A stretch of DNA of 64,000 nucleotides, taken from the NCBI RefSeq assembly GCF_012985205.1, contig NZ_JABEKS010000001.1, positions 1,178,001-1,242,000 on the forward strand, read 5' to 3'. Made by a program: the position numbers and the translations under genes. The notes under the pieces are model-generated. The model did no database searches. It had not been told where the DNA came from and saw only the letters and a program-made list of their open reading frames with translations. The DNA comes from Planctomonas sp. JC2975 (GTDB lineage Bacteria; Actinomycetota; Actinomycetes; Actinomycetales; Microbacteriaceae). The first letter of the stretch is position 1. Each line of letters starts with the position of its first letter. Below are positions 1 through 64,000 of the stretch, one piece after another.

Positions 1-916
1 CCCAGAGATCCTCGAGCAGCATGCGGCATTCCTTGTCGGCGAACGCCTCGGCGACGGTCTCGTGGCCGCGCGGGATGCCTGTGGCGGCCAGCAGCGTGTG
101 CCCGGCATTCAGCAGCCACAGCTTTCGTCGCTCGTACGGCTCGATGTCGTCGACGAAACGCGCGCCGACCAGCTCCCAGGCCGGACGTCCGGCCGGGAAG
201 TCGCCCTGGATGATCCACTCGCTGAACGGCTCGGTGACGACGGGGACGGCGTCGTCGTATCCGGTGAGCTCCCGAGCGGTGTCGCGGTCGGCGTCGGTGG
301 TATGCGGAGTGATGCGGTCGACCATCGTGGAGACGAACGACACGTTCTGGGCGATCCACTCGGCGAGCGCACCATCATGCACCTCACGGTGCACGGCAAG
401 GCGCAGCGCTTCGCCGTTGCCGGTGAGGTTGTCGCAGCTCACCAAAGCGATGGGGCCGGCGGATGCCTGCGCCCTCGCCGCGAGACCGCGCACGATCCGC
501 GCTCCCGCCGTCTCATCGGCAGGCTCGGCGTGACCCGACTGCTCCTCAGCCGTCTCGTACGCCCGCTCCGTCACGGTGACGGTGACGAGTGCGACGGAAG
601 GATCCGCAACGGTCCGTTCCCAATCGGATCCGGCTCCGTCGTGCGCCCGAACGATCGACTGCACGAGTTCAGCGCTGTCACCCTCCGCCGCACGGGTGAT
701 CAGCGTGTAGACGCAGTCCTGCGCGGCGAGGGCCGCGGCGGTGCGCGGCGAACGCCCGGTGAACGCGGCGATGCCCCAGGCATCGCGGTCGGCAGGCGGA
801 AGCGCGTTCGCACGTTCCGTGTACCAGGCCTGATGCGCGCGGTGGAAGTAGCCGAGCCCGAGATGCGCCATGCGCACCTCGGGGCGCGAGGAGCGGGCGT
901 CAGCGACCGAGGGCAT
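1..916 (-). CDS. uxuB: Fructuronate reductase / mannitol dehydrogenase family protein (3' part off the left edge)
   Basis: Only the first 305 residues are in the window; the gene continues past base 1. The family (polyol-specific long-chain dehydrogenases) reduces keto-sugars such as D-fructuronate or oxidises mannitol with NAD(H). Visible family marks are the Rossmann start at residues 17-30 (HLGLGYFHRAHQ), the SCDNL block at 160-164, the PAGRPAWE block at 241-248 and the K-LLNAGH segment at 265-273 that carries the catalytic Lys. The ATG at 916 is the first start after an in-frame stop. It ends a leftward operon with the two genes above it, 51 bp downstream of the Gfo/Idh/MocA gene. Nearby UxaC makes fructuronate from glucuronate, so fructuronate is the likely substrate; mannitol or another ketose acid is possible. 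Confidence 0.85.
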   Translation of the reverse strand, partial: MPSVADARSSRPEVRMAHLGLGYFHRAHQAWYTERANALPPADRDAWGIAAFTGRSPRTAAALAAQDCVYTLITRAAEGDSAELVQSIVRAHDGAGSDWERTVADPSVALVTVTVTERAYETAEEQSGHAEPADETAGARIVRGLAARAQASAGPIALVSCDNLTGNGEALRLAVHREVHDGALAEWIAQNVSFVSTMVDRITPHTTDADRDTARELTGYDDAVPVVTEPFSEWIIQGDFPAGRPAWELVGARFVDDIEPYERRKLWLLNAGHTLLAATGIPRGHETVAEAFADKECRMLLEDLW

Positions 917-967
917 CCGCGGGCCTCCGGCGACGTCCGCTCACGTTCAGCGACACGGGCAGGGTCC

Positions 968-2173
968 TCACGCGTCGACCGACTCGGTGACGATCTCGGT
1001 GTGCACGGGCTCGTCGTCGTACACGCCGTCGAGCACGTCGTCGACGAGGACTTCGCGTCCGAGGGTCGCCGACAGGTACACCGAGCGAACCACGGCCAAC
1101 GACAGCAGTGCGTCGGCGACGGTCACGCCCGGCGCACGGCCCGTGCGAATGGCGTCGACGATGTCGAGGTACTGGCGCTCGTGTCCCTCGACGAAGGCGT
1201 CGGCGGGTCGAGTCGTTCCGTAGAGGTCGCCCGGACCGACCAGTTCCGCCGCGCGATTCTGCGTGCTGGAGCGTGTGGGATCCGCGTTCGAGTCGCCGGC
1301 TGCACCACCGGAGACGAAGTACGCCAGCTGGTCCTGCTCGACGACCGCCGAGCCGTTCGAGCCGTGCACCTGCACGCGCACGGGGAGTCCGGGGAATCCG
1401 GCGGTCGTGGCGTGCAGCACCGCGAGGGCACCGTTCTCGAACCGCACCGTGGCGACGGCCGTGTCCTCGACCTCGATCCTGTCGTGCGCGAGCCTGGCCG
1501 TGTGCGCGTAGACCGCGACCGGCTTCCCGAGGAACCACACCATCAGGTCGACGGTGTGCACACCCTGGTTCATGACGGCTCCGCCGCCGTCGAGCTCCCA
1601 TGTGCCGCGCCACTGACCGGAGTCGTAGTACTCCTGCGTGCGCCACCACGGAACGGATGCGACGGCGCTGGTCAGCACGCCGAACTCGCCGGAGTGCGCG
1701 GCGTTCGCGACGACCACCGAGGCCGGGTCGAAGCGGTGCTGGCTGATCACGGATGCGACCAGGCCGCGCTCTGCAGCCTCGTCGGCCAGCTCGCGGATGC
1801 GCCTCGCCCGCGGCACGGACACATCGAGCGGCTTCTCGATCACCACGTTGCTTCCGGCCTTCAGCGCCGTCTCGGCGAGCTGCACGTGCAGGCCGCTCGG
1901 CGTGCAGATGACGACCAGGTCGACGGGATGCGCCTCCAGCGCTTCCCCGAGATCGGCGAACAGTGCAGGGCGCGGCTGACCGGTCAGCTCGACGAGCCCC
2001 GCCACGCGTTCCGCAGCGGGCGTCACCGGATCGATCAGCGCGACCGTGTCGAACTGCCCGAGAGCGGCGAGCGCTCGCACGTGGTTGTCGGCGATGACGC
2101 CGCAGCCGACGATGGCAGCGGTCAGGCGGGGCCCGGCGTCGATGCCCGTAGTGGTCTGAGACAGGGAACTCAT
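968..2173 (-). CDS. Gfo/Idh/MocA family oxidoreductase
   Basis: NAD(P)-dependent sugar or inositol dehydrogenase of 401 aa. The N-terminal Rossmann fold is seen at residues 18-40 (AAIVGCGVIADNHVRA). The EKPL motif of the family, whose Lys is catalytic, is near residue 118, followed by the C-terminal alpha/beta domain with GGGAVMNQGVHTVDL, which holds the substrate-binding His. The start overlaps the stop of the upstream isomerase gene by 4 bp (ATGA), so the two are translationally coupled. Context suggests a step in uronate or related sugar-acid catabolism, but the family is too broad to name a substrate. Confidence 0.9.
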   Translation of the reverse strand: MSSLSQTTTGIDAGPRLTAAIVGCGVIADNHVRALAALGQFDTVALIDPVTPAAERVAGLVELTGQPRPALFADLGEALEAHPVDLVVICTPSGLHVQLAETALKAGSNVVIEKPLDVSVPRARRIRELADEAAERGLVASVISQHRFDPASVVVANAAHSGEFGVLTSAVASVPWWRTQEYYDSGQWRGTWELDGGGAVMNQGVHTVDLMVWFLGKPVAVYAHTARLAHDRIEVEDTAVATVRFENGALAVLHATTAGFPGLPVRVQVHGSNGSAVVEQDQLAYFVSGGAAGDSNADPTRSSTQNRAAELVGPGDLYGTTRPADAFVEGHERQYLDIVDAIRTGRAPGVTVADALLSLAVVRSVYLSATLGREVLVDDVLDGVYDDEPVHTEIVTESVDA

Positions 2174-3027
2174 GCTGCGGATACTCCGATCCGGTCGAGG
2201 AGGCGGTTCAGCGCGCGTCCGGCGGTGCCGAAGGCGCGTGGCCCGGAGAAGCCGCCGAGGGCGAATCCGTCGGCGAGGTGGGGTTCGAGGGAGGCGAAGC
2301 CGCTGTATCCGGCATCCCTGAGGGCTGTGACGGTCTGCAGCAACTCGCCGTCGCCCTCTCCGGCCGGCACGACGCTGCCATCGGCGAAGAGCGCGTCTTT
2401 CACCTGCAGGTACTCGACGTGCTGGTTCAGGAGCTGCCAGGCATCCGTGAACGGCTTGACGCCCACTTGAACGAAGTTGGCGTTGTCCCAGGCCAGGCGG
2501 AGGGCGTCGGATCCGACGGATTCCACGATGTCGAGCACGCGGGACGGCACGTCGCCGTAGATCTCCTTCTCGTTCTCGTGCAGCAGCACGACACCCTCTC
2601 GCTCGGCGAGATCGGCGAGCGCGCGCATCCGCACGAGAACGTCGTCGCGGATGTCCTCTGCCGCGATGCCCTCGCCCCGGTAGAACGAGAAGATGCGCAC
2701 GTAGCGCGAGTCGAGTGCGTGGGCCGCAGCGATCGCTCTGCTCAGGCGCTCCACCTCGTGCTCGACGGGCAGCGAGATGTCGACCTTGCCGATCGGGGAG
2801 GCGATGGCGGAAACGCCGAACCCTGCGCCATCGATCAGCGTCTTCAGCTCGGCCAGGCGATCGGCGTCCAGGTCGACGATGTTGACGTTCCAGGCGCTGC
2901 GCACCTCGATGTGCCGGGCGCCGAGCGCCTCGAGCACGGCCAGTTGGATATTCGGGTCTGCATGGATCTCGTCTCCGAAGCCGGAGAGAAGCCAGGTGGG
3001 GCCTTCAGCGGCCGTGGCGGAGCTCAT
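2170..3027 (-). CDS. Sugar phosphate isomerase/epimerase (xylose isomerase-like TIM barrel)
   Basis: A 285-aa AP-endonuclease-2-type TIM barrel. Members isomerise or epimerise sugars and keto-sugars with a divalent metal. Recognisable strands are LLSGFGDEI near the start, IEVRSAWNV, a metal-ligand glutamate segment LLHENEKEIYGD, DNANFVQVG and a C-terminal SLEPHL. A longer frame opens at 3099, but that part runs through the operator and does not look like protein; the ATG at 3027 lies 7 nt after a TAGTGT box (3035-3040), the geometry of a leaderless transcript. It heads the leftward operon with the Gfo/Idh/MocA and UxuB-like genes. The LacI-type operator 34 bp upstream implies sugar-controlled repression. 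Confidence 0.82.
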   Translation of the reverse strand: MSSATAAEGPTWLLSGFGDEIHADPNIQLAVLEALGARHIEVRSAWNVNIVDLDADRLAELKTLIDGAGFGVSAIASPIGKVDISLPVEHEVERLSRAIAAAHALDSRYVRIFSFYRGEGIAAEDIRDDVLVRMRALADLAEREGVVLLHENEKEIYGDVPSRVLDIVESVGSDALRLAWDNANFVQVGVKPFTDAWQLLNQHVEYLQVKDALFADGSVVPAGEGDGELLQTVTALRDAGYSGFASLEPHLADGFALGGFSGPRAFGTAGRALNRLLDRIGVSAA

Positions 3028-3060
3028 GCCATCGACACTAGGCAGCCGCTGGATGCGACT

Positions 3061-3072
3061 GCAAACGTTTGC
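3061..3072. promoter_or_regulatory. LacI-type operator of the sugar-acid operon
   Basis: GCAAACGTTTGC is a perfect 12-bp palindrome, followed at 3074-3083 by a second half-site (GGTTTGCCAT). It lies about 20 bp upstream of the putative -10 box of the leftward operon. The same core occurs in front of the LacI gene (6174-6189), so this is the likely binding site of that regulator. Confidence 0.7.
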
Positions 3073-3122
3073 CACGGTTTGCCATGGGCCGCACCGCACC
3101 GGCGCCAGGACGAGCCATCGCC

Positions 3123-4505
3123 TCAGCTGATGATCTCGTGGAACCCGGTCAGGGCGGAGCTGCCGCCGGTGATGCCGAAGACCTCGAGGGAGATGATCCG
3201 CGTGACGGGAACGGATCCATCCGTCGACGGCGGGTGCGAGATGTCGTACTGCACTGCGGCGCCGTTCTGCAGGATCCCCTTCAGCGACGAGCAGTACGTG
3301 TCGACGCCGCCGCTGAACGCCATCTGGGTCGCGACGGTGTCGGTTCCCTCACCGTCGGCGTCCCGCGTGTCGAGCCGGAATCCGGGGATCGTCACGCTGT
3401 CCATCGAGAGCTTGAGCACCGTCGCCGTGCTGCCATCGGAGAGGCGCACCGTGGCGAGGCCGAGGTAGCGAAGCCCCGAGAAGGCGAGGGACGAGCCCTG
3501 CAGGAGCGCCGGCTTGCCGGTGAAAACGGGAGAGGCGGATGCCGGCGCGATGAGCTGCGGTCCGGCCGGGACCGCAGGAGTGGAGGTGCCGCCGCCCGTG
3601 CCGCCGCCGGTGCCGGCGCCGGTGGCCCCGCCTGATGACGGATCCGTCGCCGTGCCCAACGGCGCAGGGGTCCCCGTCGAACTCGGCGTGGGCGTGGGAC
3701 TGGGGGTCGAGCAGTCGCCGATGAATCCGAGGATGCACACACCCGTCGCCTCGGCAGCAGCAGCCCGCTGCGGTTGGCCGGTAGTGAGTCCGACTCCGAC
3801 GGTGACGGTCAGCGCGATCGCGAGCGCTCCGCCCGCGGTGCTTCGTCCGACTCCCTTTCCCGTTGATCGGGATCCACGACGCCGCACCGACGCAGCTGGT
3901 GCGGCTGCTCTTGCCGGGCTCGCGGTCGCGACCGGTGCGGAATCGTCGAATGCGTCAGGAACCGGCGGCAGGTCGTCGTCCGAAGGTGGCACGAGCGCGG
4001 CGATGGCATCCGCTGAGGCACTCGTCTGGTCGTCCGTCTCGCCGTCGGAGTCGTGGTCCGCCTTATCGGTCACACTGTCACGATCGGCCGGGTCGTCGTC
4101 GGACTCTGCACGGCCCTCGGCTTCCGCGGTTGCGGCGTGACGCGGCATCCAGGAGACGATCATCACCCCGCCGACGCTCGCCAGGATCATGCCCACGAAG
4201 AACCCGCCGAGGTTCACGCCGACGAGCGAGTAGACGGCGACGACGAGCGCGATCACGCCGTAGAAGATGCGGTGCTGGGGCATCAGCGTCGCCAGCACGC
4301 CGACGAGCACGAGCACGATCGGGATCAGCGTCGCCTGGAACCCCTCGATGCCCACCTGCACCTTCATGTCGCCGAGCGACAACTGGCCGGAGAAGAACAT
4401 CTCGATTCCGCCGAGCACGGTGAGGACTCCACCGATGAACGGTCGCTTGCGGTACCACGCGACGAAGGCGTGCCACCTGCTGGCGGTCTGCACAGTGTTC
4501 TCCAT
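3123..4505 (-). CDS. DUF6114-domain membrane protein with long extracytoplasmic extension
   Basis: A 460-aa protein. Residues 20-120 form four hydrophobic helices matching DUF6114, an actinobacterial membrane domain of unknown function. Residues 125-200 are an acidic linker. Residues 224-251 are a further hydrophobic segment ending in AAAA, like an internal signal anchor or cleavage site. Residues 265-312 are Pro/Thr/Ser/Gly-rich, as in cell-wall spacers, and 313-460 form a beta-rich domain with two cysteines (C258 and C265 lie just before the spacer; C405 inside the domain). The family is usually much shorter, so the extension is notable. The ATG at 4505 is chosen because the longer frame to 4622 runs through a hairpin. 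It lies downstream of the DUF6230 gene on the same strand, the usual pairing. Function unknown; an envelope role is inferred. Confidence 0.8.
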   Translation of the reverse strand: MENTVQTASRWHAFVAWYRKRPFIGGVLTVLGGIEMFFSGQLSLGDMKVQVGIEGFQATLIPIVLVLVGVLATLMPQHRIFYGVIALVVAVYSLVGVNLGGFFVGMILASVGGVMIVSWMPRHAATAEAEGRAESDDDPADRDSVTDKADHDSDGETDDQTSASADAIAALVPPSDDDLPPVPDAFDDSAPVATASPARAAAPAASVRRRGSRSTGKGVGRSTAGGALAIALTVTVGVGLTTGQPQRAAAAEATGVCILGFIGDCSTPSPTPTPSSTGTPAPLGTATDPSSGGATGAGTGGGTGGGTSTPAVPAGPQLIAPASASPVFTGKPALLQGSSLAFSGLRYLGLATVRLSDGSTATVLKLSMDSVTIPGFRLDTRDADGEGTDTVATQMAFSGGVDTYCSSLKGILQNGAAVQYDISHPPSTDGSVPVTRIISLEVFGITGGSSALTGFHEIIS

Positions 4506-4587
4506 TCGGGCTGGAATTCGGGACGGTGCCGTCGGGTCTGGCTGCGGAGCGGATGGCGCAGCGCAGAGTGAGGAAGTACGAACTGGG

Positions 4588-4625
4588 CGGGTGGCGGATG
4601 CCTCGCCGGCTGCATCCGCCACCCG
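4588..4625 (-). terminator. Hairpin between the DUF6230 and DUF6114 genes
   Basis: A perfect 14-bp inverted repeat (4588-4601 with 4612-4625) with a 10-nt loop. It starts 16 bp beyond the DUF6230 stop codon. There is no T-run, as is common for actinobacterial terminators. It may partly end the DUF6230 transcript so that the downstream DUF6114 gene is expressed less. Confidence 0.6.
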
Positions 4626-4641
4626 TCGCGAGAGCGTTCGG

Positions 4642-5229
4642 CTAGAAGCAGGTCTCGCCGTTGGTGAGCTGCAGGTGCAGGCCGGACAGGTTGAAGACGG
4701 AGGCCTGGGTGCTCCACGCGGTCTGCTTCAGGCCCTTGATGACCACCGAGTCGGCATCCTGGGCGAAGTCGCCGACGGACCCCTTGGCGTCCGTGTTCAC
4801 CGTCGACGCGTCGACGCCGATGCGGATGTTGTTGAACGTCGCGTCGCCCTGCAGGTCCGTCATGCCGATCTGCATGTCGGTCGCGGTCGCTGGATTACCG
4901 CCCCCGCCTGCCGTGATCTTCAAACCGACCGGCATGCCGGGCACGACGACGGACTGGCAGAGGTCGTAGAGCTTCGCGCTGGAGATGTTCGCGACCGACA
5001 CGGGGTGCGTCGTGCCGTCCTGCTGCTTCGCCACGCCGGAGTATTGCGAGAACCCTGTGGCATCGAGCTCGCTGGCGCCGACCTGGAACGTCGAGCCGGA
5101 GACGGTGAACGCGACAGGCACGGCGCCGTTGGCGACCCCCGTCATGAGCAGGCTCGCAACGACTCCGACCGGCACGGCCGCCAGTGCGACCCGGCCAGCG
5201 CGCGAAGACGTCAGGGAACGGAACTTCAT
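4642..5229 (-). CDS. DUF6230 family secreted/envelope protein
   Basis: A 195-aa protein of the DUF6230 family, found in Streptomyces and other actinobacteria and sometimes mislabelled cholesterol esterase. It has a positively charged N-terminus (MKFRSLTSSRAGR), a hydrophobic stretch at about 14-34 and an AxG site near residue 36, which fits a signal peptide or anchor. The body has the family features AFTVSG, a central LCQSVVVPG, GDATFNNI, FAQDADSV, KQTAWST and a final LSGLHLQL with a terminal Cys. No catalytic motif is visible. AGGAGG lies just upstream of the ATG. It precedes the DUF6114 gene and faces a divergent TetR gene. The family function is not established. Confidence 0.88.
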   Translation of the reverse strand: MKFRSLTSSRAGRVALAAVPVGVVASLLMTGVANGAVPVAFTVSGSTFQVGASELDATGFSQYSGVAKQQDGTTHPVSVANISSAKLYDLCQSVVVPGMPVGLKITAGGGGNPATATDMQIGMTDLQGDATFNNIRIGVDASTVNTDAKGSVGDFAQDADSVVIKGLKQTAWSTQASVFNLSGLHLQLTNGETCF

Positions 5230-5338
5230 AGATCCTCCTTGATCCGAAGTGCTGATGATGTGAACTGCGGAGCTGTCGTGCGCTGCGGTGAGGGCACGCG
5301 ATGCGCCAACGCGGCTCGGAGTCGCGGGGTTGCATCGC

Positions 5339-5378
5339 TATTGACCGAGCGTCAGTAACTATTTACCACGAGTCAATA
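5339..5378. promoter_or_regulatory. Probable TetR operator in the DUF6230/TetR divergent region
   Basis: Inverted arms TATTGAC (5339-5345) and GTCAATA (5372-5378) flank AT-richer DNA that also holds GTCAGTAA (5351-5358), a near copy of the right arm GTCAATAA. It sits in the promoter region of the leftward DUF6230 gene and about 140 bp before the TetR gene. Binding by the adjacent TetR is inferred. Confidence 0.5.
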
Positions 5379-5515
5379 ACGGATGCCAGTCCCCAGTTTC
5401 GTCCCCCAGGTGGGGGTCATGCTAATCCGCGGGGTCCACGCTCCGATAGAGCCGTGACCGACGGCATCCGTCTTCCCGGCGAGGGGCGCGCCCGAGCACG
5501 CCCTAGGCTCATTGC

Positions 5516-6139
5516 ATGCCCGCCGAGCGCCGTACCCGCATGACGCCGGACGAGCGTCGCGCCCAGCTCATCGCACTCGGTGTCGCCGCTCTCGCCGACC
5601 GTCCGCTCGGACAGTTGAACGTCGAGGACCTCGCCGCGCAGGCCGGGGTCTCCCGTGGCCTGCTCTTCTACTACTTCGAGTCGAAGCAGGGCTTCCATCG
5701 CGAGGTGGTTCGTGCTGCGCGCGACGGCATGCTGAATGCGACAGAGCCCCAGCTCGACCTCCCTCCGTTGGAACGGCTGCACGCGACGCTGGAGAAGATC
5801 GTGACGTTCGTGCGGGATCACCGCAGCACGTTCGTCTCGCTCGTGCACGGCGTCGCCAGTGGCGACGACGAGGTACGCGCCGTTGTCGAGGAAGCGGAGC
5901 GGATCCAGACGGAGCGCGTGATCGCGGTGTTCGACGAGCTCGGCGTTCCCTCGTCGCCGCTGCTGCGCGTCGCGCTCCGTGCCTGGGTCTCGTTCGCGGA
6001 GCGCGCGCTCGTGGACGGCGAACTCGAGCCGGGCGAAGCCGGGGACGCGGCGGCGGCCGAATTCCTGTCGTTCCTCGAGCGAAGCGTTCTCGCGGTCGTC
6101 GAGACTGTGACGGGTCCGTTGCCCGGGGCCGCACGCTGA
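5516..6139 (+). CDS. TetR family transcriptional regulator
   Basis: A 207-aa one-component regulator. The N-terminal helix-turn-helix is at about residues 10-60 (RRAQLIALGVAAL ... VEDLAAQAGVSRGLLFYYFESKQGF), the standard TetR DNA-binding fold; the rest is a helical ligand domain. The ATG at 5516 follows a TAGGCT -10-like box (5504-5509) by 6 nt, so the mRNA is probably leaderless; an ATG at 5540 is a possible alternative. It is divergent from the DUF6230/DUF6114 genes, its likely targets. The effector is unknown. Confidence 0.88.
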   Translation: MPAERRTRMTPDERRAQLIALGVAALADRPLGQLNVEDLAAQAGVSRGLLFYYFESKQGFHREVVRAARDGMLNATEPQLDLPPLERLHATLEKIVTFVRDHRSTFVSLVHGVASGDDEVRAVVEEAERIQTERVIAVFDELGVPSSPLLRVALRAWVSFAERALVDGELEPGEAGDAAAAEFLSFLERSVLAVVETVTGPLPGAAR

Positions 6140-6173
6140 CACCTCGACGCCACTGCCCCTGCGGACAGAGACT

Positions 6174-6189
6174 TGGCAAACGTTTGCCA
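6174..6189. promoter_or_regulatory. LacI-type operator upstream of the LacI gene
   Basis: TGGCAAACGTTTGCCA is a perfect 16-bp palindrome, the usual form of a LacI/GalR site with a central CG. It lies 40 bp before the LacI start codon, indicating autoregulation, and shares its 12-bp core with the site at 3061-3072. Confidence 0.8.
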
Positions 6190-6229
6190 TTTGTTGCCGA
6201 ATCGGCGGATCGCTTGCTTTGCTGTCTCC

Positions 6230-7372
6230 ATGCAGGACCAGGGCGAACGCGCAGCGCGACCGGCGACGCTCGCCGACGTGGCGGAGCGCGCCGGCGTGGC
6301 GATCTCGACCGCATCCCGAGCGCTCTCGAATCCCGGACGCGTCAACGTCACCACCCGTGAGCGCATCGAGCGGATCGCCGCAGAGCTCGGATACTCCCCC
6401 AATTCGCAGGCCCGCGCCCTGACATCCGGCCGCAGCGGCGCCGTCGCCGTTCTCGTGTCGGATGTCACGAACCCGTTCTACTTCGACATCATCCGCGGCA
6501 CGCAGCGGCAGCTGAAGGCGTCCGGATACTCGCAGCTGCTGATCGACACCGAGGAGTCCGACCAGAACGAGGATGCGCTTCTGCACCGGCTGCGTTCCTC
6601 GTTCGACGGCGCGATCCTGGCGGCATCCCGCCTCTCGGACAGGGCGCTTGCAACCCTCGCCGCCGAACTGCCGCTCGTGGCGATCAATCGCCAGACGCGG
6701 GGCGTGCCGAGCGTCTTCATCGACACACCGAGCGGCACCGTGCAGGCCGTCGAGCACCTGGTGTCGCTCGGCCACCGATCCATCGCGTACGTTTCGGGCC
6801 CAGCGACCTCCTGGCCCAACGAGAGCCGCTGGCGCGCCTTCGTGAAGGCCACGAAGGCGCATGACGTGCGCGCGGTACGGCTGGGTCCGTTCTCACCTCG
6901 TCAGAGCGCCGGTGCGGCGGCGGCGGACGCCGTTCTCAACGCGGATGTGACGGCCGCCATCGCGTTCAACGACCTGCTCGCGATCGGCATGCTGCAGCAT
7001 CTGGCGAGCCGCGGCATCCGCGTTCCCGCCGACCTCAGCATCGTGGGATGCGACGACATCTTCGGTGCTGACTTCTGCAACCCTCCGCTGACCACCATGA
7101 CCGCGCCGATCGAGCAGGCCGGACGGCTCGCCGTCTCGCTGCTGACTGCACAGCTGGATCCGCGGTCGGCGCCGAGCGCACGCCACGCCGCCGTGCTTCC
7201 CACGCACCTCACGGTGCGTGCGTCCACCGGCGCGGCGCCCGCCGAGCCTCCTGTCTCCGCACCTGCATCTGCACCGGCGCCCCAAGCGGTACCGACATCG
7301 CACGCCGCACCGAGTTCTGATGCGGACTCCGGTACGGAGTCCGTTCCTTCTGCCGCGCAGCTCGACGCCTGA
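6230..7372 (+). CDS. LacI family transcriptional regulator of the uronate region
   Basis: A 380-aa regulator. The LacI helix-turn-helix is at residues 13-36 (TLADVAERAGVAISTASRAL), followed by the hinge and a periplasmic-binding-protein-like sensor domain with VAVLVSDVTNPFYFDI and VGCDDI. After about residue 330 there is a 50-residue Ala/Pro/Ser-rich tail not normal for the family. The longer frame from 6173 starts inside the operator, so ATG 6230 is chosen. UxaC follows 40 bp later and is probably co-transcribed. A hexuronate or its catabolite is the likely inducer (inference from neighbours). Confidence 0.88.
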   Translation: MQDQGERAARPATLADVAERAGVAISTASRALSNPGRVNVTTRERIERIAAELGYSPNSQARALTSGRSGAVAVLVSDVTNPFYFDIIRGTQRQLKASGYSQLLIDTEESDQNEDALLHRLRSSFDGAILAASRLSDRALATLAAELPLVAINRQTRGVPSVFIDTPSGTVQAVEHLVSLGHRSIAYVSGPATSWPNESRWRAFVKATKAHDVRAVRLGPFSPRQSAGAAAADAVLNADVTAAIAFNDLLAIGMLQHLASRGIRVPADLSIVGCDDIFGADFCNPPLTTMTAPIEQAGRLAVSLLTAQLDPRSAPSARHAAVLPTHLTVRASTGAAPAEPPVSAPASAPAPQAVPTSHAAPSSDADSGTESVPSAAQLDA

Positions 7373-7412
7373 GCCCAGCATCGCCCATCCAGTTCCCGAG
7401 GAGATCGCCGAC

Positions 7413-8870
7413 ATGACCGCACTCGCACCGCATCCCGACCGACTCTTGCCGGCAGATCCGGCGACCAGGGATGTGGCCAGGCGACTGTACGCCGAGGTCG
7501 CGGACGCCCCGATCTACTCGCCCCACGGCCACGTCCCGGCCGACATGCTGCTCGACGACGAGCCGTTCGGCGATCCCGCTCAGCTGCTGATCACCCCCGA
7601 CCACTACGTGACGCGTCTGCTGCACGCCGTCGGTGTGCCGCTCGGGCGGCTCGGTGTCGTGCGTCGCGACGGAGATGGCGCCGGCGGCACGGCAGCCGCA
7701 TCCGGTTCCGGTTCGGCCGAACCCGCGGTCTCGGGACGCGAAATCTGGCGCACGCTCTGCGAGAACTGGGACGTGTTCCTCGGCACGCCTGTTCGCTACT
7801 GGTTCGAGAGCGAGTTCAGCGAGGTGTTCGGGCTCACCGATGCCCCGTCCCCGCAGACCGCCGACGCCCTGTACGACCAGCTGACCGACGCCCTCGCACG
7901 ACCCGAGTTCCGTCCGAGGGCGCTGTTCGAGCGCTTCCGCATCGCCGTGCTCGCCACGACCGACGATCCGGCAGACGACCTCGCCGCACACCTCGAGCTT
8001 CGGGACGACCCTTCGTTCGACGGCCGAGTGCTGCCGACGTTCAGGGCCGATCGGTACATGCATCCGCTCGAGCCCACCTGGCGGGGCAAGCTCGATGAGC
8101 TCTCTGCAGCGGCGAACATCGACTGCGGCACCTACGCCGGCCTGCTCGACGCGTTGCGGTCGCGGCGCGCGTACTTCAAGGCTGCCGGCGGAACGGCGAC
8201 CGACACCGGGGTCATCGACGCCGGAAGCGAGCCGCTGCACACCGCGGACGCCGAGCGCATCCACCGCGAAGCGCTCGTCGGAACGATCAGCCAGGCGGAT
8301 GCCGATGCCTACCGTCGCAACATGCTCTACCGTCTCGCCGAGATGAGCGCCGACGACGGGCTCGTGATGCAGCTGCACGCCGGCGTCATCCGCAATCACC
8401 ACCGGCCGACCTTCGACGCGTTCGGACCAGACACCGGGCACGACCTGCCTGCTGTCGGCGGATACACCGTGCCGCTCACGCCGATCCTGCGCGACTTCGG
8501 CGTGGACCCCACGTTCCGCATCGTGCTGTTCACGGTGGACGAGACGCTGTTCTCGCGTGAGATCGCACCGTTGGCCGGCTTCTATCCGAGCGTGTTCGCG
8601 GGCGCGCCGTGGTGGTTCCTGGACTCCCCCGCCGGGATCGCGCGCTACCGCTCGGCGGTGACCGATTCCGCCGGATTCGTCAAGACGAGCGGATTCATCG
8701 ACGACACCAGGGCGTTCTGCTCGATCCCGGCCCGCCACGACATGTCGCGTCGCCTGGATGCCGGGCACCTGGCATCTCTCGTGGCGACGCACCAGCTGAG
8801 CGAGGACGACGCGCTCGGCGTCGCCCGCCGCCTGGTCGCCGACGTGCCGATCGGAACCTTCCGCCTCTGA
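7413..8870 (+). CDS. uxaC: Glucuronate isomerase
   Basis: 485 aa, the usual size for UxaC, an amidohydrolase-superfamily TIM barrel that converts D-glucuronate to D-fructuronate (and galacturonate to tagaturonate). Visible landmarks are the N-terminal metal motif SPHGHVP at residues 30-36, the ENWDVFLGTPVRYW block, MQLHAGVIRNHHRPTF and the C-terminal ARHDMSRRLD. Residues about 84-108 hold a Gly/Ala/Ser-rich insertion. ATG 7413 is preceded by GAGGAG at a good distance; the same frame opens earlier but inside the LacI gene. Together with the UxuB-like dehydrogenase it gives the first two steps of glucuronate breakdown; mannonate dehydratase is not seen in the window. Confidence 0.93.
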   Translation: MTALAPHPDRLLPADPATRDVARRLYAEVADAPIYSPHGHVPADMLLDDEPFGDPAQLLITPDHYVTRLLHAVGVPLGRLGVVRRDGDGAGGTAAASGSGSAEPAVSGREIWRTLCENWDVFLGTPVRYWFESEFSEVFGLTDAPSPQTADALYDQLTDALARPEFRPRALFERFRIAVLATTDDPADDLAAHLELRDDPSFDGRVLPTFRADRYMHPLEPTWRGKLDELSAAANIDCGTYAGLLDALRSRRAYFKAAGGTATDTGVIDAGSEPLHTADAERIHREALVGTISQADADAYRRNMLYRLAEMSADDGLVMQLHAGVIRNHHRPTFDAFGPDTGHDLPAVGGYTVPLTPILRDFGVDPTFRIVLFTVDETLFSREIAPLAGFYPSVFAGAPWWFLDSPAGIARYRSAVTDSAGFVKTSGFIDDTRAFCSIPARHDMSRRLDAGHLASLVATHQLSEDDALGVARRLVADVPIGTFRL

Positions 8871-8880
8871 CGTTTCGCGC

Positions 8881-9012
8881 GGAGGAACACGCATCCTCAC
8901 GTGGAGGAACACGCACCCTCGGGCGGAGAAACGGGCACCCTCGGCCGGAGAAACACGCACCCTCGCGCGGAGGAACGGGCACCCTCGGCCGGAGGAACGG
9001 GCACCCTCGCGA
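8881..9012. repeat. Six 22-bp tandem repeats
   Basis: Six head-to-tail units of exactly 22 bp starting at 8881, 8903, 8925, 8947, 8969 and 8991. The common pattern is GGAGRAACRSGCAYCCTC followed by four variable bases. The units fill the gap between the convergent uxaC and lpdA genes and abut a terminator hairpin. The units are contiguous with no spacers, so this is not a CRISPR. The function is unknown. Confidence 0.9.
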
Positions 9013-9013
9013 T

Positions 9014-9049
9014 GAAGGGGCGCCCTTCCCTTGGGAAGAGCGCCCCTTC
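9014..9049. terminator. Bidirectional terminator between uxaC and lpdA
   Basis: A strong hairpin: GAAGGGGCGC (9014-9023) pairs with GCGCCCCTTC (9040-9049), with an inner CTTCCC/GGGAAG stem. It lies 18 bp beyond the lpdA stop and 144 bp beyond the uxaC stop, suiting both convergent genes. Confidence 0.8.
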
Positions 9050-9066
9050 GGACGAACGCGTGTGGG

Positions 9067-10464
9067 CTACAGGTTGATCATGTGGCCGACGAGGCCGTGG
9101 AAGGCGTCCTGCATCGACTCCGAGAGGCTCGGGTGCGGGTGCACGTTGCGGGCCAGCTCGAGTGCTCCGAGATCCCACTTCTGGGCCAGCGTGAGCTCGG
9201 GCAGAAGCTCCGAGACGTCGAGCCCGACCATGTGGCCGCCGAGCAGTTCGTGGTGCTTCGTGTCGGCGACGAGCTTGACGAATCCCCTGGCGTCGCCGAG
9301 GGCGTGCGCCTTGGCGTTCGCCAGCATCGGGAACGTCGCCACCTCGACGTCGTACCCTGCGTCGCGCGCCTGCTGCTCGGTGAGTCCGAAGCTCGCCACC
9401 TGCGGCTGCATGTACGTCGCGCGGGGCATGTTGCGGTAGTCGCCGAGCGCCATGGTCTCCGCGCCGCCGATCGTCTCGGCGGCCACGATTCCCTGCGCCT
9501 CGGCCACGTGGGCGAGCTGGAGCTTGGCCGTGACGTCGCCGATGGCGTAGATGCCGGGAACGTTGGTCCGCATGAAGTCGTCGATCGCGATGGCGCCGCG
9601 ATCCGTCAGTTCGACGCCGGTGTTCTCCAGGCCGAAACCCGTGACGTTCGCGGCGAATCCGACGGAGATGAGCGCCTTGTCGGCCACCGCTGTGCCGGTC
9701 GAGCCGTCCGCCGCCGTGTACGTCACCGTCACCTGGTTGCCGTCGTCGACCACCGTCTCCACCTTCGTGGAGGTGAGGATCGGCACGCCGAGCGACTTGA
9801 AGTGCTTCGTGATCTCCTTGGAGACGTCGACGTCCTCGTTCGGCAGCGCGCGGTCGAGGAACTCGATCACCGTGGCCTGCACGCCGTAGTTGGCCATCAC
9901 GTAGGCGAACTCCAGGCCGATGGCGCCCGCGCCGACGATGACGATCGACTTCGGCAGGTCGCGGTCGAGGATGAGCTCCTTGTACGTCACGACGTTCTCG
10001 CTCAGGGTCACGCCCGGCAGCAGGCGAACGGTCGACCCGGTCGCGATGATCGCGTTCTCGAACGTGAGCTGCTCGGTGCCGCCCGCGGCGAGCGCGACAT
10101 CCATCGACTTCGGGCCGGTGAAGAATCCGTGGCCGTCGAACTCGGTGATCTTGTTCTTGCGCATGAGGAAGTGCACGCCCTTGGCGCGGGCATCCGCGAC
10201 CTGGCGGCTGCGGTCCCAGCCGACGCCGTAGTCGGCGTGGATGTCGCCCGAGATGCCGAACTGGGCACCCTCGCGCGTGACGAGGCTCAACACCTCGGCG
10301 TTGCGGATCAGCGTCTTCGCGGGGACGCAGCCGATGTTGAGGCACACCCCGCCCCAGTACTGCTGTTCGACGACCGCGACCTGAAGGCCGAGTTGCGCCG
10401 CGCGCACGGCCGCGACGTAACCGCCGGGTCCGGCTCCGAGCACGACGAGGTCGAAGTGGGGCAT
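9067..10464 (-). CDS. lpdA: Dihydrolipoyl dehydrogenase (E3)
   Basis: A 465-aa flavoprotein disulfide reductase that reoxidises dihydrolipoamide with NAD+ in the 2-oxo-acid dehydrogenase complexes. The FAD motif GAGPGGYVAA is at residues 10-19, the redox-active disulfide C41-x4-C46 lies in WGGVCLNIGCVPAKT, the NAD-binding GAGAIGLEFA is in the middle, and the C-terminal HPHPSLSE holds the active-site His-Glu pair. The ATG at 10464 follows AAGGAGGA, a near-perfect ribosome site. It stands alone between copA and the repeat array. Mycothione reductase is related but its motifs fit less well. Confidence 0.92.
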   Translation of the reverse strand: MPHFDLVVLGAGPGGYVAAVRAAQLGLQVAVVEQQYWGGVCLNIGCVPAKTLIRNAEVLSLVTREGAQFGISGDIHADYGVGWDRSRQVADARAKGVHFLMRKNKITEFDGHGFFTGPKSMDVALAAGGTEQLTFENAIIATGSTVRLLPGVTLSENVVTYKELILDRDLPKSIVIVGAGAIGLEFAYVMANYGVQATVIEFLDRALPNEDVDVSKEITKHFKSLGVPILTSTKVETVVDDGNQVTVTYTAADGSTGTAVADKALISVGFAANVTGFGLENTGVELTDRGAIAIDDFMRTNVPGIYAIGDVTAKLQLAHVAEAQGIVAAETIGGAETMALGDYRNMPRATYMQPQVASFGLTEQQARDAGYDVEVATFPMLANAKAHALGDARGFVKLVADTKHHELLGGHMVGLDVSELLPELTLAQKWDLGALELARNVHPHPSLSESMQDAFHGLVGHMINL

Positions 10465-10534
10465 GGGTCCTCCTTGATGCATCTGATTCCGCTGCCGGAT
10501 GCCGAACGCGAACGAACGAGACATCGACGCGGGC

Positions 10535-10554
10535 CGAGGCACGACAATGCCTCG
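10535..10554 (-). terminator. Short hairpin downstream of copA
   Basis: CGAGGCA (10535-10541) pairs with TGCCTCG (10548-10554) across a 6-nt loop, about 80 bp beyond the copA stop and before lpdA on the same strand. A weak terminator is the simplest reading. Confidence 0.4.
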
Positions 10555-10634
10555 CTCCGGGCTCCAGCGCGCACTACGGGATGCTACCGGCTCGCCCTCG
10601 GAACGCGGCCCCGCGCTGCTCAGAGCTCATCCGC

Positions 10635-12968
10635 TCAGCGCGAAACCGCACCGGATGCCGTGCGCCCGACGCTCCGGAACCGTCGCAGTCGCAGGCTGTT
10701 GCCCACGACGAACACGCTCGAGAGCGCCATGGCCGCGCCGGCGAACATCGGATTCAGCAGCCCGAGCGCCGCGATCGGCAGGGCGGCGACGTTGTACGCC
10801 AGCGCCCAGAACAGGTTCGCCTTGATGGTGCCGAGGGTGGCGCGGGACAACCGGATCGCGTCGACGGCCGCGAGGAGGTCCCCGCGGACCAGGGTGATGT
10901 CGGAAGCCTCGATGGCGACATCCGTGCCGGTTCCCATCGCCAACCCGAGGTCGGCAGTGGCGAGCGCAGGGGCGTCGTTGACGCCGTCGCCCACCATCGC
11001 GACGACGTGGCCGTCGTGCTGGAGGCGTGCGACGACGTCGACCTTGTCCTCGGGCAACACCTCGGCCAGCACCTCGTCGATGCCGACCTCGGCCGCGATC
11101 CGGTGCGCGACCGCCGCGTTGTCTCCGGTGAGCAGAACGGGGGTGAGCCCCAGGCGCTTCAGCCGTGCGACGGCATCACCGCTGGTGGGCTTCACCGTGT
11201 CGGCGACGACGAGGATGCCGCGTGCGGCACCGTCCCACCCGACCGTCACGACGGTCTTGCCGCCCTGCTCCGCTCGTGCCTTCGCCGCCGAGACCGCTGG
11301 GCCGAGCTTCTGCCCCCGGTCGCTCAGAAGCGCTTCGCGCCCGACGACGACGGCGCGACCATCGACGACCCCCTGCACTCCCCTGCCTTCGAGGTTCGTG
11401 AACCCCTCGACGGGCGCAAGCGTTCCTGCCTCCTGCGTCGCCGCCTTCGCGATCGCCTGTGCGATGGGGTGCTCGGAGGCGTCCTCCAGAGCCCCCGCCA
11501 CACGGAGAAGCTCGGCGCGATCCGTTCCGGGCTCGGTGACGACGTCGACGAGCGTCATGCGTCCGGTCGTGACGGTGCCGGTCTTGTCCAGCACGATCGT
11601 GTCGACTTTGCGGGTCGACTCGAGGATCTCCGGTCCTCGGATCAGGATGCCCAGCTGCGCCCCGCGCCCCGTTCCGACCAGGAGCGCCGTCGGCGTCGCG
11701 AGTCCCAGAGCGCAGGGACAGGCGATGACGAGCACGGCGACGGCGGCGGTGAACCCCGCCGATGCCGGATACCCCAGAGCCGGCCACATCACGAGCGCGA
11801 CAACGGCGATGCCGATGACGATGGGCACGAAGACGGCGGAGATGCGGTCGGCGAGACGCTGAACCTGCGCCTTGCCCGATTGGGCCTCTTCGACGAGACG
11901 GGCCATCCGGGCCAGCTGCGTCTCGGATCCGACCCGCACGGCCCGCACCACGAGGCGTCCACCCGAGTTGACGGCTCCGCCGGTCACGTCGTCGCCCGCC
12001 GCGACCTCGCGCGGCACCGGCTCTCCCGTGAAGGTCGACGTGTCGAGTGCCGACGTGCCAGAGGTGACGATGCCATCGGTGGCGACCTTCTCGCCAGGAC
12101 GCACGACGAATTCATCTCCCACGTGCAGCTGCGCGATCGGGATCCGCGTCTCAACACCGCCGCGCAGGACGCACACGTCCTTCACACCGAGCTCCAGCAG
12201 CCGCCGCAGCGCCGCCCCGGCCTTCCGCTTCGAGCGCCTCTCGATGTAGCGGCCAGCGAGCACGAACGTGGTCACGCCGGCGGCGACCTCGAGGTAGATC
12301 TGCGACGATCCGTCGCCTCGTTCGAGCGTGAACTCGAAGGGATGCGTCATGCCGGGTATCCCTGCGGTGCCGAGGAACAGCGCGTAGAGCGACCAGAGGA
12401 ACGCGGCGAGCGTGCCCATCGAGATGAGGGTGTCCATCGTCGCCGCGCCGTGCCGGAGGTTGGTCCAGGCGGCCCGATGGAAGGGCAACGCGCCCCACAC
12501 GATGACGGGCGCCGCGAGCACGAGCGACGCCCACTGCCAGCACGTGAACTGCAGCGCAGGCACCATCGCGAGCACGATGACCGGCAGGGACAACACGGCT
12601 GACACGACGAGTCGCGTGCGCAGGGAGCCGAGTTCCGGATCCGACTCGCCGGCGCCATCCGTCTCCGCCTCCCGTGCCGTCTCGGCCGGCGGCGCGGGAA
12701 GCACGGCCGTGTAGCCGGCCTTCTCGACTTCGGCGATCAGCAGCGAGGTGTCGAATCCGGTGGGTACGGCGGCCGTCGCCTTCTCCGTGGCGTAGTTGAC
12801 GGTGGCCGTGACGCCGTCGAGCCGGTTGAGCTTGCGCTCGATGCGGGTCGCGCACGACGCGCACGTCATGCCCCCGAGCTCCAGCTCGACGCTGGAGCTT
12901 TGAGCGGATGTCACGGAGGCGCGACCGGCCGGTATGCCTCGTGCGGGCACCGGGGCGACGGTGCTCAC
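10635..12968 (-). CDS. copA: Copper-translocating P1B-type ATPase
   Basis: 777 aa, a typical CopA length. One N-terminal heavy-metal domain has GMTCASC (C36, C39). The membrane CPC motif (ACPCALGLATPTAL) marks Cu(+) specificity. The phosphorylation site DKTGTVTTG, the nucleotide-domain HP locus (SEHPIAQAIA) and GDGVNDAPAL are all present, so the enzyme should be active. It exports Cu(I) across the cytoplasmic membrane using ATP. Its start overlaps the copZ stop by 4 bp, so copZ and copA form one operon under the CsoR-like sites at 13199-13247. Confidence 0.93.
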   Translation of the reverse strand: MSTVAPVPARGIPAGRASVTSAQSSSVELELGGMTCASCATRIERKLNRLDGVTATVNYATEKATAAVPTGFDTSLLIAEVEKAGYTAVLPAPPAETAREAETDGAGESDPELGSLRTRLVVSAVLSLPVIVLAMVPALQFTCWQWASLVLAAPVIVWGALPFHRAAWTNLRHGAATMDTLISMGTLAAFLWSLYALFLGTAGIPGMTHPFEFTLERGDGSSQIYLEVAAGVTTFVLAGRYIERRSKRKAGAALRRLLELGVKDVCVLRGGVETRIPIAQLHVGDEFVVRPGEKVATDGIVTSGTSALDTSTFTGEPVPREVAAGDDVTGGAVNSGGRLVVRAVRVGSETQLARMARLVEEAQSGKAQVQRLADRISAVFVPIVIGIAVVALVMWPALGYPASAGFTAAVAVLVIACPCALGLATPTALLVGTGRGAQLGILIRGPEILESTRKVDTIVLDKTGTVTTGRMTLVDVVTEPGTDRAELLRVAGALEDASEHPIAQAIAKAATQEAGTLAPVEGFTNLEGRGVQGVVDGRAVVVGREALLSDRGQKLGPAVSAAKARAEQGGKTVVTVGWDGAARGILVVADTVKPTSGDAVARLKRLGLTPVLLTGDNAAVAHRIAAEVGIDEVLAEVLPEDKVDVVARLQHDGHVVAMVGDGVNDAPALATADLGLAMGTGTDVAIEASDITLVRGDLLAAVDAIRLSRATLGTIKANLFWALAYNVAALPIAALGLLNPMFAGAAMALSSVFVVGNSLRLRRFRSVGRTASGAVSR

Positions 12969-13177
12969 GCGATGCGCGCGGCCGAGTATCCGGCCTCGTC
13001 GACCGCGGCCAGCACGGCGGCATCGTCGAGGACGTCGGTCGAGTCGATGACGAGCTTTCCGGTCTGCGCGCTCACCTGGATGCCGTCGACGCCGGCCACG
13101 AGACCGACCTCGTCGCGCACCGAACGCTCGCAGTGCTCGCAGGTCATCCCTGTCACTCGGTACTCCGTCGTCGTCAT
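12965..13177 (-). CDS. copZ: Copper chaperone (heavy-metal-associated domain)
   Basis: A 70-aa single HMA domain with GMTCEHC (C13, C16), the Cu(I)-binding loop, and the ferredoxin-like beta-alpha-beta pattern. It delivers cytoplasmic Cu(I) to CopA, encoded immediately downstream with a 4-bp overlap. It is the first gene of the operon; GAGGACGACGGC precedes the ATG, and two copper-repressor boxes lie upstream. Confidence 0.92.
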   Translation of the reverse strand: MTTTEYRVTGMTCEHCERSVRDEVGLVAGVDGIQVSAQTGKLVIDSTDVLDDAAVLAAVDEAGYSAARIA

Positions 13178-13198
13178 GCCGTCGTCCTCTCCGTGGCT

Positions 13199-13215
13199 AT
13201 ACCCGTTAGGGGTAT
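13199..13215. promoter_or_regulatory. CsoR-like operator 1
   Basis: ATACCCGTTAGGGGTAT is a 17-bp near-perfect inverted repeat with TACCC/GGGTA arms, the form of actinobacterial CsoR copper-sensor sites. It lies 22 bp upstream of copZ. No csoR gene is in the window, so the repressor would be encoded elsewhere. Confidence 0.75.
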
Positions 13216-13230
13216 GCGCTCAACAGCATA

Positions 13231-13247
13231 GTACCCCCTAGGGGTAT
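13231..13247. promoter_or_regulatory. CsoR-like operator 2
   Basis: GTACCCCCTAGGGGTAT is a second site of the same type, centred 32 bp (about three helical turns) from the first. Two sites on one face of the helix suggest cooperative repression of copZ-copA. Confidence 0.72.
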
Positions 13248-13305
13248 CCCAGACACTTCACCATTCTTCGATCCGGACCGAGCCGATCCGAACAGATCGG
13301 GATCG

Positions 13306-13776
13306 CTATCCGATGGGCAGGCCGACTCGATTCGCCTCGAACGCGCGCCGAAGCTCAGACAATGCCGACCGTGCGACTTCGAGATCGCCTGGATCGACGA
13401 CGGAGGAGATCAGCTCGTCGAGCCGCCTGTCGAAGGTCTCCTCGGCCTCGGCCACGAGGACCTCGCCCGCCGAGGTCAGGCTCAGGAGCGACGATCTCCC
13501 ATCAGCCGGATTCGGTGAGCGGAACGCCCATCCCGCGGCCACGAGCCGGTCACCGCCCTTGCTGATCGCGCCGACACCCGCGGCGAACGCCGTGGCGATG
13601 TCCGCCACCCTGGCGCCCGGATGGTCACGCAGGTACCGCAGGAACTCGAACTGGGACGTGCCGATACCGTGCTCCGCCCTCAGGGTCTCGCCGACGGCGT
13701 TGTACAGACGCGTCTCGCACCTCACCAGGTCGTCGAAGAAGCCACCATGTCGCGTCTTTGCAGATTTGGATGCCAC
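13306..13776 (-). CDS. MarR family transcriptional regulator
   Basis: About 156 aa from the GTG at 13776, with the MarR winged helix-turn-helix (FEFLRYLRDHPGARVADIATAF, then the wing PADGRSSLLSLTSAG). An upstream frame opens at 13863, but it runs through both palindromic operators. The GTG sits 7 nt after TAAACT, a leaderless-promoter geometry, and lies inside operator A. It is divergent from an HSL-type hydrolase gene, its likely target, with two matching operators between them. Confidence 0.82.
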   Translation of the reverse strand: MASKSAKTRHGGFFDDLVRCETRLYNAVGETLRAEHGIGTSQFEFLRYLRDHPGARVADIATAFAAGVGAISKGGDRLVAAGWAFRSPNPADGRSSLLSLTSAGEVLVAEAEETFDRRLDELISSVVDPGDLEVARSALSELRRAFEANRVGLPIG

Positions 13777-13781
13777 GGCAT
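13770..13781. promoter_or_regulatory. MarR operator A
   Basis: ATGCCACGGCAT is a 12-bp inverted repeat with one central mismatch. It overlaps the proposed GTG start of the marR gene. It matches operator B, 28 bp away, at 11 of 12 positions. Confidence 0.65.
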
Positions 13782-13797
13782 ACAGTTTACAAACTAG

Positions 13798-13809
13798 ATG
13801 CCGCGGCAT
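13798..13809. promoter_or_regulatory. MarR operator B
   Basis: ATGCCGCGGCAT is a perfect 12-bp palindrome, 44 bp upstream of the hydrolase start and 28 bp centre-to-centre from operator A. The pair brackets the divergent promoters, so one regulator can control both genes. Confidence 0.7.
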
Positions 13810-13853
13810 ATACATGTCCGCGAAGTCAAGCGATCGCGGCGGTGAGGATGACG

Positions 13854-14807
13854 ATGAGCGCACAGCAACGGATCGAACTCGACGCGCAGCTGAGGTTCAC
13901 GCCCCAGCCGGCCGGACCGGCGACGATCGAGCAGGCTCGGGCCGGATTCGCCGCCTTCATGGGCCAGTTCCCGGTTCCCGCCGGTGTGCGCAGCACAACG
14001 GCGATGCTGGGCGGACGGCGGGCCGTTGTCGTAGAGGCTGAACAGCACGTCCGGCCGGGGACGATCCTTTATTTCCACGGCGGATCATTCTCGCAGGGAT
14101 CCCCGGAGACGGCGATGGCCGTCACGGCCAACCTTGTCGTGCGCACCGGCATGCGCGCGGTCTCGGTGGACTACCGGCTGGCGCCGGAGCATCCGTTCCC
14201 GGCGGCGATCGACGATGGAGTCGCCGCCTACCGCTCGCTCCTGGAAAACGGCGCGGATGCGTCCACCGTCGCGTTCGCCGGCGACTCGGCGGGCGGCGGG
14301 CTCGCCGTCACCGTCAGCCTCGCAGCTCGCGACGCCGGGCTGCTGCTTCCGGCTGCCATCGTGGCGTTCTCGCCGGGGTTGGATCACACGCGCACCGGAG
14401 CGAGCATGCGCATCAAGGAGGGCGTTGACCCGTTCTTCACGTTCGCCGGGCTGGAACGCAACGGCGACCTGTATCTGAACGGCCAGGACGCCCGCCAGCC
14501 GCTCGCCACTCCGGCCGTGTACGCCGACCTCACCGGCTTTCCGCCGATCCTGCTGCAGGTCGGCACGAACGAGCTGCTCCTCGACGACTCGGTCCGTCTG
14601 GCCGATCGTGCCAGGGAGGCGGGCGTGGACGTCATCCTCGACGTCACAGCGAACGTCCCGCACGTGTTCCAGGCGTGGGCCGGCGTCCTCGATGAAGCGG
14701 ATCACGCACTCGATCGCGCCGCGCTGTTCCTCACCCAGCGCGTGGCTGCGGCCACGGATCCCGGGTCGTCGGGCCTTGGGACTACGCCGGCCCGGCGAGT
14801 CCGATGA
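13854..14807 (+). CDS. Alpha/beta hydrolase of the hormone-sensitive lipase family
   Basis: A 317-aa esterase-like protein. It has the HSL oxyanion motif HGGSFSQGS near residue 65, the nucleophile elbow GDSAGGG near residue 143, a DYRLAPEHPFPAA block, and a C-terminal VPHVFQ with the catalytic His; the acid is likely in the VGTNELLLDD segment. It hydrolyses short-chain or aromatic esters (family knowledge; substrate unknown). The frame is open from 13758, but GGTGAGG at 13841-13847 fits the ATG at 13854 (6-nt spacing). It is probably controlled by the divergent MarR. Its 3' end overlaps the convergent VOC gene by 26 bp. Confidence 0.85.
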   Translation: MSAQQRIELDAQLRFTPQPAGPATIEQARAGFAAFMGQFPVPAGVRSTTAMLGGRRAVVVEAEQHVRPGTILYFHGGSFSQGSPETAMAVTANLVVRTGMRAVSVDYRLAPEHPFPAAIDDGVAAYRSLLENGADASTVAFAGDSAGGGLAVTVSLAARDAGLLLPAAIVAFSPGLDHTRTGASMRIKEGVDPFFTFAGLERNGDLYLNGQDARQPLATPAVYADLTGFPPILLQVGTNELLLDDSVRLADRAREAGVDVILDVTANVPHVFQAWAGVLDEADHALDRAALFLTQRVAAATDPGSSGLGTTPARRVR

Positions 14808-15159
14808 TGTTGCCCTCTGGGTCGGCGAACTGGGCGACGCGGACTCCGCCGTCGGGTCGCGTCGTCACGGCGACGACGATCGTGGCGCCGAGCGCCACGG
14901 CACGCCCCAGGGTCGCAGCAACGTCGTCGACTCCGACGTAGAAGACCACCCGCGGAGCGAATCCCGACCCGCCGCCGATCCCGACCGGAACGCCGTCTCC
15001 CCCGGGGGACGGGTTGAACGAATACGACTCCGGATCGGAAACCTCTGAGGCGACGGGATCACCGGGCGGCGCGTCCCATCCGAAGAGTGCGGAGTAGAAC
15101 GCGCGGAGCTCGTCCGGATGCTCTCCGATGATCTCGGCATGAACCACGGTGTCGACCAT
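14782..15159 (-). CDS. VOC family (glyoxalase-like) protein
   Basis: A 125-aa vicinal-oxygen-chelate protein. One glyoxalase-type repeat pair is visible: EIIGEHPDELRAFYSALFGW at the start, FYVGVDDVAATLGRAVALGA in the middle and a terminal FADPEGNIIGLAG. Such proteins bind a metal and either act on small electrophiles or bind antibiotics; the typical family has many members of unknown substrate. GGGAGGATC precedes the ATG. The 3' end overlaps the hydrolase gene by 26 bp. Confidence 0.85.
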   Translation of the reverse strand: MVDTVVHAEIIGEHPDELRAFYSALFGWDAPPGDPVASEVSDPESYSFNPSPGGDGVPVGIGGGSGFAPRVVFYVGVDDVAATLGRAVALGATIVVAVTTRPDGGVRVAQFADPEGNIIGLAGPA

Positions 15160-15282
15160 GATGCGATCCTCCCTCGCTTCAGACGTCGACTGATGAGTCG
15201 CGCATCCGACAACCGGAGGGGATCGATCACCGACCGGCGGCTCCGACCGGGGACGCCACGCACTGCGCGACGCCGAGATCGA

Positions 15283-15918
15283 TCAGCCGGCCTGGGCCGC
15301 GAGGGTGTCTTCGGGCGCCCGCAGCCCGGCGAGGAGCAGCAGCACCATCCGCCTCGTGCGTCCCGAGGCCTCGGCCTCGATGGGCTCGCCGCCATGACAG
15401 AGGTTCGCGACTGCAGCCAGGAACTCGGCGGCGTCGACCTGCTGAACGATGTCTCCGGATGCGCGCGCCGCATCGAGCAGGCGCTCCAGCGTCGGCGCGA
15501 GGTGCGTGGCGAAGTACTCGGCGAGCGGCTCGTAGGCCGGATCCCCTGAGTGCAGCGCCGCCGCCAGTCCACGCTTGGCGGCAACGAACTGCGTGTAGCG
15601 CATGATCCAGCGGTCGAGCGCCTCGCCGGGCGGATATGCGGCCTCCAGTTCCGGCGCGGCGTCGACGCACGCGTCGATCTCGCGACGGAACACGGCGGAG
15701 ATCAGGTCGGATCGAAGCGGGAAGTGGCGATAGAGCGTTCCCACGCCGACACCCGCCCTGGCCGCGATGGACCGGATCGGCGCATCCACGCCCGATTCCG
15801 CGAACACGCTCTTGGCCGCCTCCAGGAGCGAATCGAGGTTCTGGCGCGCATCCGACCGCATCCGCCGGGGCGAGGCGGCGTCAGCGAGAACCGACTCTGC
15901 GCTCGGGGTTGAGGACAT
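15283..15918 (-). CDS. TetR family transcriptional regulator
   Basis: A 211-aa regulator. The helix-turn-helix is at about residues 20-68 (ARQNLDSLLEAAKSVFAESG ... IRSIAARAGVGVGTLYRHF), followed by a helical ligand domain. AGGAGCTCCG just before the ATG at 15918 fixes the start; the frame is open much further (to 16170), but that part covers the operators. It is divergent from an aldo/keto reductase gene. Two matching palindromes between them are its probable binding sites, a standard drug- or aldehyde-responsive layout. Confidence 0.88.
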   Translation of the reverse strand: MSSTPSAESVLADAASPRRMRSDARQNLDSLLEAAKSVFAESGVDAPIRSIAARAGVGVGTLYRHFPLRSDLISAVFRREIDACVDAAPELEAAYPPGEALDRWIMRYTQFVAAKRGLAAALHSGDPAYEPLAEYFATHLAPTLERLLDAARASGDIVQQVDAAEFLAAVANLCHGGEPIEAEASGRTRRMVLLLLAGLRAPEDTLAAQAG

Positions 15919-16039
15919 TCGGAGCTCCTCGGCGACGGACGCGGACATGGGTGGTGGCAGGTGTTGATCAGGAGCGGACGGTTCGCGCGACGAGGCAGTG
16001 CGATTCGGCGAGCAAGCGTGTACAGTCCACTCTCGTAAG

Positions 16040-16054
16040 CGGAACACTGTTCCG
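16040..16054. promoter_or_regulatory. TetR operator 1
   Basis: CGGAACACTGTTCCG is a 15-bp inverted repeat (arms CGGAACA/TGTTCCG, perfect), located in the divergent region between the tetR gene and the aldo/keto reductase gene. Confidence 0.75.
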
Positions 16055-16074
16055 GTAAGCCGTTCCAGCTCACC

Positions 16075-16089
16075 CGGAATGCTGTTCCG
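16075..16089. promoter_or_regulatory. TetR operator 2
   Basis: CGGAATGCTGTTCCG repeats the first site with a change in the left arm, 35 bp away centre to centre and 66 bp before the reductase start. The repeated CGGAAnnnTGTTCCG pattern supports a shared regulator. Confidence 0.72.
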
Positions 16090-16154
16090 ATTAATTCGAT
16101 CATACGGCACCGCCCTCTCGGCGCCACGGTCGCAACTCGCGAGGAGCAACACAC

Positions 16155-17195
16155 ATGCAGTACCGCACACTCGGCCGTACCGGCATCAAGGTCACCCCGT
16201 TCGCTCTCGGAGCGATGATGCTCGGCTCGCTCGGCAATCCTGATCGACAGGAAGGCGTCCGCATCATCCACCGCGCCCTCGACGCCGGCATCAACTTCGT
16301 CGATACCGCCGACCGCTACGGCGACTCCGAAGAGGTCGTCGGCGAGGCGCTCAAGGGACGGCGCGACGACGTCGTGCTCGCCACCAAGTTCTGGGGGTCG
16401 GTCGACGACGACATCAACCATCGTGGCGCCTCCCGGCGCTGGATCATGCACGCCGTCGAGCGTTCGCTCCGCAACCTGCAGACCGACCACATCGACCTCT
16501 ACCAGCTGCACAGGCCGGACCCCGAAACGGACATCGACGAAACGCTCTCCGCTCTCACGGATCTCGTGCGACAGGGCAAGGTGCTGGCAATCGGATCGTC
16601 GTCCATGCGCGGATCCGAGATCGTGGAGGCGCAGTGGATGTCCGAGCGTCGTGGATTCGAGCGATTCCGCACAGAGCAGCCGAACTATTCGATCCTCGAC
16701 CGGGAGATCGAGCGCGAGATCCTGCCCGTCACTCAGCGCTACGGCATGGGGACCCTCGTCTACAGCCCGCTGGCCGGGGGCATGTTGACGGGTCGCTACC
16801 GCGCCGGAGCCGAGAACGACAACTTCCGCTCGACGCGAACCGGCATGCGCCACCTGCGCGACGAGCGTCGCATCGCGACCGTCGAACGACTCATCGCCCT
16901 CTCCGACGAGGTGGGCATCAAGCTGACCCACCTTGCAATGGCGTTCGTGATCGCCCATCCGGGCGTCACGTCCGCGATCGCAGGACCGCGCACGATGGAG
17001 CAGCTCGAAGACACCCTGGCCGGTGTGGACGTCGCCCTGCCCGACGAGGTGCTCGACCGCATCGACGAGATCGTCCCGCCGGGAGAGAGCGTCGGCGCGA
17101 TGGACATGGTGTACCGCGGCCCGGAGATCGGCACCAGCGCTCTGCGTCGTCGACCGGCTTCCGAACGGACCGCGGCCGAGCCGACAGCGGCCTGA
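16155..17195 (+). CDS. Aldo/keto reductase
   Basis: A 346-aa NADPH-dependent TIM-barrel oxidoreductase. The catalytic tetrad is visible as Asp and Tyr in VDTADRYG (about 51-58), Lys in VLATKFWG and His in YQLHRPD. The C-terminal coenzyme-binding part includes SAIAGPRTMEQLEDTL. GAGGAG lies just upstream of the ATG. It is controlled most probably by the divergent TetR through two operators. It reduces aldehydes or ketones; the substrate is unknown. Confidence 0.9.
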   Translation: MQYRTLGRTGIKVTPFALGAMMLGSLGNPDRQEGVRIIHRALDAGINFVDTADRYGDSEEVVGEALKGRRDDVVLATKFWGSVDDDINHRGASRRWIMHAVERSLRNLQTDHIDLYQLHRPDPETDIDETLSALTDLVRQGKVLAIGSSSMRGSEIVEAQWMSERRGFERFRTEQPNYSILDREIEREILPVTQRYGMGTLVYSPLAGGMLTGRYRAGAENDNFRSTRTGMRHLRDERRIATVERLIALSDEVGIKLTHLAMAFVIAHPGVTSAIAGPRTMEQLEDTLAGVDVALPDEVLDRIDEIVPPGESVGAMDMVYRGPEIGTSALRRRPASERTAAEPTAA

Positions 17196-17308
17196 GCGGA
17201 CGCCGGGCGTACGTCACGGATGTCACGGGAGACGGATCGTCCGCACACACAACTCGCGGCGGACGTCCGCACCCGCGCCGGCCGGGGCCGTGACGCCCGC
17301 GCGCCGCG

Positions 17309-18127
17309 TCAGAGCCGCCAGTGCAGGTTCACCAGTGCATGCACCTCGAAGAACACGACGTAGAGCACGTAAAGAGTGAGCACGACGGCCAGGAACCACT
17401 CGCGTTTGGAACCGGTGCGCCCGAGGACGGGCAGGCTCACGTATCCGTTGTCGTGCCAGAAGTGCCCGAGCAGCGCACTGCGACGCCACCAGTGCGGCGG
17501 CTTCGGCACCCACGGGTAGGTCGGCGGAATCCCCTCCACCGTGAGGAAGTCGCCGACGAGGTGCACGGCGTATCCGAGCACGACGGCAAGCAGGAGCCAT
17601 CCGAAGCTCGTGCGGATGCCGGTGTCGATCGCGAGCGCACCGATCACGCCCACGAGCCACGCACGCGGCCAGGTGCTGATGATCTTGATCGACTTGATGG
17701 TGTGCGTCGCGAATGCGATCGCCGGGGCGGTCACGAGCAGGAGTCCGACGGACAGCGTTCCGACCGGTGAGTGTGTGTCCCACACCAGCAGCGAGGCCGC
17801 CCACGCGATCAGGCCGGCGATGACCGCCGCCCACACGGTGTGCGTCCCTTTGCGATGGCCGCCGGATGCCGTTGCCACCGCCTCGGAGGCGAGCTTGCCG
17901 AGCACGGGAACGGACCGCGAGATCGTCGCGGAATGATGGTCGAGATCCGCCACCAGCGCCCACCCCGCGACGACCAGAGCCCCGAGCAGTGCGACCTCCG
18001 GCGGTTGCACATCGAGCCCGGTGCTCATCGGGAGCACCCGTCCCGCCACGAACGGGATCGCCGGTGCGGTCGCCGTGACGGCGAGCCACACGGCGGCACC
18101 GCTGACGGCGTGATGCGCGCCCATCAT
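17309..18127 (-). CDS. YdjM-like membrane-bound metal-dependent hydrolase (DUF457)
   Basis: A 272-aa integral membrane protein. The N-terminus carries the family pattern GAHHAVSGAAVWL and then LVADLDHHSATIS, whose His/Asp residues are presumed metal ligands. There are about five hydrophobic helices, a central VHLVGDFLTVEGIPPTYP, and a basic C-terminal part with a last helix near 245-262. E. coli YdjM belongs to this family and is LexA-regulated; no LexA box is evident here. It is divergent from the PHP gene. Function beyond the family level is not known. Confidence 0.82.
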   Translation of the reverse strand: MMGAHHAVSGAAVWLAVTATAPAIPFVAGRVLPMSTGLDVQPPEVALLGALVVAGWALVADLDHHSATISRSVPVLGKLASEAVATASGGHRKGTHTVWAAVIAGLIAWAASLLVWDTHSPVGTLSVGLLLVTAPAIAFATHTIKSIKIISTWPRAWLVGVIGALAIDTGIRTSFGWLLLAVVLGYAVHLVGDFLTVEGIPPTYPWVPKPPHWWRRSALLGHFWHDNGYVSLPVLGRTGSKREWFLAVVLTLYVLYVVFFEVHALVNLHWRL

Positions 18128-18393
18128 GCGTGAGCACCCACCCGTCCGGTGCAGGTGCGTACCGCGGTCGCCCCGGTGGGATGCGCACAGCCGTGCGCGG
18201 GGTTCGGATGGTCGGCATCGAGTGGCACGGAACGCGAACGATCGGAGTCCGAATGGTTGAGGGAAGTCATCCTTTCGACCCTGGCATAGCCCGGCGACAC
18301 CCGGACCGCCTGCCGCGTCGAGCCAGAGTGGTGTCCGACGCGGACGCGACGTGCATCGCGAGCGCCTGCCGATTGCGGAGTACGTTCGTCCGC

Positions 18394-19248
18394 GTGACGA
18401 GGTTGACAGCTGACGCGCATGTCCACAGCGAGTGGTCGTGGGACGCGGGTTCGGATCCGGCCTCGGCGGGTGCCATGCGGCGCATCTGCGAGCGGGCGGT
18501 CACGATCGGGCTGCCTGCCGTCGTGTTCACCGAGCACCTCGATTTCGAGGATGCCTGGCGAGCCGACGACGGCGACATCGGGGACCACGCGCAGAAGTAC
18601 GTCGACGGCACCGGGCACGTGCGACTTCCGAGGTTCGACGTCGAGGGCTACCTCGATGCCATCGGACGGTGCCGACGCGACTTCGCCGATCTGCGCATCC
18701 TCACCGGCGTGGAGTACGGGCAACCGCATCTCTGGGATGCGAAGGCCGCCGCGCTGCTGTCGAGCGGTGCGATCGACCGCGTCAACGGGTCGCTGCACAT
18801 GCTCGCGTTCGAGGGCGGGGATCGCACGGAGCCGACGACCCTGTATCGATACCGGCACGCGCACGATGTCATGAACGCGTATCTCGAGGAGATTCCGCTC
18901 ATGGTTGCGGGATCCGACTCCTTCGCGGTTTTCACGCACATCGACTACGCCGTGCGGTCGTGGCCCGTCGCGACGGCGGGGCCCTTCGACCCGTACGACT
19001 TCGAGGAGGGGTTCCGCACGGCGATGCGAGCAATCGCGGAATCCGAGCGCGCCCTGGAGATGAACACCAGGCGCCTCTGGCCGTGGATCCCGCAGTGGTG
19101 GGCTGAGGAGGGAGGCCGCGCCGTTTCGTTCGGGAGCGACGCGCACCAGGCCGAGGGCCTCGCGTCGAACTTCCCCGAAGCGATGGCCATGGTGGAGTAC
19201 TTCGGATTCCGCCCCGGCAGTCGGCCAGAGGACTTCTGGACGCGCTGA
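18394..19248 (+). CDS. PHP-domain phosphoesterase (histidinol-phosphatase-like)
   Basis: About 284 aa. The PHP metal motif DAHVHSEWSWD is at residues 7-17, a VFTEHLDF block near residue 46 adds further ligands, and the C-terminal FGSDAHQAEGLA supplies the last metal site. Family members are HisK-type histidinol-phosphatases or related phosphoesterases. The GTG at 18394 follows TACGTT by 7 nt (leaderless type) and opens directly into the domain; the frame is open to 18130, but the upstream part has no domain. No his genes are nearby, so a role in histidine synthesis is only possible. Confidence 0.78.
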   Translation: MTRLTADAHVHSEWSWDAGSDPASAGAMRRICERAVTIGLPAVVFTEHLDFEDAWRADDGDIGDHAQKYVDGTGHVRLPRFDVEGYLDAIGRCRRDFADLRILTGVEYGQPHLWDAKAAALLSSGAIDRVNGSLHMLAFEGGDRTEPTTLYRYRHAHDVMNAYLEEIPLMVAGSDSFAVFTHIDYAVRSWPVATAGPFDPYDFEEGFRTAMRAIAESERALEMNTRRLWPWIPQWWAEEGGRAVSFGSDAHQAEGLASNFPEAMAMVEYFGFRPGSRPEDFWTR

Positions 19249-19334
19249 TGCCGTCGGTGCGGGCGTCGCGAGCCTCAGCTCAGCCGTTTACCTGCTGACA
19301 ATCTCCCGGTGCGCGCCGAATCCGGCGCAGGGCG

Positions 19335-20576
19335 CTACTCCGCGGCGGCGAGCTGCCCGCAGGCGCCGTCGATCTCCTTGCCGCGCGTGTCGCGGAGGGT
19401 CGTCGGGATGCCGGATGCCTCGAGCCGGCGCACGAACTCGTCGGTGACATCCTTCTCGCTCGCGGTCCAGATGGAACCCGGGGTCGGGTTGAGCGGGATC
19501 GGGTTGACGTGCACCCAGCCGTGCCCGCGCTCGTTGAGCTTCTGCGCGAGCAGGTCGGCGCGCCAGCCGTGGTCGTTCATATCCTTGATGAGCGCGTACT
19601 CGATGGAGACGCGGCGGCCGGTCTTCTCGAAGTAGTAGCGGGCGGCATCCAGGGCCTCGTCGACCTTCCAGCGCGAGTTCACCGGGATGAGCTCGTCGCG
19701 CAGACCGTCATCCGGCGCATGCAGCGACAGGGCGAACGTGAGCGGGATGTCCTCGTCGGCGAGCTTGCGGATGGCGGGCACGAGTCCCACCGACGACACC
19801 GTGATGCCGCGAGCGGACATGCCGAGCCCGTCGGGCTGCGGTGCGACCAACGTGCGCACCGCCGTCATCAGCCGCTTGTAGTTGGCCAGCGGCTCGCCCA
19901 TGCCCATGAAGACGATGTTGTGCACGCGCTCAGGCGCACCGCTCGGGCTGTGCCCCAGCTCGCCCTGGGCGATGGCGCGGTTCGCGGCCACCACCTGGTC
20001 GACGATCTCCGCAGACGACAGGTTGCGGGTCAGTCCCTGCTGGCCGGTCGCGCAGAACGGACAGTTCATGCCGCATCCGGCCTGCGACGAGATGCACAAT
20101 GTGATGCGTCCCGGATAGCGCATGAGCACGGATTCGACGAGCGCGCCGTCGAAGAGGCGCCAGAGGAACTTGATGGTCCGTCCGTCATCCGTTCGGAAGC
20201 GCCGCACCTCGGTGAGCAGGGGCGGGAGCAGAGTCGAGACGAGTTCGTCGCGACGGGATGCCGGCAGATCCGTCATGGCCGCGGCATCCGTCGTGTAGTG
20301 GGTGAAGTAATGCGTCGCCAGCTGCTTCGCGCGGAAGCCGGGGAGTCCGAGCTCCTCGACCTTCGCCTTGCGCTCAGCAGGCGTGAGGTCGGCGAGGTGC
20401 GTCTCCGGCTGCTTGCGGCGCGGCGACGCGAACTGCAGGGCAGGGCGGCCGTCGGCCGCCAGTTGCTGGGTCCAGCCCTCCGTCGCCGGGCGAACCTGGG
20501 GGCGCGAGGCGGCGTCCGCGCCGGCGCCCTCCCGGGTCGTCGCACGGCCGGTCGTCCGGATCGTCGTCTCGCTCAC
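19335..20576 (-). CDS. rlmN: 23S rRNA (adenine2503-C2)-methyltransferase
   Basis: A 413-aa radical-SAM enzyme that methylates A2503 of 23S rRNA and A37 of some tRNAs. The cluster motif C168-x3-C172-x2-C175 lies in [26 protein letters not shown] is the SAM-binding GGE-like motif, and the conserved C-terminal catalytic cysteine is in [13 protein letters not shown]. The start is a GTG 6 nt after GACAAT (20583-20588), a leaderless arrangement. The N-terminal 45 residues are longer and more polar than in most homologues. Confidence 0.94.
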
Positions 20577-20664
20577 CCGTCAATTGTCGCAGGGCGCGGC
20601 TGGACGTTCACGGTCAGGCCCAGTACCACGTCGATCGGGCTGCCGCTCTGCTACTTCTGGATCC

Positions 20665-21006
20665 ATGGCAGATCTCAGTGAACGCGTCTCTCGCGTGCTC
20701 GAACTCGATGCGACCTTTCCCGCGACGAAGCACGTCGGGCGGGTGGAAGTGCGACGCATCCGGATGCTCGCCGGCACCCCATCGGGAGCGCACGTGCACA
20801 ACGGGCCCGTCTTCGGCGCGATCCTGGCCGGACGGGTTCGCTACGTGATCGCGGGCGGCGAGGAGCGGATCCTGCAGCCGGGCGACGTCTTCTACGAACC
20901 GGAGGGCTCGAAGATCGAGCGCTTCGATGCCCTCGACCACGATGTCGAGTTCATCGGCGTCTTCCCCCTCGAACCCGGCCAGGACGCGGCCATGGTCTTC
21001 GTCTGA
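20665..21006 (+). CDS. Small cupin-domain protein
   Basis: A 113-aa single cupin. Motif 1 has the metal-binding pattern GAHVHNGPVFGAILAGRVRY and motif 2 is PGDVFYEPEGSKIER. Such proteins bind a metal and act as small enzymes or sensors; the function of this one is unknown. The start at 20665 avoids overlap with rlmN. A pair of 22-bp direct repeats follows its stop. Confidence 0.78.
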   Translation: MADLSERVSRVLELDATFPATKHVGRVEVRRIRMLAGTPSGAHVHNGPVFGAILAGRVRYVIAGGEERILQPGDVFYEPEGSKIERFDALDHDVEFIGVFPLEPGQDAAMVFV

Positions 21007-21016
21007 CGGGCCGGAG

Positions 21017-21071
21017 CCCGCTGAGCGGGCGCAGCCGCAGCCCTACGGGCCCGCTGAGCGAGTGCAGCTGC
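21017..21071. repeat. Two imperfect 22-bp direct repeats
   Basis: The copies begin at 21017 and 21050 and share CCCGCTGAGCG followed by GCAGC-GC, with 3 mismatches in 22 bp. They fill the gap between the cupin gene and gntK, and the first holds a small GCCCGCTGAGCGGGC stem. This resembles the REP-like sequences common between genes of this family of bacteria. Confidence 0.6.
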
Positions 21072-21081
21072 GCGGCGACCC

Positions 21082-21606
21082 TCAGGCCGATCCACCGTCG
21101 CCCGCGAGGGCCGACCGGATGTCCTCCACGGTCTGCTCGACCGACTCGTCGTCGCTGAACACCCGTCCGAACTCGTCGGGCTCGAGCGGCTCGAGTGCGG
21201 AGAGCTGGGAGTCGAGCAACCCTGAAGGCATGTACTCGTGCACCCGGGAATCGACTCGGTGCTGGAGCGTGGTGCGGCTCGGATCCAGGTGCGCGAAGAA
21301 GGCGTCGGGCGCGTATCCGCGCAGCAGGTCGCGGTAGCGGCGCTTCAGCGCACTGCACGCCACGATCACGCCGTCGCCGACGGCCAGCCGCTCGCCGATG
21401 ATCCGCAGCCAGGGTTCGCGGTCGGCATCGGTCAGGGGGATGCCTGCGCGCATCTTCTCCTTGTTCACAGCCGGGTGCAGGTCGTCGCCGTCGATGAAGA
21501 CGCGGCCGGAGGCATCTGCGAGCGCGTTGCCCACGACGGTCTTTCCTGCACCGGACACCCCCATGAGCACGATGGGCGGAAGCTGGGCGGGTGGCACGAC
21601 GGTCAT
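21082..21606 (-). CDS. gntK: Gluconokinase
   Basis: A 174-aa kinase that phosphorylates D-gluconate to 6-phosphogluconate. The Walker A loop GVSGAGKT is at residues 16-23, followed by FIDGDDLHPAVNKEKM, which is typical of GntK, and VACSALKRRYRDLLRG. The product is the substrate of 6-phosphogluconate dehydrogenase, encoded divergently 159 bp away, so the two form a gluconate-to-pentose-phosphate module. A partial LacI-type half-site lies between them. Confidence 0.93.
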   Translation of the reverse strand: MTVVPPAQLPPIVLMGVSGAGKTVVGNALADASGRVFIDGDDLHPAVNKEKMRAGIPLTDADREPWLRIIGERLAVGDGVIVACSALKRRYRDLLRGYAPDAFFAHLDPSRTTLQHRVDSRVHEYMPSGLLDSQLSALEPLEPDEFGRVFSDDESVEQTVEDIRSALAGDGGSA

Positions 21607-21644
21607 GCAGACATTCTGTCCGATGGCCGCGTGCGCGGCAGATG

Positions 21645-21652
21645 GTTTGCCA
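21645..21652. promoter_or_regulatory. Possible half-operator GTTTGCCA between gntK and gnd
   Basis: GTTTGCCA matches the right half of the LacI operator at 6174-6189. The left half is degenerate and shifted (GGCA at 21637-21640). It lies 38 bp upstream of gntK. A related sugar-acid regulator could bind here, but the evidence is weak. Confidence 0.3.
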
Positions 21653-21765
21653 CGCGCGACATGGGCAGTCCTTTAGAGTGGGAAGCCCGCGGCGTTGGGA
21701 TACCAGCCGCGAGAGACATCCCCCTCCCCCGTCTTCATGAAGACCCGTCATCGAGGAGAAGTGCC

Positions 21766-23235
21766 GTGGCCGAGAACTCGGAATCCGCGAAGTCCGTTGC
21801 GAACATCGGTGTAGTCGGGTTGGCGGTGATGGGCTCCAACCTCGCCCGCAACCTCGCCAGCCGTGAAGGCAACACCGTCGCGGTCTACAACCGCACGCGG
21901 TCCCGCACCGACGAGCTGCTCTCCGAGCACCCCGAGGCAGGATTCCTGCCCGCGTACGACTACGAAGAGTTCGCCGCCACCCTGTCGAAGCCGCGCGCCG
22001 CGATCATCATGGTGCAGGCCGGACGCGGAACCGATGCCGTCATCGACGAGCTCGTCAGGGTGTTCGAGCCGGGCGACATCATCGTGGACGGTGGCAACGC
22101 ACTGTTCACCGACACCATCCGCCGGGAGAAGGCCGTGCGCGACACGGGCATCAACTTCGTCGGCGCCGGCATCTCCGGCGGTGAGGAGGGCGCGCTGAAC
22201 GGACCGTCGATCATGCCGGGCGGATCGGACGAGTCGTGGGTCACCCTCGGCCCGATCCTGCGCTCGATCGCCGCGGTCGCCGAGGGCGAGCCATGCGTCA
22301 CGCACGTCGGCCACGACGGCGCCGGCCACTTCGTGAAGATGGTGCACAACGGCATCGAATACGCCGACATGCAGCTCATCGCAGAGGCGTACGACCTGAT
22401 CCGCCGCGGAACGGGCAAGTCGCCGGCCGAGATCGCCGACATCTTCGCGCAGTGGAACAAGGGCGAGCTGGAGAGCTACCTCATCGAGATCACCGCCGAG
22501 GTGCTGCGACAGGTCGCCGCCGAGACCGGCAAACCGCTGGTCGACGTGATCCTCGATCAGGCGGGCGCCAAGGGCACCGGTGCCTGGACCGTGCAGACGG
22601 CGCTCGACCTCGGCATCCCCGTGTCGGGCATCGCCGAGGCCGTGTTCGCCCGCTCGCTGTCGAGCAAGCCGGCGCAGCGCACCGCGGCATCCGACCTGCC
22701 CGGCCCGTCGGAGACGTGGAGCGTCTCGGATCCCGACGCGTTCGTCGAGGACGTGCGCAAGGCGCTGTACGCCTCCAAGATCGTCGCGTATTCGCAGGGC
22801 TTCGACGAGATCGTCGCCGGCGCGCAGCAGTACGGCTGGGACATCGAGAAGGGCGACATCGCGGCGATCTGGCGCGGTGGTTGCATCATCCGCGCGCAGT
22901 TCCTCAACCGCATCACCGAGGCGTACGCCGAGGATGCCGGGCTCGTGGCGCTGCTCACCGCCCCGTACTTCCGCGAGGCGCTCGGGCGCACGCAGGAGGC
23001 GTGGCGTCGGGTGGTCGTGGCTGCGGCGCAAGCCGGGATCCCGTCCCCCGCGTTCAGCTCGAGCCTGGCGTACTACGACGGCCTTCGTGCCGACCGTCTG
23101 CCGGCCGCGCTCGTGCAGGGTCAGCGCGACTTCTTCGGCGCGCACACCTACAAGCGCGTCGACAAGGACGGCGTGTTCCACACGCTGTGGTCGGGCGACC
23201 GCTCGGAGATCGCGACGACACCGTCCACCCACTGA
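21766..23235 (+). CDS. gnd: 6-phosphogluconate dehydrogenase (decarboxylating, NADP+)
   Basis: A 489-aa enzyme, the usual long dimeric type, which makes ribulose 5-phosphate, CO2 and NADPH. The N-terminal Rossmann motif GLAVMGSNLARNL is at about residues 17-29. GAGISGGEEGALNGPSIMPG holds the substrate-binding loop, and GHFVKMVHNGIEYADMQ has the catalytic Lys. The C-terminal KRVDKDGVFHT is intact. The start is a GTG preceded by GAGGAG. A perfect 18-bp terminator hairpin follows. Confidence 0.95.
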   Translation: MAENSESAKSVANIGVVGLAVMGSNLARNLASREGNTVAVYNRTRSRTDELLSEHPEAGFLPAYDYEEFAATLSKPRAAIIMVQAGRGTDAVIDELVRVFEPGDIIVDGGNALFTDTIRREKAVRDTGINFVGAGISGGEEGALNGPSIMPGGSDESWVTLGPILRSIAAVAEGEPCVTHVGHDGAGHFVKMVHNGIEYADMQLIAEAYDLIRRGTGKSPAEIADIFAQWNKGELESYLIEITAEVLRQVAAETGKPLVDVILDQAGAKGTGAWTVQTALDLGIPVSGIAEAVFARSLSSKPAQRTAASDLPGPSETWSVSDPDAFVEDVRKALYASKIVAYSQGFDEIVAGAQQYGWDIEKGDIAAIWRGGCIIRAQFLNRITEAYAEDAGLVALLTAPYFREALGRTQEAWRRVVVAAAQAGIPSPAFSSSLAYYDGLRADRLPAALVQGQRDFFGAHTYKRVDKDGVFHTLWSGDRSEIATTPSTH

Positions 23236-23281
23236 CGACCTGACACCGAGGCCGTCGGAACACACCGACGCCACCAGGATC

Positions 23282-23324
23282 GCGGATCGGCGGGCACGCA
23301 ACGAGAGCGTGCCCGCCGATCCGC
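23282..23324. terminator. Strong terminator downstream of gnd
   Basis: A perfect 18-bp stem (23282-23299 with 23307-23324) with a 7-nt loop AACGAGA, followed by ATTTC. It lies 47 bp past the gnd stop and faces the convergent transporter gene, so it may work in both directions. Confidence 0.88.
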
Positions 23325-23408
23325 ATTTCAACCATCGACCGTCGCCTTGGCGCGACCGTCATCCACTACGGCCGGACGCACGGGAAAGCGCGGCGGGCGC
23401 CACTGCGA

Positions 23409-24911
23409 TCAGATCGCCGCGTCGGCCAACGCGTCATGCGGATCCGCTGCCGTTGCAGGCGTCCGCACGAAGAACGCGGCGAGCACCGCGCCGAGCGACA
23501 GCACACCGCCGACGAAGAACGCCAGTCCGATCCCGGATGCCGTCGCCTCCCGCACGCTGGATCCCGCGGCGACGACGGTCGCCTCGCGCACCGACATGAC
23601 GGCGACGAAGAGCGCCGTGCCTGCGGCGCCTGCGACCTGCTGAACGGTGCCGATGATCGCACTGCCGTGCGAGTAGAAGCGTTCGGGCACGGCGCCGAGT
23701 CCCGCTGTGAACAGTGGCGTGAAGAGGAACGCGAGGCCGATGCTGAGCACCACGTGGGCGGTCAGCAGGTACCAGGGCGGCGTGGCTGATCCGACGAAGG
23801 CGAGCATCCACAGCGCAGCGCTCATGGCGATGGCTCCGGGGATCACGAGCGGCCTCGCACCGACGCGGTCGTAGAGCCGGCCGACAAGCGGCGCCAGCAG
23901 CCCCATGATCAGGCCACCGGGCAGGAGGAGCAACCCGATCGCGAGCGGCTCCAGTCCCAGCACCTGCTGCATGAAGATCGGCAGGAGGATGACGGTGCCG
24001 AGCAGCGCAGCCATGCTGATGGCCATGAGCACGATCGTCACCGTGAAGGTGCTCGAGCCGAAGGTGCGCAAGTCGAGCAGTGCCCTGTCCTTGCGTTGCA
24101 GCAGCAGCTGGCGGAGGACGAACCAGATCAGCGCACCGCCGCCGACCACGAAGGCGAGGATCATCGGCATGGAACCGGCGCCCGCCGACTGGTCGGTCGC
24201 ACCGATCTGGCTGAGTCCGTAGACGAGTCCACCGAATCCGAAGACGGACAGCACGACCGACAGCACGTCGATCGGCACCTGCGCGGGCGTGGACACGTTT
24301 CGCACCCGCAGCGCCCCGACCACGAGCATGACGACGGCGATCGGCAGCACGAACCAGAAGATCCAGCGCCACTGCAGCGCACTCAGGATGATGCCCGCGA
24401 TGGTCGGCCCGATCGCCGGTGCGACCGAGATCACGATGGAGACGTTGCCCATCGTGCGCCCCCGCTTGCCGGGTGCCACGACCGTCATGATCGTCGTCAT
24501 CAAGAGCGGCATCATGATCGCGGTCCCTGACGCCTGCACCACGCGTGCCGCGAGCAGCACGCCGAAGACCGGCGCGGTGGCCGCGATCAAGGTCCCAGCG
24601 CTGAACAGCGACATCGCGGCGATGAACATCGACCGGGTGCTGAATCGCTGCAGCAGGATCCCGGTGATCGGGATGACGACCGCGAGGGTCAGCATGAACG
24701 CGGTCGTCAGCCATTGCCCCGCCCTGGCATCCACGTGGAAGTCGCGCATGATGTCGGTGATCGCCACCGACATGATCGTCTCGTTCAGAATGACGACGAA
24801 CGTCGCGACGAGCAGCAGCCAGAGCACCCTGGAATCCCGCTGCTCCGCCCCATCGACGTCAGCGCTCCGCGAGCCGTTCGTCGTGGATGTGGCCGTTCCC
24901 CGTTCGGTCAT
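23409..24911 (-). CDS. DHA2-family MFS multidrug efflux transporter
   Basis: A 500-aa protein with about 14 hydrophobic segments, the 14-TM H+-antiporter (DHA2/EmrB-like) type. Near the front it has FVVILNETIMSVAITDIMRD (motif D1) and AGQWLTTAFMLTLAVVIP; further in is GTRGRTMGN-like motif A (PGKRGRTMGN). It exports drugs or other amphiphiles; the substrate is unknown. The ATG at 24911 lies 6 nt after TACGCT (leaderless type). It is divergent from the DUF202 genes. Confidence 0.88.
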   Translation of the reverse strand: MTERGTATSTTNGSRSADVDGAEQRDSRVLWLLLVATFVVILNETIMSVAITDIMRDFHVDARAGQWLTTAFMLTLAVVIPITGILLQRFSTRSMFIAAMSLFSAGTLIAATAPVFGVLLAARVVQASGTAIMMPLLMTTIMTVVAPGKRGRTMGNVSIVISVAPAIGPTIAGIILSALQWRWIFWFVLPIAVVMLVVGALRVRNVSTPAQVPIDVLSVVLSVFGFGGLVYGLSQIGATDQSAGAGSMPMILAFVVGGGALIWFVLRQLLLQRKDRALLDLRTFGSSTFTVTIVLMAISMAALLGTVILLPIFMQQVLGLEPLAIGLLLLPGGLIMGLLAPLVGRLYDRVGARPLVIPGAIAMSAALWMLAFVGSATPPWYLLTAHVVLSIGLAFLFTPLFTAGLGAVPERFYSHGSAIIGTVQQVAGAAGTALFVAVMSVREATVVAAGSSVREATASGIGLAFFVGGVLSLGAVLAAFFVRTPATAADPHDALADAAI

Positions 24912-24963
24912 CGGGCCAGCGTAGCTACCGGGGGTGACATCCGCGTGTCGGTAGCCTTGACGC

Positions 24964-25005
24964 ATGCCTGAACTCGTTCCCGGTCCGGTGCCGGCGCATG
25001 CGTGA
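24964..25005 (+). CDS. 13-codon leaderless mini-ORF overlapping the DUF202 start
   Basis: ATG at 24964 sits exactly 6 nt after TAGCCT (24952-24957), the leaderless-promoter spacing. It would encode MPELVPGPVPAHA and stop at 25005, after the DUF202 ATG at 24998 in another frame. Ribosomes started here could re-initiate on the DUF202 gene. It is probably a regulatory or coupling ORF, not a functional peptide. Confidence 0.45.
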   Translation: MPELVPGPVPAHA

Positions 25006-25357
25006 ACCGAAGTGGCGGGAGACCGGTGAGGACCCCGACTACCGGTTCTCCCTCGCCAACGAGCGCACGTTCCTCGCGTGGATCCGCACGGCGCTCGCCA
25101 TCCTCGCCGGCGGCGTGCTTCTCGAGGAGTTCTCGAACAAGATCGGACCGCACTGGATCATCGTGATCCTCGCGGTCGTGCTCGGTGCCCTCTCGGCTGT
25201 GCTGGCCGTGATCGCCTACCTGCGCTGGCGCGCCAACGAGATCGCGATGCGCAACGGCAAGCGCCTGCCGCTCACCATCGCCGTGCCGCTGATAGCGGCC
25301 GTCGTACTCGCCGTCGGCGCCGTGATCACCATCCTGATCGCCGTCTACGGCCGATGA
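24998..25357 (+). CDS. DUF202 (YidH-like) membrane protein
   Basis: A 119-aa membrane protein. The cytosolic N-terminus has the family motif FSLANERTFLAWIRTALA at residues 16-33, then three hydrophobic helices (about 28-45, 52-72, 92-115). YidH/YidG-type proteins are small membrane proteins of unknown role. Its stop overlaps the start of a second DUF202 gene (ATGA), so the two are coupled and may form a heteromer. Confidence 0.85.
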   Translation: MREPKWRETGEDPDYRFSLANERTFLAWIRTALAILAGGVLLEEFSNKIGPHWIIVILAVVLGALSAVLAVIAYLRWRANEIAMRNGKRLPLTIAVPLIAAVVLAVGAVITILIAVYGR

Positions 25358-25692
25358 GCGCTGCTCCCCTCCGCGACCCGGGTCTGCAGGGAGAGCGCAC
25401 GGCGCTGGCCTGGTCGCGCACCTGCCTGGCGCTGGCCGTCAACGGACTCCTGGCGTTGCGCGACGGCTGGCAGGACGACGCCGGCCCGCTGATCGTCACC
25501 GGTGTCATCCTGATCGCCGTCGCCGCCGCGTTCGTGCTCTACGGGAACCTGCGCGGGCGGGCGCTCGCCGGAAACGGCAGACACCACGACCGGATGCCCC
25601 GAGCGACTCCCACGATCCCGCTCGCGCTGCTCGCACTGGCGACGCTCGCCGCGTGCGGTGTCGGCATCGCCTCGACGCTCATCCAGCGCTGA
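25354..25692 (+). CDS. Second DUF202 (YidG-like) membrane protein
   Basis: 112 aa, with the same family motif in the form LQGERTALAWSRTCLAL at about residues 11-27 and three hydrophobic helices, the last at about 88-108. It overlaps the previous gene by 4 bp. Paired DUF202 genes of this kind (yidH-yidG) are common; no enzymatic residue is evident. Confidence 0.85.
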   Translation: MSAAPLRDPGLQGERTALAWSRTCLALAVNGLLALRDGWQDDAGPLIVTGVILIAVAAAFVLYGNLRGRALAGNGRHHDRMPRATPTIPLALLALATLAACGVGIASTLIQR

Positions 25693-25717
25693 CCGGCAGC
25701 GCGGTTCGTAGCTGCGG

Positions 25718-26752
25718 CTAAGCCTCGCCGTTGAACATCGAGGTGACGGATCCGTCCTCGAACACTTCGTGGATCGCCCGTGCCAGCAGCGGGGCGATCG
25801 GCAGGATCGTCAGCGACGGGAACCTCTTCGCCTCCGGCAACGGGATCGTGTCAGTCACGACCACCTCGTCGATCGAGGCGTCCTGCAGCCGTTCCGTCGC
25901 CGGATCGCTGAACACCGCGTGGGTCGCCGCCACGATGACCCGCTCGGCGCCGGCGTCCTTGAGCGCCTGTGCCGCCTTGACGATCGTGCCGCCGGTGTCG
26001 ATCATGTCGTCGACGATGAGGCACACGCGGCCCCGTACCCGGCCGACGATCTCGTTGACCGTGACCTGGTTGGCGACGTTCGGATCGCGACGCTTGTGGA
26101 TGATGGCCAGCGGCGCTCCGAGGCTGTCCGACCACTGGTCGGCGACGCGCACACGCCCGGTGTCAGGAGAGACGACCGTCAGCTTCTCGCGGTCCTCGGG
26201 AGACAGGGTCTCCTTGAAATGGTGCAGCAGCACCGGCTTCGCGAAGAGGTGGTCGACGGGTCCGTCGAAGAAGCCCTGGATCTGCGCGGCGTGCAGGTCG
26301 ACGCTCATCACGCGGTCGGCCCCTGCCGTCTTCAGCAGGTCGGCGACGAGCCGGGCGCTGATCGGCTCGCGGCCGCGACCCTTCTTGTCCTGACGCGAGT
26401 ACGGATAGTACGGCGCGACGACGGTGATGCGCTTGGCTGATGCGCGCTTGGCGGCATCCAGCATGATGAGCAGCTCCATGAGCCACTCGTTGACGGGCGG
26501 CCCGAACGACTGGATGAGGAACACGTCGCACCCGCGCACCGACACCTCGAAGCGTGTGAGGATCTCCCCGGACGCGAACGTGCGGTACTCGGTGGGAACC
26601 AGCTCCGTGCCGAGCTCGGAGGCGACGGCGGCGAGGAGCTCCGGATGCGAGCGCCCGCCGGAGACGACGAGCCGCTTCTTCGTCTTGGCGACGAGACCCG
26701 GAGCTATCCCCCGGTCCCGGTCGAGATCAACCGTCTTGTCTTTGCGAGCCAT
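25718..26752 (-). CDS. prs: Ribose-phosphate pyrophosphokinase
   Basis: A 344-aa enzyme that makes PRPP from ribose 5-phosphate and ATP for nucleotide, His, Trp and NAD synthesis. The flexible-loop/ATP region PYYPYSRQDKKGRGREPIS, the metal site VDLHAAQIQGFF and the PRPP loop VCLIVDDMIDTGGTI are intact. The first 20 residues are a charged extension relative to shorter homologues; the ATG at 26752 is preferred to a longer frame that runs into glmU. It overlaps the glmU 3' end by 26 bp; glmU-prs is a conserved actinobacterial operon. Confidence 0.95.
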   Translation of the reverse strand: MARKDKTVDLDRDRGIAPGLVAKTKKRLVVSGGRSHPELLAAVASELGTELVPTEYRTFASGEILTRFEVSVRGCDVFLIQSFGPPVNEWLMELLIMLDAAKRASAKRITVVAPYYPYSRQDKKGRGREPISARLVADLLKTAGADRVMSVDLHAAQIQGFFDGPVDHLFAKPVLLHHFKETLSPEDREKLTVVSPDTGRVRVADQWSDSLGAPLAIIHKRRDPNVANQVTVNEIVGRVRGRVCLIVDDMIDTGGTIVKAAQALKDAGAERVIVAATHAVFSDPATERLQDASIDEVVVTDTIPLPEAKRFPSLTILPIAPLLARAIHEVFEDGSVTSMFNGEA

Positions 26753-28193
26753 CGTTCGCTTCCTGTGCGGATCGAGCACGCTCAGCGACCTCGGCGGCCG
26801 CCGTGCCCGATCGGTTCTTCTCGACCCATCCCTCGATGTTGCGCTGAGGGGCGACGCTGAGAGCCAGGGCACCGGCCGGGACGTCCTTGCGGATGACTGC
26901 ACCGGCGCCGGTCTTCGCGCCGTCTCCGATCCTAACCGGCGCAACGAAGACGTTGTGCGACCCGGTGTGCACCTCGTCGCCGATCTCGGTGCGGTGCTTC
27001 GTCAGATCGTCGTAGTTCGCCGTGATCGTCCCCGCGCCGAGGTTGACGCCGCGGCCGACGTTCGAGTCGCCGATGTAGCTGAGGTGCGGCACCTTGCTTC
27101 CCTGGCCGATGTGCGAGTTCTTCGTCTCGACGAATGTGCCGATCTTGCCGTCCGCATCGAGCACCGTCCCCGGGCGCAGGTAGGAGAACGGACCGACGGA
27201 TGCCCGTGCACCGATCACCGCGAGCGTCGCGTCCGTTCGCTTCACCTTCGCGCCCTCGCCCACCTCGCAGTCGACGAGGGTGGTGTCAGGACCGATCACG
27301 GCATCCTTCTCGACGGTCGTCGCGCCCTTGAGCTGCGTGCCGGGAAGGATCGTCACATCCGGCGCGAGCGTCACCGTGAGGTCGATCCACGTCGTCGCCG
27401 GATCCTGCACCGTCACACCGTTCAGCTGCCAGCCGCGCACGATGAGCGCGTTGAGGCGTGCTGCGGCCTCGCTGAGCTGGGCGCGGTCGTTGATGCCCTC
27501 CGCCTTCCAGGACTCGGCGACCGGCACGGCCGAGACACTGCTGCCGGCACGATGCAGCAGCTCGACCATGTCGGTGAGGTACTTCTCGCCCTGGGCATTG
27601 TCGGTGCGCAGGTACGCCAGCTGGTCGCGCAGCGCGCTCACGCCGAACACGTAGATGCCCGCGTTGATCTCGTCGATGGCGCGCTCGGCGGCTGTGGCGT
27701 CCTTGTGCTCGACGATGCGCTCCAGCCCGCCATCGGCCGCACGCACGATGCGGCCGTATCCAGTGGCATCCGAAACCACGCTGCTCAGCACCGTCGCCGC
27801 AGCGCCACTGGCCCGGTGGCCGTCGATGAGCTCGCGCAGCGTGTCGGCATCCAGAAGCGGCACGTCGCCGTTGAGCACCAGGACATCCCCGTTGAAGCCC
27901 TCAGGCAGATCGGCCACCGCCTGTTCGACGGCGCGTCCCGTGCCGGGCACGTGATCCTGGTCGATGATCACGGCGTCGGGCAATTCGGCCTCGATCACCT
28001 CGGACACGCGGTCGCGCTCGTGGCGGACGACGGCGAGGATCAACGCCGGATCCATCGCTCGAGCCGTCGCGAGCACGTGACTCACGATCGGCGCGCCGGC
28101 CAGCGGATGCAGCAGCTTGGGCGTCGCGGACTTCATGCGCGTTCCCTGGCCTGCGGCGAGAACGATGATGGCGAGGTTGGGATCGGTCACCAT
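26727..28193 (-). CDS. glmU: Bifunctional UDP-GlcNAc pyrophosphorylase / glucosamine-1-P acetyltransferase
   Basis: A 488-aa two-domain enzyme that completes UDP-GlcNAc for peptidoglycan. The N-terminal uridyltransferase starts with VLAAGQGTRMKSATPKLLHP at about residues 11-30 and has NGDVPLLDA. The C-terminal left-handed beta-helix has YIGDSNVGRGVNLGAGTITANYD, with the acetyltransferase active site. The ATG at 28193 is the first that fits the domain. It is upstream of prs in one operon and downstream of tRNA-Gln on the same strand. Confidence 0.95.
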   Translation of the reverse strand: MVTDPNLAIIVLAAGQGTRMKSATPKLLHPLAGAPIVSHVLATARAMDPALILAVVRHERDRVSEVIEAELPDAVIIDQDHVPGTGRAVEQAVADLPEGFNGDVLVLNGDVPLLDADTLRELIDGHRASGAAATVLSSVVSDATGYGRIVRAADGGLERIVEHKDATAAERAIDEINAGIYVFGVSALRDQLAYLRTDNAQGEKYLTDMVELLHRAGSSVSAVPVAESWKAEGINDRAQLSEAAARLNALIVRGWQLNGVTVQDPATTWIDLTVTLAPDVTILPGTQLKGATTVEKDAVIGPDTTLVDCEVGEGAKVKRTDATLAVIGARASVGPFSYLRPGTVLDADGKIGTFVETKNSHIGQGSKVPHLSYIGDSNVGRGVNLGAGTITANYDDLTKHRTEIGDEVHTGSHNVFVAPVRIGDGAKTGAGAVIRKDVPAGALALSVAPQRNIEGWVEKNRSGTAAAEVAERARSAQEANDGSQRQDG

Positions 28194-28281
28194 GACAGTA
28201 TTCCCGCACTGCGGCGTCGCCTGCCATTCGGGCTCCGCCGCTGTGCCACCACCGAGCTCCGCCGCTCCAAGCACGGGCGAG

Positions 28282-28353
28282 CTCCGCCGCCAGGACTCGA
28301 ACCTAGACCTAACAGCTCCAAAGGCTGTCGTGCTGCCATTACACCACGGCGGA
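28282..28353 (-). tRNA. tRNA-Gln (anticodon TTG)
   Basis: A 72-nt cloverleaf on the minus strand: acceptor stem TCCGCCG/CGGCGGA with discriminator G, D-arm with AATGGCA loop, anticodon stem ACAGC/GCTGT with loop CTTTGGA (anticodon TTG, reading CAA), and T-loop TTCGAAT. No CCA is encoded. It lies upstream of glmU. Confidence 0.95.
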
Positions 28354-28355
28354 TA

Positions 28356-28388
28356 GCGCCCTCCAGTCTGCCAGACGCCGGAGGGCGC
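28356..28388 (-). terminator. Terminator downstream of the DUF1801 gene
   Basis: GCGCCCTCC (28356-28364) pairs with GGAGGGCGC (28380-28388), a 9-bp perfect stem. It separates the DUF1801 gene from the tRNA-Gln on the same strand. Confidence 0.65.
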
Positions 28389-28439
28389 CTCGGTCCTTCA
28401 CCCCTCGTGGAGCCCGTCGGAACCGGCCGATACGAGCCT

Positions 28440-28463
28440 GTTTCGACGGGTGCGACGAGCGGT
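28440..28463. repeat. REP-like element, copy 1
   Basis: A 24-bp sequence starting GTTTCGACGGG and ending GAGCGGT. It matches 20 of 24 bases of a segment inside the ABC-F gene (60656-60679). It is a short dispersed element, here between the tRNA and the DUF1801 gene. Confidence 0.5.
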
Positions 28464-28484
28464 AGGCCGTCGACCGGGATGGAC

Positions 28485-28973
28485 TCAGGAGACGGCGCGA
28501 CGCACCAGTTCGGTGATCCGGTCCCGGACCTCGGGAGTGAGCTCCTTCAGCGAGTAGTAGATCGGCCACATGTCGCCGTCGTCGAGCTTCGCCTTGTCAC
28601 CGAATCCGAGCGTCGAGAAGCGGGCCTTGAACTTGTTGGCCGGCTGGAAGAAGCAGATGGTGTCGCCGTTGAACGCGTACGCGGGCATGCCGTACCAGGT
28701 CTTCGGCGTGAGCTGGGGCACCGCCGCCATGACCAGCTCGTGCACCTCGCGCGCCATGGTGCGATCCGGCTCGACCATCTTCTCGATCTGGGCCATCAGG
28801 TCGGTCAGGCCGTCCGCCTTGGTCGCCTTGCCGCCGCGACGAGCGTTCGTCTTCAGCTCGTTCGAATACTCCTTGATGGCCGCCCGCTCGTCGGCAGTGA
28901 ACTCCACGGAGTTCGCCTGCTTCGTCGTGCTGCGCGGCTTCGCCGCCTTTGCTGTCGTCGTGTTCTCGCTCAT
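28485..28973 (-). CDS. DUF1801 / YdhG-like protein
   Basis: A 162-aa protein. After a Lys/Ala/Thr-rich N-terminal 25 residues comes a DUF1801 (YdhG-like, frataxin-like fold) domain: ELVMAAVPQLTPKTWYGMPAYAFNGDTICFFQPANKFKARFSTLGF is the typical core seen at about residues 88-130. The family binds or handles iron in some proposals, but this is not settled. The frame opens earlier (29030); the ATG at 28973 gives the normal domain start. Confidence 0.8.
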   Translation of the reverse strand: MSENTTTAKAAKPRSTTKQANSVEFTADERAAIKEYSNELKTNARRGGKATKADGLTDLMAQIEKMVEPDRTMAREVHELVMAAVPQLTPKTWYGMPAYAFNGDTICFFQPANKFKARFSTLGFGDKAKLDDGDMWPIYYSLKELTPEVRDRITELVRRAVS

Positions 28974-29182
28974 GGAACCGATCGTGACAGAAGCCTGCCG
29001 GACCGGCTTCTTCAAAACTGCGCGATGCACGAAACGTACAACCGAGCAGTTCCGTCCTAAGGAAACGGTGCGGGCCAGGGCGCGTCACCCGGGACCACTG
29101 AGCGGTCTCCTTCCGGCCGCCGAGCTGCGCACGCCGGGCGCGCATCCGCCGAACGCCCGCCTCCCTGCTCGATAATGGACGG

Positions 29183-29677
29183 ATGCCGGAGCACGCTGAC
29201 GAGGTCGCGCGGATCGTCGACGCCTGGGAGCGCGAGCGCCCCGATCTCGACTTCGCTCCGCTTCAGGTGCTGTCCCGCGTCGACCGTCTCTCCAAGCACC
29301 TCGACCGTGCGCGACGCGCCGCGTTCGGACGCTCCGATCTGCAGTCGTGGGAGTTCGACGTGCTCTCCGCGCTCCGCAGGGCGGGGACGCCGTACCGGCT
29401 CAGCCCGAAGGCCCTGCTCACCCAGACCCTCGTGTCGAGCGGCACGATGACCAACCGCATCGATCGTCTCGTCGAACGCGGACTCGTTGAGCGCCAGACC
29501 GACCCGAACGACGGGCGCGGCATCCTGGTGCGAATGACGGCACAGGGCCTCACGCGCGTCGACGCCGCGATCACCCGGCTCGTCGACGCAGAGGCTGAAC
29601 TGCTGCGCACGTTGCCCGCCGGCGAGCAGACCCGGCTCGCCGGCCTCCTCCGCAAGCTCAGCTTGGATTTCGACTGA
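29183..29677 (+). CDS. MarR family transcriptional regulator
   Basis: A 164-aa winged-helix regulator. The recognition region is LLTQTLVSSGTMTNRIDRLVERGLVERQTDPNDGRGILVRMTAQG at about residues 74-118, the classic MarR HTH and wing. The ATG is 6 nt after GATAAT (29171-29176), so transcription should be leaderless. No divergent partner is close, so its target is unclear. A 9-bp GCGGAGGCC hairpin lies downstream. Confidence 0.9.
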   Translation: MPEHADEVARIVDAWERERPDLDFAPLQVLSRVDRLSKHLDRARRAAFGRSDLQSWEFDVLSALRRAGTPYRLSPKALLTQTLVSSGTMTNRIDRLVERGLVERQTDPNDGRGILVRMTAQGLTRVDAAITRLVDAEAELLRTLPAGEQTRLAGLLRKLSLDFD

Positions 29678-29730
29678 GTTCACGTGCACGCCGAAACCTG
29701 GCGGCCGACACGGCCGACAGCCCCGGCGTC

Positions 29731-29753
29731 GCGGAGGCCGAAATGGCCTCCGC
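29731..29753 (+). terminator. Terminator of the marR gene at 29183
   Basis: GCGGAGGCC (29731-29739) pairs with GGCCTCCGC (29745-29753) across a 5-nt loop GAAAT, 53 bp beyond the stop codon. No T-run follows. Confidence 0.65.
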
Positions 29754-30011
29754 TCCTAGCTCCAGTGCACGCCGCCCGGCGTGCCGCAGTCGACCGACAG
29801 CGCGGTCGGGCATGTCCTTCCGCCCCCACTAGTGGTCACGTCGAGGCCCGACAGAGCCGTCCTTTCCCAGAAACGACCAAGAAATGTACCCCGACTGTCC
29901 ACCCAAATGCTGACTATCTCTGCACTACGGCCACGGCGATAGTTGTCTTGTTGCACGGACTCTTGGAGGAGATCCACCCGGTCGGGGGGACTTGGGGCAA
30001 CACCTGGGGGA

Positions 30012-30052
30012 GCTGAGCCAGGGCGATATTCGGGTTGTCGCCCTGGCTCAGC
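30012..30052. other. Perfect 15-bp hairpin of unknown role
   Basis: GCTGAGCCAGGGCGA (30012-30026) is the exact reverse complement of 30038-30052, with an 11-nt loop. It stands 150 bp before the alarmone synthetase. It could end a small RNA from the gene-free region or act as an attenuator. The flanks are CTGGGGGA before and CTTAGCCC after, with no T-run. Confidence 0.7.
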
Positions 30053-30180
30053 CTTAGCCCAGACGATGCGTGACTGCGGGAGATCCGGTCGAGTATCGGC
30101 GTCACGTTCCCGGGCGGCATCCGATTCCTGTTGGAGTTGTAACACAGCCGGCATCAGGACTGCACACACGGTTCGCCAAG

Positions 30181-30199
30181 TTGACACGGATACTGTCAA
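30181..30199. promoter_or_regulatory. Promoter/inverted repeat before the alarmone synthetase
   Basis: TTGACA (30181-30186) and TGTCAA (30194-30199) are inverted arms separated by 7 bp. A GATACT -10-like box (30189-30194) lies between them, 9 nt before the GTG start. A repressor bound here would cover the promoter. Confidence 0.45.
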
Positions 30200-30203
30200 T
30201 TTC

Positions 30204-30950
30204 GTGACTTCCGCCGAACTCGCCCGGTCCGACGAACATCCCGGACCCCGCCCGCTGCTCAGCGCCCGCACGCTCGACCTACTGGAACACGCCGACAGCG
30301 GCACGCTGTCGGACCTCACGGCACTGCGCGACCAGGTCTCCAAGTTCCTCATGCGTTACCGGTTCGGCGTGGCGGAAGTCGAGACGAAGCTCAACATCCT
30401 GCGCGAGGAGTTCAGTCTCGTCGACGGCTACAACCCCATCGAGAGCATCTCTGTTCGGGTCAAGACCCTGGAGAGCGTGCTCGAGAAGGCTGCTCGCAAG
30501 GGCGTGGAACTCGATCTGGATGCCATCAAGTCCGGTCTGTCGGACATCGCCGGTGTGCGCGTGATCTGCAGCTTCGTCAGCGACGTGTACCGCATCGTCG
30601 AGCTGCTCACGTCGCAGGACGACATCACGGTGCTCGAGGTGAAGGACTACATCGCGAACCCCAAGCCCAACGGATACCGCAGCCTGCACGTCATCCTCGA
30701 AGTGCCGGTGTTCCTCTCCGGAGGACCGGAGCAGGTGCGGGTCGAGGTGCAGTTCCGCACGATCGCCATGGACTTCTGGGCCAGCCTGGAGCACAAGACC
30801 TACTACAAGTACGACACCCAAGTTCCTCAGCACCTCATCGACGGGCTGACCGAAGCCGCCGATGCCGCTTCGCACCTCGACGAGACGATGGAACGGCTGC
30901 ACCACGAGGTGCGGGACTACGCCCCGCCGGAGCGCACGATCGGCGTGTAG
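30204..30950 (+). CDS. Small alarmone synthetase (GTP pyrophosphokinase, RelQ/YjbM type)
   Basis: A 248-aa single-domain (p)ppGpp synthetase without the hydrolase and regulatory domains of Rel. The RelA/SpoT synthetase core is seen in GLSDIAGVRVICSFVSDVYRI, KDYIANPKPNGYRSLHVI and VEVQFRTIAMDFWASLEHK, which hold the ATP/GTP and Mg2+ binding residues. It should make (p)ppGpp from ATP and GDP/GTP. The GTG at 30204 is chosen because the frame upstream (to 29943) is not protein-like. It stands apart from the sulfur genes that follow. Confidence 0.9.
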   Translation: MTSAELARSDEHPGPRPLLSARTLDLLEHADSGTLSDLTALRDQVSKFLMRYRFGVAEVETKLNILREEFSLVDGYNPIESISVRVKTLESVLEKAARKGVELDLDAIKSGLSDIAGVRVICSFVSDVYRIVELLTSQDDITVLEVKDYIANPKPNGYRSLHVILEVPVFLSGGPEQVRVEVQFRTIAMDFWASLEHKTYYKYDTQVPQHLIDGLTEAADAASHLDETMERLHHEVRDYAPPERTIGV

Positions 30951-30996
30951 GCAACGCCGCAGGAGTGGGTGCTGCCGGTAGCATCGAGCGATCGTC

Positions 30997-31722
30997 ATGA
31001 CCGCCACCCTCTTCGCAGCATCCCACGGCACGTCCTCCCCCGCCGGGCAGGCGGCCGTGCGCGCACTCGTCACCCGGGTCGCCGCAGCCACGACGATGCC
31101 CGTCGTCGGCTGTCACGTCGATGTCGAGCAGCCCGACGTTCCCACAGCCATCGCGGAGGCGCGCGATGCGGACCACGCGATCGTCGTGCCGCTTCTGCTC
31201 TCCGCCGGCTACCACGTGTTCGTCGACCTCGCGGATGCCGCACGTTCCGCCTCGATTCCGGCGACGGTCTCGGCGGCGCTCGGCCCGGACGAACGCCTGG
31301 TCGACGTGCTCGCTCGGCGACTCGACGAGGCGGGACGAACCCCGCACGACAGCATCGTGCTCGCGGCGGCGGGCTCGAGCGATCCGCGCGCGCTCGAGGA
31401 CTGCCGTCGCACCGGACGGATGCTCGCCGCCCGCCTCTCCACGCCGGTCACCGTTGGCTTCCTCTCCGCGGCGTCGCCCTCGCTCGGCGACGCCGTCGCG
31501 GAGGCGCGTCGCACGGCACCGGATTCCGGGGTGCTGGTCTCCACCTACCTGCTCGCCCCCGGCTACTTCCTCGACCTGGTGCTGCAGGCCGGTGCCGATC
31601 GCGTCGCGGATCCGCTCCTGACCCCGGACTCGACGCCTCGGCAGCTCGTGGACGTCGTGCTGGACCGCGCGTCTGACGCATCGGCGGCGGCGGGGCTGCC
31701 GGAGATCGTCCGCCTCCGCTGA
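30997..31722 (+). CDS. cbiX: Sirohydrochlorin ferrochelatase (CbiX/SirB type)
   Basis: A 241-aa two-lobed chelatase. ASHGTSSPAGQAA near the start holds the metal-site His, and VPLLLSAGYHVFVDLADA supplies the second His. The second half repeats the fold (VSTYLLAPGYFLDLVLQAGA). It inserts Fe2+ into sirohydrochlorin to make siroheme, the cofactor of the sulfite reductase encoded next. In this cluster it pairs with CobA at the far end. A cobalt role is less likely in this context. Confidence 0.88.
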   Translation: MTATLFAASHGTSSPAGQAAVRALVTRVAAATTMPVVGCHVDVEQPDVPTAIAEARDADHAIVVPLLLSAGYHVFVDLADAARSASIPATVSAALGPDERLVDVLARRLDEAGRTPHDSIVLAAAGSSDPRALEDCRRTGRMLAARLSTPVTVGFLSAASPSLGDAVAEARRTAPDSGVLVSTYLLAPGYFLDLVLQAGADRVADPLLTPDSTPRQLVDVVLDRASDASAAAGLPEIVRLR

Positions 31723-31915
31723 TCCGCCGCACGCGGCCGGCGCGGGTGCACAGGGTCGCGCCATCGCGCATCCTGCGCAACCACGTCTCGAACTGTTACG
31801 TCACGTGTACGGCTGTTTCACCCCCCGTCGCGGGGGTCGCGACGCCCTCGTAGCGTGAGGGTCGACATCCGTCCGCCCCTTCGCCTGCGTCGGGGTACCC
31901 ACCAGTGAGGTGAGC

Positions 31916-33622
31916 ATGACGTCCGTGGATTCGAGACCGGCGCAGAGAGTGCGCCCGCCGCGCGCCGGAGTGCCTAACGGCCAATGGAAGGTCGACGGCC
32001 GCGCGCCGTTGAACGGGAACGAAGAACTCAAGCAGGCCGATGACGGTCTCAACGTGCGCGAGCGCATCGAGAACGTCTATGCGGCAGGCGGATTCGACAG
32101 CATCGATCCCGGCGACCTGCACGGACCCTTCCGTTGGTGGGGCCTCTACACGCAGCGCAAGCCGGGAATCGACGGAGGCCGCACGGCCACGTTGGAGCCC
32201 GAGGAGCTCGAAGACCGCTACTTCATGATGCGCGTGCGCATCGACGGCGGAGCGCTCACCACCGAGCAGTTGCGCGTGATCGGCGAGATCTCGCGCGAGT
32301 TCGGTCGCGACTCGGCAGACCTCACCGACCGGCAGAACATCCAGCTGCACTGGGTGGAGATCGAGTCCGTTCCTGAGATCTGGCGTCGGCTCGAAGCCGT
32401 CGGACTGCAGACGACGGAGGCGTGCGGTGACGTGCCACGCGTGATCCTCGGCAGTCCGGTCGCCGGCATCGCAGCAGACGAGATCATCGACCCGACACCC
32501 GTGATCAGGGAGATCTCGCGCCGGTACATCGGCGATCCCGCCTTCTCCAACCTTCCCCGCAAGTACAAGACGGCCATCACCGGACACCCGAGCCAGGACG
32601 TCGTGCACGAGATCAACGACATCTCGCTCGTCGGTGTCGTGCACCCGGAGCTCGGTGCCGGCTACGACCTGTGGGTGGGCGGCGCTCTGTCGACGACGCC
32701 GCGTCTCGGCGAGCGCCTCGGTGCGTTCGTCACTGAGGCGCAGGCACCCGAGGTCTGGGAGGGCGTCACGTCGATCTTCCGCGACTACGGATATCGCCGC
32801 CTGCGCAACAAGGCCCGCATGAAGTTCCTCCTTGCGGACTGGGGTCCCGAGAAGTTCCGCGAGGTGCTGGAGCGCGAATACCTCGGCTTCACCCTCGCCG
32901 ATGGCCCGGCAGCGCCGAAGCCGTCAACGCCCGGCGACCACATCGGCGTGCATCCGCAGAAGGACGGTGCGTACTTCATCGGCGTCGCGCCGACCGTCGG
33001 GCGGCTGTCGGGAACCCGGCTCGTCGCCATCGCCGACGCCCTGGAAACCCACGGCTCCTTCCGGCTGCGCACGACGCCGCACCAGAAGCTCGTCGTGCTC
33101 GACGTGGCCGAGGACGACGTCGAGCCGCTCATCGCCGACCTCGACGCGCTCGGTCTCTCCGCCCGGCCGAGTCCGTTCCGCCGCTCGACCGTCGCGTGCA
33201 CCGGGCTGGAGTACTGCAAGCTCGCCATAGTCGACACCAAGGACACCGCGACCGAGGCCATCGCCGCGCTCGAGACGCGGCTGAAGGGCATCGACCTGCC
33301 GCATCCGATCAGCCTGCACATCAACGGCTGCCCGAACTCGTGCGCACGCATTCAGACGGCAGACATCGGCCTGAAGGGTCAGCTCATCACCGACGAGAAC
33401 GGTGTGCAGTCCCCCGGATTCCAGGTGCACCTGGGCGGCGGCCTCGCCTCCGATATCCGTGGCGAGGCAGGGCTGGGCAGAACCGTACGCGGCCTTAAGG
33501 TCACTGCGAGCGACCTCATCGACTATGTAGAGCGCATCACTAGGCGCTGGATAGCGGAACGTACCTACGATCAGACCTTCGCCGAATGGGCGTTGTCGGC
33601 CGACGAGGAGGCACTTCGATGA
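31916..33622 (+). CDS. sir: Ferredoxin-dependent sulfite reductase
   Basis: A 568-aa siroheme/[4Fe-4S] enzyme reducing sulfite to sulfide with ferredoxin. The cluster cysteines are C428-x5-C434 (CTGLEYC) and C472-x3-C476 (NGCPNSC). Y78 and C170 are 92 residues apart, the same spacing as the covalent Tyr69-Cys161 pair known in the Mycobacterium tuberculosis sulfite reductase, which favours sulfite over nitrite. The ATG at 31916 follows GTGAGG; a GTG at 31910 is possible. Its stop overlaps the CysH start by 4 bp. Confidence 0.92.
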   Translation: MTSVDSRPAQRVRPPRAGVPNGQWKVDGRAPLNGNEELKQADDGLNVRERIENVYAAGGFDSIDPGDLHGPFRWWGLYTQRKPGIDGGRTATLEPEELEDRYFMMRVRIDGGALTTEQLRVIGEISREFGRDSADLTDRQNIQLHWVEIESVPEIWRRLEAVGLQTTEACGDVPRVILGSPVAGIAADEIIDPTPVIREISRRYIGDPAFSNLPRKYKTAITGHPSQDVVHEINDISLVGVVHPELGAGYDLWVGGALSTTPRLGERLGAFVTEAQAPEVWEGVTSIFRDYGYRRLRNKARMKFLLADWGPEKFREVLEREYLGFTLADGPAAPKPSTPGDHIGVHPQKDGAYFIGVAPTVGRLSGTRLVAIADALETHGSFRLRTTPHQKLVVLDVAEDDVEPLIADLDALGLSARPSPFRRSTVACTGLEYCKLAIVDTKDTATEAIAALETRLKGIDLPHPISLHINGCPNSCARIQTADIGLKGQLITDENGVQSPGFQVHLGGGLASDIRGEAGLGRTVRGLKVTASDLIDYVERITRRWIAERTYDQTFAEWALSADEEALR

Positions 33623-34365
33623 CCACGAGCACGACGACCGGGGTGCGCGCTCCGAAGCGCGACGAGGACGAGCTCCGCGCCATCGCGGCAGCGGGCGAAC
33701 GCGAGTTGCGCTCGCTGACGGGGGCGGAGGCATCCGCTGCGGATGTCGTCGCCTGGGTCGCCGAGAACGTGCAGGTCGGCGCGGCGGCCGTCGCGTGCTC
33801 GATGGCGGATGCCGTGCTGCCGCACGTCGTCGCCCAGTCACTGCCCGGCGTCGACGTGCTGTTCCTCGACACCGGGTACCACTTCCTCGAGACGCGCATC
33901 ACGCGCGACGAGGTGGCCCGCTCGCTCGACGTGCGTGTCGTGGACGTGCTTCCGGAGCAGAGCGTCGCCGAGCAGGATTCCGCATACGGCAAGGATCTCT
34001 TCGCCCGCGATCCCGGCCTCTGCTGCGAGCTGCGCAAGGTCGCACCGCTGAAGAAGTCCCTGGCCGGCTACGAGCTCTGGTTCACCGGCGTGCGCCGTGA
34101 CGAGGCTCCGACGCGCACCAACACCCCGCTCGTCGTCTTCGACGACCGCCACGGCCTCATCAAGGTCAACCCGCTGGCGGCGTGGAGCTTCGACGAGCTC
34201 CTCGACTACGCGGGCGAGCACTCGGTTCCGCTCAACCTGTTGCTCTCGAACGGGTATCCGTCCATCGGGTGCGAGCCGTGCACCAAGCGGGTGGCGCCGG
34301 GAGAAGATCCGCGTTCCGGCCGGTGGGCCGGACTGGCGAAGACCGAATGCGGGATCCACTTGTGA
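33619..34365 (+). CDS. cysH: Adenylyl-sulfate (APS) reductase
   Basis: A 248-aa reductase making sulfite from activated sulfate. It has the [4Fe-4S] cysteines C135-C136 and C218-x2-C221, which mark the APS-using bacterial type, and the catalytic C244 in the C-terminal ECGIHL. LDTGYHFLET is the substrate-site motif. Because APS is used directly, no CysC kinase is needed, in agreement with the CysN gene here. It overlaps sir and cysD by 4 bp on each side, so all three are coupled. Confidence 0.93.
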   Translation: MTTSTTTGVRAPKRDEDELRAIAAAGERELRSLTGAEASAADVVAWVAENVQVGAAAVACSMADAVLPHVVAQSLPGVDVLFLDTGYHFLETRITRDEVARSLDVRVVDVLPEQSVAEQDSAYGKDLFARDPGLCCELRKVAPLKKSLAGYELWFTGVRRDEAPTRTNTPLVVFDDRHGLIKVNPLAAWSFDELLDYAGEHSVPLNLLLSNGYPSIGCEPCTKRVAPGEDPRSGRWAGLAKTECGIHL

Positions 34366-35354
34366 GCGCGGTCGAAACGATCGTGGGACGGGAAGCCGCC
34401 GAGTATTCGGCGCCTCGACGAGCTCAGGGCGACGCTCGCTTCTCCCGCTCAGGGGCCTCGGCCCACGACAGTGCGTTGGACGTGCTCGAGAACGAGGCGA
34501 TCCACATCATCCGCGAGGTGGTGGCCGAGTTCGATCGACCGGTGATGCTGTTCTCCGGCGGCAAGGACTCGGTGCTCATGCTGCACCTGGCGGCGAAGGC
34601 GTTCTGGCCGGCGCGCATCCCCTTCCCCGTGCTGCACGTGGACACCGGCCACAACTTCCCCGAGGTGCTCGAGTTCCGCGACGAGACCGTCGCCCGGCTC
34701 GGGCTCACTCTCGAGGTCGCCAGCGTTCAGGACTACATCGACGACGGACGACTCTTCGAGCGCGCGGACGGCACCCGCAACCCGCTGCAGACCGTGCCGC
34801 TGCTGGACGCGATCCGCGGTCACGGCCATGACGCCGTGTTCGGCGGTGGCCGGCGCGACGAGGACAAGGCACGGGCGAAGGAGCGCATCCTGTCGCTGCG
34901 CGACGAGTTCGGCCAGTGGGATCCGCGCAACCAGCGTCCCGAGCTCTGGAACCTCTACAACGGCAAGCACACGCCAGGGCAGCACGTGCGCGCCTTCCCG
35001 ATCAGCAACTGGTCGGAGCTCGACGTGTGGCGCTACATCGAGCGGGAAGGCATCGCCCTCCCGAGCCTCTACTACGCGCACGAACGCCAGGTATATGCCA
35101 GGGACGGCATGTGGCGGGCCGTGTCGCCGGTCTCGCCCGCACGGGAAGACGAGTCGGTCGAGATCCGACAGGTGCGCTACCGCACGGTCGGCGACATGTC
35201 GTGCACCGGAGCGGTGGAATCGGACGCCGTCGACGTCGCGGCCGTGGTGCGCGAGGTCGCGGCATCCACGCTGACCGAACGCGGAGCCACCCGCGCCGAC
35301 GATCGCATCAGCGAGGCCGGCATGGAGGATCGCAAGAAGGACGGGTACTTCTGA
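34362..35354 (+). CDS. cysD: Sulfate adenylyltransferase subunit 2
   Basis: A 330-aa ATP pyrophosphatase subunit of ATP sulfurylase. The PP-loop FSGGKDSVLML is at about residues 62-72, then LHVDTGHNFPEVLEFRD and FGGGRRDEDKARAKERI, and the C-terminal part ends in EDRKKDGYF. It is about 30 residues longer than usual at the N-terminus; that part (about 15-38) is encoded by a REP-like sequence. The start is a GTG inside the cysH stop (GTGA). It works with CysN to make APS. Confidence 0.94.
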   Translation: MSAVETIVGREAAEYSAPRRAQGDARFSRSGASAHDSALDVLENEAIHIIREVVAEFDRPVMLFSGGKDSVLMLHLAAKAFWPARIPFPVLHVDTGHNFPEVLEFRDETVARLGLTLEVASVQDYIDDGRLFERADGTRNPLQTVPLLDAIRGHGHDAVFGGGRRDEDKARAKERILSLRDEFGQWDPRNQRPELWNLYNGKHTPGQHVRAFPISNWSELDVWRYIEREGIALPSLYYAHERQVYARDGMWRAVSPVSPAREDESVEIRQVRYRTVGDMSCTGAVESDAVDVAAVVREVAASTLTERGATRADDRISEAGMEDRKKDGYF

Positions 35355-35374
35355 TGCCCGCGCTGGAGCTTGGA

Positions 35375-35398
35375 CCGAAGGCCGTTTCCGGCCTTCGG
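35375..35398. terminator. Hairpin between cysD and cysN
   Basis: CCGAAGGCCG (35375-35384) pairs with CGGCCTTCGG (35389-35398) around a 4-nt loop. It lies in the only sizeable gap (160 bp) inside the sulfur operon. It may reduce read-through or protect the upstream mRNA; a full stop is unlikely because cysN needs cysD. Confidence 0.55.
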
Positions 35399-35514
35399 CG
35401 CGACGCCGGCGCCGACCGCCGTCTCGGCGCTCGGGACACAAGGACATGGACGACGCACAGAGCCGGCCACCCACTCTTCAGCTCGCTCCGCTCGCTCAGG
35501 GATCTGGAGGCATC

Positions 35515-36840
35515 ATGACCGCAACGCTCTTCCGCTTCGCCACCGCCGGATCCGTCGACGACGGCAAGTCGACGCTCGTCGGACGCCTGCTGCACGATTC
35601 GAAGTCGATCCTCGCCGACCAGTGGGATGCCATCACCCGCGCGAGCGAGCAGCGCGGCTTCGCCGGCGGGGAGCGCGTCGACCTGGCGCTGCTCACCGAC
35701 GGCCTGCGGGCCGAGCGCGAGCAGGGCATCACGATCGATGTCGCCTACCGCTACTTCGCCACGGACCGCCGCAGCTTCATCCTCGCGGACTGCCCCGGCC
35801 ACGTGCAGTACACGAGGAACATGGTCACCGGATCGACCACAGCGGATGCCGTCGTCGTGCTCATCGACGTACGTCACGGCGTGCTCGAGCAGACCCGGAG
35901 GCACCTCTCGGTGGTACAGCTGCTGCGCGTGCCGCACCTCATCGTCGCCGTCAACAAGATCGACCTCGTCGGCTACGACGAGGCGACCTTCCGGTCCGTT
36001 GAACGGGATGTGCTCGCCGTCGCCGCCGACTTAGGGATCGACGAGGTCTCCGTCGTGCCGGTGTCGGCGCTCGAGGGCGACAACGTCGTGAACGCGTCGG
36101 AGCACACGCCCTGGTACGACGGGCTTCCGCTCCTCGACCTGCTCGAGACGCTCGAGGTGATCGACGAGGTCGAGAACACGCTGGCACCGTTCCGGCTGCC
36201 GGTGCAGACGGTGATCCGTCCGCAGGGCGCGCTCGCGCCGGGACTGGACGCCGACGCCTATCGCGACTACCGCGCCTTCGCCGGGCAGGTGGCATCCGGC
36301 TCGGTGAACGTCGGCGACGAGGTCACCGTTCTGCCGGCCGGCATCCGCACTCGCGTCGCGGGCATCGACGTGGCCGGACGCTCCCTGGACACCGCCGTTG
36401 CGTCGCAGTCCGTGGCTCTGCGTCTCAGCGACGACGTGGATGCCGCACGCGGCAGCGTGATCGTCGCCGCCGGAGAGGAGCCGGAGCTCGTCTCCGAGCT
36501 GACTGCGTCGCTGTTCTGGCTGGACCCCCGGCCGCTGCAGCCGGGATCCCGCGTGCTCGTCAAGTACGGAACGGCTACGGTGCAGGCGTTGGTCACCACG
36601 ATCGACGGCCGCCGCGACCTCGAGACGCTCGAACTCGAACCAGCGGACCGCCTCCAGATCAACGACATCGGCACGGCACGACTGAAGCTCGCCGCCGCGC
36701 TCCCGTTGCTCGCCTACTCCGAGCACCGCAGGGCAGGGGCGTTCGTCGTGATCCAGCCGCAGGACGGCGCGACGCTCGCCGCGGGCATCGTCTCGAGGGC
36801 CGGCGTCGAAACCGATCCGGCGAACGCGTTCACCATCTGA
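35515..36840 (+). CDS. cysN: Sulfate adenylyltransferase subunit 1 (GTPase)
   Basis: A 441-aa translation-factor-like GTPase that drives APS synthesis by CysD. G1 is GSVDDGKST at residues 12-20, G3 is DCPGH, and G4 is NKID. It has two beta-barrel domains and ends without an APS kinase (CysC) domain. TCTGGAGG just upstream fixes the ATG at 35515. This fits the use of APS by CysH. Confidence 0.94.
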   Translation: MTATLFRFATAGSVDDGKSTLVGRLLHDSKSILADQWDAITRASEQRGFAGGERVDLALLTDGLRAEREQGITIDVAYRYFATDRRSFILADCPGHVQYTRNMVTGSTTADAVVVLIDVRHGVLEQTRRHLSVVQLLRVPHLIVAVNKIDLVGYDEATFRSVERDVLAVAADLGIDEVSVVPVSALEGDNVVNASEHTPWYDGLPLLDLLETLEVIDEVENTLAPFRLPVQTVIRPQGALAPGLDADAYRDYRAFAGQVASGSVNVGDEVTVLPAGIRTRVAGIDVAGRSLDTAVASQSVALRLSDDVDAARGSVIVAAGEEPELVSELTASLFWLDPRPLQPGSRVLVKYGTATVQALVTTIDGRRDLETLELEPADRLQINDIGTARLKLAAALPLLAYSEHRRAGAFVVIQPQDGATLAAGIVSRAGVETDPANAFTI

Positions 36841-36986
36841 ATCCCTTCCGATCCGCCCCGTCTGGGCCGCTGCCGCTGGCGCAGCGCACTCGAAAGGGCC
36901 CGAGCTTCCCACCACTCGAACACACCGCACACTCGAACACCACTCACCCCGATCCATACGCGCACCACCGACACGAGGACACCACC

Positions 36987-38090
36987 ATGACCGCACACCT
37001 GACCCGACGCGCCTTCGCACAGCTCACCGTCGCCGCCATGGGCGCCGCTGTCGTCGGGACGATGACCGGGTGTTCGGCAGCGGATGCCGCACCGACTGCC
37101 TCTGCGAAGGCCGGATCGGCCGGGACGGCGGCCGCGAAGCTCCGCCTCGGGTACTTCGACAACGTCACGCACGCGCCGGCGCTCATCGGGCTGCAGGAGG
37201 GGATCCTGGCGAAGAGCCTCGGATCCACGACGCTCACCACGGAGATCTTCAACGCAGGTCCCGCGACGATCGAGGCGCTCAGCGCCGGCGCCATCGATGC
37301 AGCGTTCATCGGACCGAGCCCGGCGATCAGCTCGTACGCATCGAGCGGCGGCAAGTCGATCCGCATCATCTCCGGTGCGACCAACGGCGGTGCGGCCCTC
37401 GTGGTGTCGAAGGACATCACGAAGGCTTCGCAGCTGAAGGGCAAGACGCTCGCATCTCCGCAGCTCGGCAACACGCAGGACGTTGCGCTCCGCACCTGGC
37501 TGGCCAAGCAGGGGCTGAGCACCTCGCTCACAGGCGGCGGCGACGTGACCATCACGCCGACCGACAACGCCCAGACGCTCGCGCTGTTCAAGCAGGGCAA
37601 GCTCGACGGAGCGTGGCTGCCCGAGCCGTGGGTGTCCCGTCTCGTCATAGAGGGCGGAGCGCACGTGCTCGTCAACGAGACGTCGCAGTGGAAGGGCGGA
37701 AAGTTCCCGACCACGGTGCTGGTGGCGAACCAGTCGTTCATCGACGCGCACGGCAAGACCGTCGATGCGTTGGTCAAGGGGCATCAGGCATCGGTCGACT
37801 GGCTGAACTCCCACTCGCGGCAGGATGTCGCCGATGCCGTCAACGCGAAACTCAAGGCAGACAGCGGCACGAGCCTCGACGACACCGAGCTGCAGAGAGC
37901 CCTCGGCCAGGTGACATTCGGCCTCGATCCGATCGCGTCCACGTTCCCGGAGCTGCAGAATCACGCCATCAAGCTCGGCCTCTCCAAGTCGGCGGACCTG
38001 CACGGCATCTTCGATCTCACGTCGGTCAACGCCCAGCTGAAGGCGGCGAAGAAGGCGGCCGTCTCGTCCGCCGGCCTCGGGGTGAAATGA
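36987..38090 (+). CDS. ssuA: ABC transporter substrate-binding lipoprotein (SsuA/TauA-like)
   Basis: A 367-aa binding protein. The N-terminus combines a twin-arginine-like motif (TRRAFAQL, residues 6-13) with a lipobox ending at C29 (TMTGC), so it is probably an exported lipoprotein. The mature part is of the NMT1/SsuA type: LRLGYFDNVTHAPALIG, IGPSPAISSYAS, LASPQLGNTQD and WLPEPWVS. It likely binds a sulfonate or another small anion for sulfur supply. No sulfonate monooxygenase is in the window, so the ligand is uncertain. It overlaps the ATPase gene by 4 bp. Confidence 0.85.
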   Translation: MTAHLTRRAFAQLTVAAMGAAVVGTMTGCSAADAAPTASAKAGSAGTAAAKLRLGYFDNVTHAPALIGLQEGILAKSLGSTTLTTEIFNAGPATIEALSAGAIDAAFIGPSPAISSYASSGGKSIRIISGATNGGAALVVSKDITKASQLKGKTLASPQLGNTQDVALRTWLAKQGLSTSLTGGGDVTITPTDNAQTLALFKQGKLDGAWLPEPWVSRLVIEGGAHVLVNETSQWKGGKFPTTVLVANQSFIDAHGKTVDALVKGHQASVDWLNSHSRQDVADAVNAKLKADSGTSLDDTELQRALGQVTFGLDPIASTFPELQNHAIKLGLSKSADLHGIFDLTSVNAQLKAAKKAAVSSAGLGVK

Positions 38091-38881
38091 CCAGCGGCAC
38101 GGCGATCGCCCCCGGCCGGTCCGACGCCACGATCGATGCAGCATCGCCGGCGATCGACATCAAGGGACTCACGAAGCGTTACGGCGCAGCGCAGCCGCTC
38201 GTGCTGGACGGCATCGAGCTGCAGGTGGCGCGCGGCGAATTCGTGTGCCTGCTCGGGGCATCCGGATGCGGAAAGTCGACGCTTCTGAACATCGTGGCCG
38301 GACTCGAGGCGCCGACCACCGGCACCGTCAGCGTGCCGAGCGGACGCGCCGCCGTCATGTTCCAGGATGCGGCGCTGTTCCCGTGGCTCTCCGCCCGTCG
38401 CAACGTGGAGCTGGCCCTCCAGCTGAGCGGAGCCGCCAAGGCGGAGAGGTCGAGGCGCGCCGTCGAGCTCCTCGAGCTCGTGAACCTCGCGGATGCCGCT
38501 GACAAGCGTCCGCACGAGCTTTCCGGCGGCATGCGCCAGCGGGTGGCCCTGGCGAGGGCGCTCGCCCAGGACAGGGATGTGCTCCTGATGGACGAGCCGT
38601 TCGCTGCGCTGGATGCCATCACCCGCGACATCCTGCACGACCAGCTCGAGCGCATCTGGCGTACGACCGGCCGCACGATCGTCTTCGTCACGCACAACGT
38701 GCGGGAGGCAGTGCGTCTGGGCCAGCGCGTTGTGCTGCTGTCGTCGCGTCCCGGACGCGTGGCCGAGCAGTGGACGATCGACGAGCGTCTGCGCAGCGGC
38801 GAAGACGAAGCGGATGCCGCGGAGCTCGCGGCTGGCATCACCGACCGTCTGCGCGGGGAGCTGGTGCGCCATGTCGCTTGA
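38087..38881 (+). CDS. ssuB: ABC transporter ATP-binding protein (SsuB-like)
   Basis: A 264-aa ATPase. Walker A is GASGCGKST at residues 57-65; the Q-loop is FQDAALFPWL, the signature LSGGMRQRVALARAL, Walker B VLLMDEPFAALD and the H-loop VTHNVREAV, all typical of the nitrate/sulfonate/taurine family. Its start overlaps the SsuA stop, and its last 11 bp overlap the permease gene. Confidence 0.92.
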   Translation: MTSGTAIAPGRSDATIDAASPAIDIKGLTKRYGAAQPLVLDGIELQVARGEFVCLLGASGCGKSTLLNIVAGLEAPTTGTVSVPSGRAAVMFQDAALFPWLSARRNVELALQLSGAAKAERSRRAVELLELVNLADAADKRPHELSGGMRQRVALARALAQDRDVLLMDEPFAALDAITRDILHDQLERIWRTTGRTIVFVTHNVREAVRLGQRVVLLSSRPGRVAEQWTIDERLRSGEDEADAAELAAGITDRLRGELVRHVA

Positions 38882-39836
38882 CTACAGCGGGTCCGAGTAC
38901 AGCGGATCCACCTCCACGACGGCACGGCCGCGCGCCGATCACGAGCGATACGCATTCTCTGATGTCGAGGCCGGACTCGACTCGCTGCAGTCCGGCGGGC
39001 ACCGTTCGACGCGGTCGTGGCGGCGAGCCCTGAGCAGCGTGCTGCTGCCGGTCGCGCTTCTGGTCGTGCTCATCGTCGTCTGGCAGGTCTACGTGTGGAT
39101 CGCCCAGCCGCGACCGGACATCGTGCCCAGCCCCATCGCCGTCGCGCAGTCGTTCGGCGACCTCTGGTCGAGCGGACGCCTGCAGCAGGCTGTGCTGACC
39201 AGTCTGGAACGCGGCGTGCTCGGATTCCTCATCGCCGTCGCCGTCGGGACCCCCCTCGGGTTGCTTCTCTCCGAGGTCCCTCTTCTGCGCCGGGCGGTCG
39301 GCCCGCTCATCTCGGGTCTTCAGGTGCTGCCGTCCGTCGCCTGGGTGCCCGCCGCCATCCTCTGGTTCGGCCTCTCGGACGCGACGGCCTACTTCGTCGT
39401 GCTGATGGGCGCGACGCCGTCGATCGTGAACGGCCTGCTTTCCGGCGTCGACCAGGTTCCGCCGCAGTTCCGCCGGGTCGGCACCGTGCTAGGCGCCTCG
39501 AAATGGCAGCAGGCGACGCTCGTTGTCATGCCGGCGGCGCTGCCCGGCTACCTCGGCGGCCTCAAGCAGGGATGGGCGTTCTCCTGGCGCTCGCTCATGG
39601 CAGCGGAGATCATCACGACGGGCGGAACGATGGGCTTCGGCCTCGGAACACTGCTCGACCAGAGCCGTCAGCTCGCAGACCTGTCGGGCGTGATCGTGAC
39701 GATCGTGGGCATCCTCGTGATCGGGATCGTCGTCGAGCTGCTCGTATTCGCGCCGATCGAGCGCAGGATCGCGCGCGGCAGGGGACTCGCCCGCACCGCG
39801 GATTCACGCGTCGGGTCCGTCGGGAGTCCACTGTGA
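38871..39836 (+). CDS. ssuC: ABC transporter permease (SsuC-like)
   Basis: A 321-aa permease. After a polar 45-residue N-terminus there is a first helix at about 50-70 and then five more. The BPD_transp_1 EAA loop is seen in VGTVLGASKWQQATLVVMPAALPGYLGGLKQGWAFSWRSL. It completes the importer with the preceding two genes. Its stop overlaps the GTG of the CobA gene. Confidence 0.9.
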   Translation: MSLDYSGSEYSGSTSTTARPRADHERYAFSDVEAGLDSLQSGGHRSTRSWRRALSSVLLPVALLVVLIVVWQVYVWIAQPRPDIVPSPIAVAQSFGDLWSSGRLQQAVLTSLERGVLGFLIAVAVGTPLGLLLSEVPLLRRAVGPLISGLQVLPSVAWVPAAILWFGLSDATAYFVVLMGATPSIVNGLLSGVDQVPPQFRRVGTVLGASKWQQATLVVMPAALPGYLGGLKQGWAFSWRSLMAAEIITTGGTMGFGLGTLLDQSRQLADLSGVIVTIVGILVIGIVVELLVFAPIERRIARGRGLARTADSRVGSVGSPL

Positions 39837-40594
39837 CCGGAGCGGAGTCCGAAGCCTCGACTGCAACTGCAGCAGGATCCGTCGCGCTCATCGGCGGCGG
39901 CCCGGGGGACGCCGGGCTGATCACGCTGCGCGGGCTGGAGCTGCTGCACGCAGCCGAGGTGGTCGTGGCCGACCGGCTCGGTCCGAGGTCGCTTCTCGAC
40001 GAGCTCGACGACGCCGTCGAGGTGATCGACGCGGGCAAGCATCCGGGTCACCATCCCGTACCGCAGAAGGAGATCAACCGGCTGATCGTGGAGCGCGCCC
40101 TTGCCGGCAAGCGGGTCGTGCGGTTGAAGGGGGGCGACCCGTTCGTCTTCGGCCGCGGGCATGAAGAGGTCGAGGCGTGCCGTGAGGCGGGCGTCCCTGT
40201 CGAGGTCGTGCCCGGCGTGACCAGCGCGGTGTCGGTGCCCGCCGCGGTCGGCATCCCGGTGACCGCGCGTGGCGTCGCGAACGGGTTCACCGTGCTGACC
40301 GGACATGAGGACCTGGACGTCGTGCCGGGTGGAGGCGACCACACCGTCATCCTGCTGATGGGCGTGAGCGGACTGGCCACCAGCGGGGCCACGCTGGTCG
40401 GCGAGAGACGGCCCGCCTCGACCCCGGTGGCGATCATCGAGGACGGCTTCGGGCCGCGACAACGGGTGACCATCGGCACACTGGGCACCATCGCCGGCAT
40501 CGCGGCGTTGGCGGGCGTGCAATCACCGGCCGTCATCGTGGTGGGCGACGTCGTGAGGCTGTACCGGGCCGAGGCCGAACTCGGTCCCCGCTGA
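39833..40594 (+). CDS. cobA: Uroporphyrinogen-III C-methyltransferase
   Basis: A 253-aa SAM-dependent enzyme that methylates uroporphyrinogen III at C2 and C7 to precorrin-2. The N-terminal GGGPGDAGLITLRG and the central VVRLKGGDPFVFGRGHEE and VPGVTSAVSVPAAVGIP are the standard motifs. It is the single-domain type, with no CysG dehydrogenase/chelatase part. It is the last gene of the sulfur cluster and supplies siroheme with the CbiX-type chelatase at the cluster start. The precorrin-2 dehydrogenase must be elsewhere. The start is a GTG within the permease stop. Confidence 0.93.
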   Translation: MTGAESEASTATAAGSVALIGGGPGDAGLITLRGLELLHAAEVVVADRLGPRSLLDELDDAVEVIDAGKHPGHHPVPQKEINRLIVERALAGKRVVRLKGGDPFVFGRGHEEVEACREAGVPVEVVPGVTSAVSVPAAVGIPVTARGVANGFTVLTGHEDLDVVPGGGDHTVILLMGVSGLATSGATLVGERRPASTPVAIIEDGFGPRQRVTIGTLGTIAGIAALAGVQSPAVIVVGDVVRLYRAEAELGPR

Positions 40595-40682
40595 GGGCCG
40601 GCCTGGGAGACGGTGAATCCGTCGTAGCGGCGCGGCTGGCCGCCTGACCGGCAGCATCCTGACCACTCGAGCACTATGCCTA

Positions 40683-41552
40683 TCAGTGAGTCGAGAGCAG
40701 CGCATCGAGCAACGCCTTCGTCGCAGCGCCCGGCGAGGTGCGGGTCACCACGCTGAAGTCCCAGTCGATGCGCTCGGCCAGCGGCACACGGACGGCCTCC
40801 ATAGTCGGCGGGATGAGCAGACCCGGAAGAAGCGCGACTCCCAGGCCTGCCGCGACGAAGGCCGGGATGGCGGCGGTTTCGGTCGCCTCGATGGTGACAT
40901 TTCGCACGATTCCGAGGCTGCCGAGAGCGATGTCGAGCACATCCCGGTTGCCGAAGCCGACGGGGGCGTCCACGAATCGTTCATCTGCGAGTTGCGTCAG
41001 CCGCAACGTCGCGCGGCTCGCGAGTTCGTGGTCCGGCGGAAGGATGGCCTCGAAGGGCGTCGTCGACAATCTGTGCACCGCCAATCCTGGGGCTGCAGCC
41101 GCGGGCAGCCCGAACAGGCAGAGGTCCAGACGACCACGCCGCACGTCCTCCGCCAGCTCCCTCGACCCGGTTGGAGCTGAGCGAAGCCGCAGGTCGACGA
41201 GGGGGTGGTCACGATGGAAATCGCCGATCGCCCGAGGGAGCGCCAGGTAGCTCACGCTCGAGAACACTCCGATCCGCAGTTGACCGCGCAATTCTCCCCC
41301 CGGGTCGGCCGCGGTGCGGGCACGAGCTTCGGCCTCAGCGAGCTCCCGGAGCGCCGGCAGTACCGATTCTCCGGCTTGCGTCATCCGCACGCCGTGCTGG
41401 TCGCGTTCGAACAGCACGACCCCGAGCGCGCGCTCCAGAGCCTGGACGCCTGCCGAGACGGTCGACTGCACGGCGTAGACCCGTGCTGCGGCACGGGTGA
41501 AGCTCAACTCGTCGGCGACCGCGATCGCATACTCCACCTGTCTGGTGTCCAT
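40683..41552 (-). CDS. LysR family transcriptional regulator
   Basis: A 289-aa regulator. The N-terminal winged HTH is at about residues 1-60 (RQVEYAIAVADELSFTRAAARVYAVQSTVSAGVQALERALGVVLFER), then a substrate-binding-like sensor domain. It is divergent from an MFS transporter gene; a perfect 17-bp palindrome lies between them. The transporter is its likely target. Confidence 0.92.
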   Translation of the reverse strand: MDTRQVEYAIAVADELSFTRAAARVYAVQSTVSAGVQALERALGVVLFERDQHGVRMTQAGESVLPALRELAEAEARARTAADPGGELRGQLRIGVFSSVSYLALPRAIGDFHRDHPLVDLRLRSAPTGSRELAEDVRRGRLDLCLFGLPAAAAPGLAVHRLSTTPFEAILPPDHELASRATLRLTQLADERFVDAPVGFGNRDVLDIALGSLGIVRNVTIEATETAAIPAFVAAGLGVALLPGLLIPPTMEAVRVPLAERIDWDFSVVTRTSPGAATKALLDALLSTH

Positions 41553-41570
41553 GCGGCGAGCTTAGTTTGT

Positions 41571-41587
41571 CATCGATGTGATCGATG
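41571..41587. promoter_or_regulatory. LysR-type operator between the regulator and MFS genes
   Basis: CATCGATGTGATCGATG is a perfect palindrome around GTG (arms CATCGAT/ATCGATG), the T-N11-A form expected for a LysR site. It lies 19 bp upstream of the lysR gene. Confidence 0.7.
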
Positions 41588-41643
41588 GCATGCATCGAAG
41601 GCGTTCGTTGGACGCGATGACGGTGGTTGACCAGTCTTGGGGG

Positions 41644-42882
41644 ATGACATCGACGACCACCGCGCCGACACCAACCCCGGCTGCTGCACGGATTCAGCAC
41701 CGCACGGGGTTCTGGATCATCGCCCTCGCCTTCCTCACCGCAATGGCGTTCTGCGCCGTTCCGACACCGCTCTACGCGATCTATCAGCGGCGCGACGGCT
41801 TTCCGACGATCGTTCTCACGGTCATCTTCGGTGCATACGCCGTCGGCGTCATGCTGAGCCTCTACCTTGCGGGGCACGTCTCCGACCGGATGGGCCGCAG
41901 GCGGATCATCGTCGCCTCTCTGGGCGTGAACCTCGCTGCGGCAATCCTGTTCCTCGTCTGGAACGACGTCGCCGGCCTCATCGTGGCGCGTTTCGTCAGC
42001 GGGCTCGGGATCGGCGTGCTTGCGGCGGCCGCGACCGCATACCTCGCCGAGCTGGGCGCAGCCGCAGGCGGCTCGGGCGGACGATCCGCGCTCGTGGCCA
42101 CGTTCGCCAACCTGGGCGGCATCGGGCTGGGCCCACTGGTGGGCGGACTGATCGCCACCTGGTCCGCGCGGCCGCTCGTGGTCCCGTACGTGCTCTTCGC
42201 CCTCCTCTTCGCCGCGGAGGGCATCCTCGTGGCACTCGTGCCCGAGACCGTCGAACAGAAGACCGAGCATCAGGCATACCGGCCGCAGCGCATCGCGATT
42301 CCCGTCGAGCGGCGCGGCGCCTTCTGGGCCGCCGCCCTGGGCGCCTCCGCCGCTTTCGCCGTGTTCGGCACGTTCATGGGGCTCTCGTCGACATTTCTCG
42401 CCGGCGTCTTGGGGCTCCAGTCAGCGCTTCTCACGGGCGTGGCGCCCTCGGTCGTGTTCCTGGCCGCGGCAGCGGCCCAGGCGGTCACGGCACGGCTTCC
42501 GATCGCCCTCCAGCTCCGGCTGGCCGTGGCACTCGCGGTCTGCGGGCTCGCGGCCGTCGGCGTCAGCGCGCTCGCCGCATCGCTCGCGCTCTTCCTGGCC
42601 GGCGGAGGCGTCGCGGGCGCCGGCATCGGCATCCTGTTCCGTTCAGCGCTCGCCACCACGGCGGCCATCGCAGGGCCTGAGCGCAGGGGTGAGGCTCTCG
42701 CCGGCATCTTCCTCATCGCATACGCCGGCATGACGGTTCCACCGCTGCTCACGGCTGTCGCGCTCGGCGTCTGGCCGGCAGTGACGGTCCTCGTCGTCCT
42801 CTCGACCGCAGGGATCGCGCTCGTCATCGTCTCCGGATCCGCCATGCTCCGGGGGTTCACCCACCGCCTGCGCACCCGGTGA
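41644..42882 (+). CDS. MFS transporter
   Basis: A 412-aa 12-TM major facilitator. Helix 1 begins near residue 22 (FWIIALAFLTAMAFCAVPTPLY), and the loop 2-3 motif A is GHVSDRMGRRRIIV. It looks like a sugar-efflux or drug-efflux type. The start is uncertain: ATG 41644 is directly preceded by GGGGG, while ATG 41617 and GTG 41578 are in the same frame, the latter inside the operator. It is probably controlled by the divergent LysR. Confidence 0.85.
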   Translation: MTSTTTAPTPTPAAARIQHRTGFWIIALAFLTAMAFCAVPTPLYAIYQRRDGFPTIVLTVIFGAYAVGVMLSLYLAGHVSDRMGRRRIIVASLGVNLAAAILFLVWNDVAGLIVARFVSGLGIGVLAAAATAYLAELGAAAGGSGGRSALVATFANLGGIGLGPLVGGLIATWSARPLVVPYVLFALLFAAEGILVALVPETVEQKTEHQAYRPQRIAIPVERRGAFWAAALGASAAFAVFGTFMGLSSTFLAGVLGLQSALLTGVAPSVVFLAAAAAQAVTARLPIALQLRLAVALAVCGLAAVGVSALAASLALFLAGGGVAGAGIGILFRSALATTAAIAGPERRGEALAGIFLIAYAGMTVPPLLTAVALGVWPAVTVLVVLSTAGIALVIVSGSAMLRGFTHRLRTR

Positions 42883-43018
42883 CCGCACCGGACAACCCGC
42901 GTCGATCGGTGGGTCAGCCGGGTCGTCACGAAACGATCACCGGATCAGGCTGGATCTGCGGCCGGATCCGGTCGATCCGAGTCCGCGCAACCCACTGTCC
43001 GAGGGAGAGAAATCCATC

Positions 43019-43915
43019 ATGAAGCCCGAGTCCTTCTCACTCCACCGCCACCTCACGGTCGCCTTTGTCGCCGCGACAGCGGTCGCCGTCGCGGTCGGCC
43101 TGTCGGCGTGCGCGACTCCCGCGCCTACGAGTTCCCATGCCGCGTCCACCTCCGCCGCCTACCTCCGGATGATCGAGAACGACGGGCACAGGATCGCGTT
43201 CCACGTGACCCCCGGGTCCCTTCCGGCCGTCGTGCTCGACGCGGGCGGCGGTGCGGACTCCAGCTACTGGAACATACTGGTGCCGCTGCTCTCCGCTGCG
43301 ACCGGGTCCGAGATCGTGACGTACGACCGCGAAGGGATGGGCGGCAGCGACGTCGTTTCTGGCGCGTATTCGATGAAGAGGGAGGCATCCGATCTGCACG
43401 CCGGCATGAAGCAGCTCGGGATCGCCGGACACTCGGTCCTCGTGTCGCACTCGGAAGCCGGCGAGATCGCGACCAGCCTGGTGAACGAGCACCCGCGGGA
43501 CGTCGAGGGTGCCGTGCTCGTGGACGCGAGCCTTCCCGAGTTCTACACGAAGACGGAGATCGCGCGTGTGGTCGCCGCGAACACGCCAGAGGTCGCTCAG
43601 CTGAAGAAGCTGACGAAGCTGACGCCTGCCGAGCGACAGCTGGTCGCCACGGCCAAGGATTACGCGCCCGAACACGCCGCGTACCACGAGCTGAGCTGGC
43701 CGGCCTCTGTTCCTGCAACGGTCATCCCGTCGGCATCCACCCCGTTTCCGACCGCAGAAGACGCGAACCTCTGGCGGCAGGCGCAGGTGGACTTCGCGAG
43801 TGCTGCTGCGAACCGACGCCTCGTGAAAGCGCCGGGTACCTCGCACGACGTGCCGTTGGATGCCCCTCAGCTTGTGGTCCGGGAGATCACGGACATGCTG
43901 ACGAGCGTCGGCTGA
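43019..43915 (+). CDS. Alpha/beta-hydrolase lipoprotein
   Basis: A 298-aa protein with a signal peptide and lipobox (LSAC, Cys 31), so it is probably anchored at the outer face of the membrane. The fold is alpha/beta hydrolase: VVLDAGGGADSSYW near 71, DREGMGGSD near 102, and SHSEAGE as a variant nucleophile elbow (Ser in place of the first Gly), with TSHDVPLDAP holding the probable catalytic His. The substrate is unknown. The neighbours give no function. Confidence 0.78.
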   Translation: MKPESFSLHRHLTVAFVAATAVAVAVGLSACATPAPTSSHAASTSAAYLRMIENDGHRIAFHVTPGSLPAVVLDAGGGADSSYWNILVPLLSAATGSEIVTYDREGMGGSDVVSGAYSMKREASDLHAGMKQLGIAGHSVLVSHSEAGEIATSLVNEHPRDVEGAVLVDASLPEFYTKTEIARVVAANTPEVAQLKKLTKLTPAERQLVATAKDYAPEHAAYHELSWPASVPATVIPSASTPFPTAEDANLWRQAQVDFASAAANRRLVKAPGTSHDVPLDAPQLVVREITDMLTSVG

Positions 43916-43973
43916 TGCGAGCTGCGCCCCGAGCCGCAGGGGCAGGGGCGCAGCAGTTCGGCGGATGCTCGCC

Positions 43974-44516
43974 TCAGTCGGCCGCGCCTTGTCGCGTCTC
44001 CCACTCCGAGCGCAGCAGGCCCATGACGACGTTGTCCTCGTACCGTCCTCGCACCCAGGCATGTTCGCGCTGTCGGCCCTCGACCACGAAACCCGCCTTC
44101 TCATACGAGCGGATCGCGCCGGCGTTCGACGCGATCGCCTCGAGGTGCACGCGTCGCAGGTTGCAGCGCACGAACGCGAACTCCAGCAGCTGCGACATCG
44201 CCTCCGTGCCGATGCCCTTGCCGCGGGCCTCGGCGACCAGGGCGATCCCGACCTCGCCATGACGAGCGAGCTCATCGACGTCGAACAGCGAGACCGTGCC
44301 GACGGCGACGCCGTCGGCGTCGATCACGAACTGCACATTTCTTGCTGACGACTCGGCGTTGCCGGCCAGTCGGGCCTCGAATGCGGCCCTCGTCATCGGC
44401 GCCGGCGACGACGGGCTCCGCTCCTCCCAGGTCTCGAGCTCGGACGCGAGCGCGAACAGCATGTCCAGATCGGCATCGGTGCGGGCACGGAGCGTGACAG
44501 CGGCGGAACGTGGCAT
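43974..44516 (-). CDS. GNAT family N-acetyltransferase (RimJ/RimL-like)
   Basis: A 180-aa acetyltransferase. The acetyl-CoA motif is seen in VGIALVAEARGKGIGTEAMSQLLEFAF and the C-terminal EAIASNAGAIRSYEKAGFVVEGRQREH. It transfers acetyl to an amine (protein N-terminus, antibiotic or other). The ATG at 44516 follows TAACCT by 7 nt (leaderless type). Confidence 0.85.
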   Translation of the reverse strand: MPRSAAVTLRARTDADLDMLFALASELETWEERSPSSPAPMTRAAFEARLAGNAESSARNVQFVIDADGVAVGTVSLFDVDELARHGEVGIALVAEARGKGIGTEAMSQLLEFAFVRCNLRRVHLEAIASNAGAIRSYEKAGFVVEGRQREHAWVRGRYEDNVVMGLLRSEWETRQGAAD

Positions 44517-44648
44517 GCACCGTAGGTTACCGAGCGCAGCCGACGTCACGGATCCGTCACACCGCTGCGGCCCTCTCCCCGATCGCTGGAGTGCTGCGGA
44601 GGTCACCGGCGCAGCACTGCGGTCGCCACCGAATGCGCGCCGCTACCG

Positions 44649-45764
44649 TCACAGGGCGAGGCCCGCGTGCGATCCGTGCTCGCTGCGGGCGCGAGCCGCA
44701 TCCGCCAGCTCGCCGATCAGGACAGCGGTGTCGTCCCAGCCGATGCAGGCGTCCGTGATGCTCTGGCCGTAGACGAGACCCGCGCGACCGGCATCCGTGA
44801 GCGGCTGGTTGCCCGGCAGCAGGAAGCTCTCGGCCATGACGCCGGCGATCGGCTCGCCGGCGCGCACCTGATCCGCGAGTTCGCGGAGAACGGATGCCTG
44901 CCGCACATGGTCCTTGCCGCTGTTGCCGTGACTGGCGTCGACGACCACGCGAGGGGTGTGGCCGGCGCGTGCCAGCAGCGCCGCAGCATCCGCCACGTTC
45001 GCCGTGTCGTAGTTCGGCGCGCCGCGTCCGCCGCGCAGGATGACGTGGCCCGCATCGTTGCCGCTCGTGGACACCAGCGCCGCCCGGCCGTCGTCATCGA
45101 CGCCGAAGAAGACGTGGCGCTGCGCGGCGACCGTGCATCCGTCGACCGCGACCTGCACGTCGCCGTCGGTCGCGTTCTTGAAGCCGATCGGCACGGACAG
45201 CCCGCTCGCGAGCTGGCGATGGATCTGGCTCTCCGTGGTGCGGGCGCCGATCGCGCCCCAGCTGACCGCATCGGCGATGTACTGAGGGCTCGTGGGCTCC
45301 AGGAACTCGCAGCCGACCGGCAGCCCGAGCTCCAGGATGTCGATGAGCAGCTTGCGCGCCATCCGCAGGCCCTCGGCGACGCGGTGGGTTCCGTCGAGGT
45401 GCGGGTCGTTGATGAGACCCTTCCAGCCTCCGGTGGAACGCGGCTTCTCGAAGTACACGCGCATGACGACGAGAAGGTCGTCGCGACGTTCGCGTGCAAC
45501 GACAGCCAGCCTGCGCGCGTAGTCGAGCGCGGCATCCGGATCGTGCACGGAGCACGGCCCGACGACGACGAGCAGTCGCGGATCGTCGCCGCGCAGCACT
45601 GCCTCGATCTCGCGGCGGCTGCCGGCGACGAGCTCGGCCGCGTGCGCGTTCAGCGGCAGTTCGGCGCGCACCTGCGCCGGCGTCGGCAGCGTCTCGAGCG
45701 CGACCACGCGCGTATTCGACGTGGCTGCGGCCGGCGCGGCTTCTCCTGCGGATGGGATAGTCAT
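44649..45764 (-). CDS. aroG: 3-deoxy-7-phosphoheptulonate (DAHP) synthase, class I
   Basis: A 371-aa class I DAHP synthase, the first step of aromatic amino-acid synthesis (PEP plus erythrose 4-phosphate). LLVVVGPCSVHDPDAALDYA, VYFEKPRSTGGWKGLINDP, GFKNATDGDV and VVDASHGNSGKDH are the conserved metal and substrate motifs. GTGAGG lies before the ATG at 45764. About 100 bp upstream is a leader peptide rich in Trp, Tyr and Phe with a terminator, which indicates attenuation by aromatic amino acids. Confidence 0.95.
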   Translation of the reverse strand: MTIPSAGEAAPAAATSNTRVVALETLPTPAQVRAELPLNAHAAELVAGSRREIEAVLRGDDPRLLVVVGPCSVHDPDAALDYARRLAVVARERRDDLLVVMRVYFEKPRSTGGWKGLINDPHLDGTHRVAEGLRMARKLLIDILELGLPVGCEFLEPTSPQYIADAVSWGAIGARTTESQIHRQLASGLSVPIGFKNATDGDVQVAVDGCTVAAQRHVFFGVDDDGRAALVSTSGNDAGHVILRGGRGAPNYDTANVADAAALLARAGHTPRVVVDASHGNSGKDHVRQASVLRELADQVRAGEPIAGVMAESFLLPGNQPLTDAGRAGLVYGQSITDACIGWDDTAVLIGELADAARARSEHGSHAGLAL

Positions 45765-45823
45765 CGGTGGTCCTCACGTTCTGCGGCGAGAGGGCCAGGC
45801 CAACCCGCCGGTTAAAGGCGAAA

Positions 45824-45844
45824 GGCAGGATCTGCGATCCTGCC
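45824..45844 (-). terminator. Attenuator terminator of aroG
   Basis: On the minus strand GGCAGGATC-GCA-GATCCTGCC forms a perfect 9-bp stem followed by TTTCGCCTTT, a bona fide intrinsic terminator between the leader peptide and aroG. Its 5' arm follows directly on the leader-hairpin arm. Confidence 0.82.
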
Positions 45845-45905
45845 CGTTGGCTCTGGAGAAGTGCTGGTCAGCGCGTTCCGACCGTCGGCTCCTCCAGAGC
45901 CAACG
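45845..45905 (-). promoter_or_regulatory. Leader hairpin (arms 1 and 2) of the aroG attenuator
   Basis: Arms of 14 perfect bp: 45892-45905 and 45845-45858, with a 33-nt loop. Arm 1 lies in the leader peptide directly after the Trp-Tyr-Ala-Tyr-Phe codons, so a ribosome stalled there would cover it and free arm 2. The antiterminator pairing is not evident by eye. Confidence 0.7.
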
Positions 45906-45933
45906 CGAAATACGCATACCAGCGGGTGTTCAT
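45868..45933 (-). CDS. Aromatic leader peptide of aroG (21 aa)
   Basis: ATG at 45933 encodes MNTRWYAYFALALEEPTVGT followed by R and a TGA. Four of five consecutive residues 5-9 (W, Y, A, Y, F) are aromatic, exactly the end products whose synthesis aroG begins. Together with a 14-bp leader hairpin and a terminator before aroG this is a ribosome-mediated attenuator. It is too short for standard gene calls. Confidence 0.85.
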   Translation of the reverse strand: MNTRWYAYFALALEEPTVGTR

Positions 45934-46060
45934 GCGGGCGAGGCTATCAGAGCGGACGCGGATGCGCCAAAGAGCCGCATGCCCGCCGAGACGACGATCG
46001 CGCCGTGACGATGGCTTCACCATGGTCACGGCGCGAGTCCTCGGTCGACGTTCGGGCCGG

Positions 46061-47053
46061 TCAGTACTCGACGGCCACGCGCGGCATGCGTCCGCGACGC
46101 GTGCGACTCACGGCCAGACGCAGCAGCAGCACGACGGCCGCGACCACGACGGTCAGCACCAGAGGCGGCAGCAGCACGCTGAACTCGAACAGCGTCGACT
46201 GGAACGCGGCGACACCGTGTCGCGCCAGCACGGACGGGGCCGACGACAGGGCGTGCGACGCGGCCACTGCGCCGATCGCCACATTGATGGCAGGAGCGAT
46301 CCACACGAGCGCCAGCGCCACGAGGGCCGCGATGATGCGGCCTACCGTGTCCATCCCGCTCCAGCCGATCGCGGCCGCGATGATCACGGCCGGAAGCCAG
46401 GCGTCGATCTCGGTGCCGATCAGCTGCATGCGGGACAGCGACGTCAATGTCGTGTAGCTCGCCAGCCACTCCGAGAAAGGCAGCGCGGCGAGGGCGAAGC
46501 CGAGCAGGGCACCGGCGCGCGGCGCGCGGGCGATGAGCGCGAGGATCCCGGCACCGGCGATGATGGCGACCAGCGCGACGAGCACGATCACGGACAGGTA
46601 GGCCGTGGACTCGATGCGGTGCTTCACGCCGGCCTGGAGCACGAAGGCGGCCTGCGCCGTCGCCACCGCCTGCACGAGGACGACGCCGGCGAGCAGGGCC
46701 CAGAATCCGCCCTGTGTCAGCTTGGTGCGGGCGAGACGGCCGACGAATCCGGCGATCGCGGACCCGGCGAGGAACATCACGACGACGTCGCCGAGCCCGT
46801 TCTTGCCCAACGGCAGGAGTGCCAGGGGCATGTCGGATGCCGACGTGTGCGTCGCCCAGAGCTTCTGCACGGGTAGGGCCATGCCGCTCAGCAACCAGGG
46901 CAGCAGGCCCAGTGCTCCGACGACGATGCCGACGATGAGCCACGCCCACCAGAACGACGAACGCGGATCCTCCTCGATCACGTCGATCGAGCCGGTCCGT
47001 GGGTAGTGTCCGCTGCCGTTCAGCGCCGAACCCACCGAATACCCCTCTGACAT
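46061..47053 (-). CDS. Polytopic membrane protein of unknown function
   Basis: A 330-aa protein with about eight hydrophobic helices starting near residue 34 (WWAWLIVGIVVGALGLLPWLL). Before them is a short polar N-terminus (GYSVGSALNGSG) and at the end a basic tail (RLAVSRTRRGRMPR). I recognise no family motif. The ATG at 47053 has GGAAGGAG upstream. It faces the divergent GNAT gene. A role in the envelope is all that can be said. Confidence 0.75.
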   Translation of the reverse strand: MSEGYSVGSALNGSGHYPRTGSIDVIEEDPRSSFWWAWLIVGIVVGALGLLPWLLSGMALPVQKLWATHTSASDMPLALLPLGKNGLGDVVVMFLAGSAIAGFVGRLARTKLTQGGFWALLAGVVLVQAVATAQAAFVLQAGVKHRIESTAYLSVIVLVALVAIIAGAGILALIARAPRAGALLGFALAALPFSEWLASYTTLTSLSRMQLIGTEIDAWLPAVIIAAAIGWSGMDTVGRIIAALVALALVWIAPAINVAIGAVAASHALSSAPSVLARHGVAAFQSTLFEFSVLLPPLVLTVVVAAVVLLLRLAVSRTRRGRMPRVAVEY

Positions 47054-47169
47054 GCCGCTCCTTCCGCCGCGCCCTTGCGAGCCGACGGGAAGCGGCCCGC
47101 CCCCCGCGTGTAACCCTTTCACGGGTCATGGCGCCTTTACAAGGTGGACCGACGCGTTACCGTGGTCGG

Positions 47170-48048
47170 ATGCCTGACGCCCTGCCCATCGCCCCCGATT
47201 CGCAACGCCTCAGGGCCGACCTCGCGGCACTCGCCGACGAGGGCTGGCCGGCGACCGAACGCGCGGATGTCGACGGCTGGGTCGCCCGATTCGCGTCCGG
47301 CGTCACCCGCCGCGCCAACTCCGTGTATCCGGCGGCGGACGTCCTGGAGCCCGACCAGGCGATCGCGACCGTCGAACGCCTCTATCGCGACCGCGGTCTG
47401 CGTCCCGTCTTCCAGCTCTCCGACGACGACGCCGAGCTGCAGCGCGTGCTCGCCGCTCGCGGATACCTCGAGGACAGCGAGACGCTCATCATGACCGCGA
47501 CGCTTGCGACTGTCGCAAACCGCCTCGCGGAACCGCTGGCCACCGCGAGCGACGTCGCGACCGGTGAACCGACCGCGGGAGTCCAAGCCCGAGTCAGCAC
47601 CGACGCCGCGGGGGCTGAATCCTCCGTGGTCGTCCGCGATGAACCCGACGACGAGTGGCTGGCCACGTGGTGGACGGTCGACGGCAGGGGCGGCGCGGCG
47701 GAACTCGAGGTGGCCCGACGCATCCTCACCGGGGTCCCCTCCCTGTACGCGACCGTGCGGGACGAGCACGGTGCGGCATCCGTCGGCAGGCTCGCGATCG
47801 TCGAGCGGGACGAGACCACCTGGGGCGGCCTGTACGCGGTCGCCACGCGGGAGGACGCCCGCGCACGCGGCCACGCCAGCGCCGTGATCGCCGCGCTGGT
47901 CGCATCCGGAGCCGATCGCGGAGTGACGGATGTCTGGCTGCAGGTCATGGCGTCGAACGCCGTGGCCCGCAGGCTCTACGGACGCCTCGGGTTCCTGCAC
48001 TCGGCGACATACCGGTACCTAGCGGCGCCGATGCAGACGGGATCCTGA
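47170..48048 (+). CDS. GNAT family N-acetyltransferase (two-domain)
   Basis: A 292-aa protein. The second half is a clear GNAT domain: ASVGRLAIVERDETTWGGLYAVATREDARARGHASAVIAAL with the acetyl-CoA loop, then VMASNAVARRLYGRLGFLHSATYRYL. The first half is a degenerate GNAT-like domain. The ATG lies 6 nt after TACCGT (47158-47163), the leaderless type. The substrate is unknown. Confidence 0.85.
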   Translation: MPDALPIAPDSQRLRADLAALADEGWPATERADVDGWVARFASGVTRRANSVYPAADVLEPDQAIATVERLYRDRGLRPVFQLSDDDAELQRVLAARGYLEDSETLIMTATLATVANRLAEPLATASDVATGEPTAGVQARVSTDAAGAESSVVVRDEPDDEWLATWWTVDGRGGAAELEVARRILTGVPSLYATVRDEHGAASVGRLAIVERDETTWGGLYAVATREDARARGHASAVIAALVASGADRGVTDVWLQVMASNAVARRLYGRLGFLHSATYRYLAAPMQTGS

Positions 48049-48079
48049 GGATCACCGCCGGCGTCGGGCGCGACGCCCG

Positions 48080-48856
48080 TCACGCTGCGCTGCGCGCCGC
48101 GTGCGGATCTTGCCGGTTCAGCGCTGCGACCACCGTGTCGTACTCGCCGCGCACCTCCGCGTAGCGCAGGAACTTGACGCGCTCCACCTGGATCTCGCGG
48201 GCGTCGGGATCGGACTCGATGAGTCGCATCACCTCGGCGATGAACTCGTCGAGCGGCATCGCGACCGCGCTCGTCTCCTGTCCTGGCATCAGAGCGGTAC
48301 GCACCGCGGGCGGCTCCAGTTCGAGGAGCTGCACGCTCGTGTCGGCCAGCTGAAGGCGCAGCGACTCGGTGAGGAGGTGCACGGCAGCCTTCGTGGCGTT
48401 GTAGGTCGGCGTTGCGACGAGCGGCACGAACGCGAGACCGGACGAGACGGTCATGATGACCGCGTCGGTGCGCGTCTGCAGGTGCTCCACGAACACGCCG
48501 ATGAGACGGATCGTGCCGAGCAGGTTCGTCGTCACCGTCGCCTCGGCCGTCTCGAGGAATCCGGCGGGCGTGTGCCAGTCCTCGGCGCGCATGATGCCCG
48601 CCATGGTCACGATCACGTTGAGGTCGGGGTGGTCGGCGAGCACGCGGTCCGCTGCGGCCGTGATGCTCGCCGCGTCTGCCGTGTCGATCTGCACGGCGTC
48701 GATGCCGGGATGCTCGGAGCGGATGCTCTCGAGCAGTTCCGTCCGCCGCCCTCCGACGATGACGGTGTTGCCGCGCTCGTGGAGGGCGAGCGCAAGGGCG
48801 AGCCCGATGCCGCTGGTGGCGCCGGGGATGAAGATGGTGTTCCCGCTGATCTGCAT
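48080..48856 (-). CDS. Short-chain dehydrogenase/reductase
   Basis: A 258-aa SDR. The cofactor motif GATSGIG is at residues 12-18, NVIVTMAGIM is the N-A-G-like strand, and YNATKAA gives the catalytic Y-x3-K with Ser in TVSSGLAF. The type resembles DltE-like SDRs. It is divergent from the helix-turn-helix regulator gene. The substrate is unknown. Confidence 0.88.
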   Translation of the reverse strand: MQISGNTIFIPGATSGIGLALALALHERGNTVIVGGRRTELLESIRSEHPGIDAVQIDTADAASITAAADRVLADHPDLNVIVTMAGIMRAEDWHTPAGFLETAEATVTTNLLGTIRLIGVFVEHLQTRTDAVIMTVSSGLAFVPLVATPTYNATKAAVHLLTESLRLQLADTSVQLLELEPPAVRTALMPGQETSAVAMPLDEFIAEVMRLIESDPDAREIQVERVKFLRYAEVRGEYDTVVAALNRQDPHAARSAA

Positions 48857-48957
48857 GACTTCAGCGTGATCGCACCGGGACGCTGGCGGCAGAGAGCACT
48901 CATCGTGGGATCCGGGATCCCTGGATGGCTTTGCGGACGACAGGCCAGGATGGAGCG

Positions 48958-49806
48958 ATGGATCCCGCCGCTCTCGCCGAATTCCTGCGCCGCCGACGCT
49001 CCGCGTTGACGCCTGCCGACGTCGGGCTTCCTGAGGGCGCGCGTCGGCGCACACCCGGTCTGCGCCGCGAGGAGGTCGCGCAACTGGCGGCCATGTCATC
49101 CGACTACTACACGCGACTGGAGCAGCGGCGCGGACCGCAGCCGAGCGAGCAGATGCTCGCATCCCTCGCGCGTGCGCTGCGCCTCAGCCGTGACGAACGG
49201 GACTACCTCTATCGCGCGGCCGGCCACGCGGCGCCGGACCGCACATCCGTGTCCGCTTATGTCGCGCCGGCGCTGCTGCGCGTGCTCGACAGGCTCGACG
49301 ACTCCGCCGCCCTCGTCTTGTCGAGCCTCGGCGAGACGCTCGCGCAGAACCACATCGCCACGGCCCTGTTCGGCGACCGTGTCTCGCTCACCGGCTGGGA
49401 GCGCAGCGACGTGTACAGGTGGTTCGCGCATCCGGAGACGGAGCGGATGATCTACCCCGCCGATGACCGCGACCGGCAATCCCGCGCCGTCGTGGCCAAC
49501 CTCCGTGCAGCGTACGGCGCGATGGGTCGCCGGTCGCGCGCCGGCGAGCTCGTCGCCGAGCTGACCAGGATCAGCCCCGAGTTCGCAGCCGTCTGGGCGC
49601 GCCACGAGGTCGCCAAGCGCTTCGAGGACCACAAGGTGCTCATCCATCCGGAGGTCGGCGAGATCGAACTCGACTGCCAGGCGCTCTTCACCGAGGATCA
49701 GGGCCAACTGCTCCTCGTGCTCACCGCCGCACCGCGCAGCGACGCGGACGAGAAGCTCCGCCTGCTGTCGATGCTCGGGGCTCGAGCGTTCACCGGCGGC
49801 GACTGA
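48958..49806 (+). CDS. Helix-turn-helix regulator with MmyB-like sensor domain
   Basis: A 282-aa XRE-type regulator. The HTH is at about residues 5-70 (LAEFLRRRRSALTPADVGLPEG ... RREEVAQLAAMSSDYYTRLEQRRG). The rest is the MmyB-like PAS-type domain, with AALVLSSLGETLAQNHIATALFGD and RMIYPADDR. These actinobacterial regulators commonly control an adjacent SDR, here the divergent gene at 48080-48856. Residues of the ligand pocket cannot be identified by eye. Confidence 0.9.
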   Translation: MDPAALAEFLRRRRSALTPADVGLPEGARRRTPGLRREEVAQLAAMSSDYYTRLEQRRGPQPSEQMLASLARALRLSRDERDYLYRAAGHAAPDRTSVSAYVAPALLRVLDRLDDSAALVLSSLGETLAQNHIATALFGDRVSLTGWERSDVYRWFAHPETERMIYPADDRDRQSRAVVANLRAAYGAMGRRSRAGELVAELTRISPEFAAVWARHEVAKRFEDHKVLIHPEVGEIELDCQALFTEDQGQLLLVLTAAPRSDADEKLRLLSMLGARAFTGGD

Positions 49807-49868
49807 GCGACGGTGGGGCCCGGCGCCCCTGGTCGGGAGACGACGCCGTATCCGCTTAGGGTGAAGGG

Positions 49869-51218
49869 ATGTCCGACCCCGCCGACGCGCCAGCCAACGC
49901 GGACTCCCCCGACGTCGTGGTCCGCAGCGACACGGCACGCGACTCCTCGCGCGAGGCGTCCGTGTGGCGCAATCGGTCGTACGTGCGGCTCTGGATGGGC
50001 GAGACGTTCTCGCAGGTCGGCGAGCAGCTCGGCACCCTGGCCATCCCGGTGCTCGCCGTGCTCGTGCTGGATGCCACCGCACAGGAGGTCGGTCTGCTGA
50101 ATGCGGCCGAGACGCTCGCGTTCCTCCTCATCGGCCTGCCGGTCGGCGCCTGGGTGGACCGGATGCGCAAGCGCCGCGTCATGATGACGGCGGATGCCGT
50201 GCGGGCGGTGGTGCTCGCGTCGATTCCGCTGCTGTGGGCGTTCGGCGTGCTGCAGATCTGGTACCTGTTCGTGGTCGGCGCGGTGGTGGGCGGCGCGACA
50301 GTCTTCTTCGATGTCACGTATCAGAGCTATGTGCCGAGGCTCGTGCGGCCGGAGCAGGTGGCGTCGGCGAACTCCGGCCTGGAGGCGAGCGCTCAGGTGG
50401 CGCGGGTGGGCGGGCCTGCGGCATCCGGTGGTCTTCTAGCGATCATGCCAGCACCGCTCGTCGTGCTCGCGACCTCCATCGGCTACCTCTTCTCGTTCGC
50501 GTTCGTGGCCTCCATCCGCGACGACGAGCCGCGGCACGAGAGGTCGCAGCACGCGTCGCTGCCGCGGGAGATCGGCGAGGGCCTCCGCTTCGTGTTCGGC
50601 ACACCGCTGCTGCGCCGCATCACCCTGATGACCGGGTCGTTCAATCTCTTCGGCGGGCTGGTGCTCACGCTCCTGCCGCTCCTGGTGCTGCGGGAACTCG
50701 GGCTCTCGCCGGCCGTGTACGGCGTCGTCACCGCGATGGGCGCCGTCGGCGGCATCCTCGGTGCGCTGTGCACGCCGTGGCTGTCCCGGGTGATCGGCGA
50801 GGGTACGGTCATCGTCGTCGCGGCGCTCGTGTCGTCGGTGCCGCCGTTCGTCATCCCGCTCGCCGCGCTCTTCCCGTCGGCGGCGATCCCGCTGCTCGTC
50901 GGTGCCGACTTCCTGTTCAGCTTCGGCGTGCTCGTCTACAACATCGCGCAGGTGTCGTTCCGGCAGCGCATCTGCCCGCGGCCGCTGCTCGGCCGGATGA
51001 ACGCGTCCATCCGGTTCGTCGTGTGGGGTGTGATGCCCATCAGCGGTGTGCTCGCCGGCGCGCTCGGCGGATGGCTCGGCGTGACCACGACGATGTGGAT
51101 CGGCGCCGTGCTCTCGCTGCTCGGCTGCGGCATCGTGCTGTTCTCGCCGCTGACCGGCATGCGCAAGCTGCCGGACGGTCCGGCGGAGCCTGTGCGTCCC
51201 AGCGCAATCGCGGACTGA
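49869..51218 (+). CDS. MFS transporter (MFS_3 / enterobactin-exporter-like)
   Basis: A 449-aa 12-TM protein. A polar 30-residue N-terminus is followed by VWRNRSYVRLWMGETFSQVGEQLGTLAIP, typical of this MFS_3 subgroup, and motif A VGAWVDRMRKRRVMM. It exports siderophores, macrolides or similar compounds in related proteins. The ATG is 6 nt after TAGGGT (49857-49862), the leaderless type. The next gene follows 63 bp later, perhaps on its own promoter. Confidence 0.88.
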   Translation: MSDPADAPANADSPDVVVRSDTARDSSREASVWRNRSYVRLWMGETFSQVGEQLGTLAIPVLAVLVLDATAQEVGLLNAAETLAFLLIGLPVGAWVDRMRKRRVMMTADAVRAVVLASIPLLWAFGVLQIWYLFVVGAVVGGATVFFDVTYQSYVPRLVRPEQVASANSGLEASAQVARVGGPAASGGLLAIMPAPLVVLATSIGYLFSFAFVASIRDDEPRHERSQHASLPREIGEGLRFVFGTPLLRRITLMTGSFNLFGGLVLTLLPLLVLRELGLSPAVYGVVTAMGAVGGILGALCTPWLSRVIGEGTVIVVAALVSSVPPFVIPLAALFPSAAIPLLVGADFLFSFGVLVYNIAQVSFRQRICPRPLLGRMNASIRFVVWGVMPISGVLAGALGGWLGVTTTMWIGAVLSLLGCGIVLFSPLTGMRKLPDGPAEPVRPSAIAD

Positions 51219-51281
51219 GGCGTCACCGATCGACGGACGAGATCGGACCGCACGATGGCATCCGACCTACGATTGAGCATC

Positions 51282-51989
51282 GTGACGACAGACAGCGGCG
51301 ACGGCATTCGCACGGTCGGCATCCTCGGCGCGGGCAAGCTCGGGACCGTGCTGGCCCGCCTTGCGGTCGCAGCGGGGTTCCGCGTGCTGGTCGCAGGGTC
51401 GGGCGATCCGGCGAAGATCGCCCTGATCGTCGAGGTGCTCGTACCGGGAGCCAACGCCGTGTCGGCGGACCAAGCCGCTCGTGAGTCAGACATCGTCGTG
51501 CTCGCCCTGCCGCTGGGCAAGCACGAGACGCTGCCGGTGGAGGCCCTGGACGGCAAGCTCGTCGTCGACGCCATGAACTACTGGTGGGAGGTCGACGGGA
51601 TCCGCGACGACCTCAACGACCCGCTCACCTCCACCAGCGAGATCGTGCAGAAGTTCCTGCCGGGATCCCGTGTCGTGAAGGCCTTCAACCACATGGGCTA
51701 CCACGATCTCGAGGAGGAGACCCGGCCGCGCGGCGAAGAGGGCCGCAAGGCCATCGCGATCGCCGGCAACGTCGGCGCCGATACTGACGCCGTCGCCGAC
51801 TTCGTCGACGACCTCGGCTTCGACCCTGTGCTTGCGGGGCCGCTGCCAGAAGGCATCCGCATGGAGCCCAACACCGAGCTCTTCGGAGCGGATGTCGATG
51901 CCGACCAGGTGCGGCACCTCCTGACCACCTTCCCGGACTCGGCACGGGGACGTGTCGTCGCGCGCGCACGCGCCGAGCGAGCCGCCTGA
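51282..51989 (+). CDS. NAD(P)-binding F420-reductase-like protein
   Basis: About 235 aa with an N-terminal Rossmann motif [23 protein letters not shown] at about 9-31, then [30 protein letters not shown], matching the NADP oxidoreductase coenzyme-F420-dependent family (FNO/YdhF-like). It reduces or moves electrons between NADP and an unknown partner. The GTG at 51282 follows TACGAT by 8 nt; an ATG at 51255 is the alternative. Confidence 0.82.
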
Positions 51990-52041
51990 GGCGCTCGCCG
52001 TCCTGAGCCCCTGCACACCCGCGCGATGGTCGCCGACGAGT

Positions 52042-52062
52042 GGTATCCCACTTGCGGGTACC
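52042..52062. promoter_or_regulatory. Possible operator before gdhA
   Basis: GGTATCCC (52042-52049) and GGGTACC (52056-52062) form an imperfect inverted repeat around ACTTGC, 73 bp before the gdhA start. A nitrogen-responsive regulator could bind here; the motif matches no site I know with confidence. Confidence 0.35.
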
Positions 52063-52119
52063 CTGGGGAGGTTGCCTGTGAATCTTGACAGATTGTCCGG
52101 GCCACCCCTCTCCCCCTGA

Positions 52120-53484
<1,365 letters not shown>

Positions 53485-53519
53485 GCCCGATCGCGGAAGA
53501 GGCGGACCAGCGCCTGGCG

Positions 53520-53558
53520 CCGCCGTCGTCGGCACGAGGGGATGTGTGCCGACGGCGG
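53520..53558. terminator. Bidirectional terminator between gdhA and satP
   Basis: CCGCCGTC and TCGGCAC (53520-53535, one bulged G) pair with GTGCCGACGGCGG (53546-53558). It is centred between the two convergent genes. Confidence 0.75.
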
Positions 53559-53604
53559 ACGGTGGTCGTTATACCGACGACGTCCTGTCGCTGGACGACG
53601 CCGA

Positions 53605-54183
53605 TCAGACCGGCAGCTTCCAGCCGAGTGCGAAGTTGAACGCGACGGCCAGCATCAGGTACATCAGCCACAGCCCTGTGATGATGTGGAAGAGGCCGAG
53701 CGCGCGCTCTCCGAGCTGAACGCCGATCGCGGCGAAGAAGTCGGCGAGGTAGATCAGCGCCAGTCCGAGGAACAGCAGTCCGACGGCCCAGTCGCCTGAG
53801 ACGAAGAAGACGACGAGTCCGACGATCGAAATGATGAAGAACGCCACGCACATGCCGGCGTTCGGGCGGGGGTCGTGGCCGCGATAGCGGTTGAATCCGA
53901 TCGCGAACCAGTGGATGCCGTACGCGGAGAACGCGAGTGCGGCCATGTAGAGCGGCGGTGCTTTGAACACCTGGAACCAGGTGAGGCCGACGAACAGGAT
54001 CATCCCGGTCAGGAATTGGCAGAATCCGGGCAACCAGATGCCCCAGATCCCCGTTGCCCTGTCGACGAGTTCGTTGCGTTTAGGCCAGCCGAACAGTTCC
54101 TGCGGCCCGTAGATCAGGTATCCGGTGCCGAGACCGAAGAACCCGAGTGCGAGCGGCGGGAACATCGAGATTGCGAATTGCAT
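53605..54183 (-). CDS. satP: Acetate/succinate transporter (GPR1/FUN34/YaaH family)
   Basis: A 192-aa protein with six hydrophobic helices. The N-terminal FPPLALGFFGLGTGYLIYG corresponds to the NPAPLGL motif of SatP, GFCQFLTGMIL and AFSAYGIHWFAIG are the expected mid-helix motifs, and GVQLGERALGLFHIITGLW is the last. It likely moves acetate or succinate with protons. The AmiS/UreI family is an alternative but the motifs fit less well. Confidence 0.75.
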   Translation of the reverse strand: MQFAISMFPPLALGFFGLGTGYLIYGPQELFGWPKRNELVDRATGIWGIWLPGFCQFLTGMILFVGLTWFQVFKAPPLYMAALAFSAYGIHWFAIGFNRYRGHDPRPNAGMCVAFFIISIVGLVVFFVSGDWAVGLLFLGLALIYLADFFAAIGVQLGERALGLFHIITGLWLMYLMLAVAFNFALGWKLPV

Positions 54184-54398
54184 GGTGAACCTTCTTCTAT
54201 CCAGTTCCCCTCCATCTCATGGTGACCCCGTTCCCAGCGAACTTCAAGACTCGACTCAGTGTGAGGTCTCACAGGTGCGCGCACTGCACCACCCACGAGT
54301 TCGGCACGCGGCTTACTCTCGAATCGGTGAGGACGTACGCGCAATGCCGCGCGATGTCATGGCACACCGGTTCTCGACACCGAGGTGAGGAGCACGTC

Positions 54399-55502
54399 GT
54401 GGCGGAGACGATCCGGAGAGGAGCCGGGCAGGGTGCTCGGGCGCTGCCTGCCACCGGCGAGCTCGCGGATCAGCGCGGCAGACGCCTCACGGACCTGCGT
54501 GTCTCCGTCACCGATCGCTGCAACTTCCGCTGCGTGTACTGCATGCCGCGGGAGATCTTCGGACGCGACTACGCCTTCCTCCCGCGGGCAGAGCTGCTCA
54601 CGTTCGAGGAGATCGAACGCGTCGTTCTGGCCGGAATGCGCCTCGGCGTTCGCAAGGTGCGGCTGACCGGCGGCGAGCCGCTGCTGCGCAAGGGCATCGA
54701 GGAGCTCGTCGCCATGCTCGCCGCCCTGCGCACTCCGGACGGTCAGCGGCTCGACCTCGCCCTGACGACGAACGGATCCGCGCTGGCCGCCAAGGCCGAA
54801 GCCCTGGCCGAGGCCGGTCTGAACAGGGTCACCGTCTCCGTCGACTCCCTCGACGACGAGACGTTCCGGCGCATGAACGACGTGGACTTCCCGCTCCAGA
54901 GGGTGTTGGACGGACTCGAGGCCGCACGCGGTGCGGGACTGGGACCGGTCAAGGTGAACATGGTCGTCAAGCGCGGGCAGAACGACGACGACGTGCTGCC
55001 CATGGCGGAGCATTTCCGCGGGAGCGGATGCGTGCTGCGTTTCATCGAGTACATGGACGTCGGCACGACCAACGGGTGGCGCCTGGAGGAGGTGGTGCCA
55101 TCGAGCGAGGTGCTGGCGCGGATCGCCGCCGTCCATCCGCTCGAGCCGATCGCGCCGACCGCACCCGGCGAGACGGCGACACGGTGGCGCTATCGGGACG
55201 GCACCGGCGAGATCGGGGTCATCTCCTCCGTGACGCAGCCGTTCTGCTCGGGCTGCACCAGGGCACGTCTGTCGACCGACGGACGGCTCTACACCTGCCT
55301 GTTCGCCGACCACGGCACGGACCTTCGGGCCCTGTTGCGATCAGGATCCGACGACGACGGGCTCACCGCCGCGATGGCCGGCGTCTGGTCGAGACGAGAG
55401 GACAGGTACTCGGAGCTGCGGGCATCGTCGACGCCGTCCTCCGGCCGATCCGCTGCTGACCGCGATGGCCACCGCATCGAGATGTCGTACATCGGCGGAT
55501 GA
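54399..55502 (+). CDS. moaA: GTP 3',8-cyclase (molybdenum cofactor biosynthesis)
   Basis: A 367-aa radical-SAM enzyme that starts molybdopterin synthesis from GTP. The SAM cluster is C41-x3-C45-x2-C48 (CNFRCVYC); the second cluster cysteines are in [19 protein letters not shown]; and the protein ends in GG, which is essential in MoaA. The start is a GTG after GGTGAGGAG. It supplies cofactor to the molybdoenzyme two genes further on; other moa genes are not in the window. Confidence 0.95.
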
Positions 55503-55621
55503 CGCGGCTGCACCGCGTCGTGGCCATGCGGGAAGGCGCTTGCCGCGCAGCCATCCTTCCAGTGCTCTCACGCTCGCCGTCGTCTGTTGCGATATCGGGG
55601 GCAGCAGCGTATTCCTGAAAT

Positions 55622-56470
55622 ATGGGCAGGGTCACGACCCGACGTCGAGTCGCCCGGCTGACGATCGGCGCCGCAATCGCGAGACGGGAAGACACCCTCG
55701 TCGTCGAGGAACCACTCGAAATCCGTGTCGGCGGGCGCTCGCTCGCCGTGACGATGCGGACACCGGGCAACGACGTCGAGTTGGCGGCGGGCTTCCTGGT
55801 CTCGGAGGGAGTCATCCATCGCGGCGACGACTTCGCCACCGCACGGTTCTGTGCCGGTGAGGGCGTGGAGAACACGTACAACGTGCTCGACGTGACGCTC
55901 GGTCCGGGAGTCGCGCCGCCGTCATCCGCTCTCGCCAGGGAGTTCTTCACGACCAGCTCGTGCGGCATCTGCGGAAAGTCGAGCATCGACGCCGTGCGCA
56001 CGAGTTCGGCGTTCGAGGTGCGCGACGACCAGGTGCGCGTGCCGGTGCAGACGCTGGTGCAGCTGCCCGATCGGCTGCGAGCAGCCCAGGACGTCTTCGA
56101 GAAGACCGGGGGCCTGCACGCCGCCTGTCTGTACCGAGTCGCCGACGACGAGCTCATGGTCGTGCGCGAAGACGTCGGCAGGCACAACGCCGTCGACAAG
56201 GTGGTCGGCTGGGCGCTGACCCACGACCTGCTTCCGCTGACCGGGACCGTGCTGATGGTCTCCGGCCGCGCGAGCTTCGAACTGACGCAGAAGGCGCTCA
56301 TGGCCGGCATTCCGATGCTGGCGGCGGTGTCCGCTCCGTCATCGCTGGCTGTGGAACTCGCCATCGACGCAGGCATGAGCCTGATCGGATTCGTGCGCGG
56401 CGACTCGATGGTGGTCTACGCGGGCGGGCAGCGGGTCGACGAGACGTGTACGGAGGGAAGTGCGGCATGA
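55622..56470 (+). CDS. fdhD: Formate dehydrogenase accessory sulfurtransferase
   Basis: A 282-aa protein. The CGICG motif at residues 114-118 (C114, C117) receives sulfur from a cysteine desulfurase and passes it to the Mo/W cofactor of formate dehydrogenase. ELAAGFLVSEGVI, DVGRHNAVDKVVG and VSGRASFELTQKA are the family blocks. Its stop overlaps the molybdoenzyme start (ATGA), so the two are coupled. Confidence 0.94.
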   Translation: MGRVTTRRRVARLTIGAAIARREDTLVVEEPLEIRVGGRSLAVTMRTPGNDVELAAGFLVSEGVIHRGDDFATARFCAGEGVENTYNVLDVTLGPGVAPPSSALAREFFTTSSCGICGKSSIDAVRTSSAFEVRDDQVRVPVQTLVQLPDRLRAAQDVFEKTGGLHAACLYRVADDELMVVREDVGRHNAVDKVVGWALTHDLLPLTGTVLMVSGRASFELTQKALMAGIPMLAAVSAPSSLAVELAIDAGMSLIGFVRGDSMVVYAGGQRVDETCTEGSAA

Positions 56471-58782
56471 CGATCAACGAAGCGCCGAGCGAGCGAACGG
56501 TCGACGACGTCGAGAACCTCCAGATCTCGCATCCGAAGCAATGGGCCGCCGGCATCCCAGGGATCCTGCATTCGGTCGGACCGGCGGTGCGGGAGCTGGG
56601 CCCGACGCGCGCCGCGAAGCTGCTGACCTCGATGAACCACAAGGACGGCTTCGACTGCATGAGCTGTGCGTGGCCGGATCCGTCGCACCGCAAAGTTGCG
56701 GAGTTCTGCGAGAACGGAGCGAAGGCGGTGACCTGGGAGGCGACGCCCGTCACCGTTGCGAGTTCCTTCTGGGCCGAGCATCCGATTCCGGTCCTGCTGG
56801 AGAAGTCGGAGTACTGGCTGGGCATGCAGGGGCGGCTCATCGAGCCCGTCTACAAGGCCGCCGACAGCGATCACTACGAGCCGATCGCCTGGGAGGAGGC
56901 GTTCCGCATCATCGGCGACAAGCTGAAGTCGCTGGACTCCCCCGACCGCGCCGCCTTCTACACGAGCGGCCGTACGTCGAACGAGGCCGCGTTCACGTAT
57001 CAGCTCTTCGCGCGGGCGTTCGGCACCAACAACCTGCCCGACTGCTCCAACATGTGCCACGAGTCCACGGGTGCCGCGCTCGGCGAGGTGATCGGCGTCG
57101 GCAAATGCACGGTGACGTACGACGACTTCGCCAACGCGGACCTCATCGTCATCATGGGCCAGAACCCGGGCACCAACCATCCGCGCATGCTGACGGCACT
57201 CGAGGAGGCGAAGCAGGCAGGGGCGAAGATCGTGGCGGTCAATCCACTGCCGGAGGCGGGCCTCATGCGGTACAAGAACCCGCAGCAGGTCGGCGGCTGG
57301 ATCGGCAAGGGAACGGGTCTCGCCGACGACTACCTGCAGATCAGGCTGAGCGGCGACCAGGCACTCATGCAGGCCGTGGCGAAGCGTGTGCTCGAGGCGG
57401 AGGATGCCGCGCCGGGCACCGTGCTCGACCGCGACTTCATCGACACGTACTGCCAGGGATTCGACGAGTACGCGGCAGCCGTGCGCGAGCTGGACGAAGT
57501 GGATGTGCTTCGAGCGACCGGCCTCACTGCTGGAGAGATCGGCGGACTCGCCGACCGCTATATGAAGGCGGATCGCGTCATCATCACGTGGGCGATGGGC
57601 CTCACCCAGCACAAGAGCGCAGTGGCGACGATCAAGGACATCATGAACCTGCTGTTCCTGCGCGGGAACATCGGGAAGCCGGGGGCCGGCGCCTCGCCCA
57701 TCCGCGGACACAGCAACGTTCAGGGCGACCGCACCATGGGCATCTGGGAGAAGATGCCGCCGGCCTTCCTCGACAAGCTGCAGCAGGAGTTCCACTTCGA
57801 CCCGCCGCGCACGAACGGCGTCGACAGTGTGGACGGCATCCGTGCACTGGCCGACGGCCGCATCTCCGTGTGGTTCGCGCTCGGCGGCAACCTGGTTGCC
57901 GCCATCTCCGACACCGATGTCGCCGAGAACGCCGTGCAGAAGGCCGACCTGACCGTTCAGGTGTCGACCAAGCTCAACAGGTCGCACGCCGTCGTCGGCA
58001 AGGAGGCGCTCATCCTGCCGACGATGGGACGCACGGAGATCGATCTCCAGGCATCCGGCGAGCAGTTCGTCTCGGTGGAAGACACCGTGTGCGCCGTGCA
58101 TCCGTCATGGGGCAAGGTGGAGCCGGTATCGCCGAACCTGCTGTCGGAAGTGTCCATCATCACGCGGCTTGCCCGTGCGACGCTCGGTGACTCCGTGCCC
58201 ATCGACTGGGCCGGATTCGAGAACGACTACGACAGGATCCGGGATCACATCGCCCGCGTCTGCCCCGGCTGCGAGGACTACAACACCAAGATCCGCAGGG
58301 AGGGCGGCTTCGTGCTACCGCACGGACCACGCGATTCGCGCACATTCCCCACCGACACCGGCAAGGCGAAGTTCACCGAGAACGAGTTGAAGTACGTGGA
58401 ATGCCCTGACGGGCGGCTGCTGCTGCAGACCATCAGGGCTCACGACCAGTTCAACACCACCATCTACAGCCTGAACGACAGGTATCGCGGCGTGAAGAAG
58501 GGCCGCGACGTGGTGTTCGTGAATCCGCTCGACATCGCCGAGCTCGGGCTGCGCGACGGCCAGCGCGTCGACGTGCACAGCGAGTTCAGCGACGGCGTCG
58601 ACCGCGTGATCCGCGGGTTCCGGCTCGTGTCGTATCCGACAGCGCGCGGATGCGCCGCCGCCTACTTCCCCGAGGCGAATCCGCTGGTGCCGCTCGACGC
58701 CACGGCAGACGTCAGCAACACGCCGGCGTCGAAGTCCGTCGTCATCCGCATCGAACCGGCGGCGATGCTCGTGAGCGTCTGA
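56467..58782 (+). CDS. FdhF/YdeP family molybdopterin oxidoreductase
   Basis: A 771-aa molybdoenzyme. N-terminal C64 and C67 (FDCMSCAWP) are iron-sulfur candidates, C193 and C197 lie in DCSNMCHESTG, where one is the presumed Mo ligand, and RGNIGKPGAGASPIRGHSNVQGDRTMGIWE is the bis-MGD motif region. The C-terminal molydop-binding domain is present. The YdeP branch is not proven to act on formate, but the coupled fdhD supports a formate dehydrogenase. No beta or gamma subunit is nearby. Confidence 0.88.
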   Translation: MTINEAPSERTVDDVENLQISHPKQWAAGIPGILHSVGPAVRELGPTRAAKLLTSMNHKDGFDCMSCAWPDPSHRKVAEFCENGAKAVTWEATPVTVASSFWAEHPIPVLLEKSEYWLGMQGRLIEPVYKAADSDHYEPIAWEEAFRIIGDKLKSLDSPDRAAFYTSGRTSNEAAFTYQLFARAFGTNNLPDCSNMCHESTGAALGEVIGVGKCTVTYDDFANADLIVIMGQNPGTNHPRMLTALEEAKQAGAKIVAVNPLPEAGLMRYKNPQQVGGWIGKGTGLADDYLQIRLSGDQALMQAVAKRVLEAEDAAPGTVLDRDFIDTYCQGFDEYAAAVRELDEVDVLRATGLTAGEIGGLADRYMKADRVIITWAMGLTQHKSAVATIKDIMNLLFLRGNIGKPGAGASPIRGHSNVQGDRTMGIWEKMPPAFLDKLQQEFHFDPPRTNGVDSVDGIRALADGRISVWFALGGNLVAAISDTDVAENAVQKADLTVQVSTKLNRSHAVVGKEALILPTMGRTEIDLQASGEQFVSVEDTVCAVHPSWGKVEPVSPNLLSEVSIITRLARATLGDSVPIDWAGFENDYDRIRDHIARVCPGCEDYNTKIRREGGFVLPHGPRDSRTFPTDTGKAKFTENELKYVECPDGRLLLQTIRAHDQFNTTIYSLNDRYRGVKKGRDVVFVNPLDIAELGLRDGQRVDVHSEFSDGVDRVIRGFRLVSYPTARGCAAAYFPEANPLVPLDATADVSNTPASKSVVIRIEPAAMLVSV

Positions 58783-58966
58783 GCAGTCCGCACAGCTGTG
58801 CCCTACGGACTCGGCATCCGCGTGGGCCGTGCCGACTGCGGCACTTCGTGCTGCCGTCCGACGGGTCGAGGCCCGCGACACGACGCGTCGCGCCGACGTG
58901 CCGCGATTCGGCACAGACCACCGGTGGACACCGCCGGCCCGCACCTCCCCTACCCTTTAATGCGAC

Positions 58967-60949
58967 ATGGCGCATCTTCTCGGGGCCGAAGCCCTGCATC
59001 TCGAGTTCCCCACCAAGGTCGTCTTCGACTCCGTCTCGCTCGGAGTCAACGAGGGCGACCGCATCGGCATCGTCGGCCGCAACGGCGACGGCAAGTCGAG
59101 CCTGCTGGCCATGCTCGCTGGGCGGCGAGAACCCGACGCGGGCAGGGTGACGGTGCGCGGCGGCATCCGCATCGGCGTGCTCGACCAGGATGACGTGCTC
59201 GACGACACGCACACCGTGGGGCACATCGTGGTCGGCGACATGCCCGAGCACGAGTGGGCCGGCGACGCGCGCGTGCGCGACGTGATCGCCGGACTGCTGG
59301 CGGACATCCCGTGGGATGCCCGCATCGGCTCCCTGAGCGGCGGTCAGCGGCGCCGCGCGGCCCTCGCCGCGCTGCTGACCGGTGACTGGGACGTGCTCGC
59401 TCTCGACGAGCCGACGAACCACCTCGACGTCGAGGCCATCACGTGGCTGGCAGGGCACTTGAAGCGTCGTTGGGCAGCCAGCGCGGGCGGCCTGCTGGTC
59501 GTGACGCACGACAGGTGGTTCCTCGACGAGATCTGCACGGCGACGTGGGAGGTGCACGACCGCATCGTCGAGCCGTTCGATGGCGGGTACGCCGCCTACA
59601 TCCTGCAGCGCGTGGAGCGCGACCGGATGGCCGCGGCCACCGAGGCGAAACGGCAGAACCTGGCGCGCAAGGAGCTCGCGTGGCTGCGCCGCGGCGCACC
59701 GGCGCGCACGTCGAAGCCGAAGTTCCGCATCGACGCCGCGAACGCGCTGATCGAGGACGTGCCGCCCATCCGCGACTCGGTCTCGCTCAAGGCGCTCGCG
59801 GTGTCGCGACTGGGCAAGGAGGTCGTCGATCTCGTCGATGCGTCGGTGTCGTATCCGGTCCGCGACGATGACGGCACGATCGAAGGCGCACCCGAGGGCC
59901 GAGCGGACGGCGCGTCCGTCGACACCTCGACCGCAGATCACGCTGAGCGGAAACCAGTGCTCCGCGACGTGGAGTGGCGGATCGCGCCCGGCGAGCGCAC
60001 GGGCATCCTGGGGGTCAACGGCGCGGGCAAGTCGACGCTGCTCGGACTGGTCGCCGGCACGGTCCAGCCGACGTCCGGCCGCGTGAAACGCGGCAAGACC
60101 GTCAAGGTCGCCTCCCTCACCCAGCGCCTGGACGAGCTCGAGCAGCATCTCGGCGACCCAGTGCGGGTGGTGCTCTCGCGTCTGCGTACGACCTACACGA
60201 TCGGATCCGGATCCAAGGCCCAGGACCTCACGCCGGGCCAGATGCTGGAACGACTCGGATTCTCCTCCCCGCAGCTCTCCACGCCCGTGAAGGATCTCTC
60301 CGGCGGCCAGAAGCGGCGCCTTCAGCTGCTTCTCATCCTGCTCGACCAGCCGAACGTGCTGATCCTCGACGAGCCGACGAACGACCTCGACACCGACATG
60401 CTCGCCGCCATGGAGGACCTGCTCGACTCGTGGCCGGGAACCCTCATCGTCGTCTCGCACGACAGGTACTTCATCGAGCGCGTCACCGACCAGCAGTACG
60501 CCATCCTGGACCACCGACTGCGCCACCTGCCAGGAGGGGTGGACGAATACCTGCGGCTGAGGGCGCTCGAGGAGAAACGGGGTGCCGGCGCCCGGACGAC
60601 CGGTTCGGCTCGAGACGGCGCAGCGTCCGGCGGCTCTGCCGGGTCGGTCGGGCTCGTTTCGGCGGGCTCGACCAGCGGTGCAGGCCGGACCGACGGTGCG
60701 AGCGCGACGGGTGACGGCGGGGGGCTCCAAGGCGCCGCCCTCCGCGACGCGCAGAAGGAGGTCGCGTCGATCGAGCGCCGCATCGCCAAGCTCGTCGAGC
60801 GCATCGACGCCGAGCGGACGGCCCTGGCCGAACACGACCAGGCGGACTACGCCGGCCTGCTCGCGAAGACGGATGCCATCGGCTCGCTCGAGCTCGAGGC
60901 ATCCGCTCTGGAGGAGCGCTGGTTCGAGCTCACGGAGTTGATCGGCTAG
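58967..60949 (+). CDS. ABC-F family ATPase
   Basis: A 660-aa protein with two ABC domains and no membrane part. The first cassette has GRNGDGKSS at about residues 37-45 and LSGGQRRRAAL; the second has GVNGAGKST near 350 and LSGGQKRRLQLLLILLDQPNVLILDEPTNDLD. The inter-domain linker lies between. The C-terminal part has a Gly/Ser-rich stretch (about 545-585), part of it encoded by a REP-like sequence, and then a coiled coil (about 590-655). ABC-F proteins act on ribosomes or protect them from antibiotics. Confidence 0.9.
   Translation: MAHLLGAEALHLEFPTKVVFDSVSLGVNEGDRIGIVGRNGDGKSSLLAMLAGRREPDAGRVTVRGGIRIGVLDQDDVLDDTHTVGHIVVGDMPEHEWAGDARVRDVIAGLLADIPWDARIGSLSGGQRRRAALAALLTGDWDVLALDEPTNHLDVEAITWLAGHLKRRWAASAGGLLVVTHDRWFLDEICTATWEVHDRIVEPFDGGYAAYILQRVERDRMAAATEAKRQNLARKELAWLRRGAPARTSKPKFRIDAANALIEDVPPIRDSVSLKALAVSRLGKEVVDLVDASVSYPVRDDDGTIEGAPEGRADGASVDTSTADHAERKPVLRDVEWRIAPGERTGILGVNGAGKSTLLGLVAGTVQPTSGRVKRGKTVKVASLTQRLDELEQHLGDPVRVVLSRLRTTYTIGSGSKAQDLTPGQMLERLGFSSPQLSTPVKDLSGGQKRRLQLLLILLDQPNVLILDEPTNDLDTDMLAAMEDLLDSWPGTLIVVSHDRYFIERVTDQQYAILDHRLRHLPGGVDEYLRLRALEEKRGAGARTTGSARDGAASGGSAGSVGLVSAGSTSGAGRTDGASATGDGGGLQGAALRDAQKEVASIERRIAKLVERIDAERTALAEHDQADYAGLLAKTDAIGSLELEASALEERWFELTELIG
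60656..60679. repeat. REP-like element, copy 2, inside the ABC-F gene
   Basis: GTTTCGGCGGGCTCGACC and the following AGCGGT form a 24-bp sequence matching 20 bases of the copy at 28440-28463. It encodes part of the Gly/Ser/Ala-rich linker near the C-terminus of the ABC-F protein. Confidence 0.5.
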
Positions 60950-61000
60950 TTCGGTCCCACCGACCACGCACTCTGCACGGAGCGCCCGAACCGCGGGTGG

Positions 61001-62218
61001 TCAGGACGCGGGCGCCCGGCGTGACCGGAACGCGTACACGACGACGAGTGCCGCCGCGAGTACGGCGAGTCCCGCGACGAGCGCGATCGTCGCGCTCCAT
61101 CCCCCTCCGCCGTAGACGAAGCCGCCAACCCAGCCGATGAGGCTCGATCCGAGGTAGTAGAAGACGTTGTAGAGCGAGGCGGCCTGTGCCCGGCCGACCG
61201 TCGCCCGTGCGCCGACCCAGCCGGATGCGATCGCATGGGCCGCGAAGAATCCGCCGGTGAACACGACGAGTCCGACGATCACCGCGACCAGCTGGGTCGC
61301 CAGCGTGAGGAGTGCTCCCGCGATCATCACGGCGATTCCGGTCAGCAGTACAGCTCTGCGCCCGAAGCGACGGGCGGACCCTCCGGCCTGCCGTGACGTG
61401 TACGTGCCCGCCAGATAGGCGAGGAAGAGCAACGACGTCGCGAACGCGCCGAGCTCGAACGGCGGCGCCTCCAGCCGGAACGCCAGGTAGTTGTAGACCG
61501 TGACGAAGCCGCCCATGAGCAGGAACGCCTGAGCGAACAGCACCAGCATCCCGACGTTGCGCAGGTTCGCGAGCGCCGCCTTCGCCGCCCATACGAGCGT
61601 CGCCTGCTCCGATCGCCGACTGCCGAACGGCTTCGGCGTGATGAGGACGAACCCCACGGTCGCGACGGCGCACAGCGCCAGGACCACCCCGACGCCGAGA
61701 CGCCAGCCGCCGAGTTCCGCGAACGGCGCTGCGACGATGCGGCCGAGCAGTCCGCCGATCGTCGTGCCGGAGACGTAGGTGGCGGCCGCCACCACCGTGT
61801 GCGACGCCCGCACCTCTTCGTGCAGGTATGTGATCGCCAGCGCGGGAACACCGCCCAGCGCTAGACCCTCCAGCACGCGCAGCACGAGGACCGCCTCGAA
61901 GCCCGGCACCACCACGACGGCCGAGCCGAACACGACGGCTGCGACGAGCGCGATGCGCATCGCCGGCAGGCATCCGATCCGACCGGCGAGCCACGACCAC
62001 GGCAGCACGCCGACGGCGAGCCCGATGGTCGCAGCAGAGATGAGGAGTGCGGACTGGGCTGCAGTGACGTGCAGATCGCGGGCGACGAGAGGGAGTATGC
62101 CTTGCGGGGAATACAACTGGGCGAAGGTCGCCACGCCGGCGAAGCCGAGCGCGATCACGATGCGTCGGTACTCCGGCGTTCCGCGGTCGTGGCCGCGCCA
62201 TCCCGCGACGTCGGTCAT
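61001..62218 (-). CDS. MFS transporter
   Basis: A 405-aa 12-TM major facilitator (AraJ/YnfM type). Near the start are RIVIALGFAGVATFAQLYSPQGILPLVARDL, then LAGRIGCLPAMRIALV (motif A) and later GWVGARATVGRAQAASLYNVFYYLGSS. It starts 9 bp after ispE on the same strand, so it is probably in the rsmA-ispE operon. The substrate is unknown. Confidence 0.88.
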   Translation of the reverse strand: MTDVAGWRGHDRGTPEYRRIVIALGFAGVATFAQLYSPQGILPLVARDLHVTAAQSALLISAATIGLAVGVLPWSWLAGRIGCLPAMRIALVAAVVFGSAVVVVPGFEAVLVLRVLEGLALGGVPALAITYLHEEVRASHTVVAAATYVSGTTIGGLLGRIVAAPFAELGGWRLGVGVVLALCAVATVGFVLITPKPFGSRRSEQATLVWAAKAALANLRNVGMLVLFAQAFLLMGGFVTVYNYLAFRLEAPPFELGAFATSLLFLAYLAGTYTSRQAGGSARRFGRRAVLLTGIAVMIAGALLTLATQLVAVIVGLVVFTGGFFAAHAIASGWVGARATVGRAQAASLYNVFYYLGSSLIGWVGGFVYGGGGWSATIALVAGLAVLAAALVVVYAFRSRRAPAS

Positions 62219-62227
62219 GCCCGGCGG

Positions 62228-63169
62228 TCACCCACCGAGCGTCATCACCCTCGCACCGTGCACTGGGCCGGACACCCGCACGGCTCGCAACTGCGCCGCG
62301 CTCAAAGCGATCTGCAGGTCGATCGCGCTCTCCCGGTCCTCGGCGAGGAACGCGACGGTGGGACCGGATCCGGAGACGAGTCCCGCCAGGGCGCCGCTGC
62401 GCTCCCCCAGCTCCAGCACGTCGGCGAGCTCGTCGGAGAGGTGGATGGCCGGCGCCTGCAGGTCGTTGGCGAGATTCTCGGCGAGCATGGCCGGATCCCC
62501 CGCACGCAGCGCCTGCAGCAGCTCCGTGCTGACCGACGGATGCTCGACCACCGGTCCCAGCTCCCCGACATGCCGTTCGCGGTGCAGGTCGAGCTCGCGG
62601 TAGACGACCGGCGTGGACAGCTCGCCGTGCGGCAGCACGAGCACCCACTCGAACCGGCCCTGGGTGAGAACAGGGCTCAGCTCGTCACCGCGTCCGAGCC
62701 CGATCGCGGTTCCCCCGGCAAGCGCGAACGGAACATCCGCGCCGAGCTGTGCGGCGAGATCGTGCAGGTGGTCGCGGCTGAGGCCGGCGCTCCAGAGGGC
62801 GTCGCACGCGATGAGCGTGGCAGCGGCATCCGCTGATCCGCCGCCCATGCCGCCCGCGATCGGCACGTTCTTCTCGATCTCGATGCGCACGCCACCGGAG
62901 ACGCCGGCCGCCTCGGCGACGAGCCCGGCCGCGCGCACGGCGATGTTGCTGTCATCCGTCGGCAGTCCGCTGCAGTCGATGGGGCCGCTGAAGCTCACCG
63001 TCACCTGGGACGCCGGCCACACCCGCACGTCTTCGTACAGCGACACCGCCTGATAGACGGTGGCGACGTCGTGGTAACCGTCGTCGCCGACGGAACCGAC
63101 GCCGAGGTACAGGTTCACCTTGCCAGGGGCACGGGCGTGAACGGGAAGGCCCAGGCTCGCGGACGTCAT
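62228..63169 (-). CDS. ispE: 4-diphosphocytidyl-2-C-methyl-D-erythritol kinase
   Basis: A 313-aa GHMP kinase of the MEP isoprenoid pathway. [14 protein letters not shown] at the start, [17 protein letters not shown] as the ATP loop and [13 protein letters not shown] at the end are the three GHMP motifs. The frame is open upstream to 63364, but ATG 63169 fits the domain and lies 10 bp after rsmA. The rsmA-ispE pair is conserved in actinobacteria. Confidence 0.95.
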
Positions 63170-63179
63170 GTGTACCAAC

Positions 63180-64000
63180 CTACGGGGTCGTCGAACCGGG
63201 GGTGTGGCGGGCGAGGGCCAGGAACTGCTCCATCGTGAGTTCCTCTCCCCTGGCCGTCGGCGGCAGGCCGACGGCTTCCAGAGCGGCGGATGCCCGTGCA
63301 GAATCCCCGAAGACGCCCGACAGCGACTGCCGCAGCATCTTGCGACGCTGGCCGAAGGCCGCATCCACGATGGCGAACAGGCGGCGTCGCAAGGCTTCCT
63401 CGCTCAGAGCGTCGCCCTGCCGGTGCTCGCCCTGCTCGGTGCCGCCCGGATGCTCGTGCCGCTGGAAGGCGACCAGGATCGAGTCCACGTTCGGCACCGG
63501 CCAGAACACCTGACGGGAAACCTGTCCGGCCGTGCGCCACGATCCGTACCACGCGGCCTTCACGCTGGGCGACCCGTACACCTTGGATCCGGGCCCCGCC
63601 GCGAGACGCTGCCCGACTTCGGCCTGCACCATGACGACTCCGGACTCGAGCGTCGGGATGCGCTGCAGCAGGTGCAGAAGCACGGGAACCGACACGTTGT
63701 ACGGCAGGTTGGCGACGAGCCGAACCGGATCGGCGGGGAGCGTGTCGACCGTGAGCGCATCCTGGTGCACGACGGTGAGCCGCTCGACCGCTTCTGGCGC
63801 CAGCTGTTCCACCGTGATCGGCAGCTGTGCCGCAAGCCGACCGTCGATCTCGACCGCCACGACCGACGCATCCGCCTCCAGCAGGCCGAGGGTCAGCGAT
63901 CCGAGTCCAGGACCGACCTCGAGCACCACGTCGCCCGGCTCCACCTCGGCCACCCGCACGATTCGTCGCACCGTGTTGGCGTCGATCACGAAGTTCTGTC
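63180..64000 (-). CDS. rsmA: 16S rRNA (adenine1518/1519-N6)-dimethyltransferase, 5' end off the right edge
   Basis: 273 residues are visible; the first codons lie beyond base 64000. The edge sequence [10 protein letters not shown] is the conserved N-terminal motif of RsmA/KsgA, so only a short N-terminal piece is missing. [16 protein letters not shown] is the SAM motif and [18 protein letters not shown] is the NLPY catalytic motif. The enzyme dimethylates A1518 and A1519 of 16S rRNA. Probably operon head for ispE and the MFS gene. Confidence 0.95.

Follow-up and report, generated by a model that had tools for sequence, protein, structure and literature searches.

A probable ribosome-mediated attenuator of aroG and its recurrence in many Actinomycetes

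In the soil bacterium Planctomonas sp. JC2975, whose genome measures 4.36 Mb, the type I DAHP synthase gene aroG is preceded by a short reading frame with a run of aromatic codons, which raises the question of how this gene is controlled and which amino acid its control would respond to. We addressed this question in a stretch of 64,000 nucleotides around the gene (the window) and in related genomes. We propose, with a probability of roughly 85%, that an AroR-type ribosome-mediated transcription attenuator controls aroG; judged by its sequence, the leader with its hairpins very probably switches aroG on when phenylalanine or tyrosine is short. Ribosome-mediated attenuation at aroG, as suggested in a preliminary description of this DNA, was well supported: the leader codons are kept, helices 1:2 and 3:4 covary, and the leader residues track the downstream gene (Trp/Tyr/Phe before aroG, Tyr before tyrS). 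The features, all on the minus strand, are as follows.

45965..45970, minus strand: -35-like hexamer TTGGCG, 18 nt 5' of the -10, read from the sequence
45941..45946, minus strand: -10-like hexamer TAGCCT, 7 nt 5' of the leader ATG
45868..45933, minus strand: presumed leaderless leader ORF, 21 codons (MNTRWYAYFALALEEPTVGTR) plus stop, kept in relatives
45907..45921, minus strand: regulatory codons W-Y-A-Y-F (TGG TAT GCG TAT TTC), the Phe codon beginning 8 nt 5' of the invariant GGC of arm 1
45892..45904, minus strand: arm 1, GTTGGCTCTGGAG, within the leader ORF, covarying with arm 2
45846..45858, minus strand: arm 2, CTCCAGAGCCAAC, pairing with arm 1 and possibly with a second partner, arm 1'
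45824..45844, minus strand: hairpin 3:4, GGCAGGATC-gca-GATCCTGCC, 9 bp, presumed intrinsic terminator, supported by covariation
45806..45820, minus strand: P4, a small hairpin CGCC...GGCG directly 3' of the U tract
45795..45804, minus strand: arm 1', GTTGGCCTGG, a post-terminator copy of arm 1 and possible second partner of arm 2
44652..45764, minus strand: aroG, type I DAHP synthase of 371 aa, the presumed regulated gene; stop codon 44649-44651

The leader, its start and its hairpins

On the minus strand, the -10 is followed by the leader ORF with arm 1 inside it, by arm 2 past the stop codon and by 3:4, behind which come a short interrupted U tract, P4, arm 1' and aroG (start 45764). The aroG product matched NCBIfam aroFGH at 478.5 bits (E 8.6e-144; cut-off 173.2) and was the sole PF00793 match of the genome. 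A type II DAHP synthase gene (PF01474) is located elsewhere in the same genome, at C1:129814-131106 (L257); thus, aroG is not its only DAHP synthase, and the earlier notion of a single enzyme was wrong. Covariance-model searches of this genome reported the element only 5' of the type I gene. An acetyltransferase-like ORF (43974-44606, minus strand) lies 3' of aroG on the same strand, with every NCBIfam match below cut-off.

The 21-codon leader with its aromatic run was recovered as MNTRWYAYFALALEEPTVGTR at 45933-45868 (minus strand) and proved to be conserved in relatives; the same-genus genome G004 carries an identical leader (L019 and L069). Of 133 non-redundant leaders, 132 have a TANNNT motif 6-8 nt 5' of the start, compared with 0.57% at arbitrary upstream positions, a proportion slightly favoured by construction, since the choice of start codon preferred starts with a -10. 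Because this -10 is conserved, the leader mRNA is very probably leaderless, and transcription probably starts on the A of the leader ATG. A sigma-70 consensus scan listed no promoter at the -35 and -10 hexamers of the leader. Several S. lividans leaders, and likewise the ilvB leader of C. diphtheriae, have been described as leaderless (PMC8079986, PMC5784534), as has the ilvB leader of C. glutamicum (PMC11857589).

Arms 1 and 2 form 13 Watson-Crick pairs, or 16 consecutive pairs if one G-U is allowed, which comes near enough to the perfect 14-bp arm first reported. We analyzed covariation in 59 diverse sequences, filtered at 84% likeness by the score of our script. In helix 1:2, 92.5% of cells were paired, with compensatory change in nine of the 13 pairs (0 of 500 shuffles as high); in helix 3:4, 95.0% were paired, with compensatory change in eight of nine pairs. 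When the helices were slid as controls, the paired cells dropped to 27-50% (1:2) and 37-50% (3:4). Compensatory stem changes in relatives, which the preliminary description had named as a check, were thus observed for both helices. The folding energy of 45760-45960 gave a z score of -5.05 against dinucleotide shuffles, none of 200 being as good.

Such a strong and conserved RNA structure, with a possible three-way junction, might also belong to a ligand-binding riboswitch or a T-box for which translation is not needed. We consider this highly improbable, given that Rfam 15 contained no family at gathering score in the window besides a tRNA elsewhere (45700-46000 held only two chance microRNA matches, both with E above 2), and that an open frame, a start codon, a -10 and residues that follow the gene point to translation.

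For the attenuator itself, the 9-bp hairpin of the proposed terminator was recovered, but a T-rich tail was not: the U tract after 3:4 of the window is only TTTCGCCTTT, and a mechanical scan (5 T in 8) reported no terminator in 45700-46100. The U tract was poor also in most of 33 relatives; among 11 leaders from a Corynebacterium-like genus, 3:4 is followed by 5-6 T in eight and by 4 T in three. The earlier caution that no antiterminator stands out by eye, and that the switch may depart from that of E. coli trp, was apt. A long classical 2:3 helix found no support as a candidate: only GCC:GGC remains, with a z score of -0.10 against shuffled T5 and no covariation, and the energy of the 2:3 antiterminator was -0.8 kcal/mol in two Microbacterium-type sequences. 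The pairs of GCC:GGC are available in 49 to 58 of the 59 sequences, depending on the pair, and 2:3 pairing in the nascent RNA rose from 0.08 to 0.28 with a stalled ribosome. In equilibrium folding, 3:4 was formed at a probability of about 0.98 in every state, whatever the ribosome does; therefore, the decision, if it is made at 3:4, must be kinetic. A candidate hairpin within the leader ORF, in which arm 1 would pair with GAGCC, had 75.4% of cells paired and a covariation score of 0.120, and its version slid by +1 column had 70.7% paired with a higher score (0.156).

Distribution and downstream genes

A protein search of 59 related genomes yielded 15 aroG loci in 14 genomes, and 13 of these loci have the leader and both hairpins. 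The two loci without a leader (L014, L015; G055:C16) are tandem type I genes of one genome. A first covariance model, R1, built from those 13 loci, matched 25 genomes among 398 of the family and 7 among 396 of the phylum. A second, R2, built from 33 sequences, matched 74 of 396 genomes of the order, 62 of 394 of the class and 81 of 201 of the family of G738; these are raw counts, weak matches included, from overlapping genome samples, and we read two of the 74 (L245, L246) as false. These two (E 1.6e-4 and 4.9e-4) were by appearance tRNA genes beside a hairpin and were left unused. In the Corynebacterium-like genus, whose identity is inferred, R2 matched only 1 of 61, though 11 of 12 type I loci there carry an aromatic leader with the -10 at 7 nt; thus, the covariance-model counts are uncertain in both directions. 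Ten of these 11 leaders contain Phe-Tyr-Phe. At L270, in the same genus, a type I DAHP synthase match has an in-frame TAG, and no leader was found there.

An exact pattern was present in at least 118 stretches of named genomes; the 80 listed (L046-L125) belong mostly to Arthrobacter and related genera, Sinomonas and Microbacterium, and also to Subtercola, Kocuria and Humibacter. A record titled Sporosarcina beigongshangi (L059) contains an Arthrobacter-like leader with aroG, probably through contamination or mislabelling. Among 180 aligned loci, a type I aroG lies 3' of the element in 174, and the other six comprise two tyrS and four with only 160-448 bases past the element start; 175 had usable downstream sequence (173 with an aroG start and two tyrS), of which 133 were non-redundant. 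On these sequence comparisons, the element is a widespread RNA family in many Actinomycetes.

Ten leaders stand 5' of a tyrosyl-tRNA synthetase gene (L037, L040 and L237-L244), assigned by NCBIfam tyrS (whole in L037 and L040, in part in L237) and by tblastn with the L037 protein (all of L237-L244). Each of the ten has TAT at -8 or -9, which in nine of them encodes the sole aromatic residue of the leader. Relatives would accordingly seem to run the same switch on tyrS with its key codon changed to Tyr. In L239, tyrS is broken into two reading frames, possibly by an assembly error. Besides L245 and L246, 18 further matched regions comprised eight tyrS, seven type I aroG (L247-L249, L252, L253, L255, L256) and three short ORFs (L250, L251, L254) that resemble the B. 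subtilis type of DAHP synthase only below threshold and whose leaders carry RYAF, SFAF and RYSSF.

Codon register, codon choice and the amino acid sensed

We counted the register of the leader codons back from the GGC at which the conserved part of arm 1 begins. At -7 to -9, 66 of 90 aroG leaders have Phe (-8), four have Tyr (-9) and 20 have a non-aromatic codon, 13 of these 20 having their last aromatic codon at -11; overall, 83 of the 90 have their last aromatic codon at -8, -9 or -11. This codon is at -8 or -9 in the leader of the window and in all 11 Corynebacterium-like leaders, as Phe in ten and Tyr in one. The Trp codon lies at -20 nt in 48 of 90 and at -14 nt in 22 of 90.

In a stall model on the window sequence, with an assumed ribosome footprint from -17 to +12 nt of the A site, helix 1:2 had a probability of 1.0 when the A site held the Trp codon or the first Tyr codon; this fell to 0.67 for the second Tyr and 0.49 for Phe, and was 0.69 for the stop codon. 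The same transition of 1:2 lay at -3 to -1 codons from arm 1 over 45 of 90 aroG loci. The number of 2:3 pairs was 5.6 with the ribosome on codons 13-15, compared with 2.9 on Phe. This model predicts that the Phe codon and the second Tyr codon decide and that Trp does not.

The preliminary description held that all three aromatic amino acids are sensed at once. Within attenuation, equal sensing of Trp, Tyr and Phe would account for the presence of all three residues in 78 of the 92 leaders found by covariance model, and the predicted insensitivity to Trp does not account for the conservation of this residue (82 of 92). The geometry, however, does not support equal sensing: a Trp codon at -20 or -14 nt is too far away to mask arm 1 under the assumed footprint, and in the model 1:2 stays intact while the ribosome waits at Trp or the first Tyr. 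In C. glutamicum, moreover, phenylalanine limitation is reported to raise aroF transcription via AroR, and tyrosine availability to have no effect (PMC11802643, a review), which fits Phe at the decisive position. We therefore regard equal sensing as doubtful; register, stall model and the C. glutamicum report together lead us to expect that the element senses chiefly Phe, Tyr to a lesser degree and Trp little.

For regulatory Tyr and Phe, the leaders mostly use TAT and TTT, the disfavoured forms. Codons were counted in 92 leaders, excluding the 80 loci L046-L125, whose retrieval pattern itself prescribed TAT, TAT and TTT. In these leaders, TAT and TAC occur 138:3, compared with 7:423 in the downstream aroG genes, and TTT and TTC 67:24, compared with 6:690; the leader of the window itself has TTC. 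Leaders from the protein search only (24 of 25 loci scanned; L014 and L015 are not among them) gave TAT 36 : TAC 0 and TTT 25 : TTC 15. Other codons of the 92 leaders were AAT 2 : AAC 44 (Asn), CAT 0 : CAC 14 (His) and GAT 16 : GAC 7 (Asp); since Asn and His codons of the same leaders stay C-ending, the bias is not plain AU richness. In six Corynebacterium-like leaders (L261, L264, L266-L269), codon 2 is Phe and always TTC; within the run, Phe is TTT with a single exception (L259), and L267 has TTT also at codon 3.

Most bacteria have one tRNA each for Tyr and Phe, which reads TAT and TTT by wobble; thus, selective charging of isoacceptors is not directly applicable, and the near-exclusive TAT and strong TTT are not explained by it. 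Such charging is what the codon bias of E. coli attenuators has been ascribed to (PMC1183508). These leaders could therefore serve as tests of codon choice in attenuators.

The region behind the terminator, the proposed switch and known systems

The P4 motif matched 107 of 133 sequences (95 in its strict form), compared with 23% when nt 7-34 were shuffled, and its variable pair was C-G in 70, U-G in 22, U-A in 15 and C-A in none. Between the terminator and aroG, the strongest predicted partner of arm 2 lay at a median of 15 nt past the terminator (10-90%: 11-19; n = 133). Duplexes of arm 2 with the segment 6-38 nt past the terminator averaged -11.8 kcal/mol, compared with -4.5 and -4.8 for two control segments. 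The own arm 2 beat the arm 2 of other classes by a mean of 2.3 kcal/mol, in 78% of sequences, with the limit that arms 2 of the CCCGG class pair with many G-rich segments. When each sequence was shuffled by itself, no more than 75 of the 133 reached p <= 0.05 for this pairing, and 38 reached p <= 0.01. In alignment A6, 57.7% of arm 2:arm 1' cells were paired, in a weak test with a shuffle mean of 55.8 and 4 of 500 shuffles as high; slid versions had 37-45% paired, and for pairs with double changes 341 of 500 shuffles were as high. Because the aligner fails to register arm 1' across clades, we relied on the duplex energies with their controls.

The contiguous GG[CT]TC form of arm 1' occurs in 77 of 133; within it, an A of arm 2 faces U in 56, C in two, A in two and G in one, and a G of arm 2 faces C in four, U in none and G in 12. 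Arm 1' begins -1 to +1 nt from the end of P4 in 78 of the 107 sequences with P4; thus, a compact three-way junction could be formed from arm 2, 3:4, P4 and arm 1'. In nine of the 11 Corynebacterium-like leaders, pairing of arm 2 with the post segment was -10.4 kcal/mol or weaker, and most of them are without arm 1'. These data suggest that arm 1' could be a second partner for arm 2. Another candidate, P0, in which the leader codons CCGCTGGT pair with the post-terminator ACCGGCGG, was suggested by the minimum-energy fold; against shuffles its mean z was -0.36 (controls -0.06 and +0.68), which is not clearly above chance.

A conserved arm 1' behind 3:4, together with the weak U tract, would also suit a leader that acts mainly on translation of aroG, with the position of the ribosome determining whether arm 1' can mask the ribosome-binding site, and 3:4 serving only as a structural or pause hairpin. 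Consistent with this, the site opens more easily with arm 1' occupied in two groups, by a mean of -2.0 kcal/mol over the 29 sequences of GGGTTCTG and of -2.8 over the 26 of GGGCTCTG. However, the effect is not general (57 easier against 51 harder of 125): it is absent from the window's GGTTGG group (23 sequences, mean -0.05) and has the opposite sign in the YWRF group (26, +2.0), the CAGGCTCTG group (7, +1.3) and the rest (14, +0.8). Accessibility of the SD by state folding was likewise inconsistent (22 up and 14 down of 131), and the T runs after 3:4 in the Corynebacterium-like leaders are terminator-like. Thus, arm 1' was rejected as a general mask of the ribosome-binding site, and control mainly through translation appears unlikely.

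Under transcription attenuation, the switch might operate as follows. A ribosome would load on the leaderless mRNA at the leader ATG. With Phe and Tyr tRNAs charged, it would run through, 1:2 would close and 3:4 would halt RNA polymerase. If Phe or Tyr is short, it would stall at the second Tyr codon or the Phe codon, 8-11 nt 5' of GGC, where its leading edge would cover arm 1 and leave arm 2 free. Free arm 2 could then nucleate on the terminator base (GCC:GGC) while polymerase reads on, and might afterwards pair with arm 1' past the terminator, making a three-way junction that includes 3:4 and P4. The sequences document the parts and their conservation, the covariation of 1:2 and 3:4, the register and bias of the codons and a possible second partner for arm 2; we infer the antiterminator, what arm 1' does and all of the kinetics. 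A broader proposal, which we put forward tentatively and hold to be somewhat less probable than its contrary, is that the element is a portable attenuator module of Actinomycetes in which one disfavoured, U-ending codon at a fixed register (8-9 nt 5' of the GGC of arm 1) sets the amino acid. The same RNA would then serve aroG through Phe and tyrS through Tyr, and perhaps also a third gene of DAHP-synthase-like kind, and the arm 2-arm 1' junction after read-through would be a second switch set by the same ribosome. The textbook trp scheme is not known to include either single-codon logic or a partner behind the terminator. Since the decisive codon is not the same before aroG and before tyrS, its identity, position and synonymous choice could be separated by single changes.

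An AroR leader of aroF in Corynebacterium glutamicum was reportedly described by Neshat et al. in 2014. AroR is described as an aromatic leader peptide 5' of the DAHP synthase gene that acts by attenuation (PMC4046766, PMC11802643). The present element resembles it in its consecutive aromatic residues before a DAHP synthase gene and, as AroR attenuation is reported to respond to Phe, in the residue expected to matter most; this likeness is drawn from the cited descriptions and from genomes of the Corynebacterium-like genus rather than from the C. glutamicum sequence itself. It differs in W-Y-A-Y-F with its Trp, in the weak U tract and in the post-terminator arm 1' and P4. With the three-hairpin model of C. 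glutamicum ilvBNC it would share a leaderless leader peptide, an anti-antiterminator, an antiterminator and a terminator, and, at the foot of the terminator, a GCC trinucleotide for which the structures compete; that attenuator concerns other amino acids and genes, and the account available describes no partner behind the terminator (PMC11857589). Actinobacterial trp attenuators likewise have GCC/GGC triples common to antiterminator and terminator, but use repeated Trp codons 5' of trp genes; the same survey states that it saw none conserved among RNA structures 5' of operons for phenylalanine and tyrosine (PMC1262725). The LEU element of leuA also joins a leader codon region to a downstream gene region by RNA pairing; there the codon run pairs with the SD, whereas here codon-to-post pairing was not clearly above chance (PMC1262725). 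The excerpts of open-licence full texts that we consulted gave no account of a wider family, of actinobacterial tyrS leaders or of a post-terminator partner. Taken together, what appears new here is the presumably leaderless leader, the disfavoured codons, the codon register that follows the gene and the possible second partner of arm 2, by which one reported Corynebacterium attenuator would become a widespread RNA family without a match in Rfam 15 and with a testable sensing rule for each copy.
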